From: Oscillospiraceae bacterium
Lineage (GTDB): Bacteria; Bacillota; Clostridia; Oscillospirales; Acutalibacteraceae
Length of the DNA: 32,820 bases
Reading direction: 5' to 3'
Assembly: GCA_015066635.1 (NCBI GenBank)
Contig: SVOA01000019.1
Location: forward strand, 1 to 32,820
The translations under genes and the position numbers were made by a program. Below, piece by piece: positions 1 to 32,820 of this stretch; position 1 is the first letter of the stretch, and each line of letters begins with the position of its first letter. The notes under the pieces are model-generated. The model did no database searches and had not been told where the DNA came from. It saw only the letters and a list, made by a program, of their open reading frames with translations.

Positions 1-1380
1 ATGGCAGACAATAAAAGACATTATGAAGATTTTGAGGTTCCTGTGCCTTCCAAAGGCACGGGTGCAACTATAAATAAAAAAGGCGGCACCAAGACCAAAA
101 AGAGCTTTGCACAGAAGTGGAGAGCGCTTAAAAAATGGCAGAAGGGTCTTATTATAGCGGTGCTTGTTCTTGTGCTTTTACTTGCCGCGGCGTTTATTGC
201 GGTTTTCGGTATTTACAGCGGCTTTAAAACCGACATCGACCAGGACGAGCTGGGAGTTTCAGATGACATCTTAAAGAAATACGGCAACACCGATATTTTC
301 AATGTCGCAATTTTCGGCGTTGACACAAGAAACGAGGACTCCTTCAAGGGACTGAGCGATACTATTATGATAGTCAGTCTTGACGCAAAGAACGGCTCGG
401 TAAAAATTGTGTCGATACTCAGGGACAGTTATGTTGCCATAGACGGCCACGGCAAGCAGAAAATAACGCACGCCTATTCTTACGGCGGAGCGCCGCTTGC
501 GATTAAGACCATAAATAAGAATTTCAATATGAACATTACCGATTATGCCACTATCAATATGTTCAAGCTTTCGGATGCGATAAATACACTCGGCGGAATT
601 GACATAGAGATTACGGAATCGGAGCGCGACCAGATAAATCAGGAGGCACTCTACGGCGACGAAAAGGCGCAGAGAGGCGCGGCGCTTGTAAACGATTACG
701 GTCAGGTACACCTTGACGGCGATCAGGCGGTTATCTTCTGCAGACTGCGTCATCAGGACAATGACGAGGCGCGTTCCAACCGTCAGAAGATGGTTATAAA
801 CGCACTTCTCAAACAGGCGAGAAAGGTCAGCCCGACCAAGTACGCAGAGGTTGTACGGACAATGATGTCGCTGTGCGAGACCTCGGTTTCCTTCAGTGAA
901 ATAATGAAATTTGTTCCGCTGATTAACGCAGATATTTCAATAGAGGCGATTACCGTTCCCGGAGAGCCCGAAAACGCGATAGGCGGTATTTACGAGGGAT
1001 ATTGGGTATGGAGATATGACCTTGAGAGCGCTGCCGAGAGAATTCATATGTTCATCTACGGCGAGCCCGCAAATTCCGAAACGGGCTATAACTCCTCAAA
1101 GGATGCGGACATTACTACCACAAAGAAAGCTGCAGGCGATACAGGCAGCACTACAAAAAAGAATAATTCAAATGTAATTACAATAGTCGGCGAAACAACC
1201 ACAAAGGGCAAAAAGGCGGAATCAAATCAAAGTCCGACTACCGAGCCGCAGACTCAGGAAACTACCACGGCGGCGCCGCCGCCCGAAACCACTGCGGCAC
1301 CCGAGACCACGGCGCAGGCACAGGAGCCTCCCACCTCGGCACCGGAACCCGAAACCAAAGCTGACAGCGATGCGGCTTAA
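1..1380 (+). CDS. LytR-CpsA-Psr (LCP) family protein
   Basis: Probable phosphotransferase that attaches undecaprenyl-linked wall polysaccharide or teichoic acid to peptidoglycan, acting outside the membrane. Seen: a basic cytoplasmic N-terminus of about 48 residues, one membrane segment at about 49-71, then an LCP domain with FGVDTR (105-110), DTIMIVSLD, SILRDSYV, GGIDIEIT and a late RLRHQDNDEARSNRQ stretch. These hold the Asp and Arg residues that bind the lipid pyrophosphate in this family. From about residue 358 to the end the protein is a low-complexity Thr/Pro/Glu/Ala tail, probably a disordered wall-spanning region. The window opens exactly on its ATG, so its ribosome site and promoter are outside the view and a longer start cannot be excluded. 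It is followed 31 bases later by the dTDP-rhamnose genes, which suggests it attaches a rhamnose-containing glycan. Confidence 0.9.
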   Translation: MADNKRHYEDFEVPVPSKGTGATINKKGGTKTKKSFAQKWRALKKWQKGLIIAVLVLVLLLAAAFIAVFGIYSGFKTDIDQDELGVSDDILKKYGNTDIFNVAIFGVDTRNEDSFKGLSDTIMIVSLDAKNGSVKIVSILRDSYVAIDGHGKQKITHAYSYGGAPLAIKTINKNFNMNITDYATINMFKLSDAINTLGGIDIEITESERDQINQEALYGDEKAQRGAALVNDYGQVHLDGDQAVIFCRLRHQDNDEARSNRQKMVINALLKQARKVSPTKYAEVVRTMMSLCETSVSFSEIMKFVPLINADISIEAITVPGEPENAIGGIYEGYWVWRYDLESAAERIHMFIYGEPANSETGYNSSKDADITTTKKAAGDTGSTTKKNNSNVITIVGETTTKGKKAESNQSPTTEPQTQETTTAAPPPETTAAPETTAQAQEPPTSAPEPETKADSDAA

Positions 1381-1411
1381 TATAAAGTTTATATAAAAGG
1401 AGGATGTTATT

Positions 1412-2287
1412 ATGAAAGGCATTATTCTTGCAGGAGGAGCAGGCACAAGACTTTATCCGTCAACACTTGCGGTTTCAAAGCAGATTTTGACAGTATATGA
1501 CAAACCGATGATTTATTATCCCATGTCAACTCTTATGCTTGCCAAAATCAAGGATGTTCTTATCATTTCAACACCCAGAGATATTCCTACATACAAGGAG
1601 CTTTTCGGCGACGGCTCACAGCTCGGTATGAATATTCAGTATGCAATTCAGGACAAGCCGAGAGGACTTGCCGACGCATTTATTATCGGCGAGGAATTTA
1701 TCGGCGACGACAGCGTATGCCTTGTTCTCGGCGACAACATTTTCTACGGCTACGGTTTCTCGGAAAGACTTGCAAAGGCGAGCAGCAGAACATCGGGAGC
1801 CACTATTTTCGGTTATCACGTCAGCAACCCCACAGCCTTCGGCGTTGTTGAGTACGACAAGGACTGGAACGTTCTCTCAATAGAGGAGAAGCCCGAGCAT
1901 CCGAAGTCAAACTATGCTGTTCCCGGACTTTACTTCTATGACAATGACGTTATTGAAATTGCAAAGAACGTAAAGCCCTCGGCAAGAGGCGAAATCGAAA
2001 TCACTTCTATAAACAACGAATATCTGAGGAGAGGTACTCTGAAGGTTGAGCTTTTCGGCAGAGGTATGGCATGGCTTGATACTGGCACACACAGAGCAAT
2101 GCTTGACGCCGCTAACTTCATTGAGGCAGTTCAGACCAGACAGGGACTTTACGTTGCCTGCCTTGAGGAAATCGCTTACAATAACGGCTTTATAAATAAG
2201 GAGCAGTTACTTGTTCAGGCTGACAGACTTCACACCACCGAGTACGGACAGTATCTCTATAAAATTGCAGGTAAGGAACAGGACTAA
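1412..2287 (+). CDS. rfbA: Glucose-1-phosphate thymidylyltransferase
   Basis: First step of dTDP-L-rhamnose synthesis: glucose-1-phosphate plus dTTP gives dTDP-glucose and pyrophosphate, in the cytoplasm. Seen: the N-terminal nucleotidyltransferase signature [11 protein letters not shown] (residues 8-18) followed by the conserved Lys and YDKPMIYYP, then VLGDNIFYG, which holds the metal-binding Asp, and [20 protein letters not shown]. At 291 residues it has the full length of the family. The start is supported by an AAAGGAGG site about 8 bases upstream. It is the first of four rhamnose genes in the order A, D, B, C; rfbD follows after 24 bases. The equivalent name is rmlA. Identification is firm. 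Confidence 0.96.
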
Positions 2288-2311
2288 TACTTCCCCGGGA
2301 GGTTTAAACAT

Positions 2312-3220
2312 ATGAAAATACTCATAACCGGCTCAAACGGTCAGTTAGGTAATGAGCTCAACACCATGCTCAGAACGGGCGAAGCAGGTATCGGTAAAAT
2401 CAGCGATGCCTACAAGGGCTGTGAAATTACGGCTGTTGATGTTGATGTGCTTGACATTACCGACTGCAGTGCGGTTGACGCTTTTGCGGCGAAGGAAAGA
2501 CCCGATATTATCATCAACTGTGCGGCGATGACCAATGTTGACGGCTGCGAAACAAATTTTGAAGCGGCAATGAAGGTTAATGCCATAGGTCCCCGAAATC
2601 TTGCCATGGCTGCCGAGAAGTACGGCGCAAAATTCGTACACGTTTCGACAGACTATGTTTTCAAGGGCGACGGCAATACTCCGAGATGCGAGTGGGACAG
2701 CACCGAACCGAACACGGTTTACGGCAAAAGCAAGCTGCTCGGCGAGGAGTATGTCAAGGAGCAGTGCAGCAGATACTTTATACTGCGCACGGCATGGCTT
2801 TACGGGCTCATAGGCAAGAACTTTGTCAAGACAATGAGAAGGCTCGGCAATATGAACGAGGTTACAACAGTTGTTGACGACCAGAGGGGCAACCCGACCA
2901 ACGCCAATGACCTCGCATATCATATTCTCAAGCTTGCGCTTACCGAGGAGTACGGTATTTATCACTGCACAGGCGAGGGAGAGTGCAGCTGGGCAGATTT
3001 TGCAAAGCGTATCATGGAGCTTTCGGGCTGCAGCGGCACGGTTGCAAAATGCACGACCGAGGAGTATTCCCGTAAGTATCCGACGGCAGCACCAAGACCG
3101 TTATATTCATCTCTGAGAAATCTTATGCTCGAATGTACTGTCGGCAATGAGATGAGAGACTGGGAAACGGCTCTTGAAGAATATATAATTAAATTAAATG
3201 AAATGGAGAAAAATCAATGA
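2312..3220 (+). CDS. rfbD: dTDP-4-dehydrorhamnose reductase
   Basis: Last step of the dTDP-L-rhamnose pathway: NAD(P)H-dependent reduction of dTDP-4-dehydro-L-rhamnose. Seen: the N-terminal Rossmann motif ILITGSNGQLGNEL, the INCAAMTNVDGCE segment, STDYVFKGD, and the short-chain dehydrogenase YxxxK pair in NTVYGKSKLLGEE. The length of 302 residues is typical. A GGGAGG site sits about 8 bases before the ATG. Its stop overlaps the rfbB start by four bases (ATGA), implying translational coupling. The equivalent name is rmlD. Confidence 0.95.
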   Translation: MKILITGSNGQLGNELNTMLRTGEAGIGKISDAYKGCEITAVDVDVLDITDCSAVDAFAAKERPDIIINCAAMTNVDGCETNFEAAMKVNAIGPRNLAMAAEKYGAKFVHVSTDYVFKGDGNTPRCEWDSTEPNTVYGKSKLLGEEYVKEQCSRYFILRTAWLYGLIGKNFVKTMRRLGNMNEVTTVVDDQRGNPTNANDLAYHILKLALTEEYGIYHCTGEGECSWADFAKRIMELSGCSGTVAKCTTEEYSRKYPTAAPRPLYSSLRNLMLECTVGNEMRDWETALEEYIIKLNEMEKNQ

Positions 3221-4275
3221 AAACTTATCTTGTAACAGGCGGTGCCGGATTTATAGGTTCAAACTTCGTTATCTATATGCTTAACAAGTATGATGACGTT
3301 AAGATTATCAATGTTGACAAGCTTACCTATGCGGGTAACCTTGAGAACCTCAAGAGCGTTGAGAATAATCCCCGTTACAGCTTTGTTCAGGCGGACATCT
3401 GCGACAGAGAAGCCATCTCAAAAATTTTTAAGGAAAATGATGTTGACTATGTAGTTAACTTTGCGGCGGAGAGCCACGTTGACAGAAGCATTACCAACCC
3501 CGAAATCTTTGTTGAAACAAACGTGCTCGGTACGGTAAATATGCTTCAGTGCGCAAAGGTTGCATGGCAGACAGGCGACGACGAATATAAGGAAGGCGTT
3601 AAATACCTTCAGGTTTCGACCGACGAGGTTTACGGAACTCTCGGCGCAGAGGGTTACTTTATGGAGACTACTCCTCTTGATCCTCACAGCCCCTATTCAT
3701 CAAGTAAGGCATCTGCGGACTTGTTCGTAAAGGCCTTCCATGATACATATAAGTTCCCCATCAACATCACACGCTGCTCAAATAACTACGGACCTTATCA
3801 GTTCCCCGAGAAGCTTATTCCTCTTATTATGAACAACACCCTTGCTCACAAGGACCTTCCCGTTTACGGCGACGGTATGCAGGTAAGAGACTGGCTTTAT
3901 GTTGAGGACCACTGCAAGGCAATCGACATGGTTATCAGAGACGGTGTTGACGGCGAAGTTTACAATGTAGGCGGACACAACGAGAGACCCAATATCTTTA
4001 TCGTTAAGACCATTATCGACTACATCAAGAATAATGTTGACCCCGAGGTAGGCGAGCATATGATTAAGTATGTTACCGACCGTAAAGGTCATGACCGCCG
4101 TTACGGTATCGACCCGACAAAGATTAAGGAAGCTCTCGGCTGGTATCCCGAAACTGCTTTTGAGGTCGGTATCAAAAAGACTCTCAAGTGGTATCTTGAC
4201 AATATGGACTGGGTTAAAAACGTTACCAGCGGCGCATATCAGGAATACTACAAGAAGATGTACGACAACAAATAA
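3217..4275 (+). CDS. rfbB: dTDP-glucose 4,6-dehydratase
   Basis: Second step of dTDP-L-rhamnose synthesis: NAD-dependent conversion of dTDP-glucose to dTDP-4-keto-6-deoxyglucose. Seen: the NAD-binding motif TGGAGFIGSNF at residues 7-17, NVDKLTYAGNLENL, the FAAESHVDRSI segment, the STDEVYG catalytic segment, the YSSSKASAD Tyr/Lys pair, and RCSNNYGPYQFPEKLIPL, all hallmarks of RmlB. The length of 352 residues is normal. It is coupled to rfbD through an ATGA overlap. A long hairpin (4293-4325) separates it from rfbC, so rfbC may be expressed at a different level. Confidence 0.96.
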   Translation: MKTYLVTGGAGFIGSNFVIYMLNKYDDVKIINVDKLTYAGNLENLKSVENNPRYSFVQADICDREAISKIFKENDVDYVVNFAAESHVDRSITNPEIFVETNVLGTVNMLQCAKVAWQTGDDEYKEGVKYLQVSTDEVYGTLGAEGYFMETTPLDPHSPYSSSKASADLFVKAFHDTYKFPINITRCSNNYGPYQFPEKLIPLIMNNTLAHKDLPVYGDGMQVRDWLYVEDHCKAIDMVIRDGVDGEVYNVGGHNERPNIFIVKTIIDYIKNNVDPEVGEHMIKYVTDRKGHDRRYGIDPTKIKEALGWYPETAFEVGIKKTLKWYLDNMDWVKNVTSGAYQEYYKKMYDNK

Positions 4276-4292
4276 TTAAAGAATTACTTAAT

Positions 4293-4325
4293 ACTCAAGT
4301 TGCTTTTTATAAAAGCAGCTTGAGT
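4293..4325 (+). terminator. Intercistronic hairpin between rfbB and rfbC
   Basis: A 15-bp stem (4293-4307 with 4311-4325, one G-U pair) around a 3-base loop is followed only by AGTTTT. The stem is strong but the U-tract is short, so this is more likely a partial terminator or mRNA-processing/stability hairpin inside the rfb operon than a full stop. The arms carry T-runs next to the loop. Confidence 0.6.
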
Positions 4326-4348
4326 AGTTTTAAAGGACAGTGAAAATA

Positions 4349-4912
4349 ATGGGTAAGTTCAATTTCATTAAAACTCCTATAAAGGACGTCTATGTTATCG
4401 AGCCGACGGTTTTCGGCGACAACAGGGGCTATTTTATGGAGACGTATCAGTATGAGCAGTTCAAGGAAGCGGGACTTGATATGGTCTTTGTTCAGGATAA
4501 TCAGTCCAAGTCCAAAAAGGGCGTGCTCAGAGGTTTGCATTTCCAGACTCAGAATTCACAGGGCAAGCTTGTCCGTGTGGTAAGCGGCGAGGTTTTTGAC
4601 GTTGCAGTTGACCTGCGTAAAGGCAGCGAAACCTACGGCAAATGGTTCGGCGTAGTGCTCAGCGCAGAGAATAAAAAGCAGTTTTATATTCCCGAGGGCT
4701 TTGCCCACGGCTTCCTCGTTCTTTCCGACGAGGCGGAATTCGTATATAAATGCACCCGCTACTATGACCCCGCACATGAGGCAGGTCTTATGTGGAACGA
4801 CCCTGACATCGGCATTGAGTGGCCGATTTCAGACGGTATGGAGATACTTCTGTCCGAAAAGGACAAGGTCCACCAGTCATTTAAAGAATTCTCGGAGAAA
4901 AACGTATTTTAA
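4349..4912 (+). CDS. rfbC: dTDP-4-dehydrorhamnose 3,5-epimerase
   Basis: Third step of dTDP-L-rhamnose synthesis, inverting C3 and C5 of the 4-keto sugar. Seen: a cupin-type RmlC protein of 187 residues with VFGDNRGYFMETY, FVQDNQSKSKKGVLRGLHFQ (holding the catalytic His), GEVFDVAVDLRKGSETYGKW and PEGFAHGFLVLS. The frame is open from a GTG at 4340, but the AAAGGA site at 4332-4337 is only two bases from that GTG and 11 from the ATG at 4349, so the ATG is chosen. With rfbA, D and B it completes the rhamnose pathway. The equivalent name is rmlC. Confidence 0.95.
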   Translation: MGKFNFIKTPIKDVYVIEPTVFGDNRGYFMETYQYEQFKEAGLDMVFVQDNQSKSKKGVLRGLHFQTQNSQGKLVRVVSGEVFDVAVDLRKGSETYGKWFGVVLSAENKKQFYIPEGFAHGFLVLSDEAEFVYKCTRYYDPAHEAGLMWNDPDIGIEWPISDGMEILLSEKDKVHQSFKEFSEKNVF

Positions 4913-4914
4913 CT

Positions 4915-5622
4915 ATGACTGTTTCTGTTGCCCTTGCGGCTTATAACGGCGAAAAGTATATTGCGGAGCAATTAAACTCCGTATTAAAGCAGCTGTCTTT
5001 GCAGGATGAGGTTGTCATTTCGGTTGACCCGTCTAAAGACGCTACAAAGCAGATTTGTCTTGATAAGGCGGCGCACGACAGCCGCATAAAAGTTCTTGAC
5101 GGCAAAGGTCAGGGGCTTATTAAGAATTTTGAAAACGCTGTAAAAAGCTGCACGGGCGATATTATTATGCTCTGCGACCAGGATGATATCTGGCTTGACG
5201 GCAAGACCGACAGGGTTAAAGAGGAATTTCAAAACAGCGATATTCTTCTCTGTATGCATAACGCAAGAGTGGTTGACGGCGACCTCAATACCGAAAATGA
5301 GTCTTTCTTTTCCGTCAGAGGCACGGGCACGGGTATAGTTAAAAACATTATCAAAAATACTTATATGGGTTGCTGTATGGCGTTCAGAAACGAAGCTAAA
5401 AAATATATCCTTCCGTTTCCCGATAATCTGCCCATGCATGACCAGTGGATAGGGCTTGTCTGTGAAAAGAGAGGGAAGGTTTCCCTTATAGATGAGCCTT
5501 TAATTCTTTACAGAAGGCACAGCGACAATGCGTCCTCAGACACTCACGCGGGTTTTGTTCAGATGTTAAAATGGCGCATAAATATTGTTTCGGCGCTTTT
5601 TAAAAACGGCAGGGGAGAGTAA
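4915..5622 (+). CDS. Family 2 glycosyltransferase (rhamnosyltransferase-like)
   Basis: Predicted inverting GT-A glycosyltransferase that adds a sugar, plausibly rhamnose given the upstream pathway, to a growing cell-surface glycan on the cytoplasmic membrane face. Seen: the N-terminal SVALAAYNGEKYIAEQLNS typical of GT2, the CDQDDIWLDGK acidic metal/nucleotide motif at about residues 86-96, and a C-terminal LPMHDQWIGLVCEKRGK segment common in rhamnosyltransferase-like GT2 proteins. Its 235 residues are short but complete for the catalytic domain. It begins two bases after the rfbC stop without a clear ribosome site, so translation is probably coupled to rfbC. The acceptor and donor cannot be read from the sequence. 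Confidence 0.85.
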   Translation: MTVSVALAAYNGEKYIAEQLNSVLKQLSLQDEVVISVDPSKDATKQICLDKAAHDSRIKVLDGKGQGLIKNFENAVKSCTGDIIMLCDQDDIWLDGKTDRVKEEFQNSDILLCMHNARVVDGDLNTENESFFSVRGTGTGIVKNIIKNTYMGCCMAFRNEAKKYILPFPDNLPMHDQWIGLVCEKRGKVSLIDEPLILYRRHSDNASSDTHAGFVQMLKWRINIVSALFKNGRGE

Positions 5623-5623
5623 T

Positions 5624-6397
5624 ATGACAAACAGATTTTATGCCGTTACGGTAATCTGCAACAGAGATATTTATGACAGCGCAAGCTATAACTCACTGAA
5701 AAAATCCGACGGCGTCCGCATAATTGTCTGCGATAACAGTACCGAAAAAAATGACAACGGCAAATGTGCGGATTCCCGTGTTTCGTATATTCCCATGGGC
5801 AAAAACGCCGGACTTGCGGCGGCTTACAACAGGGCGCTCGATTCTTTGAATACGGATGACGGATATATCTGTCTGTTTGATGACGATACGGAGATTCCCG
5901 ATAACTATTTTACCGAAATCGACCGTCTTGCCGTTGAAACGGATGCAGACGTCATACTTCCCGTAGTCAAAGACGAAACAGGCATTATGTCCCCCTGCAG
6001 AATAAACGGCGTACTTACCTCAAGAATTTCGTCGCCCGACGAAATAAACGGGAGGAATATTTCGGGTATCAACAGCGGTATGGCAGTAAAGGCGGCTGTT
6101 TTTAAAAACTACCGTTACGACACGGAATACTTCCTTGACTTTATTGACCATGCGTTTATAAGGGATATGAAAAACGCGGGTAAAAAAATCTGCGTATGCG
6201 ATTCTGTCTGTTTACGGCAGAGCTTTTCGGCAAATGACAGGAATATCGAAAGAGCAAAAAGGAGATATGAAATTTTCAGAAAAGACTATCTCAGATTCTG
6301 CTCGCAGTCGGGCAGTAAAGCCGACGTTATAAAAGGAAAGCTATATCTTCTTAAACGAAGCTTTAATATAAACGTTTTATACAGACTTAAAAAATGA
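5624..6397 (+). CDS. Family 2 glycosyltransferase
   Basis: Predicted GT-A fold transferase for surface glycan assembly. Seen: a degenerate N-terminus (FYAVTVICNRDIYDS, then IIVCDNSTEKND), the asparagine-rich GKNAGLAAAYNRALD, which matches the NxGxaxAxNxG segment of rhamnosyltransferases, and the acidic LFDDDTEIPDNYF motif near residue 85. The start at 5624 lies one base after the previous stop and has GGGGAGA just upstream; a frame start at 5585 inside the previous gene has no such support. Length is 257 residues. It is the second of three consecutive GT2 genes, probably each making a different linkage. Confidence 0.82.
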   Translation: MTNRFYAVTVICNRDIYDSASYNSLKKSDGVRIIVCDNSTEKNDNGKCADSRVSYIPMGKNAGLAAAYNRALDSLNTDDGYICLFDDDTEIPDNYFTEIDRLAVETDADVILPVVKDETGIMSPCRINGVLTSRISSPDEINGRNISGINSGMAVKAAVFKNYRYDTEYFLDFIDHAFIRDMKNAGKKICVCDSVCLRQSFSANDRNIERAKRRYEIFRKDYLRFCSQSGSKADVIKGKLYLLKRSFNINVLYRLKK

Positions 6398-6407
6398 GGT
6401 GCGGATA

Positions 6408-7172
6408 ATGGCAAAGCTCTCAATAGCTGTTGTTACTTATAACAGCGCGGATGAAATCTGCGCCTGCTTAAAGAGTATAATTGACAGCACATCCAAAATT
6501 GAATATACGCTTACCGTCATTGACAACGCATCTTCGGATAATACGGTTGAGGTTGTCAGGGCGTGCTTCCCGACGGTCAATATAATTGAAACGCAGGAAA
6601 ACAGGGGCTTCGGTTACGCTCATAACAGAATGCTCGGCTCCGACAGCGAATACCATGCTGTGGTAAACCCCGACATTACCGTCTGCGGCGAAGTAATGGC
6701 GGAGCTTGCGGACTTTCTCGACAGAAACCCGCAGGCGGCGGCGGTAACGCCGAGAGTTTTTAATCCCGACGGCACCGAGCAGTTCCTGCCCAAGAGAAAG
6801 CCGACGGCAAAGTATATGCTTCTCGGCAGACTCTCAAGGTATTTCAAGCCTCTTGCGCCCGTCCGTGATGAATACACAAGAAAAAATGAAAACTTCTCGG
6901 AACCTGCCGAGATAGAATTCTGTACGGGCTGTTTTATGTTTATGAGGACAGAATACTTCCGTCAGGCGGGCGGCTTTGACGAGAGCTTCTTTATGTATAT
7001 GGAGGACGCCGACCTGTCCGACAGATTAAGGGACTTCGGCAAAATATATTTTTATCCGGGCTGTTCCGTAACTCACAACTGGGGCGGAGGAAGTTCCGAA
7101 AGTCTTAAACTGCTGAAATATCATTTCAGGTCAATGTTTAAGTACTTTAAGAAGCAAAAAGGCAAAAGATAA
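6408..7172 (+). CDS. Family 2 glycosyltransferase (WbbL/rhamnosyltransferase-like)
   Basis: Predicted inverting glycosyltransferase of 254 residues. Seen: LSIAVVTYNSADEICACL at the N-terminus, VIDNASSDNT, ENRGFGYAHNRML, a VVNPDI nucleotide-sugar motif near residue 85, FCTGCFMFMRTEYF and FFMYMEDADLSDRLR near residue 195. These are the classical motifs of WbbL-type rhamnosyltransferases. A GTG at 6399 is in frame, but GAGGTG at 6397-6402 is placed correctly only for the ATG at 6408. It is the last gene of the polysaccharide block; the next gene has different base composition. Confidence 0.86.
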   Translation: MAKLSIAVVTYNSADEICACLKSIIDSTSKIEYTLTVIDNASSDNTVEVVRACFPTVNIIETQENRGFGYAHNRMLGSDSEYHAVVNPDITVCGEVMAELADFLDRNPQAAAVTPRVFNPDGTEQFLPKRKPTAKYMLLGRLSRYFKPLAPVRDEYTRKNENFSEPAEIEFCTGCFMFMRTEYFRQAGGFDESFFMYMEDADLSDRLRDFGKIYFYPGCSVTHNWGGGSSESLKLLKYHFRSMFKYFKKQKGKR

Positions 7173-7186
7173 ATAGAGGATATATC

Positions 7187-8737
7187 ATGGATAATGAGCA
7201 TTATAAAATTGAAAAAGGTAAAAGAGGAGAAGAAGCAGTTTTTTGTGAATTAAAGAACATTTTTGGAGAAAATGCTATATTCTTTAAAAATGTAATTGTT
7301 GCATCTCCAACGAAAGATGATATCAACCAATTTGAGTGCGATATTATTTGTGTATCTAAAAGAGGAGTTTTTGTATTTGAAGTAAAAAATTGGGAAGGTT
7401 ATATTGAAGCGGATATGCTCTCAAAAAAATGGGGAGTTAAGAAAAGTTACAATGGCAGTTTTGTACAATATGATAACCCTATTTTACAAAACAATATACA
7501 TAAGAGAGTTGTTAGTGAATTATTAAATGTTGATGTTGTCTCCATTGTTGTAATGAATAATATTGGGAACAAAGTTATTATTAAAAAGCATAGTGAAAAT
7601 GATGTTAATATTCCTGTCCTTTATACAACAGAACTAAAGAATTATTTTGATAGCCATTATAACAATATTATTTATAGTGAACAGCAAATTTATAATCTTT
7701 TTTCAACATTAAAAGACATGGAATTTAACAGTAAATTGTTAAAGGATAGTTTGTGGCAATTTAATAATCAAAAAGCATCTGCAACCGAAAGCGTTATAGA
7801 TACTGGCAATACATCAAAAACAGATAATGCTATACAGCATAATAAAATACCCATTATAAATAAAACTCAAACTGTTAATATAGATACACCTGTTTTAAAC
7901 AATAATTATAAATTACAATATGATTATTTAGACCAGAAAAAGACGAAAGGAAAAAGTGTAAAAAAACTTATTGCAGTTTTAAGCATTATAGTTTTGTTAA
8001 GCTTAATTATAACTTATCTATCAAAAGCATTGCCAATAAAAACCGCAAAAGGGGAACAGGAAACATCAGATATTGCTGAAATTGTAGTTCCGGAAACAGT
8101 AATGAATAGGTATAGGTATTCTGTAGAAGAACTACAGAATATGCCCGTTGTTTCGCATAATAACGGATACCTTGATTCTAAAATTAAACTTAAACAAAGC
8201 ATTGTTCATTATGTTCAGCAAGAGAGTTATGTTGAAAATCATGAAACAAAATATAAAGAAGCTAAAGTGTATATTACTCCAGTTGAATTTATCAATGGCG
8301 TAGAGGCAGAAAACTACTATTCATACCTTAATGCCAAATACAATTATTCTCATAATTTATCTAAAGCAGATCATGAATATTTTGCTGCAATAAGATTTTA
8401 TGTATGGTTTGTAAATGATGATATCACAAATATAGAGTTTAAACGTGAGGCAAGGGAAGAAAGCAATTATAGTTTTAATAAAATGCTTAAATTCTATCTT
8501 AATGACACATATTTTCAAAACCAATATTTGTCAAACGAAACAGGACAAATAAAGTATTTGAAAGGATTTTATTGTGAGGATATTGAAGAAAATGCTATTA
8601 GTAATTCTATGATTATTAGTGGTGTTCCTGTAGAATGTATTTATTTAGTCCCATTATCAAGTGATTTTGAGTATTCTATTTTGGTTAATCCGCAACCATA
8701 TATGGGAATAGAAAGAGCGGTATTAAGCCTAAACTAA
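7187..8737 (+). CDS. NERD-domain membrane protein
   Basis: Unrecognised beyond its first domain. Residues 1-150 form a NERD (nuclease-related) domain: KGKRGEEAVFCELK, then the QFECDIICVSKRGVFVFEVKNW core whose Asp and ExK residues match the catalytic layout of this restriction-endonuclease-like fold. A charged Asn-rich linker follows, with a single membrane segment at about 260-279 (KLIAVLSIIVLLSLIITYL). The C-terminal half of about 230 residues has no motif I know. The gene and its flanks are visibly AT-rich (AAT, ATA and TTA codons throughout) compared with the GC-balanced genes on both sides, which points to acquisition by transfer. It has an AGAGGA ribosome site and begins 14 bases after the last glycosyltransferase. 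A role in defence or DNA processing is only a guess. Confidence 0.75.
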   Translation: MDNEHYKIEKGKRGEEAVFCELKNIFGENAIFFKNVIVASPTKDDINQFECDIICVSKRGVFVFEVKNWEGYIEADMLSKKWGVKKSYNGSFVQYDNPILQNNIHKRVVSELLNVDVVSIVVMNNIGNKVIIKKHSENDVNIPVLYTTELKNYFDSHYNNIIYSEQQIYNLFSTLKDMEFNSKLLKDSLWQFNNQKASATESVIDTGNTSKTDNAIQHNKIPIINKTQTVNIDTPVLNNNYKLQYDYLDQKKTKGKSVKKLIAVLSIIVLLSLIITYLSKALPIKTAKGEQETSDIAEIVVPETVMNRYRYSVEELQNMPVVSHNNGYLDSKIKLKQSIVHYVQQESYVENHETKYKEAKVYITPVEFINGVEAENYYSYLNAKYNYSHNLSKADHEYFAAIRFYVWFVNDDITNIEFKREAREESNYSFNKMLKFYLNDTYFQNQYLSNETGQIKYLKGFYCEDIEENAISNSMIISGVPVECIYLVPLSSDFEYSILVNPQPYMGIERAVLSLN

Positions 8738-8791
8738 CCGCACTTTAACACATAAAAGCGTTAATTAGTTAAAATATTTTTTCTTAAAAGG

Positions 8792-8820
8792 TTGACAAAG
8801 CGTTGGCATAGGTGTAATAT
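8792..8820 (+). promoter_or_regulatory. Promoter of the aro operon leader
   Basis: A perfect TTGACA -35 at 8792-8797 is followed after 17 bases by TAATAT at 8815-8820 as the likely -10. Transcription would begin near 8827, about 25 bases before the leader peptide. No other promoter-like site was seen between the NERD gene and aroF. Confidence 0.7.
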
Positions 8821-8851
8821 ATACCCAACAATTCAAGGAGAGAAACGCATA

Positions 8852-8935
8852 ATGAAGGCAATTAACCGTGCAGCTGAATACTATTATTTTAGCTTTATCA
8901 ACTTTTTTGGTAAGGCTTTGGGAGTTTCGCTGTAA
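8852..8935 (+). CDS. Aromatic leader peptide (Tyr/Phe-rich, 27 aa)
   Basis: Too short for ordinary gene calling but well supported. AAGGAG at 8835-8840 precedes an ATG at 8852, and the 27-codon frame ends with TAA at 8933-8935. Its centre reads EYYYFSFINFF: three consecutive Tyr codons (8879-8887) and four Phe codons at 8888-8890, 8894-8896, 8903-8905 and 8906-8908. There is no Trp. The peptide is expected to act as the charging sensor of a transcription attenuator for the tyrosine/phenylalanine operon. A ribosome delayed at Tyr or Phe codons would leave 8922-8933 free, and a ribosome reaching the stop codon would cover it. Confidence 0.85.
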   Translation: MKAINRAAEYYYFSFINFFGKALGVSL

Positions 8936-9002
8936 AAAAGGTTTTTTGTAAAGTTTGCAAAGTTTAAGCCTCGCAGTGAAATTCGCTGCGAGGTTATTTT
9001 TA
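8922..9002 (+). promoter_or_regulatory. Transcription attenuator of the aro operon (antiterminator/terminator)
   Basis: Two competing structures can be drawn. Terminator: 8969-8979 pairs with 8983-8993 (core CCTCGCAG with CTGCGAGG), 11 bp with one wobble and a 3-base loop, followed by TTATTTTTA. Antiterminator: 8922-8933, which ends on the leader stop codon, pairs with 8973-8984 in 12 contiguous pairs including three G-U pairs, consuming the upper terminator stem. A weaker pairing of CAG and GAA (8871-8878) with 8926-8932 could act as the protector stem. The geometry matches classical leader-peptide attenuation. Pairing was worked out by hand. Confidence 0.8.
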
Positions 9003-9022
9003 CTTGTAGAGAGGAAACCGAT

Positions 9023-10030
9023 ATGATTGTAATTTTAAAAAACAACGCCGAACAGCAGAAGGTTGAGATTTTAAGACAATGGCTTGAAAATCAGAAGGTA
9101 TCAATTCACGAGTCAGTGGGCGAATATCAGCGCGTATGGGGACTTGTCGGCGACACCAGCCGTATTGATACCGACCTTATAGAGGGGCTTGACATAGTAG
9201 AGGGCGTAAGGAGAATTTCCGAGCCCTATAAACAGGCAAACCGCAAGTTCCATCCCGACGATACGGTAATTGACCTCGGGAACGGAATTAAAATAGGCGG
9301 CGGCAATTTCCAGTATTTTGCAGGTCCGTGCTCGGTCGAGTCGGAGGAGCAGATTATGGAGATTGCGAGGGCTGTAAAAAAGTCGGGTGCAAATATCCTC
9401 AGAGGCGGCGCCTTCAAGCCGAGAACCTCTCCGTATGCCTTTCAGGGTATGAGGGCTGACGGACTCAAGCTGCTTTTACTTGCAAAGCAGGAAACGGGTA
9501 TGCCTATATGCACCGAGATCATGGACGCTTCGCATATTGACCTTTTTGAGGACGTTGATATAATTCAGGTCGGTGCGAGAAATATGCAGAATTTTGAACT
9601 TCTCAAAGAACTCGGCAAGCTTGATAAACCGATTTTTCTTAAAAGAGGACTGTCGGCAACCTTTCAGGAGCTTCTGATGAGTGCCGAGTATATTATGGCT
9701 AACGGCAACGAAAAGGTCATACTTTGCGAGAGGGGAATACGCACCTTTGAAACGGCGACGAGAAATACTCTCGATTTGTCGGCTGTTCCCATGCTTCACG
9801 AGAAGTCTCATCTCCCCGTTGTCATTGACCCGAGCCATGCGTCGGGAATAGCGAGATTTGTAAAGCCCATGTCCTATGCGGCGGCGGCAAGCGGCTGCGA
9901 CGGACTTATGATAGAGGTTCACAACGACCCTGCAAAGGCTCTTTCGGACGGACCTCAGGCGTTAAGACCCGAGGAGTTTGACGAGGTTGTAAAGGGCGTA
10001 GAAAAAATCAGAAAGGTATTAAAAGGCTGA
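9023..10030 (+). CDS. aroF: 3-deoxy-7-phosphoheptulonate (DAHP) synthase, AroF type
   Basis: Commits phosphoenolpyruvate and erythrose-4-phosphate to the shikimate pathway. Seen: an N-terminal ferredoxin-like regulatory domain of about 70 residues (MIVILKNN...GVRRI), then the type I-beta barrel with [59 protein letters not shown] and VIDPSHASG. The 335-residue length fits the Clostridia/Thermotoga type, in which the N-terminal domain mediates feedback by tyrosine or phenylalanine. GAGAGGAAA precedes the ATG. It is the first enzyme gene behind the attenuator, so it sets flux through the operon. Confidence 0.94.
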
Positions 10031-10034
10031 TAAT

Positions 10035-10880
10035 ATGTTAATCGGTGTGGTCGGCTTGGGACTTATCGGAGGTTCCCTTGCCAAGGCAATTAAATACAAT
10101 ACCGACAATACCGTGCTCGGCTTTGATATTGACTATAATGTTCTGCTCAAGGCAAAACTTCTCGGCGCGGTTGACGGAGAGCTGACCGATGAAAAAATCG
10201 GCGAGTGCGATATGATTATCACGGGACTTTATCCCGACGATACAAAGAATTTTGTAATCGCTCATGCAGAACAGTTCAAAAAAGGCGCCGTTGTTATTGA
10301 CACCTGCGGCGTTAAGGCGTATGTCTGCAACTGTTTATGGCGTATCGCAAAGCAAAACGGCTTTGTCTTTGTCGGCGCTCATCCGATGGCAGGACTTCAT
10401 CTGTCGGGATTTGAGAATTCCGACGTAACGCTTTTTAAGGACGCGTCAATGATACTTGTCCCCGACAGGGATTATGATATAAATGTACTTGAAAAGGTCA
10501 AAAAGCTGTTCCTTTCAATAGGATTTACAAATATTCAGCGTACCACTCCCGAGGAGCACGATAAAATTATCGCGTTTACTTCACAGCTCGCGCACGTTGT
10601 TTCAAACGCCTATGTCAAAAGTCCTACGGCAAAGGAGCACAAGGGCTTCTCGGCAGGCAGTTATAAAGATTTGACAAGGGTTGCAAAGCTCAACGAAAAA
10701 ATGTGGACCGAGCTTTTCCTTGAAAATTATCAGAATCTGACGCGCGAAATTGATTTGATGATAGAGAATTTACAGCGCTATTCCGACGCGCTCAAGGCAC
10801 AGGACGGCAAAAAACTGTGTCAGCTTCTCAAAGAGGGCAGAGAGTGTAAGGAAAGCATTGACGGAGATTATAAAGACTGA
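10035..10880 (+). CDS. tyrA: Prephenate dehydrogenase
   Basis: Oxidative decarboxylation of prephenate to 4-hydroxyphenylpyruvate, the tyrosine branch. Seen: the N-terminal dinucleotide motif GVVGLGLIGGSLAKAIK, VIDTCGVK, VGAHPMAGLHLSGFENSD and the HDKIIAFTSQLAHVVSNAY helix with the conserved His. At 281 residues it has the dehydrogenase core without a C-terminal ACT domain, so tyrosine feedback may lie elsewhere (the AroF N-terminus or the leader peptide). It begins four bases after the aroF stop. Confidence 0.92.
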   Translation: MLIGVVGLGLIGGSLAKAIKYNTDNTVLGFDIDYNVLLKAKLLGAVDGELTDEKIGECDMIITGLYPDDTKNFVIAHAEQFKKGAVVIDTCGVKAYVCNCLWRIAKQNGFVFVGAHPMAGLHLSGFENSDVTLFKDASMILVPDRDYDINVLEKVKKLFLSIGFTNIQRTTPEEHDKIIAFTSQLAHVVSNAYVKSPTAKEHKGFSAGSYKDLTRVAKLNEKMWTELFLENYQNLTREIDLMIENLQRYSDALKAQDGKKLCQLLKEGRECKESIDGDYKD

Positions 10881-10887
10881 GGTAATT

Positions 10888-11946
10888 ATGCAGACCGTTA
10901 AGATTAACACAGGCAAAGGATACAACTGTATAATAGGCAGAGGACTTCTTGAAAAAAGCGGAGAGCTTATTAAAGAGGTTTGCGCGGCGCGCAGAATTGC
11001 GCTTGTTACCGACGATACGGTGAATTCTCTTTACGCCGATACCGTAGAGAATTCTCTTAAAACGGCGGGCTTTGAGTGTGTGAAATTCGTATTTCCGAAC
11101 GGAGAGGGCTCAAAGAATATAGGCACATATTCCGATATGCTTGAATTTATGGCGGAAAACCGCCTTACGAGAAAGGACTGCATTGTCGCTCTCGGCGGCG
11201 GAGTTACGGGAGATATGGCAGGCTTCTGCGCGGCAACTTATCTTCGCGGGATTGACTGTGTTCAGATTCCGACAACCCTGCTTTCGCTTGTTGACTCGTC
11301 GGTAGGCGGTAAAACGGCGATAGACCTTAAACACGGCAAAAATCTTGCAGGCGCTTTTTATCAGCCGCGCCTTGTTATAGCGGATATTGATACTCTCTCG
11401 ACGCTCGGCAGGGATGTTTTTGCCGACGGGATGGCTGAAACGATAAAGTACGGCGTGCTTTTTGACAGAGAGTTTTTTAATTCGCTTAAAGATAAAAACA
11501 TCAGAGAAAATCTTGAGGAAACCGTCAAAAAATGTATTGAATTCAAACGCGACACGGTCATTAAGGACGAAACGGACCTCGGCATAAGAGGACTGCTTAA
11601 TTTCGGTCATACCGTGGGACACGCGATAGAGAAATGCTCGGACTATACCGTTTCGCACGGCAGGGCTGTTGCTGTCGGTATGGTTATCATTTCCCGCGGT
11701 GCTTACAGAACGGGACTTGCAAAAGAGAATATAAGCGCAGAGCTTTCCGAGCTTCTTGAAAGCTTTGGACTTCCCGTAAGTACGGACTTTACGGCTGAAG
11801 AATTATATGAGGCGGCTGTAAACGATAAAAAGACGGACGGAAATATGATAACCCTGATATTACCCGAAACCGTAGGAAAATGCCGTCTGTATAAAACAGA
11901 TTTTTCCGCACTTCGTGAAATAATTGAAAAAGGACTTGCCCGATGA
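10888..11946 (+). CDS. aroB: 3-dehydroquinate synthase
   Basis: Second shikimate step, cyclising DAHP to 3-dehydroquinate with NAD and a divalent metal. Seen: VALGGGVTGDMAGFCAATYLRG, IPTTLLSLVDSSVGGKTAID, GKNLAGAFYQP, and the metal-ligand region GLLNFGHTVGHAIE with a later SHGRAVAVGM. An in-frame start at 10858 would lie inside tyrA; the ATG at 10888 has GAGGTAA just upstream and gives 352 residues, the normal length. Its stop overlaps the aroA start by four bases. Confidence 0.95.
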   Translation: MQTVKINTGKGYNCIIGRGLLEKSGELIKEVCAARRIALVTDDTVNSLYADTVENSLKTAGFECVKFVFPNGEGSKNIGTYSDMLEFMAENRLTRKDCIVALGGGVTGDMAGFCAATYLRGIDCVQIPTTLLSLVDSSVGGKTAIDLKHGKNLAGAFYQPRLVIADIDTLSTLGRDVFADGMAETIKYGVLFDREFFNSLKDKNIRENLEETVKKCIEFKRDTVIKDETDLGIRGLLNFGHTVGHAIEKCSDYTVSHGRAVAVGMVIISRGAYRTGLAKENISAELSELLESFGLPVSTDFTAEELYEAAVNDKKTDGNMITLILPETVGKCRLYKTDFSALREIIEKGLAR

Positions 11947-13220
11947 ATATTAAGATAACTCCTTCGGTGCTGAACGGCACGGTGCAAGCAGTGTCCTCAA
12001 AATCGGCGGCGCACAGAATACTGATAGCTTCGGCACTTTCGTCGGAGGAAACCGTTATTCGCTGTAACTGTATAAGCGAGGACATCTCGGCGACCGCGGA
12101 CTGCCTTAACGCACTCGGAGCAGAGGTAAAAATACAAAAGGATACGATTAAAGTCAAGCCTGTTTCGGGACAGGTTTCGGAAGCCGTGCTTGACTGCCGT
12201 GAAAGCGGTTCAACGCTCAGATTTCTTTTGCCCGTTGCCGCCGCGCTCGGGATAAAAAGCAGTTTTACGGGCTCGGGGAGACTTCCGTCAAGACCGATAA
12301 TGCCTCTGCGCAGAGAGATGGAGAATTTCGGAGTGAAATTCTCGGAGCCGTGGAAATTCCCGATAGAAACGCAGGGCAGACTTAAAGCGGGCGATTATTC
12401 AATGAAAGGCAACGTCAGTTCGCAGTTCGTTACGGGACTGCTGTTTGCGCTTCCGCTGCTTGACGGTGACAGTACGCTTCGGATTATCCCTCCCGTTGAA
12501 TCGCGTTCATATATAGATATGACGCTTGATACGCTGTCGCAATTCGGAATCGAAGTCAGGGAAGAAAACAATACGTTTTATATAAAAGGCAATCAGAGTT
12601 ACGCTTCACGGGGAGAAATAAACGTCGAGGGCGATTGGTCAAATGCGGCATTTTTCCTTACGGCAGGCGCCGTTGCAGGGAGCGTTACGGTAAAAGGACT
12701 TAACACAGAATCGCTTCAGGGCGACAGAGTTATCACGGACATATTAAGGGATATGGGCGCAGAGGTCAGTATTGACGGCGACAGCGTTACCGTCTCTCAC
12801 AGAGAGCTTCACGGTATCAGCGTAAACGCTTCGGATATTCCCGACCTCGTGCCTGTAATATCGGTTGCAGGCGCTTGTGCGGACAGCGGTATAACGGTCA
12901 TCACAAATGCCGAAAGACTTCGCTTAAAGGAGAGCGACAGACTTGCCGCGATAAGCGAGTGCCTTAACAACATAGGCAACGTCAACGCCGAAATGGATGA
13001 CGGTATCGTTATCTGGACGGATGAAAAACTGCTCGGCGGAAATGTTTTTTCGTTTAATGACCACAGAATTGTGATGAGTATGTCGGTCGCTTCGGTAAAA
13101 TGCAAATCGGATGTTATCATAAGAGATGCCGAGGCAGTTAATAAATCGTATCCCGATTTCTTTAAAGATTTTAAATCGTTAGGAGGTAAGGCAGATGTCA
13201 TCGATACTCAGGGGGAATAA
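11943..13220 (+). CDS. aroA: 3-phosphoshikimate 1-carboxyvinyltransferase (EPSP synthase)
   Basis: Transfers the enolpyruvyl group of phosphoenolpyruvate to shikimate-3-phosphate. Seen: SKSAAHRILIASAL near residue 18, DCRESGSTLRFLLPVAAALG, SGRLPSRPIMPL, GNVSSQFVTGLLFALPLL, DWSNAAFFLTAGA, RLRLKESDRLAAI and FNDHRIVMSMSVAS, the complete set of substrate-binding motifs. The length is 425 residues. It is coupled to aroB by ATGA, and its 3' end overlaps aroC by 26 bases, so the last eight or so codons double as the aroC ribosome site and start. Confidence 0.95.
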   Translation: MNIKITPSVLNGTVQAVSSKSAAHRILIASALSSEETVIRCNCISEDISATADCLNALGAEVKIQKDTIKVKPVSGQVSEAVLDCRESGSTLRFLLPVAAALGIKSSFTGSGRLPSRPIMPLRREMENFGVKFSEPWKFPIETQGRLKAGDYSMKGNVSSQFVTGLLFALPLLDGDSTLRIIPPVESRSYIDMTLDTLSQFGIEVREENNTFYIKGNQSYASRGEINVEGDWSNAAFFLTAGAVAGSVTVKGLNTESLQGDRVITDILRDMGAEVSIDGDSVTVSHRELHGISVNASDIPDLVPVISVAGACADSGITVITNAERLRLKESDRLAAISECLNNIGNVNAEMDDGIVIWTDEKLLGGNVFSFNDHRIVMSMSVASVKCKSDVIIRDAEAVNKSYPDFFKDFKSLGGKADVIDTQGE

Positions 13221-14265
13221 AATAACTGTCAGTGTATTCGGTCAGTCGCACTCCGACTGTATCGGCGCGGTTATTGACGGACTTCCCGCAGGGATTGAAC
13301 TTGATGCGGATAAAATTGCCGCATTTATGCGCAGGCGTGCTCCGGGACAGAGTTCCTTCTCAACCAGAAGAAGGGAAGCGGATATTCCAAAGGTCATCAG
13401 CGGACTTGTTGACGGCACAACCTGCGGCGCACCCGTTGCCGCAAAGATAGATAATGTCAACGCAAAAAGCTCGGACTATGACGACTATAAATATCTGCCC
13501 AGACCCTCTCACTCCGACTACACGGCATATGTGAAATACGGCGGCAATAACGACATTGCGGGCGGAGGTCAGTTTTCGGGCAGACTCACGGCGCCTCTCT
13601 GCTGGGCGGGTGCGGTATGTATGCAGCTGCTTGAGGAAAAAGGCGTTAAAATCAAGGCGCATATTTATTCCGTAAAGGACGTCAGGGATGACCCGTTCGA
13701 GGGGGAAACTCTTTTTGACGACGACACGGAACTTGACCCGTTTTTCCCCGTAATCAGCCGATTTAAGGGCGACAGGATGAAAACGGTAATTGATATTGCA
13801 AGGCAGAATTCCGACTCTGTAGGCGGCGTTATCGAGTGCGCCGTTACGGGACTTCCCGCAGGGCTCGGCGAGCCAATGTTTGACGGAATTGAAAACGTAA
13901 TTGCAAAAAATATGTTCGCAATTCCCGCGGTTAAGGGTATTGAATTCGGCAGCGGATTTGACGGTACGCTCAAATACGGAAGTCAGAATAACGACGACTT
14001 TACCGTAAAGGACGGAGAGGTTAAAACACGCACAAACAACCACGGCGGTATTCTCGGCGGCATTACCTCGGGTATGCCCGTTATTTTCCGTGTCGCGATA
14101 AAACCCACACCGAGTATAGGACTTGAGCAGACAAGCGTAAATTTACAAACAATGAAAGAGGAAAGTATTACCGTAAAGGGCAGACACGACCCGTGCATAG
14201 TGCCTCGCGCAGTACCTGCAGTTGAGGCGGTTGCGGCTATTACCGTGCTTGATTTGCTGCTTTAA
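13195..14265 (+). CDS. aroC: Chorismate synthase
   Basis: Final shared step, converting EPSP to chorismate with reduced FMN. Seen: FGQSHSDCIGAVIDGLPAG at the N-terminus, RRAPGQSSFSTRRREAD, RPSHSDYTAYVKYG, GGGQFSGRLTAPLCWAGA, FGSGFDGTLKYGSQNNDDF, NNHGGILGGITSGMPV and RHDPCIVPRAVPAVEAVAA. The length is 356 residues. AGGAGGT seven bases before the ATG supports the start inside the aroA 3' end. No flavin reductase domain is present, so reduced FMN comes from elsewhere. Confidence 0.96.
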   Translation: MSSILRGNKITVSVFGQSHSDCIGAVIDGLPAGIELDADKIAAFMRRRAPGQSSFSTRRREADIPKVISGLVDGTTCGAPVAAKIDNVNAKSSDYDDYKYLPRPSHSDYTAYVKYGGNNDIAGGGQFSGRLTAPLCWAGAVCMQLLEEKGVKIKAHIYSVKDVRDDPFEGETLFDDDTELDPFFPVISRFKGDRMKTVIDIARQNSDSVGGVIECAVTGLPAGLGEPMFDGIENVIAKNMFAIPAVKGIEFGSGFDGTLKYGSQNNDDFTVKDGEVKTRTNNHGGILGGITSGMPVIFRVAIKPTPSIGLEQTSVNLQTMKEESITVKGRHDPCIVPRAVPAVEAVAAITVLDLLL

Positions 14266-14280
14266 AAATGAGGTAATAAT

Positions 14281-15426
14281 ATGGATATAAAAGATTACAG
14301 AAATGAAATAGACTCTATTGATTCTCAGCTTATTGAACTGTTCTCAAAGAGGATGGAAACGGCAGGCAAGATAGCGCAGTATAAGAGAGAGAATAACATC
14401 CCCGTTCTTGACAGACAGAGAGAACGAGAGCTTATTGACAGAGTTGCATCTTTAAGTCCCAAAGAGCTTGAGAGCTATACCGTAAGACTTTATCAGCAGA
14501 TTTTAGAGCTGTCAAAGAGTTATCAGAACAGCACCGCAAACGTCAGAACTGAGCTTTACTCCAAGATAGAAAAGGCTCTTGCCGAGAAGGATAAAATGCA
14601 GTTTCCCGAGAGGGCGGTTGTCGCCTGTCAGGGGGTTGAGGGAGCATATTCCTCAATAGCCTGCGAAAAGATTTTTGTCTCTCCGAGCATAATGTTTGTC
14701 AACAGCTTTGACGCGGTATTTTCCGCCGTATCGCAGGGACTTTGTCAGTACGGAGTTCTCCCCGTTGAGAACAGCACGGCAGGTTCGGTCAACCGCGTCT
14801 ATGACCTTATGGAAAAACAGCATTTCTATATAGTCAAGAGCGTAAGAATCAAGGTTAATCACTCCCTTGTCGCAAACAAAGGCACAAGATTAGAGGATAT
14901 AAAGGAAGTTTTTTCTCACGATATGGCTATCGCCCAGTCCTCGGAGTTTCTTGCCGAATTCAGCGGCGTAAAGATAACCCCGTGCGAGAATACTGCCGTT
15001 GCGGCAAAGAGGGTTGCCGAAAGCGGAAGAAACGATGTCGCCGCAATTTCCTCGTCCGCCTGCGCCGAGTTATACTCGCTTGAAACTCTCAGGGAGTCGG
15101 TACAGAACAGAGCCGATAACTATACGAGATTTATCTGCATTTCAAAAAAACTTGAAATATATCCCGGAGCCGACAGGACAAGTCTTATGCTTACTCTTGA
15201 GCACAAGCCCGGCGCACTCTATAATCTGCTTGCCATGTTCTCGGCGCTCGGCATAAACATACTCAAGCTTGAGAGCCGTCCGCTTGACGGCAGAGATTTT
15301 GAATTTATGTTTTACTTTGATGTCGAGGCATCGGTATATTCCGAGAAATTCCTTCAGATGATTACGGAATTGCCGGGCGCAACTGAGGACTTTTCGTACC
15401 TCGGAAGCTATAACGAAGCAGTCTGA
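14281..15426 (+). CDS. pheA: Bifunctional chorismate mutase / prephenate dehydratase
   Basis: Makes prephenate from chorismate and then phenylpyruvate, feeding phenylalanine synthesis (the mutase also supplies TyrA). Seen in order: an AroQ-type chorismate mutase helix bundle at residues 1-85 (RNEIDSIDSQLIELFSKRME, KRENNIPVLDRQRE), a linker, a prephenate dehydratase domain from about 105 to 285 (ACQGVEGAYSSIACEK, LPVENSTAGSVNRVYDLM, and the TRF motif in NYTRFICIS), and a C-terminal ACT domain (KPGALYNLLAMFSALGINIL, KLESRPLDGRDFEF) that should bind phenylalanine for feedback inhibition. The length is 381 residues. It is the last gene of the operon; aroD, aroE and aroK are not in the window. Confidence 0.94.
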   Translation: MDIKDYRNEIDSIDSQLIELFSKRMETAGKIAQYKRENNIPVLDRQRERELIDRVASLSPKELESYTVRLYQQILELSKSYQNSTANVRTELYSKIEKALAEKDKMQFPERAVVACQGVEGAYSSIACEKIFVSPSIMFVNSFDAVFSAVSQGLCQYGVLPVENSTAGSVNRVYDLMEKQHFYIVKSVRIKVNHSLVANKGTRLEDIKEVFSHDMAIAQSSEFLAEFSGVKITPCENTAVAAKRVAESGRNDVAAISSSACAELYSLETLRESVQNRADNYTRFICISKKLEIYPGADRTSLMLTLEHKPGALYNLLAMFSALGINILKLESRPLDGRDFEFMFYFDVEASVYSEKFLQMITELPGATEDFSYLGSYNEAV

Positions 15427-15476
15427 GATTTAATAGTTTCTTTACAATTATTCACAGATTGTTTTTGAAAAGTCTA

Positions 15477-15504
15477 TTGAATTGACATATTTTTTTGTTA
15501 TAAT
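15477..15504 (+). promoter_or_regulatory. Orphan promoter upstream of the 15.6-kb terminator
   Basis: TATAAT at 15499-15504 is a perfect -10, with TTGAAT at 15477-15482 as -35 (16-base spacing). The better-looking TTGACA at 15482 would leave only 11 bases of spacing. No credible coding frame lies between it and the terminator at 15582-15614. Confidence 0.5.
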
Positions 15505-15510
15505 ACAGAT

Positions 15511-15615
15511 ATCAAGTGAGGAACAGCTTAATACTATTTTTCACGAGATACTTTTTCATTTATCCCTTTTCTTCCCCTAATAAAAAAGAACGCCTTAAAA
15601 AGGCGTTCTTTTTTT
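15511..15615 (+). ncRNA. Possible small RNA of about 100 nt
   Basis: The segment lies between a good promoter and a strong intrinsic terminator and does not encode a convincing protein. The only frame, from GTG 15516, runs through the terminator and then antisense into the neighbouring permease gene. The body is pyrimidine-rich (TTTATCCC, TTTTCTTCCCCT) and unstructured before the terminator hairpin. It does not resemble a known RNA class to my eye, and 6S RNA would be longer. Tentative. Confidence 0.3.
15582..15615. terminator. Bidirectional intrinsic terminator
   Basis: A 14-bp stem (15582-15595 with 15601-15614; core GAACGCCT with AGGCGTTC), five-base loop, with an A-run on one side and a T-run on the other, so it can terminate from both strands. 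It ends the plus-strand orphan transcript and the minus-strand ABC operon, whose last stop codon is at 15623. Confidence 0.88.
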
Positions 15616-15622
15616 GCTTTCA

Positions 15623-16870
15623 TTATTTAACCTTGTTATTTCTCAGCGCTCTTGTCAGTTCGTTGAGCTTGGGCGGCTTGCCGTACATAAGTACGCCGAT
15701 TTTGTATATCATAGCCGCAAGGTAACCAATAAACGCGGTTGACGCTATGAGTATTACCACCGAAATTATTATCTGGGGGGTTGAAACATTACCCATGGCT
15801 ATCCTCGTGAACATCGCCATCGGAGAGGTAAACGGAATAAATGAGGCGACCTTCATAAGCGGGTTGTCAACGTCAGAAATCATGGAGAAAATAGTTATCA
15901 TAAATGAGATAATCATAAGGAAGGACACGGGCATTGTCAAAGCGCCGACATCCTCAAGACGGCTTGCCAGCGAAGCAAGTGCGCCGTACATAAACGCATA
16001 GATAAAGAAGCCGAGCGTAAAGAACAGTATTGTAAAGAATATCAGTCTTGCGGGCATCTCAAAAACCGAGCGTATTATTGCGTTATCCTGCCAGAATTCG
16101 CTGTTGATTCTGTAAAACGATACGGCGCTTCCGAGTATCAGAATAAGCTGTGAAAAGCCCGCGGCGCCTGCTCCGAGTATCTTGCCGAACATCAGATTCA
16201 GGGGCTTTGCCGAGGTTATGAGCAGTTCCATAGCTCTTGAACTCTTTTCTGTTGCAACGCCCTGAGCGACAAACTGACCGTACATTATGACCGAGAAATA
16301 AAGCAGGAACATAAGTATATAAGTATAAAAGAAGCTTTGGTTCTGGTCGTTTGCAATGACGTCTGTGTGCGTGGAAACGGGGCTTCCGAGTATTTGCTCG
16401 ATTCTCTCGTCAGACAGTCCCTCGTTTTTAAGCTCGCTTGCCTGAAAAAGATGAAGTAATGCGTCCTCGATAACAACAGAGGTCATATCGGTAAGTCCTG
16501 CGGTTTTGACAACGTATTCATACGAGAGGGGAGATGTTATGACAACGCCCATATCGTACTCTCCGCTGTCAACCTTTGCTTTGAGTTCGGCGTCGTCAAG
16601 CTCGACTATGTCAATCTGTGAGCCCGTCATTTCCTCCGAAATAATACTTCTGAGTTTTTCAAGGTCGTAGTCTTTACGGGCGGTCAGAGCGATTTTCTCT
16701 GCATAGCTTACGCCTATTGAATTCATATCTATACTTTTACCGCCGTTCATCCTCGGAGAAAAAAGCAAAATTCCCATACTGAGAATTATCAGCAGAGTGA
16801 GCCCGACAAACACCTTGTTTTTAAGGTATCCGATAAATTCAAAAAGAAAAATTGTCTTAAACTGTTTCAT
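15623..16870 (-). CDS. ABC-2 type transporter permease (NatB-like)
   Basis: Membrane subunit of a two-gene ABC exporter. Seen: an N-terminal cytoplasmic stretch and membrane segment at about 15-33, a large extracytoplasmic region to about residue 175, then a cluster of five membrane segments in the C-terminal half (about 180 to 395), the layout of NatB/YhaP-type ABC-2 permeases. The length is 415 residues. Its ATG overlaps the ATPase stop by four bases, so the pair is co-translated. NatAB of Bacillus exports sodium, but many homologues export peptides or drugs; the substrate here is unknown. Confidence 0.85.
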   Translation of the reverse strand: MKQFKTIFLFEFIGYLKNKVFVGLTLLIILSMGILLFSPRMNGGKSIDMNSIGVSYAEKIALTARKDYDLEKLRSIISEEMTGSQIDIVELDDAELKAKVDSGEYDMGVVITSPLSYEYVVKTAGLTDMTSVVIEDALLHLFQASELKNEGLSDERIEQILGSPVSTHTDVIANDQNQSFFYTYILMFLLYFSVIMYGQFVAQGVATEKSSRAMELLITSAKPLNLMFGKILGAGAAGFSQLILILGSAVSFYRINSEFWQDNAIIRSVFEMPARLIFFTILFFTLGFFIYAFMYGALASLASRLEDVGALTMPVSFLMIISFMITIFSMISDVDNPLMKVASFIPFTSPMAMFTRIAMGNVSTPQIIISVVILIASTAFIGYLAAMIYKIGVLMYGKPPKLNELTRALRNNKVK

Positions 16871-17778
16871 ACTGCACTCTCCGTATATCTTACAAATATT
16901 TCGCCTAGCGTGGGCTCCTTGACGCGGAAGGAATCAATATCCGCCGAGAAGCTGTGAAGCGAGTTGTATATTTCTTCTTTATCGTCGGCGCTCTCAAGAA
17001 TGAGATTTATTGTGTCGCCGTCAATTTCCGAGTCGTTGAGCTTATCTGCGTCAACGGTCTTTATATAGTCGTATATTTCCTTTGCGTTTTGGCTTACTAT
17101 TTCTATTTTGTTTCTTTCAAAGCTTCGTTTGATGTCCCTGATGTTTCCTTGAACGACAATTTTACCTTCGTTAAGTATTGCTATCCTGTCGCAGAATTCC
17201 TCAATGTAATTCATCTGATGAGAGGAGAAAAGCACTATTTTGCCGTCGTTTATCAGTTCTTTTATAAGGTCCTCAAGCAGCAGGGCGTTTACGGGGTCGA
17301 GACCCGAAAACGGCTCGTCGAGTATGACTATGTCGGGGTTTGCGATAAGAGTTGCGACAAGCTGAATTTTCTGCTGGTTGCCCTTTGAGAGAGTTTCGAG
17401 CTTTTTATCGGCAAATTCAGTCATCTTTAATTTAAAAAGTAAGTCCTGCGCATTTTTTCTCGCCTCATCCTTACGGAGTCCTGCAAGCTCGCCGAAATAA
17501 ATGAGCTGAGTCATTATCGGCTTTTTGGGGTAAAGTCCTCTTTCCTCGGGCAGATAGCCGATTTTAACCTTTGCGGGGTCAAAGGGTACGCCGTCAAGCA
17601 GTACCTGACCGCTGTCCGCTGAGAAAACGCGCATAATAATTCTTATAGTGGTGGTCTTGCCCGCACCGTTTCTGCCGAGCAGACCGAGAGCCTTGCCGCT
17701 GTCGGCGGAGAAGGAAACGCCCTTTAATACGGACTTCTCCCCAAAGCTCTTATATAAATCGGCAACGCTTAATTTCAT
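16867..17778 (-). CDS. ABC transporter ATP-binding protein (NatA-like)
   Basis: Energising subunit of the ABC exporter with the downstream permease. Seen: Walker A GRNGAGKTTT at about residues 35-44, a Q-loop-like region, signature LSKGNQQKIQ, Walker B IVILDEPFSGLDP, and the H-loop FSSHQMNYIEE. A C-terminal extension of about 80 residues follows (FERNKIEIVSQNAKE to the end), as in NatA/YhaQ proteins. The frame is open 17 codons further upstream, but GGAGG five bases before the ATG at 17778 fixes the start, giving 303 residues. It is divergent from the biotin ligase gene, with about 100 AT-rich bases between that hold both promoters. Confidence 0.92.
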   Translation of the reverse strand: MKLSVADLYKSFGEKSVLKGVSFSADSGKALGLLGRNGAGKTTTIRIIMRVFSADSGQVLLDGVPFDPAKVKIGYLPEERGLYPKKPIMTQLIYFGELAGLRKDEARKNAQDLLFKLKMTEFADKKLETLSKGNQQKIQLVATLIANPDIVILDEPFSGLDPVNALLLEDLIKELINDGKIVLFSSHQMNYIEEFCDRIAILNEGKIVVQGNIRDIKRSFERNKIEIVSQNAKEIYDYIKTVDADKLNDSEIDGDTINLILESADDKEEIYNSLHSFSADIDSFRVKEPTLGEIFVRYTESAV

Positions 17779-17876
17779 ACTTGACCTCCGTGAAAATATA
17801 TGTAAAATAGTATATATAAAGTTTATCAAATATACATATAAAATGCAATAAATAATGTGTTAACGAAAGGAAAAAT

Positions 17877-18680
17877 ATGGAGAATCTCAATCTTAACGAA
17901 AAAAGTCTTATATACTTTTTAAAGCAGTACAGGATGAAAAAAAGCCTGCGCTTTTTTGAGAGCACTGCGTCAACAAACGACGAGGCAAAAAAGCTCTGTC
18001 AGTCGGGCAAGGGCAGAGGCGTACTCATAGCCGCAGACGCTCAGGAGTCGGGCAAGGGCAGGCAGGGACGTGATTTTTACTCCCCAAAGGGCAAGGGAAT
18101 ATACTTCTCTGCCGTGTATGAATTAAACGACGGGGCAAAGAATCTTGACCTTATTTCCTCAGCCGCGGGACTTGCCGTCAGAGACACGCTTTACAATATT
18201 TTCGGACTTGACGTTAAAATCAAGTGGCCCAACGACATACTCTATGACGAAAAGAAGCTTTGCGGTATTCTCTGCGAGGCGGTTAACGAAGGCGACCGCC
18301 CGAAGTATATTATTATAGGCATAGGCGTAAATCTTGAGACCTGCGATTTCCCCGACGAGTTAAGTCTTACAGCGACCTCGGTGGGTAATATTTACAGCGG
18401 AGAGGTTGAGCTTGACCACAACGAGATACTCATTGACATAGTAAACAACCTTGACAGATATATTATCAGAAGCGGACTTATTCAGGACGGCGACTGCTCG
18501 GACATTATCGCCCGTCTGAAAGCTTCCTCCTGCACTCTGGGCAAAATGGTCAGGGTTATCACGCCCGATACCGAGTACGACGCGAGGGCGCTCGACATTG
18601 CAGACAACGGCGGACTCGTAGTTCAGGGACCTGTTGAGATTACGACGCTTACCTCGGGCGAGGTCAGACATTTAAGATAA
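17877..18680 (+). CDS. birA: Biotin--[acetyl-CoA-carboxylase] ligase, without DNA-binding domain
   Basis: Activates biotin to biotinyl-AMP and attaches it to the biotin carboxyl carrier protein. Seen: FESTASTNDEAKKL, the biotin-binding loop SGKGRQGRDFYSPKGKG, IKWPNDILYDEKKLCGILCE with the catalytic Lys, IIIGIGVNLE, and a C-terminal SH3-like domain (LGKMVRVITPDTEYDARA). The 267 residues contain only the catalytic and C-terminal domains; the N-terminal winged helix of repressor-type BirA is absent, so this is a group I, non-regulatory ligase. GAAAGGA lies about seven bases before the ATG. A later in-frame ATG (residue 20) lacks a good ribosome site. Confidence 0.92.
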   Translation: MENLNLNEKSLIYFLKQYRMKKSLRFFESTASTNDEAKKLCQSGKGRGVLIAADAQESGKGRQGRDFYSPKGKGIYFSAVYELNDGAKNLDLISSAAGLAVRDTLYNIFGLDVKIKWPNDILYDEKKLCGILCEAVNEGDRPKYIIIGIGVNLETCDFPDELSLTATSVGNIYSGEVELDHNEILIDIVNNLDRYIIRSGLIQDGDCSDIIARLKASSCTLGKMVRVITPDTEYDARALDIADNGGLVVQGPVEITTLTSGEVRHLR

Positions 18681-18742
18681 AATATACAAAAATCCTCCGA
18701 AATACATTTTCTGTGAGTAAAAATACACAAATTTGCTGAAAT

Positions 18743-18760
18743 TATGAATAAATATGCAAA
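18743..18760. promoter_or_regulatory. ArgR-like operator (ARG box) upstream of argG
   Basis: The core TGAATAAATATGCA at 18745-18758 matches the ARG-box core TGAAT-4(A/T)-ATTCA at all but one position. A poorer half-site (ATGCA at 18775-18779) sits 21 bases downstream, the usual spacing between paired ARG boxes, and overlaps the promoter. This fits arginine-dependent repression by ArgR, whose gene is not in the window. Confidence 0.65.
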
Positions 18761-18766
18761 AAATAC

Positions 18767-18794
18767 TTGACTTTATGCAAAATTGGTGTATAAT
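18767..18794 (+). promoter_or_regulatory. argG promoter
   Basis: TTGACT (18767-18772), 16 bases, then a perfect TATAAT (18789-18794) directly preceded by TG. The ARG-box core ends 8 bases before the -35 element. The transcript start would be near 18801, with GGAGG (18815-18819) eight bases before the argG ATG. Confidence 0.8.
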
Positions 18795-18826
18795 TCTTTA
18801 CAGTTAATGAATTCGGAGGAATTATT

Positions 18827-20053
18827 ATGAATAAGGAAAATATCAAAAAAGTAGTGCTTGCATATTCGGGAGGACTTGACACCTCAATTATCATCCCGTG
18901 GCTTAAAGAGAATTACAACAACTGCGAGGTTATCGCCGTTTCGGGTAATGTCGGTCAGGCTTCGGAGCTTGAGGGACTTGAGGAGAAGGCTCTCAAAACG
19001 GGCGCTTCCAAAATATATATTGAGGACCTGACAGAGCAGTTCCTTACGGAAATCGTTTTCCCCTGTGTGCAGGCAGACGCAAAGTATGAGGACTATCTTC
19101 TCGGCACGGCGTTTGCACGTCCCGTTATTGCAAAGAGACTGGCAGAGATAGCCATAGCCGAGGGTGCCGACGCTATCTGCCACGGCTGTACGGGCAAGGG
19201 CAACGACCAGGTGCGTTTTGAACTTACCATCAAGGCGTTTGCTCCCGATATGCCCATTATCGCCCCCTGGCGTGAGTGGGACATCAAATCGCGTGATGAG
19301 GAAATAGATTACGCAGAGGCGCACAATATTCCTCTTAAAATCAGCAGGGAAACAAACTATTCAAAGGACAAGAATATCTGGCACCTTTCACATGAAGGTC
19401 TTGACCTTGAGAATCCTGCAAACGAACCTCAGTACAATAAGGAAGGCTTCCTCGAGATGAGCGTTTCCCCCGAAATGGCTCCCGACAAGCCGACATATAT
19501 GACACTTCACTTTGAAAAGGGTATTCCCACAAAACTTGACGGCAAGGAAATGGGCGCGGTTGAACTCGTCGAAGCACTTAACAAACTCGGCGGAGAGAAC
19601 GGCATAGGACTTCTCGACATAGTTGAAAACAGGCTTGTGGGAATGAAGAGCAGGGGACTTTATGAAACACCCGGCGGAGCAATTCTCTATAAGGCGCACG
19701 AGGTACTTGAAACCATCTGTCTTGACAAGGAAACAATGCACTATAAGGCTCTTGTCGCACAGAAACTCGGCGAGCTTGTATATAATGCTCAGTGGTATAC
19801 TCCGCTTACAAAGGCAATTCTTGCATTTGTCAAGAGCACTCAGGAAAACGTTACGGGCGACGTTAAACTCAAGCTCTATAAGGGCAATATTATCAATGCC
19901 GGCGTAACCTCTCCGTATTCGCTCTATGACCCCGAGATTGCGACCTTTGACGAGGACGAGGTTTACAATCAGGCAGATTCAAAGGGCTTTATAAATCTCT
20001 ACGGACTTCCCATTGAGGTTAAGGCAAGGCTTGACGCAAAGAACAATAAATAA
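18827..20053 (+). CDS. argG: Argininosuccinate synthase
   Basis: Condenses citrulline and aspartate with ATP to argininosuccinate. Seen: the PP-loop ATP motif [17 protein letters not shown] near residue 8, [57 protein letters not shown], and [19 protein letters not shown]. The length of 408 residues is standard. It has its own ArgR-like box and promoter, and argH follows after a GC-rich hairpin, so the two last arginine steps form one unit. Confidence 0.97.
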
Positions 20054-20067
20054 TATAATTTACAAAG

Positions 20068-20086
20068 GGCGGGGCTTTGCCCCGCC
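20068..20086 (+). terminator. GC-rich hairpin between argG and argH
   Basis: A perfect 8-bp stem (20068-20075, GGCGGGGC, with 20079-20086) and a 3-base loop. The following GATTCTTT is a poor U-tract, so partial termination or mRNA protection between argG and argH is more likely than full termination. Confidence 0.55.
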
Positions 20087-20111
20087 GATTCTTTATAAAG
20101 GATGATGCTTT

Positions 20112-21482
20112 ATGCAGTTATGGAAGGGCAGGTTCAAAAAGGAGCTTGACGAAAAAACAAACGATTTCAATTCGTCCGTTTCCTTTGACAGCCGTATGTA
20201 TAAACAGGATATTGACGGAAGTCTTGCGCACGCGGCAATGCTGAGCGCTCAGGGCATTATTTCCTGCGAAGACCTGAGTCAGATAGTAAAGGGGCTTAAC
20301 GAAATAAAAGCCGACATCCAAAGCGGCAGGCTTCTCATAGACCCCAATGCCGAGGATATCCACACCTTTATTGAGGGCGAGCTTACCGCGAGAATAGGCG
20401 CGGCAGGCAAAAGACTGCATACTGCAAGAAGCCGTAACGACCAGGTTGCCGTTGACATAAGACTTTATCTGCGCGACGAGTGCGGCGAGGTTTACGCTCT
20501 TTTGACCGAACTCATAAACGTAATAACCGCTAAGGCAGAAAAATATGCCTCGGCTGTTATGCCCGGTTACACCCATATGCAGCGCGCTCAGCCGATTACC
20601 TTCGGACATCATCTGCTGGCTTATGCCGAGATGCTGCTTCGTGATAAAGACAGACTCAGCGACGCCCGTAACAGAATGAATTATTCTCCGCTCGGAAGCT
20701 GTGCCCTTGCGGGTACAACCTATAATATAGACCGTGAGATGACCGCAAAGGAACTCGGCTTTGACGGTGTAATGCAGAATTCTCTCGACGGCGTTTCGGA
20801 CCGAGACTTCTGTATAGAGCTCGCGTCTGCGCTTTCCGTGATAATGATGCACCTTTCACGCTTTTCCGAGGAGATAATTCTGTGGTGCTCCTGGGAGTTC
20901 AAATTCGTTGAGCTGGACGACGCCTTCTCAACGGGCTCGTCAATTATGCCGCAAAAAAAGAATCCCGATATTACCGAGCTTGTCAGAGGTAAAACGGGCA
21001 GGGTTTACGGCGACCTTATAACCCTGCTTACAATGATGAAGGGGCTTCCCCTTGCATACAATAAGGATATGCAGGAGGATAAGGAGGCGATTTTTGACGC
21101 TTTTGATACGGTTAAAATCTGCCTTAAAACATTTATTCCCATGCTCGACACCATGACGGCGCTTCCCGATAATATGAGGAAGGCGGCGGCAGGCGGTTTT
21201 ATCAACGCCACGGACTGTGCCGATTATCTTGTCGGTAAGGGAGTACCCTTCAGGGACGCTTACAAGGCGACGGGCGAACTTGTCGCGCTGTGCATAGATA
21301 AGGGCACAACTCTTGAGGAGCTTCCGCTTGACGAATACAAAAAAATATGCGCCGAATTTGACGAAGGCGTTTACGAAAAAATCAACCTCGACAACTGTGT
21401 AAACGGCAGGACCTCGCTCGGCGGTCCCGCTCCGCAGAATGTATTAAGACAGGCTGCGAGGGTTAAGGAATTGAATAAATAA
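20112..21482 (+). CDS. argH: Argininosuccinate lyase
   Basis: Splits argininosuccinate into arginine and fumarate, the last step of arginine synthesis. Seen: LWKGRFKKELDEKTNDFN at the N-terminus, ARSRNDQVAVDIRLYLRD, MPGYTHMQRAQPITFGHHLLAYAEML, and the fumarase/lyase superfamily signature GSSIMPQKKNPD, followed by GLPLAYNKDMQEDKE. The length of 456 residues is standard. AAGGATGATG precedes the ATG. A bidirectional terminator follows 10 bases after the stop. Confidence 0.97.
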   Translation: MQLWKGRFKKELDEKTNDFNSSVSFDSRMYKQDIDGSLAHAAMLSAQGIISCEDLSQIVKGLNEIKADIQSGRLLIDPNAEDIHTFIEGELTARIGAAGKRLHTARSRNDQVAVDIRLYLRDECGEVYALLTELINVITAKAEKYASAVMPGYTHMQRAQPITFGHHLLAYAEMLLRDKDRLSDARNRMNYSPLGSCALAGTTYNIDREMTAKELGFDGVMQNSLDGVSDRDFCIELASALSVIMMHLSRFSEEIILWCSWEFKFVELDDAFSTGSSIMPQKKNPDITELVRGKTGRVYGDLITLLTMMKGLPLAYNKDMQEDKEAIFDAFDTVKICLKTFIPMLDTMTALPDNMRKAAAGGFINATDCADYLVGKGVPFRDAYKATGELVALCIDKGTTLEELPLDEYKKICAEFDEGVYEKINLDNCVNGRTSLGGPAPQNVLRQAARVKELNK

Positions 21483-21492
21483 TGAAAAATTT

Positions 21493-21522
21493 AAGGGCGA
21501 CCGTTGGTCGCCCTTATTTTAT
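21493..21522. terminator. Bidirectional terminator after argH
   Basis: A perfect 10-bp stem (21493-21502 with 21506-21515; AAGGGCGACC and its complement), 3-base loop, followed by ATTTTATTATT on the plus strand and preceded by an A-run that gives a U-tract on the minus strand. It lies between the convergent argH and hydrolase genes. Confidence 0.88.
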
Positions 21523-21531
21523 TATTCACTG

Positions 21532-22419
21532 TTATTTACTCAAAATATCAATTATTTCCTTCTGCGCTTTTTTTGCTTCGGGTATGGGATAAATCGGGAA
21601 GCAGTGATTCATGCCGTCCCATACGCGGAAGTCAAGCTCTGCGCCCGCCTCGTCGCACTTGGACTTAAAGATTTTTGCGTCAACTATCAGCGCCTCATAG
21701 TTGCCGAAATATACCGTCATGGGAGCCAGTCCCGTAAGTTTGCCGTAAATCGGGCTGACACGGTAATCGTGGACGTCGGTACTGCCTGCCCAGTTTTTGC
21801 CCGCCTGCATAAGAAAGCTGTGCTCAAGCGACGGGTCAATTCTGTCAAATTCACTCGGGAACGGCGTATCCATACTGACATCAAGCCACGGCGAGAGCAG
21901 TATCATACGCTTCGGCTGAGGCAACCCTTTTTCGTTAAGGAACTCACAGAAGGACAGCGCAAGTCCGCCGCCCGAGGAGTCGCCCATAAAAACAATGTCG
22001 GCAGGGGAGTGCGTTTCGCAAAGCTTACCGTAAAAGCTCTCTAAAAACTCATAGGTTTCCTCAAACGTATGCTCGGGCGATTTTTTGTAAATGGGCATCG
22101 CAACCGAGTATTCTGTCTTTGACGCAAGAGTATCGCAAAACATAAAGTGAGGCAGCAGCGGCTGTTCGCAGAAAGCGCCGCCGTGCAGATAGATAATTAC
22201 TTTCCCCTTGCTTTTGTTAAAGAAGAATACTTCAACGCCGTCGATTATTTCCTTTACGGGCTTTGATTTGTACGGGAAAGGCGGAGCATTAAAAGGTTTT
22301 TTGTTATTCTGCCTTAATTTCTCAATGTACTTTTCGCGTCTGACGGGGTCGGCGACCTTCTTTTTATAACCGCTTAAACCTATTACAAACGCCGAAAACG
22401 AACTCATAAAACTTCTCAT
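21532..22419 (-). CDS. Alpha/beta hydrolase, hormone-sensitive-lipase/carboxylesterase type
   Basis: Predicted serine esterase of 295 residues. Seen: IYLHGGAFCEQ, the HGG oxyanion-hole motif of the HSL branch; FMGDSSGGGLALSF, the nucleophile elbow GDSSG; SPIYGKLTGLAPMTVYFGNYEAL followed by a candidate acid Asp; and RVWDGMNHCFPIYPIPEA with the catalytic His. The first residues (FSAFVIGLSGYKKK) are hydrophobic but do not form a clear signal peptide, so it is probably cytoplasmic or weakly membrane-associated. The promoter at 22447-22475 and AAGGGGG before the ATG are clear. The natural substrate is unknown. Confidence 0.86.
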   Translation of the reverse strand: MRSFMSSFSAFVIGLSGYKKKVADPVRREKYIEKLRQNNKKPFNAPPFPYKSKPVKEIIDGVEVFFFNKSKGKVIIYLHGGAFCEQPLLPHFMFCDTLASKTEYSVAMPIYKKSPEHTFEETYEFLESFYGKLCETHSPADIVFMGDSSGGGLALSFCEFLNEKGLPQPKRMILLSPWLDVSMDTPFPSEFDRIDPSLEHSFLMQAGKNWAGSTDVHDYRVSPIYGKLTGLAPMTVYFGNYEALIVDAKIFKSKCDEAGAELDFRVWDGMNHCFPIYPIPEAKKAQKEIIDILSK

Positions 22420-22446
22420 AGCTATTCCCCCTTGTTCGTTGCTTCT

Positions 22447-22475
22447 ATTGTAGCATATTCCGAAACGTCAGGCAA
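22447..22475 (-). promoter_or_regulatory. Promoter of the esterase gene
   Basis: On the minus strand TTGCCT (22475-22470), 17 bases, TACAAT (22452-22447), with the ATG 28 bases further on. Confidence 0.7.
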
Positions 22476-22481
22476 CAAAAA

Positions 22482-22507
22482 AAGCAGGCATCTTCGGATG
22501 CCTGCTT
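22482..22507 (-). terminator. Terminator after the HTH gene
   Basis: A perfect 11-bp stem (22482-22492 with 22497-22507). The four loop bases read TTCG on the plus strand, CGAA in the minus-strand transcript. On the minus strand the second arm runs straight into eight T residues. It ends the DUF2975/HTH unit immediately before the esterase promoter. Confidence 0.88.
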
Positions 22508-22514
22508 GTGTTTT

Positions 22515-22727
22515 TCAGTCCGCGGGGTCGTATTCCATCAAATCGCCCGGCTGACAGTTGAGCGCTTCGCAAAGAGCAACGAGAGTGGAAAATCTTACGG
22601 CGCTGACGTGTCCGTTCTTAATTTTGGACAGGTTGACGTTTGCCACTCCGACCTTTTCGGAAAGCTCGTTAAGGCTCATTTTTCTGTCCGCCATAACGCG
22701 GTCAAGTCTTAAAATAATCTTTCCCAT
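22515..22727 (-). CDS. Small Cro/CI-type HTH regulator (YozG-like)
   Basis: A 70-residue protein consisting only of a helix-turn-helix domain: IILRLDRVMADRKMSLNELS, VGVANVNLSKIKNGHVSAVR and a C-terminal LVALCEALNCQPGDLMEYD, as in the compact Xre/YozG family. GAGGTG lies seven bases before the ATG, and the gene starts 11 bases after the DUF2975 stop. The DUF2975-plus-HTH pairing is common in Firmicutes. The regulator probably controls its own promoter, where TTAACG repeats are found (23475-23492). Confidence 0.9.
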   Translation of the reverse strand: MGKIILRLDRVMADRKMSLNELSEKVGVANVNLSKIKNGHVSAVRFSTLVALCEALNCQPGDLMEYDPAD

Positions 22728-22738
22728 AATAACACCTC

Positions 22739-23446
22739 TTACAAAGTTTCGTCAGATTCATGCTGAAGCTGTGCACCATACTTGAATATTGTTACAAGAA
22801 TGTATATGACCATTACCATAAATACGCTGCTGAGATTGATTGTCATATCAAAACCCGATTTGCCAATTGAAACCCATAAGCCGCCGCAAATCATATTGAG
22901 AACGATAACGGGTATAGTTGAGTTTGCAAAGTATGTCATTTTCTTGATGATTTCGTCCGAGAAAGGCGTATCGCAGTTTTTAATTGACTTCATAAGTCCT
23001 TTCAGCATATAAAGCATAACTGTTACTGCGCCGAGGAAGATAAAGCTGACTGCAAGGCAGACAATTATTCTCTTAATGCTGAAGCTGATGCTGTTGGTCT
23101 TTGCATTGAAGGATAATCCGTTTTCAAGCTTCGATACGGAAACCTCGGACAGTTCGCTGTCGTCAACCTTTACCGTGCCGCCCTCTTTTTCAATAAGGCT
23201 ACTGAGTTCTTCCATTCCGTCAAAAGAACCGAAGTGCCTGAGCTTCTCAAGGAAATTGCCCGTTGATGTTACGTCAATGTTTGTAGTAATTGCTGCATTG
23301 ATGTTTTCTCCCGATACGGCAACTGCTCCGGCAGTTCCGATAGCAACAGCTACCATTCCCGAAATTGATGCGATAATCAGTACGATAGAGATGATATAAC
23401 CTATCAGACCTGCTAAGTTAATGCTTTTGATTGTTTTGCTTTTCAT
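22739..23446 (-). CDS. DUF2975-type membrane protein
   Basis: A 235-residue membrane protein with four predicted membrane segments at about 9-31, 124-146, 172-192 and 203-224. An extracytoplasmic, mostly polar loop of about 90 residues lies between the first two (GSFDGMEELSSLIEKEGG and following). The layout and the adjoining YozG-like HTH gene identify the DUF2975 family, whose biochemical role is not known. A membrane sensor that modulates its HTH partner is an inference. The gene is first in its operon, behind a strong promoter with repeat elements, and has a GGAGGAAAA ribosome site. Confidence 0.82.
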   Translation of the reverse strand: MKSKTIKSINLAGLIGYIISIVLIIASISGMVAVAIGTAGAVAVSGENINAAITTNIDVTSTGNFLEKLRHFGSFDGMEELSSLIEKEGGTVKVDDSELSEVSVSKLENGLSFNAKTNSISFSIKRIIVCLAVSFIFLGAVTVMLYMLKGLMKSIKNCDTPFSDEIIKKMTYFANSTIPVIVLNMICGGLWVSIGKSGFDMTINLSSVFMVMVIYILVTIFKYGAQLQHESDETL

Positions 23447-23474
23447 TGTGTTTTCCTCCGAAAAAATTAAATAT

Positions 23475-23523
23475 TTAACGTTTAACGTTAACTTGATTAT
23501 AGCACATATTTTATGTTTGTCAA
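23475..23523 (-). promoter_or_regulatory. Promoter and repeat operator of the DUF2975/HTH operon
   Basis: On the minus strand, a perfect TTGACA (23523-23518), 16 bases and a perfect TATAAT (23501-23496). Just downstream, overlapping the expected transcript start, are TTAACG at 23475-23480 and 23482-23487 and a half copy at 23488-23492, giving overlapping palindromes AACGTT (twice) and GTTAAC. A looser copy, CGTTTTTCGTTAA, lies upstream of the -35 near 23535-23546. Placement over the start site suggests repression. Confidence 0.72.
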
Positions 23524-23570
23524 GTATTTTTTTACGTTTTTCGTTAAAAAATTTTATTTTTACATAAAAA

Positions 23571-23596
23571 CACCCCGAAGCATAGGCTTCGGGGTG
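23571..23596 (-). terminator. Terminator of the radical SAM operon
   Basis: An 11-bp stem (23571-23581 with 23586-23596), loop ATAG; the minus strand continues into TTTTT. The stem core CCCCGAAGC/GCTTCGGGG is the same as in the hairpin at 25665-25690. Confidence 0.86.
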
Positions 23597-23600
23597 GAAT

Positions 23601-25061
23601 TTATTGTTGTTTTTCGTTATGATTTTTTATAAAATCATAAACTATCCTCTTATTAACTGCAGCAACCTGACAGAAATAATCATTTACTTCAAGCATGTTT
23701 CCTGTCGGAGATTCATTTGCATTTCTTACAAGACAGGGATTACAGAATGCTGCATCTTTACAGTTTGCACATTTTTCTATATCGCCGCGTTTTAGCTTTC
23801 GCAGATATTCAAGCTCAGGCGAGGATTGCCAGATTTCAGCAAGCGACTGTTTTGTCAGGTCTCCGCAGTTATAACTCTGCCAGCCTGCACAGGGATAAAC
23901 CAAACCGTTTGATATCATACAGCATGTGCTTACACCTACACCGCAAAACGGACTTTGCGCATCAAACTGATAGTTTTCTGTCTGCTTGATAAAGTTCTTT
24001 TTTAAGACTTCATCCTGATAGCTTTTATCTCCCTCGAGTATATCTGAGATTATTTCTCCGCATTCTTCGGGAGATAGTCTGTGAGTTAAATTTGATGTGC
24101 TATGGTCATATTCTGCCATAATTGAATAATCGGTAAAAGCGCGGATTTTGTGTTCGTTAGCCCATTTCAGTACATCGCGGAAATCGTTTTTGTTTTCTTT
24201 CATGGTAGGACAGCTTATATGAACGGGAATATCGTTTTCAATTAGTTTTAAAATGCTTGCCACGGTTTTTTTGAAGGAACCGGGAATTGTTGTGATTGCA
24301 TCATGATGTTCTGCGTTCATACTATACAGGCTGACCTGAACACTGGATACTGCCTTTTCCTTTAATGCCGATAAAATCTCATCGTTTAATAAGGTTAAAT
24401 TGGTAAGTACGGCAACATAAATGTTTTTCTCTTTGGCAGCTCTTACAAAGTCTGTGAAATTCGGATGCAACATTGGTTCGCCGCCGCTTAGAGTTAATTG
24501 GAATACTCCCATATCCGCCAGTTGTTCAAGCACCTTATAGTATAATTCGGGAGTCATAATCGAGTTTTTCTCTTCATGAGGAATGTAGCAGTGAATACAT
24601 CTTTCGTTGCACTGACTTGTCAGTTCCATTTGAAAACTGATAAGCTGGGGGTTATCAAGAAAATAACTGTCAAGTGTGTTTTGAGTATCGTTGACCGTGC
24701 GTATTTTATCCGGGGTAAAATCTTTTTTTATTGTTACAGGTTCGATAGTGTTATAGGTAAAACCTATATCATTTTTGAGTATGTCATCCGCAGTTTCGCC
24801 CACAGTCAGAAAACCGTCCTCGGCGAGCATATCATAAAAGTCTTTTGCATCTGCTGTGACCTGAGCTTTATCAGCATTTACAAAAGATTTCATAATAGTA
24901 TTCGTCAATTCGTCAATAGTTTGCGGAGTATACGAAAGAGCAGACAAAAAAACCGAACCGCTTGCGTCAACAACTCGGTCATTAAACATGCCTACGGAAG
25001 TTATATAACCATACTTACCGTATTTTCTTATATAAGTATCTTTTTTTATTTTATAAAGCAT
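23601..25061 (-). CDS. Radical SAM/SPASM peptide maturase with PqqD-like N-terminus
   Basis: Predicted RiPP-modifying radical SAM enzyme of 486 residues. Seen in order: an N-terminal domain of about 95 residues resembling PqqD/RRE peptide-recognition domains (IRKYGKYGYITSVGMFNDRV onward); a radical SAM core with CxxxCxxC at Cys151, 155 and 158, GGEP at 193-196 and a late SLYSMNAEHHD; and a SPASM-type Cys-rich C-terminus (Cys373, 380, 381, 391, 399, 431, 434, 440, 443, 464) for auxiliary Fe-S clusters. The frame is open to 25235, but GAGGA before the ATG at 25061 fits better, and the extra codons would run through the hairpin and precursor gene. It follows the 41-residue Cys peptide gene, its likely substrate. 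The chemistry (thioether, C-C or other crosslink) cannot be told from sequence. Confidence 0.88.
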   Translation of the reverse strand: MLYKIKKDTYIRKYGKYGYITSVGMFNDRVVDASGSVFLSALSYTPQTIDELTNTIMKSFVNADKAQVTADAKDFYDMLAEDGFLTVGETADDILKNDIGFTYNTIEPVTIKKDFTPDKIRTVNDTQNTLDSYFLDNPQLISFQMELTSQCNERCIHCYIPHEEKNSIMTPELYYKVLEQLADMGVFQLTLSGGEPMLHPNFTDFVRAAKEKNIYVAVLTNLTLLNDEILSALKEKAVSSVQVSLYSMNAEHHDAITTIPGSFKKTVASILKLIENDIPVHISCPTMKENKNDFRDVLKWANEHKIRAFTDYSIMAEYDHSTSNLTHRLSPEECGEIISDILEGDKSYQDEVLKKNFIKQTENYQFDAQSPFCGVGVSTCCMISNGLVYPCAGWQSYNCGDLTKQSLAEIWQSSPELEYLRKLKRGDIEKCANCKDAAFCNPCLVRNANESPTGNMLEVNDYFCQVAAVNKRIVYDFIKNHNEKQQ

Positions 25062-25090
25062 AGTATATCCTCGTAATATCCTTAAAATGC

Positions 25091-25126
25091 ATAATCCGAC
25101 TGCATAACAATATACAGTCGGATTAT
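25091..25126 (-). terminator. Intercistronic stem-loop between peptide and maturase
   Basis: A perfect 12-bp inverted repeat (25091-25102 with 25115-25126) with a 12-base loop, 11 bases after the peptide gene's stop. The minus strand continues ATGCATTTTAAGG, a weak U-tract, so partial termination or 3'-end protection is likely. Such an element would keep the precursor in excess over the enzyme. Confidence 0.65.
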
Positions 25127-25137
25127 ATGTAAGTGAT

Positions 25138-25263
25138 TTACTTTGTTCTGAAACAACGGCGGCACTCGAAATCAGAGTACATACCTTTGTCAGGACAACC
25201 TGCTGCATAGCAACCGTTTGAATTGTTCTGTGCAATAACTACGGGCTTTGTGTATTCCATCAT
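25138..25263 (-). CDS. Cys-rich RiPP precursor candidate (41 aa)
   Basis: A small peptide of 41 residues with a perfect AAAGGAGG site five bases before the ATG at 25263 (a second ATG follows immediately). Residues 1-17 (MMEYTKPVVIAQNNSNG) look like a leader. The remainder holds four cysteines at 18, 23, 34 and 37 (CYAAGCPDKG, then FECRRCFRTK), that is CX4CX10CX2C. It lies directly upstream of the radical SAM/SPASM maturase on the same strand behind a strong promoter, the standard layout of a RiPP precursor and its modifying enzyme. No transporter or protease gene adjoins. It might belong to the Clostridia Cys-rich peptides of the CLI_3235/Clo7bot type, but I cannot confirm that by eye. Confidence 0.8.
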   Translation of the reverse strand: MMEYTKPVVIAQNNSNGCYAAGCPDKGMYSDFECRRCFRTK

Positions 25264-25330
25264 ACAATCCTCCTTTGACAACATGGTTTTAAACATAAGC
25301 AGGTGCAATATAACTGCCGTATGCAAGCAT

Positions 25331-25359
25331 ATTATGACATAAAATATGTAACTTGTCAA
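25331..25359 (-). promoter_or_regulatory. Promoter of the peptide/maturase operon
   Basis: On the minus strand a perfect TTGACA (25359-25354), 17 bases, CATAAT (25336-25331). The untranslated leader would be about 60 bases. Confidence 0.82.
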
Positions 25360-25371
25360 GTTATATAAATT

Positions 25372-25392
25372 ATATGCAACGTTGTCGCATAT
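25372..25392. promoter_or_regulatory. Inverted repeat in the divergent peptide/HTH region
   Basis: ATATGC, nine bases (AACGTTGTC), GCATAT: a symmetric 21-bp site 13 bases upstream of the peptide promoter -35 and just upstream of the HTH gene's likely -10 (TATACT, 25408-25413). It is a plausible operator for the divergent HTH protein. Confidence 0.5.
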
Positions 25393-25430
25393 TGCGCTTT
25401 GTTTGGTTATACTTTATATGAGGTGAGATA

Positions 25431-25658
25431 ATGCAACAGGCACAACTTGACAATTACAAAAAACTTGGGCTCAATATTGCTTATTACCGAAAATTGCACG
25501 GAATGTCACAGAATCAACTTGCTGAGAAAGTTAATATAAGCAGAACTCACATGAGCCGTATTGAAACAGCCGACTGCGCAGTGTCGCTTGATGTGGTTTT
25601 TAGTATTTGTACGGCTTTGGATGTCTCCCCGAGTAAACTATTTGACTTCAGAGAATAA
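25431..25658 (+). CDS. Xre/Cro-CI family HTH regulator
   Basis: A 75-residue single-domain regulator: LGLNIAYYRKLHGMSQNQLA, the recognition helix region NISRTHMSRIETADC, then a C-terminal VVFSICTALDVSPSKLFDF helix. GAGGTGAGA lies just before the ATG. It is divergent from the Cys-peptide/maturase operon with a symmetric site between, so it is the obvious candidate to control that operon and itself. Whether it activates or represses cannot be told; related small Xre proteins near bacteriocin loci do both. Confidence 0.9.
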   Translation: MQQAQLDNYKKLGLNIAYYRKLHGMSQNQLAEKVNISRTHMSRIETADCAVSLDVVFSICTALDVSPSKLFDFRE

Positions 25659-25664
25659 AAAATT

Positions 25665-25690
25665 AACCCCGAAGCACAGGCTTCGGGGTT
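25665..25690. terminator. Bidirectional terminator between HTH and flavodoxin-fold genes
   Basis: An 11-bp stem (25665-25675 with 25680-25690), loop ACAG, with an A-rich run before it and a T-containing run after. It serves the convergent HTH gene and the reductase ending at 25706. Its stem core is identical to that of the hairpin at 23571-23596. Confidence 0.82.
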
Positions 25691-25705
25691 ATACTATTAT
25701 ATATT

Positions 25706-26389
25706 TCAAACTCCTGCGTTGACGATTTGGGCGTACTGTTCCTCGGGTATCATGGGCGAGCAGATTTCTGACATAAGTGTATCGTATATGGAGTTTTTTT
25801 CGGCGAATTCCTTACCCGCTTTCTTTATAAGTTCAAGTCTCGGCACGGTAACAACAGCCGCCTCGGGGGCGTTGAACATGGGACTTTCGGGAACGGTTAT
25901 AACCGTGTGATTATTCGGGAACATCAGTTTGAACTGTGCTGCGGCGGGCTCGAAATTCTGCTTGCTGTTTGGAAAACCGCAGCCGCAAATCATTACATAG
26001 CCGAGATGAGAGAAGTCCGCCTGACCTACATGCTCGTATCTATCGCCGACCTTTTGCATAGCCATTGACGAGAGGGGGAGAGTGCGGTCCATCATAGCCT
26101 TGAGCGGTGCGGGCATACCGTAGCAGTAAAGCGGATAGCTTAAAATCAGCAGGTCGCTTTTGAGAATTTCCTCAAGTATTTCTTTCATATCGTCATTGTG
26201 AATACAGCTTCCGCCGTTGTGCATGCAGGCAAAACAGCCTGTGCAGTACTCAATGTGCTTATCAATTATATTTATAAGCGTAATATCCTGCGCCGCCGCT
26301 TCCTGCATCCCGTCAAGAAATGCGCGCGTTATGTGCATGGTGTCGCTCTTACCGCGTTTCGGACTGCCGTTAATTACAAGAATTTTCAT
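25706..26389 (-). CDS. Flavodoxin-fold NAD(P)H-dependent oxidoreductase
   Basis: Predicted FMN-binding reductase of 227 residues. Seen: ILVINGSPKRGKSDTMHI, the phosphate-binding loop of the FMN reductase/iron-sulfur flavoprotein group; YCTGCFACMHNGGSC, three cysteines close together; DDMKEILEEILKSDLLILSYPLYCYGMPAPLK; and a central CGCGFP. The Cys cluster resembles iron-sulfur flavoproteins but has fewer spaced cysteines, so a cluster is uncertain. AAGGAG lies eight bases before the ATG at 26389 (a GTG just before it is too close). It is the last gene of the five-gene MerR operon and overlaps the hydrolase gene by 20 bases. Confidence 0.85.
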   Translation of the reverse strand: MKILVINGSPKRGKSDTMHITRAFLDGMQEAAAQDITLINIIDKHIEYCTGCFACMHNGGSCIHNDDMKEILEEILKSDLLILSYPLYCYGMPAPLKAMMDRTLPLSSMAMQKVGDRYEHVGQADFSHLGYVMICGCGFPNSKQNFEPAAAQFKLMFPNNHTVITVPESPMFNAPEAAVVTVPRLELIKKAGKEFAEKNSIYDTLMSEICSPMIPEEQYAQIVNAGV

Positions 26390-26990
26390 CACATTTACTC
26401 CTTATCCAGCTATCAAGGAATTCCATCTGCTCCTCGGTGTGAAACCAATGTTCGCCGTTGTGCATAACGGTAATATCTGCGCCGATTTTGCCGGCAAAGC
26501 TTCTGAGCGTTTCGTATGAGGTCAGATTATCCTTATCGCCGTACAGAATTTCGGTCGGTACCATCCATTTCACGGGGTGCTCTCTGACGTAGCAGAGATA
26601 TTTCCATGACAAATCTTCGCCGAATTCGGTATGAATTATTCCTCTCGTTTCAAGTTCCTTTTCGGTAACGTTTGCCGCCTTCATCATACCGAGGATAAGA
26701 CATTCCATATCGGTTATCGGGGAAATGAAAAACGCCTTTGAAATATAATCGCAGATATCCGAATTCATACAGAAAAATGCGCCGATACTGTTTGCGATAA
26801 CGGTAATGGCGCCATATTCTTTTTGGAATTTTCCGACGGCACAGCGGATTTCCTCTCCCGTTTCCCACGGCGTAAAGGTCTTATAGTCAAGTCCGATTAC
26901 TTCGCTGTCGGGAAAAAGAGCTTTATAGTGTCCGCTCTCGTCGGCGCTGCCTGCTTTACCGTGAATATATAAAACCAAATCTTTTTTCAT
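26370..26990 (-). CDS. Small alpha/beta hydrolase
   Basis: A 206-residue hydrolase-fold protein. Seen: LVLYIHGKAGSADES at the N-terminus (oxyanion region), IANSIGAFFCMN with the nucleophile Ser in the NSIGA elbow, LYGDKDNLTSYETL with a candidate Asp, and HNGEHWFHTEEQM with the terminal His. The GTG at 27005 is in frame, but the ATG at 26990 overlaps the upstream GNAT stop as ATGA, the same coupling used between the other genes of this operon. The substrate is unknown. Confidence 0.82.
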   Translation of the reverse strand: MKKDLVLYIHGKAGSADESGHYKALFPDSEVIGLDYKTFTPWETGEEIRCAVGKFQKEYGAITVIANSIGAFFCMNSDICDYISKAFFISPITDMECLILGMMKAANVTEKELETRGIIHTEFGEDLSWKYLCYVREHPVKWMVPTEILYGDKDNLTSYETLRSFAGKIGADITVMHNGEHWFHTEEQMEFLDSWIRSKCDENSCN

Positions 26991-27529
26991 CTTAATTTCA
27001 TCCACTCGTCTCTGGTTATGGCGTTAACATATCCCGTGCGTTTTTCGCCGAGAAGGGGAACGTCAACGTCATATGAAGTCCACTGATATTTAAAGCCGAG
27101 CTTTTCCTGAACCCGTTTTGATTTTGAATTGCCTTCATAATAGGCACACCAGACCCTGCACATACCGAGATTTTCAAATGCGCGGCGCAGAATTTCTCTG
27201 CCCGCTTCGGGAATTATCCCCTGACCCCAGAAGGGCTTGCCGACCCAGTAACCTAATTCGCACTCGTCGTCTCTGTCGGTAAAGTCCGTCTTGCCTTTCA
27301 GTTTGAGCGCTATTGCGCCGATGGGACGGTTATCCGATTTAAGACATACGGCATAGGTTTCTCTGTCGCTGAGTACAGTCTTGATAATATTACGGCTTTC
27401 CTCAACTGTTTTGTGCGCAGGCCAGCCCGCAGGCGGACCTATATCGGGGTCTTTAACATATCTGAATAAATCGTCCGCGTCCGACTCCTCCCAGGGGCGC
27501 AGAATCAGCCTGTCGGTTGTAAGTGTCAT
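26987..27529 (-). CDS. GNAT family N-acetyltransferase (RimJ/RimL-like)
   Basis: A 180-residue acetyltransferase: TDRLILRPWEESDADDLFRY at the N-terminus, ELGYWVGKPFWGQGIIPEAG with the acetyl-CoA pyrophosphate loop WGQGI, and YEGNSKSKRVQEKLGFKYQ. These match the RimJ/RimL branch, which acetylates protein N-termini or small amines; the substrate cannot be inferred. AGGAG is seven bases before the ATG, and the start overlaps the stop of the upstream protease gene by four bases. Confidence 0.9.
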   Translation of the reverse strand: MTLTTDRLILRPWEESDADDLFRYVKDPDIGPPAGWPAHKTVEESRNIIKTVLSDRETYAVCLKSDNRPIGAIALKLKGKTDFTDRDDECELGYWVGKPFWGQGIIPEAGREILRRAFENLGMCRVWCAYYEGNSKSKRVQEKLGFKYQWTSYDVDVPLLGEKRTGYVNAITRDEWMKLR

Positions 27530-28338
27530 ATTGTTTCTCCTGCGGCGGTATTAACTTCTTCTATTTCCGCCTTATATGCTTTATAAACTGTCAGTGCCAG
27601 ACAAACTGTTTCGACAGCCAGTATTATTTCAATACAGTAAATAGGAATTTTCTTCACAAGCACTGTTACCGAAGCGTCAACTGCAAAGTGTATTACAACT
27701 GCAAGCACCCAGAACAGCGGCTTTTTATATCTTACTGCGCGGTAAACGATATATGACAGGCAGATTTGAAGCACAAATGCAAAAAGCCGTTCTGCCGTGC
27801 TCAAAAGAAACTCGTGCGGCGGAGTTTCGGAAAGCGCCGAAAGCTGCTGAATTGCAATTTCCTTTTCGCCTTCTCCCGCGAGGGCAAGCAGTTTGTCAAC
27901 CTGACCTGCGTTTATCATAACGGACATTACGATATTTGAAAAAGCGGACATTGCGGCGATTAAAATTGCTTCCGCTCCGCCGTGTCCTATACCGAACATA
28001 AGAGAGTTTTGCTTTGTCAGGGACTTTTTCATAAAGAGCTTCATTGAGATATAACGTCCCGTCTCCTCAAAAAGTCCCGCCGCAAGTCCGCCGTACAGGG
28101 CGTAAAACCATGTATTGCCTGTCAGCGCGCCGCCGAAGAAGTGAAACACAATCTGATGAAGCAGGGATTCGAGTATCAGTGCGAACACAATAAATGTTCC
28201 CGCGCCGATAAGCACGCAGTTCTGATTGCATTTTACTTTTTTATTAAGATAAATGAACGCAGTAATAGGAATAAGCGTTACAATGACGGCGTTTACCGTC
28301 ATCGCAATTATTGACGCAAAGGGAACGCTCTGAATCAT
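27526..28338 (-). CDS. YhfC-like glutamic-type intramembrane protease
   Basis: A polytopic membrane protein of 270 residues with about seven hydrophobic segments. Seen: GLFEETGRYISMKLF (EETGR at 91-95), FGIGHGGAEAILIA (118 onward) and VVIHFAVDASV (HFAVD at 217-221). The acidic pair in one helix and conserved His in two others resemble the YhfC branch of CPBP/PrsW-like intramembrane proteases. The gene is coupled by ATGA overlaps to the membrane-anchored MerR regulator before it and the acetyltransferase after it. Adjacency suggests the regulator may be its substrate or partner (inference). Confidence 0.8.
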   Translation of the reverse strand: MIQSVPFASIIAMTVNAVIVTLIPITAFIYLNKKVKCNQNCVLIGAGTFIVFALILESLLHQIVFHFFGGALTGNTWFYALYGGLAAGLFEETGRYISMKLFMKKSLTKQNSLMFGIGHGGAEAILIAAMSAFSNIVMSVMINAGQVDKLLALAGEGEKEIAIQQLSALSETPPHEFLLSTAERLFAFVLQICLSYIVYRAVRYKKPLFWVLAVVIHFAVDASVTVLVKKIPIYCIEIILAVETVCLALTVYKAYKAEIEEVNTAAGETI

Positions 28339-29060
28339 TTTTTCTCACCCCAGGTTTCTACGCAATAGCTCTTCTTACCGCATTTCGGGCAGATGAGCTT
28401 TCTTGTTTTAGGCGTGTGGCTTGCAAAGAACACTTCCTTGAACCGAGGCTTGAACTGCTCATGGCATTCGGGACAGATGTAGTCGATTTTGTCATAATAA
28501 AGCTTTGTAAATATAATTCCGAAAGGAATTGCAAGCCCTGCATAGACTGCAACGCACGGCCACCAGATTCCCCCGGAATACCAGAGAGCTATTGAGCCGA
28601 TTTCAAGCAAGCAAAGCGGTATTGCGATTAAAATGACTGTGATGCGGAATTTTCTTAATCTCTTTTTGTTCTCCATAGTGTCGGCTATGTCAAAAATTGA
28701 TTCAACGGAGACATCTGAAGAAGCGTCGATTTCCTTTTTTAATTCAATAATTCTGTCGAGCTTTTCCCTGCTTTTTTCAAGTTCCGTTTTAAGCTCCGCC
28801 TCCTGCTGTCCGAGCAACAGCGAAATAACGCTTGCGGTGTTTTCCTCCGCCAGAAGTTTTGAAATTGCATCAATGGAGAAGCCGAGTTCTCTTAAAAAGC
28901 AAATCGTTTTCATCTTTTTAAGGTCATTGTCGGAATACAGTCTCCTGCCGCCCTCACTCAGAGCCGACGGAGTGAGAATTCCTCTCGTGTCGTAATATTG
29001 TACCGTTCTTACCGTGACCGAACAAAGCTTCGCAAGTTCTCCTGTTGTGTACTGTGACAT
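28335..29060 (-). CDS. Membrane-anchored MerR-type regulator with C-terminal zinc ribbon
   Basis: A 241-residue protein. N-terminal MerR DNA-binding domain at 1-70 (TTGELAKLCSVTVRTVQYYD, GGRRLYSDNDL), a coiled-coil of about 75-115 (QQEAELKTELEKSREKLDRI), two membrane segments at about 138-160 and 164-187, and a C-terminal zinc ribbon with Cys196, 199, 224 and 227. GAAGGAGGTG before the ATG makes a strong start. It is the first gene of five overlapping genes. The combination puts the sensor at the membrane with both ends in the cytoplasm. Its likely operator is the inverted repeat at 29079-29102. Confidence 0.88.
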   Translation of the reverse strand: MSQYTTGELAKLCSVTVRTVQYYDTRGILTPSALSEGGRRLYSDNDLKKMKTICFLRELGFSIDAISKLLAEENTASVISLLLGQQEAELKTELEKSREKLDRIIELKKEIDASSDVSVESIFDIADTMENKKRLRKFRITVILIAIPLCLLEIGSIALWYSGGIWWPCVAVYAGLAIPFGIIFTKLYYDKIDYICPECHEQFKPRFKEVFFASHTPKTRKLICPKCGKKSYCVETWGEKK

Positions 29061-29078
29061 AGCTTTTCACCTCCTTCA

Positions 29079-29102
29079 TGCGTAATTTTACTACATTACG
29101 CA
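29079..29102. promoter_or_regulatory. Inverted repeat in the merR promoter region
   Basis: TGCGTAAT, eight bases, ATTACGCA: a perfect 8-bp inverted repeat 18 bases upstream of the MerR-type gene. The outer motif TTACGCAA recurs 24 bases away at 29120-29127, giving three related arms across the expected promoter. MerR proteins bind dyads in long-spaced promoters, so autoregulation is plausible, although I cannot assign -35 and -10 with confidence. Confidence 0.55.
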
Positions 29103-29131
29103 ACGTCATGAGCAATACCTTACGCAAGGGG

Positions 29132-29163
29132 ATTTTTAAAAAATTTTAAAATTTTTTAAAAAT
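29132..29163. repeat. Perfect 32-bp A/T-only palindrome
   Basis: The 32 bases consist only of runs of T and A (5T, 6A, 4T, 4A, 6T, 5A with one A and T at the ends) and equal their own reverse complement. A-runs start at 29138, 29148 and 29158, a 10-base period expected to bend DNA. The run lies between divergent units, so it could also be a promoter upstream element. It is not a terminator, as no gene ends near it on either strand. Confidence 0.7.
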
Positions 29164-29240
29164 GTCTTATCCGCCCGTATTGCCGTCAATATTTACAAAC
29201 TGATTTTATCATAAAAAAACGGGACAGGCAATATGCAGCG

Positions 29241-29298
29241 CTTTCCTTTTGGCGGGATGTGTGATATACTGAAACAGACAAATTGTATTTTGACGAGG
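29241..29298 (+). promoter_or_regulatory. Repeated promoter/leader, copy 1
   Basis: Extended -10 TGATATACT (TG 29262-29263, TATACT 29265-29270), preceded by CTTTCCTTTTGGCGGG and followed by GAAACAGACAAATTG and then GACGAGG, the ribosome site of the gene at 29305. Copies 2 and 3 lie at 29938-29990 and 30929-30987. No clear -35 is needed with an extended -10. Confidence 0.75.
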
Positions 29299-29304
29299 TA
29301 TATT

Positions 29305-29862
29305 ATGATTTTATACATAAACAGCTGTGTTCGCAACGATTCACGAACACATAAAATTGCAAAAGCAGTTTTGCGCAAACTCGGCGGAGAATATACCGAA
29401 ATATATCTTCCCGACAAAAACCTGCAGCCGCTTTCATCTGAAATGCTTGAAAAACGTATGAAACTTACAGAGCAGGGCGACTATTCGGATGCTATGTTCA
29501 ACTATGCAAAGCAGTTTGCAGCAGCGGATACAATAGTTATCTCCGCACCGTTTTGGGATTTGTCATTCCCTGCAATTCTTAAAATATATATTGAAAATAT
29601 TTATGTAACGGGAATTGTTTCAGAATACGCTCCTGACGGCTCACCGCACGGACTTTGCAAAGCAAAAGAGCTTATTTATATAACTACTGCGGGAGGTCCG
29701 TATGTTTCTGATTACAGCTTCGGCTACATAAAAGAACTTGCCGAAAAGTATATGGGCATACCGAAAACAAAGCTCATTAAAGCGGAAATGCTTGATGTCG
29801 AAGGTTTTGATGCAGAGAAAATTGTTCAAGACGCAATCAAAAGCATAAATGAAGATTTCTGA
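29305..29862 (+). CDS. Flavodoxin-fold NAD(P)H-dependent oxidoreductase (azoreductase/quinone reductase-like)
   Basis: A 185-residue protein of the flavodoxin_2 type. Seen: ILYINSCVRNDSRTHKIAK, the FMN phosphate loop region; DTIVISAPFWDLSFPAILK, the APFWNLS-like motif of FMN-dependent azoreductases; and ITTAGGPYVSDYSFGYIKEL with the GG flavin contact. An in-frame start at 29233 lies upstream of the promoter -10, so the ATG at 29305 with GAGG is correct. It is transcribed alone from repeated promoter copy 1 and ends at a hairpin near 29918. Confidence 0.85.
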   Translation: MILYINSCVRNDSRTHKIAKAVLRKLGGEYTEIYLPDKNLQPLSSEMLEKRMKLTEQGDYSDAMFNYAKQFAAADTIVISAPFWDLSFPAILKIYIENIYVTGIVSEYAPDGSPHGLCKAKELIYITTAGGPYVSDYSFGYIKELAEKYMGIPKTKLIKAEMLDVEGFDAEKIVQDAIKSINEDF

Positions 29863-29917
29863 TTGGCAGGATGACAGCGAGCTGATTAACAAACAGAATT
29901 CTATATAATAGCAGTAC

Positions 29918-29948
29918 AGCCGATAACCTCGGCTATACTTTTCTTTTA
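29918..29948 (+). terminator. Terminator after the flavodoxin-fold gene
   Basis: A 6-bp stem AGCCGA/TCGGCT (29918-29923 with 29929-29934), five-base loop, followed by ATACTTTTCTTTT. The U-tract is also the start of promoter copy 2, so one transcript ends where the next begins. Confidence 0.65.
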
Positions 29949-29990
29949 CGGTATGATATACTGAAACAGACAAATCGCAATTTGCGGAGG
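29938..29990 (+). promoter_or_regulatory. Repeated promoter/leader, copy 2
   Basis: CTTTTCTTTTACGG, extended -10 TGATATACT (TATACT 29957-29962), then GAAACAGACAAATCG and GCGGAGG. Compared with copies 1 and 3 it lacks five bases before the -10. From the -10 to ACAAAT it is identical to copy 1. Confidence 0.75.
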
Positions 29991-29997
29991 AAACAAT

Positions 29998-30681
29998 ATG
30001 AAGAAACATAATACGGAATGGGAAAGAATGATAAGCGGAAAGCTGTATAACGCCCAAAGCAAAGCTCTCATCAAAAATCACGCGCTCGGTATGATGCGCT
30101 GTGACAGATTCAACAGAATCGCTTTCTGGCGTTTTATATCAAAACAGCGCGCTTTGCAAAAGCTGATTCCCTCTTCAAAGGGAAAGGATTTCTTTGTTTT
30201 CGCTCCGTTTTACTGTGAATACGGAAGAAATATCAAGGTCGGTTACGGCTGCTTTGTAAATTACAACTGCACTTTTCTGGATGTATCTCCCATTACGCTT
30301 GAGGACAATGTCTGGATCGGTGCAAACGTAACGCTTGCTACGCCTATGCACCCGTACCTTGCCGACGAACGGCTGCCGAATGACTATCCCGACGGAAAAC
30401 ACGATCTCGAATATTCAAAGCCGATAACGATAAAGAAAAACTGCTGGATATGCTCAAGCGCTACAATCACGGGAGGCGTAACAATCGGCGAGAACAGTAT
30501 TGTTGCCGCAGGAGCCGTGGTTAACCGTGACGTACCGCCCAACTGTATTGCAGGCGGCGTTCCCGCAAAAGTAATCCGTGAAATTGACGAGCAGGACAGA
30601 ATGAACGTGTGGGAAACATACATAAAAGACGAAACGCCGATGTCAGTCAGAGATAAAATGAAGAACAAGCCTGAAGATTAA
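29998..30681 (+). CDS. Sugar O-acetyltransferase (maltose/galactoside acetyltransferase family)
   Basis: Predicted left-handed beta-helix acetyltransferase of 227 residues using acetyl-CoA. Seen: TEWERMISGKLYNAQSKAL, the mac domain at the N-terminus; APFYCEYGRNIKVGYGCFVN; LDVSPITLEDNVWIGANVTLATPMHPY with the catalytic His; and hexapeptide repeats NCWICSSATITGGVTIGENS followed by VAAGAVVNRDVPPNCIAGGVPAKVI. It is about 30 residues longer than typical Maa proteins at the two ends together. Its physiological acceptor is uncertain. The ATG has GGAGGAAA upstream, and a 54-residue membrane peptide follows in the same unit. Confidence 0.9.
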   Translation: MKKHNTEWERMISGKLYNAQSKALIKNHALGMMRCDRFNRIAFWRFISKQRALQKLIPSSKGKDFFVFAPFYCEYGRNIKVGYGCFVNYNCTFLDVSPITLEDNVWIGANVTLATPMHPYLADERLPNDYPDGKHDLEYSKPITIKKNCWICSSATITGGVTIGENSIVAAGAVVNRDVPPNCIAGGVPAKVIREIDEQDRMNVWETYIKDETPMSVRDKMKNKPED

Positions 30682-30712
30682 AAGATAAATCGGGATTTGA
30701 GGAGGATGAATT

Positions 30713-30877
30713 ATGATTAAAATCTTTGGAAAAAACAACGATTTAAGAACCGAAGAAGGCAAAATAACAAAAACAGGATATCTGGTTTTGACGCTGTCCT
30801 CTGTTTTCGGACTGTGCGTATTTTTAACCGGAAGACATTTTTACGGAAAGAAGCTGCAAAAGAAACAGCAGAATTAA
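30713..30877 (+). CDS. Small single-span membrane protein (54 aa)
   Basis: A short frame with a strong GAGGAGG site seven bases before the ATG. The 54 residues have a charged N-terminus (MIKIFGKNNDLRTEEGK), one membrane segment at about 22-40 (GYLVLTLSSVFGLCVFLTG) and a basic C-terminus ending KKLQKKQQN. No family recognised. It begins 31 bases after the acetyltransferase stop and ends just before a terminator hairpin, so it belongs to that transcript. The strong ribosome site and protein-like composition argue that it is real. Confidence 0.7.
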   Translation: MIKIFGKNNDLRTEEGKITKTGYLVLTLSSVFGLCVFLTGRHFYGKKLQKKQQN

Positions 30878-30903
30878 TCGGGATTTCCGAAGTGAGAAAA
30901 AAC

Positions 30904-30940
30904 AGCAGGGAGTGAAAATCATTCCTTGCTTTTCTTTTGG
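30904..30940 (+). terminator. Terminator before promoter copy 3
   Basis: An 8-bp stem AGCAGGGA/TCCTTGCT (30904-30911 with 30923-30930, one G-U) and 11-base loop, followed by TTTCTTTT. As at copy 2, the U-tract merges with the start of the promoter repeat. Confidence 0.55.
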
Positions 30941-30987
30941 CGGGATCTGTGGTATAATGAACCCGACAAGTCGGAATTTGACGGAGG
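30929..30987 (+). promoter_or_regulatory. Repeated promoter/leader, copy 3
   Basis: CTTTTCTTTTGGCGGG, extended -10 TGGTATAAT (TATAAT 30953-30958), GAACCCGACAAGTCG (with a small CGACAAGTCG hairpin), then GACGGAGGAAAC as ribosome site. Compared with copy 1, the first 33 bases differ at only four positions. Confidence 0.78.
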
Positions 30988-30995
30988 AAACACAA

Positions 30996-31721
30996 ATGAA
31001 GCTTGAAGAATATGGGAAGGAAAACAATAGCATTATAGTGATGCTGCATGGAGCAAATTTTGTGCATTGCTATGGTAGGCAATATTCGCTCGCTAATTCT
31101 TTTCACATTATCGTACCCCATATCATGGGATTTGGAGATGAAGCGGGCAGAATCTTTTACACGGATACGTGTTGTGCCGAACTTGTAAACATGATAAGAA
31201 GCCTCAACAAAAAAGTTTTACTGGTGGGATTTTCATTGGGTGCGCAACTTGCTTTCAAGCTCGTATCGGAATATCCGGAATTATTTTATTCTGCCATAAT
31301 CGTCAGTCCGTGGCTGAACAAAACGGAATCTTCATTAGCGGAAGCTATGAAAATGAATGAAAAGCAATTTGCTTCATTCAAGAAAAAGTGGCTTTGTAAT
31401 ATCATAGGCATGATGAATGGACTTCCCAGAGAGCCGAGAAAAAAATTTGTTCATCAGATGCAGAATGTTAAGATTGATACTATTCGTAATTCCGTGAATA
31501 ATGGCATAACATTTGAAAGCGAACCGGACTTTGCCAAAGTGCCAATTCCTATTATTGCGTTGGCCGGAGAAAAAGAACCAAAAGAAGTAATGGACAGCGT
31601 CAAACGAATGGCTGAGATCAATCCGAATTGTCGGTGTGAGATATGGGATAAGGCTGCTCACAATATTCCGCCGATGTTTGCAAAAAGATTCAACCAGTTG
31701 ATTTTAGACACGGTGCAATAA
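30996..31721 (+). CDS. Alpha/beta hydrolase
   Basis: A 241-residue cytoplasmic hydrolase-fold protein. Seen: IIVMLHGANFVHCYGRQ with the oxyanion HG, VLLVGFSLGAQLAFKLVSEY with the nucleophile elbow GFSLG, IIALAGEKEPKEVMDS where the acid residue would lie, and EIWDKAAHNIPPMFAKRF with the catalytic His. The frame is open from 30912, but that start lies upstream of the promoter -10; the ATG at 30996 follows GGAGGAAA. It is less GC-balanced than its neighbours. The substrate is unknown. Confidence 0.84.
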   Translation: MKLEEYGKENNSIIVMLHGANFVHCYGRQYSLANSFHIIVPHIMGFGDEAGRIFYTDTCCAELVNMIRSLNKKVLLVGFSLGAQLAFKLVSEYPELFYSAIIVSPWLNKTESSLAEAMKMNEKQFASFKKKWLCNIIGMMNGLPREPRKKFVHQMQNVKIDTIRNSVNNGITFESEPDFAKVPIPIIALAGEKEPKEVMDSVKRMAEINPNCRCEIWDKAAHNIPPMFAKRFNQLILDTVQ

Positions 31722-31766
31722 ATTCTAATTTATGGAGAAAAGCATGAAATAAGAAAGGAAATTGCT

Positions 31767-32789
31767 ATGGTTAAAGACGGAAACAGATATGTCCCTTATG
31801 AAGAGCGTACAGGAGAGAGCTCCGTGGTATTTTTCACCCGAGATCTTTCTGAAGAGGGACTGAAAAAGATTTATGACAGAATAAGCTCCGTGCTTTGCGG
31901 TAAAGTTGCCGTAAAACTGCACACGGGCGAAGCCGAGGGGCCGAATATTATTCCCCGCCCCTGGGTAAAGGAGCTGTTTGCTTCACGCCTTCCGGATGCT
32001 GCAATTATTGAAACGAACACCTATTATGAGGGCAGCCGATATACCACCGAGGAACACCGTAAAACTCTCAAAATAAACGGCTGGACTTTCTGCCCCGTTG
32101 ATATCACCGACAGCGAGGGCGTTGCAACTCTGCCCGTTAACGGCGGCAAATGGTTCAAAGAGATGCATGTCGGCAAGAGTATGCTGAATTACGATTCTCT
32201 TTTAGTGCTGACTCACTTCAAAGGCCATATGATGGGCGGCTTCGGCGGCAGCAACAAGAATATCGGTATCGGTTGTGCTGACGGACGAATAGGCAAAGCG
32301 GAAATACATACTGCAAAGGGCAGCGACGATATGTGGAGTATTGCCGAGGAAGAGCTTATGGAGCGCATTTCGGAAAGCACAAAAGCCACGGTTGACTTCT
32401 TTGCACCGCATATCTGCTATATCAATGTTATGCGTAATATGTCTGTCTCGTGCGACTGCGAAGGTCCCGAAGCTGAGCCGGTTGTGACTCCTGACGTCGG
32501 ACTTGTCGCTTCTCTTGATATTCTTTCCGCAGATAATGCTTGTATGGATTTGATTTATAACCTTCCGTACGGCGGCGGCAAAGCGCTTATTGAGCGTGTT
32601 GAAACACGTCACGGTCTTCGCCAGCTCAGTTATATGAAGGAACTCTCAATGGGCAACGACAAATATACTCTTATTGATATTGACAACGGCGATGCGGTTA
32701 TCACGGTGGCTGAAGCAGTCAAAGACGTTAAGCCCGTATGGAACCCCGACCGATACAACACATTCTGGGGACGGAATAAGAGAGGATAA
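31767..32789 (+). CDS. DUF362-domain protein
   Basis: A 340-residue protein of the DUF362 family (uncharacterised, often linked to Fe-S or corrinoid-type proteins). Seen: KVAVKLHTGEAEGPNIIPRPWVKEL with the conserved KxNxG-like N-terminal element replaced by KLHTGE, IETNTYYEGSRYTTEEH, LTHFKGHMMGGFGGSNKNIGIGC, and DVGLVASLDILSADNACMDL, in the order usual for this family. The ferredoxin-type CxxCxxC domain found at the C-terminus of many members is absent. AGAAAGGAA precedes the ATG. It starts 45 bases after the hydrolase stop and probably shares its transcript. Confidence 0.85.
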   Translation: MVKDGNRYVPYEERTGESSVVFFTRDLSEEGLKKIYDRISSVLCGKVAVKLHTGEAEGPNIIPRPWVKELFASRLPDAAIIETNTYYEGSRYTTEEHRKTLKINGWTFCPVDITDSEGVATLPVNGGKWFKEMHVGKSMLNYDSLLVLTHFKGHMMGGFGGSNKNIGIGCADGRIGKAEIHTAKGSDDMWSIAEEELMERISESTKATVDFFAPHICYINVMRNMSVSCDCEGPEAEPVVTPDVGLVASLDILSADNACMDLIYNLPYGGGKALIERVETRHGLRQLSYMKELSMGNDKYTLIDIDNGDAVITVAEAVKDVKPVWNPDRYNTFWGRNKRG

Positions 32790-32794
32790 CAGCC

Positions 32795-32820
32795 GTGGAC
32801 ATGAACAAAAGAATAGAAGC
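32795..32820 (+). CDS. Possible start of a next gene (cut by window end)
   Basis: From GTG 32795 (or ATG 32801) a frame stays open to the last base. AGAGG at 32781-32785 is placed suitably for the GTG. Only eight codons are visible (beginning MDMNKRIE), so nothing can be said about the product. Confidence 0.35.

Follow-up and report, generated by a model that had tools for sequence, protein, structure and literature searches.

What is encoded by a 41-codon, cysteine-rich reading frame that lies upstream of a radical SAM enzyme gene and divergent from a regulator gene? We address this for one locus in the window, the whole 32,820-nucleotide stretch analysed, from an Oscillospiraceae bacterium. 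The peptide and the enzyme are a precursor-maturase pair of a RiPP family for which we found no catalogue entry, although the wider kind is already known, and the enzyme very probably modifies the neighbouring peptide. At a probability of about two in three, we propose that an RRE-like domain binds the leader, the maturase crosslinks the cysteine-bearing brackets of the core and the loop between them is displayed. The locus comprises the following features:

23571-23596, minus strand: intrinsic terminator 3' of the maturase gene, from a sequence scan
23601-25061, minus strand: radical SAM/SPASM maturase of 486 residues whose first 88 or so form an RRE-like domain, from Pfam, a 65-row alignment, AlphaFold and the nearest structures
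25138-25263, minus strand: RiPP precursor peptide gene of 41 codons, from translation, alignment, a hold-out HMM and column frequencies
25269-25276, minus strand: Shine-Dalgarno sequence AAAGGAGG, read in the sequence five bases ahead of the first ATG
25331-25359, minus strand: promoter-like site of the peptide gene, TTGACA-17-CATAAT, with 11 of 12 consensus bases
25372-25392, no strand: near-palindrome between the divergent genes, a candidate operator of the HTH protein, with 9-nt arms that are 89% complementary
25431-25658, plus strand: divergent Xre/Cro-type HTH regulator of 75 residues, Pfam HTH_3 at 46.2 bits

The peptide gene translates as MMEYTKPVVIAQNNSNGCYAAGCPDKGMYSDFECRRCFRTK. A second ATG at 25260, which would give a 40-residue peptide, may be the true start, since M-x-Y begins most relatives. 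The peptide comprises a leader (Y4-T-K-P7-V-V-I-A11-Q-N), a first bracket (C18-Y-A-A-G-C23-P), a loop (DKGMYSDFE) and a second bracket (C34-R-R-C37-F-R-T-K). The spacing C-x4-C-x10-C-x2-C that the initial annotation had pointed out can be read in the translated frame, but does not serve as a family signature, the four-cysteine layout being peculiar to the window copy by alignment and column frequencies. Cys18 is unique to this copy among the 47 precursors of the main class (class A), 39 of which have a serine there, and is one of two unusual residues, the other being Phe38. The genome holds a single copy of the gene. At E≤1, neither NCBIfam nor Pfam yielded a model that matches the precursor, and a tblastn search of plasmids with the peptide returned nothing at E≤1, though the maturase matches seven records. 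AlphaFold of the peptide alone was uninformative, with a pLDDT of 57.

Upstream, the promoter proposed earlier is present as the near-consensus site listed above; across the region, promoter-like sites number seven against a mean of 8.8 in shuffles, that is, without excess. The divergent HTH gene was likewise confirmed by its Pfam match. Of 40 class A loci, 19 have a divergent HTH gene within 1 kb upstream, versus one of 23 others.

To place the pair in a wider context, we assembled 81 maturase loci, many from metagenome-assembled genomes. The maturase has relatives in Spirochaetota, Bacillota, Bacteroidota and other phyla, as well as on seven conjugative plasmids; phage records gave no match and viral contigs one, and no DNA near-identical to the plasmid version turned up among 20,395 E. 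coli records. On the plasmids inspected, the maturase is annotated simply as a 'radical SAM protein', and the gene table, which is incomplete, lacks the precursor. A precursor with the same leader stands upstream of the maturase in 77 of the 78 loci having more than 300 bases upstream, with 72 recognized by HMM at E≤0.1 and five by reading the motif. The E-values of the weakest HMM matches, in L068 and L077, are comparable to those of the best controls (0.033 and 0.055), and so these two calls rest on the visible motif. Across 38 whole genomes, drawn from a set of 44 of the 81 loci, all 40 precursor matches were precursors of the maturase loci assembled here.

Because the 44 HMM seeds had been picked by motif from these same loci and the window, a model built from 27 spirochaete precursors only served as an independent test. 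The window peptide ranked first of 464 window ORFs with an E-value of 1.3e-19, compared with 0.042 for the runner-up, a match beyond chance. The cognate precursor is thus conserved together with the maturase across many lineages, and the initial reading of the locus, with a radical SAM/SPASM maturase encoded beside a RiPP precursor and a regulator gene divergent to them, is supported. That annotation had named three findings that would speak against it; we checked two, and neither came true: homologous maturases do lie downstream of similar peptides in related loci, and the peptide frame is conserved, relatives aligning with it.

Class A precursors share a Y-x-K-P leader, a [YF]-A-A-G-C-P bracket, a variable loop of 5-23 residues and a C-x-x-C bracket. 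Among the 47, the leader columns retain lysine after Y-x in 45, A11 in 46, Q12 in 43 and N13 in 43, and the bracket columns retain [YF] in 47 and glycine before the cysteine in 46; Y..P and A-x-C-P, by which the precursors had been selected, are no evidence of conservation. The precursor alignment comprises 33 rows, with that of L031 partial. Exactly three cysteines occur in 45 of 74 precursors, more in 16 and six in none. In a second core class, methionine takes the position of the conserved class A aromatic residue.

The maturase, its 486 residues encoded by 23604-25061, carries the radical SAM motif C151xxxC155xxC158, and matched Pfam Radical_SAM at 100.6 bits (cut-off 29.5) and SPASM at 38 bits (cut-off 21.5); these generic domains are the only matches above Pfam cut-offs. 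All three motif cysteines are invariant in the 65-row alignment, as are C373, C391, C434, C440, C443 and C464, while C431 is retained in at least 90% of rows; we take these seven to be the SPASM ligands. The radical SAM and SPASM assignments made from the letters alone therefore stand. For the PqqD-like domain claimed alongside them, the Pfam score of 20.9 bits falls below the cut-off of 23.4. In the AlphaFold model (pLDDT 90, pTM 0.89), residues 1-88 form four strands, three helices and one strand, an order that reads as RRE-like. By structure comparison, the nearest folds are peptide-modifying SPASM enzymes, with SuiB (5v1t) aligning with residues 2-465 of the model, and the best PDB match by sequence is SkfB (E 1.8e-15). 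With PADLOC, the maturase drew viperin-type matches and the regulator various HTH matches; the anti-phage defence reading to which these would correspond was set aside.

SkfB and SuiB have the same domain order as the maturase, yet the precursors of the sactipeptide (SkfB) and streptide (SuiB) systems differ from ours, and the sactipeptide models score far under their cut-offs on the maturase (AlbA 81.8 of 850 bits, SkfB 79.1 of 300, StsB 74.5 of 625). CLI_3235-class systems consist of a clostridial cysteine-rich peptide beside a radical SAM/SPASM enzyme, CcpM, and the present gene pair resembles them in this arrangement. A relation to them, which the initial annotation had entertained, was dropped, as TIGR04068 scored 34.9 bits, its cut-off being 500, and TIGR04065 matched nothing in the whole genome at E≤10 (none of 14 control genomes exceeded its cut-off either, so that a positive control was lacking). 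A SCIFF/ranthipeptide precursor was rejected too, since the window peptide has four cysteines rather than six in about 45 residues; unlike CteA/CteB, class A combines three patterned cysteines with a variable loop.

Lasso peptide RREs recognize a [Y/W]xxPx[L/V/I/F/A] motif, according to the part of PMC13381572 available, and the Y-x-K-P-x-[VI] leader fits this motif as described for lasso and LPP leaders in the available parts of that paper and PMC12710340. The difference is that the RRE-like domain is here fused into a radical SAM enzyme; the accessible text of PMC13381572 contains no mention of radical SAM, SPASM or PqqD. Searches of literature text for peptide motifs (YAAGCP, AAGCPA, GSYAAGCP, KPSGRPC, SGRPCNPP and RPNSKPSG) gave no occurrence, and no paper title found by topic names the family; an earlier mention is possible, for example in the radical SAM RiPP atlas of Clark and Seyedsayamdost (2022).

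The loop differs between close relatives, the flanking parts of the peptide remaining largely constant. Between L012 and L014, the maturases are 99.6% identical and the loops 10%, whereas L013/L014 and L035/L036 keep the loop at about 0.8; loops of unrelated loci have an average likeness of 0.40. Across 32 close pairs (maturases at least 85% identical), which derive from 19 loci and are not independent, the loop DNA shows lower similarity than either non-coding flank in 24, which suggests change beyond drift, and does not in the remaining eight. In several Treponema pairs, the loop may have drifted neutrally, since divergence in the non-coding flanks is about as large as in the loop. A diversity-generating retroelement was considered as a source of the variation and set aside: within the locus stretches, no duplicate of the 3' part was seen for any of 46 precursor genes, and a simple motif search revealed no reverse-transcriptase-like ORF, both being weak tests.

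Around the pair, 34 of 39 class A loci have an amidohydrolase gene (PF04909), which is missing from the window locus. Given this absence and the unusual Cys18 and Phe38, it is conceivable that the window locus could be a drifting copy. The initial observation that no exporter or peptidase gene adjoins the pair agrees with the ORFs read around the locus, not all of which are HMM-annotated. With the window's own ABC ATPase as query, complete ORFs of at least 70 residues in relatives' loci gave two matches, one about 3.4 kb past the maturase start in L045, which is not class A, and one a 126-residue ORF about 7 kb away in L019, which is. A motif test for ABC exporters found none in the loci, and was also blind to the window's own ABC protein.

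Could these data be explained without crosslinked brackets? A RiPP system that forms no thioethers, instead epimerizing residues, making a C-C link at the conserved aromatic or converting Cys23 to formylglycine, is unlikely, though by no means negligible. Structures of anSMEs, which make formylglycine, and of ChlB come to within about one Z-score unit of the top match to the maturase model, and so the fold does not dictate the reaction. Anaerobic sulfatase maturases oxidize the cysteine of a C-x-[A/P]-x-R motif to formylglycine; the class A pattern differs from this motif, and three cysteines in 45 of the 74 precursors and more in 16 exceed the need of a single-site oxidation. Against a C-C link at the aromatic, the second core class has methionine in its place.

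Should the peptide instead be the starting material of a small redox cofactor, as PqqA is for PQQ and MftA for mycofactocin, the loop would be discarded. The PqqD-like and radical SAM/SPASM architecture accords with this, as do the single class A locus with an ABC ATPase match within the stretch examined and the several pairs in which the loop has diverged to no greater extent than non-coding DNA. The maturase is also matched by the models for PqqE (89.5 of 381.35 bits) and for the mycofactocin maturase (85.4 of 265 bits), both far below cut-off, so that either identity was rejected. Since most close pairs show lower similarity in the loop than in either flank, and no dehydrogenase or cofactor family appeared among the recurrent neighbour clusters examined (most lacking HMM annotation), we consider a cofactor role improbable. 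That the genes adjoin by chance, or that the peptide is not made, merits almost no credence: short cysteine-rich ORFs are easily over-read, and the full-length enzyme occurs in only one of 39 genomes of the genus, but the pairing across loci, the whole-genome matches and the hold-out score all argue against chance, as does the presence of both a promoter-like site and a Shine-Dalgarno sequence.

Returning to the crosslinked, loop-displaying peptide, we propose the following route. The N-terminal RRE-like domain would, with good confidence, bind the leader motif Y-x-K-P-x-V, whereupon the radical SAM and SPASM clusters would probably crosslink the brackets around Cys23 and Cys34/Cys37. Thioethers joining cysteine sulfur to carbon would be the likeliest chemistry, at roughly even odds. 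The crosslinks would then fix the base of the hypervariable 5-23-residue loop, which would carry product specificity. In most class A relatives, the amidohydrolase next to the maturase might trim or process the product; in the window, a general hydrolase or no trimming would have to serve. Another RiPP cluster with such an enzyme is that of bottromycin, in which the amidohydrolase PurAH/BotAH removes the follower peptide (in the part of PMC10885120 available), an analogy that extends only to the PF04909 enzyme of the relatives. We infer that the HTH protein binds the near-palindrome between the genes, through which it would regulate the peptide promoter. Judged solely by the variable loop, the product most likely acts in competition or signalling between cells.

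More tentatively, and at somewhat less than even odds, the system may be a mobile scaffold spanning several phyla, in which a radical SAM/SPASM enzyme reads a lasso-type YxxP leader through its fused RRE and staples the brackets together, the loop being exchanged quickly between a near-constant leader and maturase, so that each lineage displays another loop. Such an arrangement can be likened to an immune receptor, with its constant frame and varied binding loop. If the RiPP reading is correct, a whole RiPP family has so far gone unlabelled, pairing a radical SAM maturase with a loop that accommodates 5-23 residues of widely differing sequence, and the leader suggests that a lasso-type YxxP recognition code is unexpectedly shared with a radical SAM system. 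The family would offer a natural system for studying site choice by radical SAM enzymes, perhaps also for peptide-loop display, and the selective force on the loop is directly testable because leader and enzyme stay constant while the loop changes. Lastly, the terminator at 23571-23596 is a near-copy of another at 25664-25691, and the genome has one further, weaker site like them.

The window locus holds a precursor peptide gene, a radical SAM/SPASM enzyme with an RRE-like N-terminus (the maturase) and a divergent regulator, just where the initial annotation had placed them.

Features of the window locus
23571-23596, terminator after the maturase gene
23604-25061, minus strand, radical SAM/SPASM enzyme of 486 residues, downstream of the precursor gene
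25138-25263, minus strand, precursor peptide gene, translated as MMEYTKPVVIAQNNSNGCYAAGCPDKGMYSDFECRRCFRTK
Ribosome site of the peptide gene, AAAGGAGG
Promoter-like site of the peptide gene, TTGACA-17-CATAAT
25372-25392, near-palindrome between the divergent regulator and peptide genes
25431-25658, Xre-type regulator of 75 residues, divergent from the precursor gene

The second ATG may be the true start of the peptide, because M-x-Y opens most relatives.

The precursor-maturase pair is conserved: the analysis shows the pairing, the reading frame and the domain architecture, together with the variation of the loop. Among 300 genomes of the family, we found two full-length enzyme relatives besides that of the window (43% and 37% identity), each with a short peptide of similar style upstream. 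Scanning an 84,980-species collection with an alignment of the three enzymes gave 498 pattern matches, 472 encoding an enzyme relative; the best 80 of these 472 and one viral contig form our sample of 81 loci (L numbers). A precursor HMM was built from 44 motif-picked precursors out of these loci and the window. With a threshold of E ≤ 0.1 it recovers precursors in 72 of the 78 loci having more than 300 bases upstream; the remaining three of the 81 begin at or close to a contig end. The motif reveals five more. The RiPP candidacy first proposed thus finds support in the neighbourhood survey, with similar peptides upstream of related maturases in 77 of the 78 loci; L081 is the sole one with no precursor by HMM or motif. 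Two control sets were ranked: 2,482 ORFs lying far from the enzyme (best E-value 0.033) and 10,819 reversed ORFs (best 0.055). Most precursors scored far better, but the weakest second-class or odd matches, such as L068 (0.033) and L077 (0.064), are no better than the controls and are supported by their visible leader. A hold-out HMM of 27 spirochaete precursors ranked the window peptide top among 464 ORFs (E 1.3e-19; runner-up 0.042). In whole-genome scans of 38 maturase-bearing genomes, drawn from 44 of the 81 loci, 36 gave matches, and all 40 of these were precursors already found upstream of a maturase; the two that gave none have a second core class, outside the design of the scanning model. 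The window's genome has one precursor.

The main precursor class, class A, opens with the leader M-x-Y-[TS]-K-P-x-[VI]-x-A-Q-N. Behind it come G-S-[YF]-A-A-G-C-P, then a loop, then C-x-x-C, after which [ED]-R-[TA] is most often found. The pattern A-x-C-P...C-x(2,3)-C fits 47 precursors; in these, position -4 relative to the Cys holds Tyr (38) or Phe (9), Gly directly precedes the Cys in 46, and the loop spans 5-23 residues. The number of Cys is exactly three in 36 of them. The CX4CX10CX2C layout noted initially does describe the window peptide. It is not the family pattern: the first Cys occurs in the window peptide only, with Ser at that position in 39 of the 47, and the layout is therefore a private variant. 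The F-R-T tail of the window peptide is likewise a single occurrence among the 47. Over all 74 precursors, one Cys is found in 1, two in 12, three in 45, four in 11 and five in 5. The second class, in Bacteroidota, Desulfovibrionaceae and others, shares the class A leader and has a near-constant core approximating A-[EDQ]-C-R-P-N-S-K-P-S-G-R-P-C-N-P-P-x-P-x-G-R. A shortened precursor at L060:1171-1251, with a leader, IYAGGC and one Cys only, may be degenerate, or else a minimal substrate.

The loop is hypervariable. Between loci L012 and L014, identity is 99.6% for the maturases and complete for the leaders, but 10% for the loops. At the DNA level, likeness is 0.99 for the enzyme, 0.97 for the leader, 0.91 for the 100 bases upstream, 0.82 downstream and 0.46 for the loop, which lies within chance, since loops of unrelated loci (mean 0.40) reach 0.54 at the 95% point. 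One of the two bins may be wrong, as their labels differ (Lachnospiraceae for L012, Spirochaetaceae for L014). We compared 32 pairs whose maturases share at least 85% identity; these come from 19 loci and are not independent. In 24 of them loop likeness falls below that of both non-coding flanks, and in 8 it does not; loops are retained in L013/L014 (0.80) and L035/L036 (0.81). Drift could still account for the loop change, and several Treponema pairs, with loop and flanks alike near chance, fit it. A constant frame around a changing loop is what would be expected if the loop carries specificity.

RREs of lasso peptides read the leader motif [Y/W]xxPx[L/V/I/F/A], and YxxP is essential in the LPP family too (PMC13381572; PMC12710340). 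The precursor leader fits this lasso motif, and from that fit the RRE-like domain of the maturase would read its YxKP. We propose radical crosslinking at the Cys-bearing segments that bracket the loop, with a probability of about 0.7 for a crosslink of any type and about even overall odds for a thioether. The loop would be the active part of the product, and the divergent HTH protein would regulate the system. Of 40 class A loci, 19 have such a divergent HTH gene within 1 kb ahead of the precursor, versus 1 of 23 others, as counted with a model built from neighbours of these very loci.

Where class A loci extend at least 1 kb downstream, 34 of 39 have an amidohydrolase after the maturase, as do 8 of 34 others; the gene usually starts immediately behind that of the maturase and in some loci one gene further on; the L034 copy matches Pfam Amidohydro_2 at 46.4 bits (cut-off 26.4). 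It is a reasonable guess that this enzyme processes the product in typical relatives, because in bottromycin an amidohydrolase takes off the follower (PMC10885120). The window lacks this gene, and a search run without a positive control gave no match in its genome either. An ABC ATPase match falls within the retrieved stretch in 1 of 45 class A loci. Four clusters encode a protein of 421-439 residues with a maturase-like N-terminus (L015:4615-5901, L029:4680-5999, L033:3675-4952 and L086:3154-4419); a Pfam scan of the L015 copy found PqqD but no catalytic domain. Six clusters have a second radical SAM-like enzyme (351-364 residues) near the main maturase, with Radical_SAM confirmed by Pfam in the L012 and L015 copies.

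Second radical SAM-like enzymes
L012:4582-5676
L014:2207-3301
L015:3186-4241
L033:4953-6011
L040:1675-2748
L054:1190-2284

Some 1.0-1.2 kb upstream of the maturase, loci L055 and L007, from different phyla, encode repeat proteins whose zinc-ribbon-like units read CxxC...SPxGKHEH, a pattern not seen in the other 81 loci searched.

Among the matches listed, neither precursor nor maturase has a specific Pfam, NCBIfam or PADLOC model, and a text search for the family motifs, which did not extend to the 2022 radical SAM RiPP atlas, found no paper. For these reasons, we describe the pair as a RiPP family for which no catalogue entry was found, rather than as categorically new.

The window island was likely gained horizontally. 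Its GC is 37-39%, against 42-50% in most surrounding segments, with a stretch near 29.2-29.8 kb equally low. Among 39 genomes of the genus, a full-length maturase occurs in the window's alone, the other matches at E ≤ 1e-10 being distant radical SAM proteins. Alignment of the left flank to sibling G305 runs as far as base 23576, at the terminator. Near-identical terminators at 23571-23596 and 25664-25691 bracket the island and may mark a duplication at insertion; the genome has a single other match to them, a weaker one. Of the seven nearest clostridial relatives, four have integrase-like genes upstream of the precursor (L031, L035, L056 and L084; by Pfam for L031 and L035).

The window enzyme also matches seven conjugative plasmid records (five Escherichia, one Salmonella and one Photobacterium) at 39-41% identity. 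A second-class precursor, CRPNSKPSGRPCNPPGPSGR, lies at L103:7727-8000 and at the same place in L104 and L105, three conjugative plasmid stretches, with a recombinase gene on one side and a gene labelled 'radical SAM protein' on the other; it is missing from the plasmid gene table, which PLSDB itself calls incomplete.

Beside the island, window positions 22515-23446 encode a small HTH_26 regulator and a DUF2975 membrane protein. The latter occurs in 4 of the 39 genus genomes. Besides the window's these are three, in which its aligned part is 45-59% identical and the HTH protein adjoins it at 88-91% identity.
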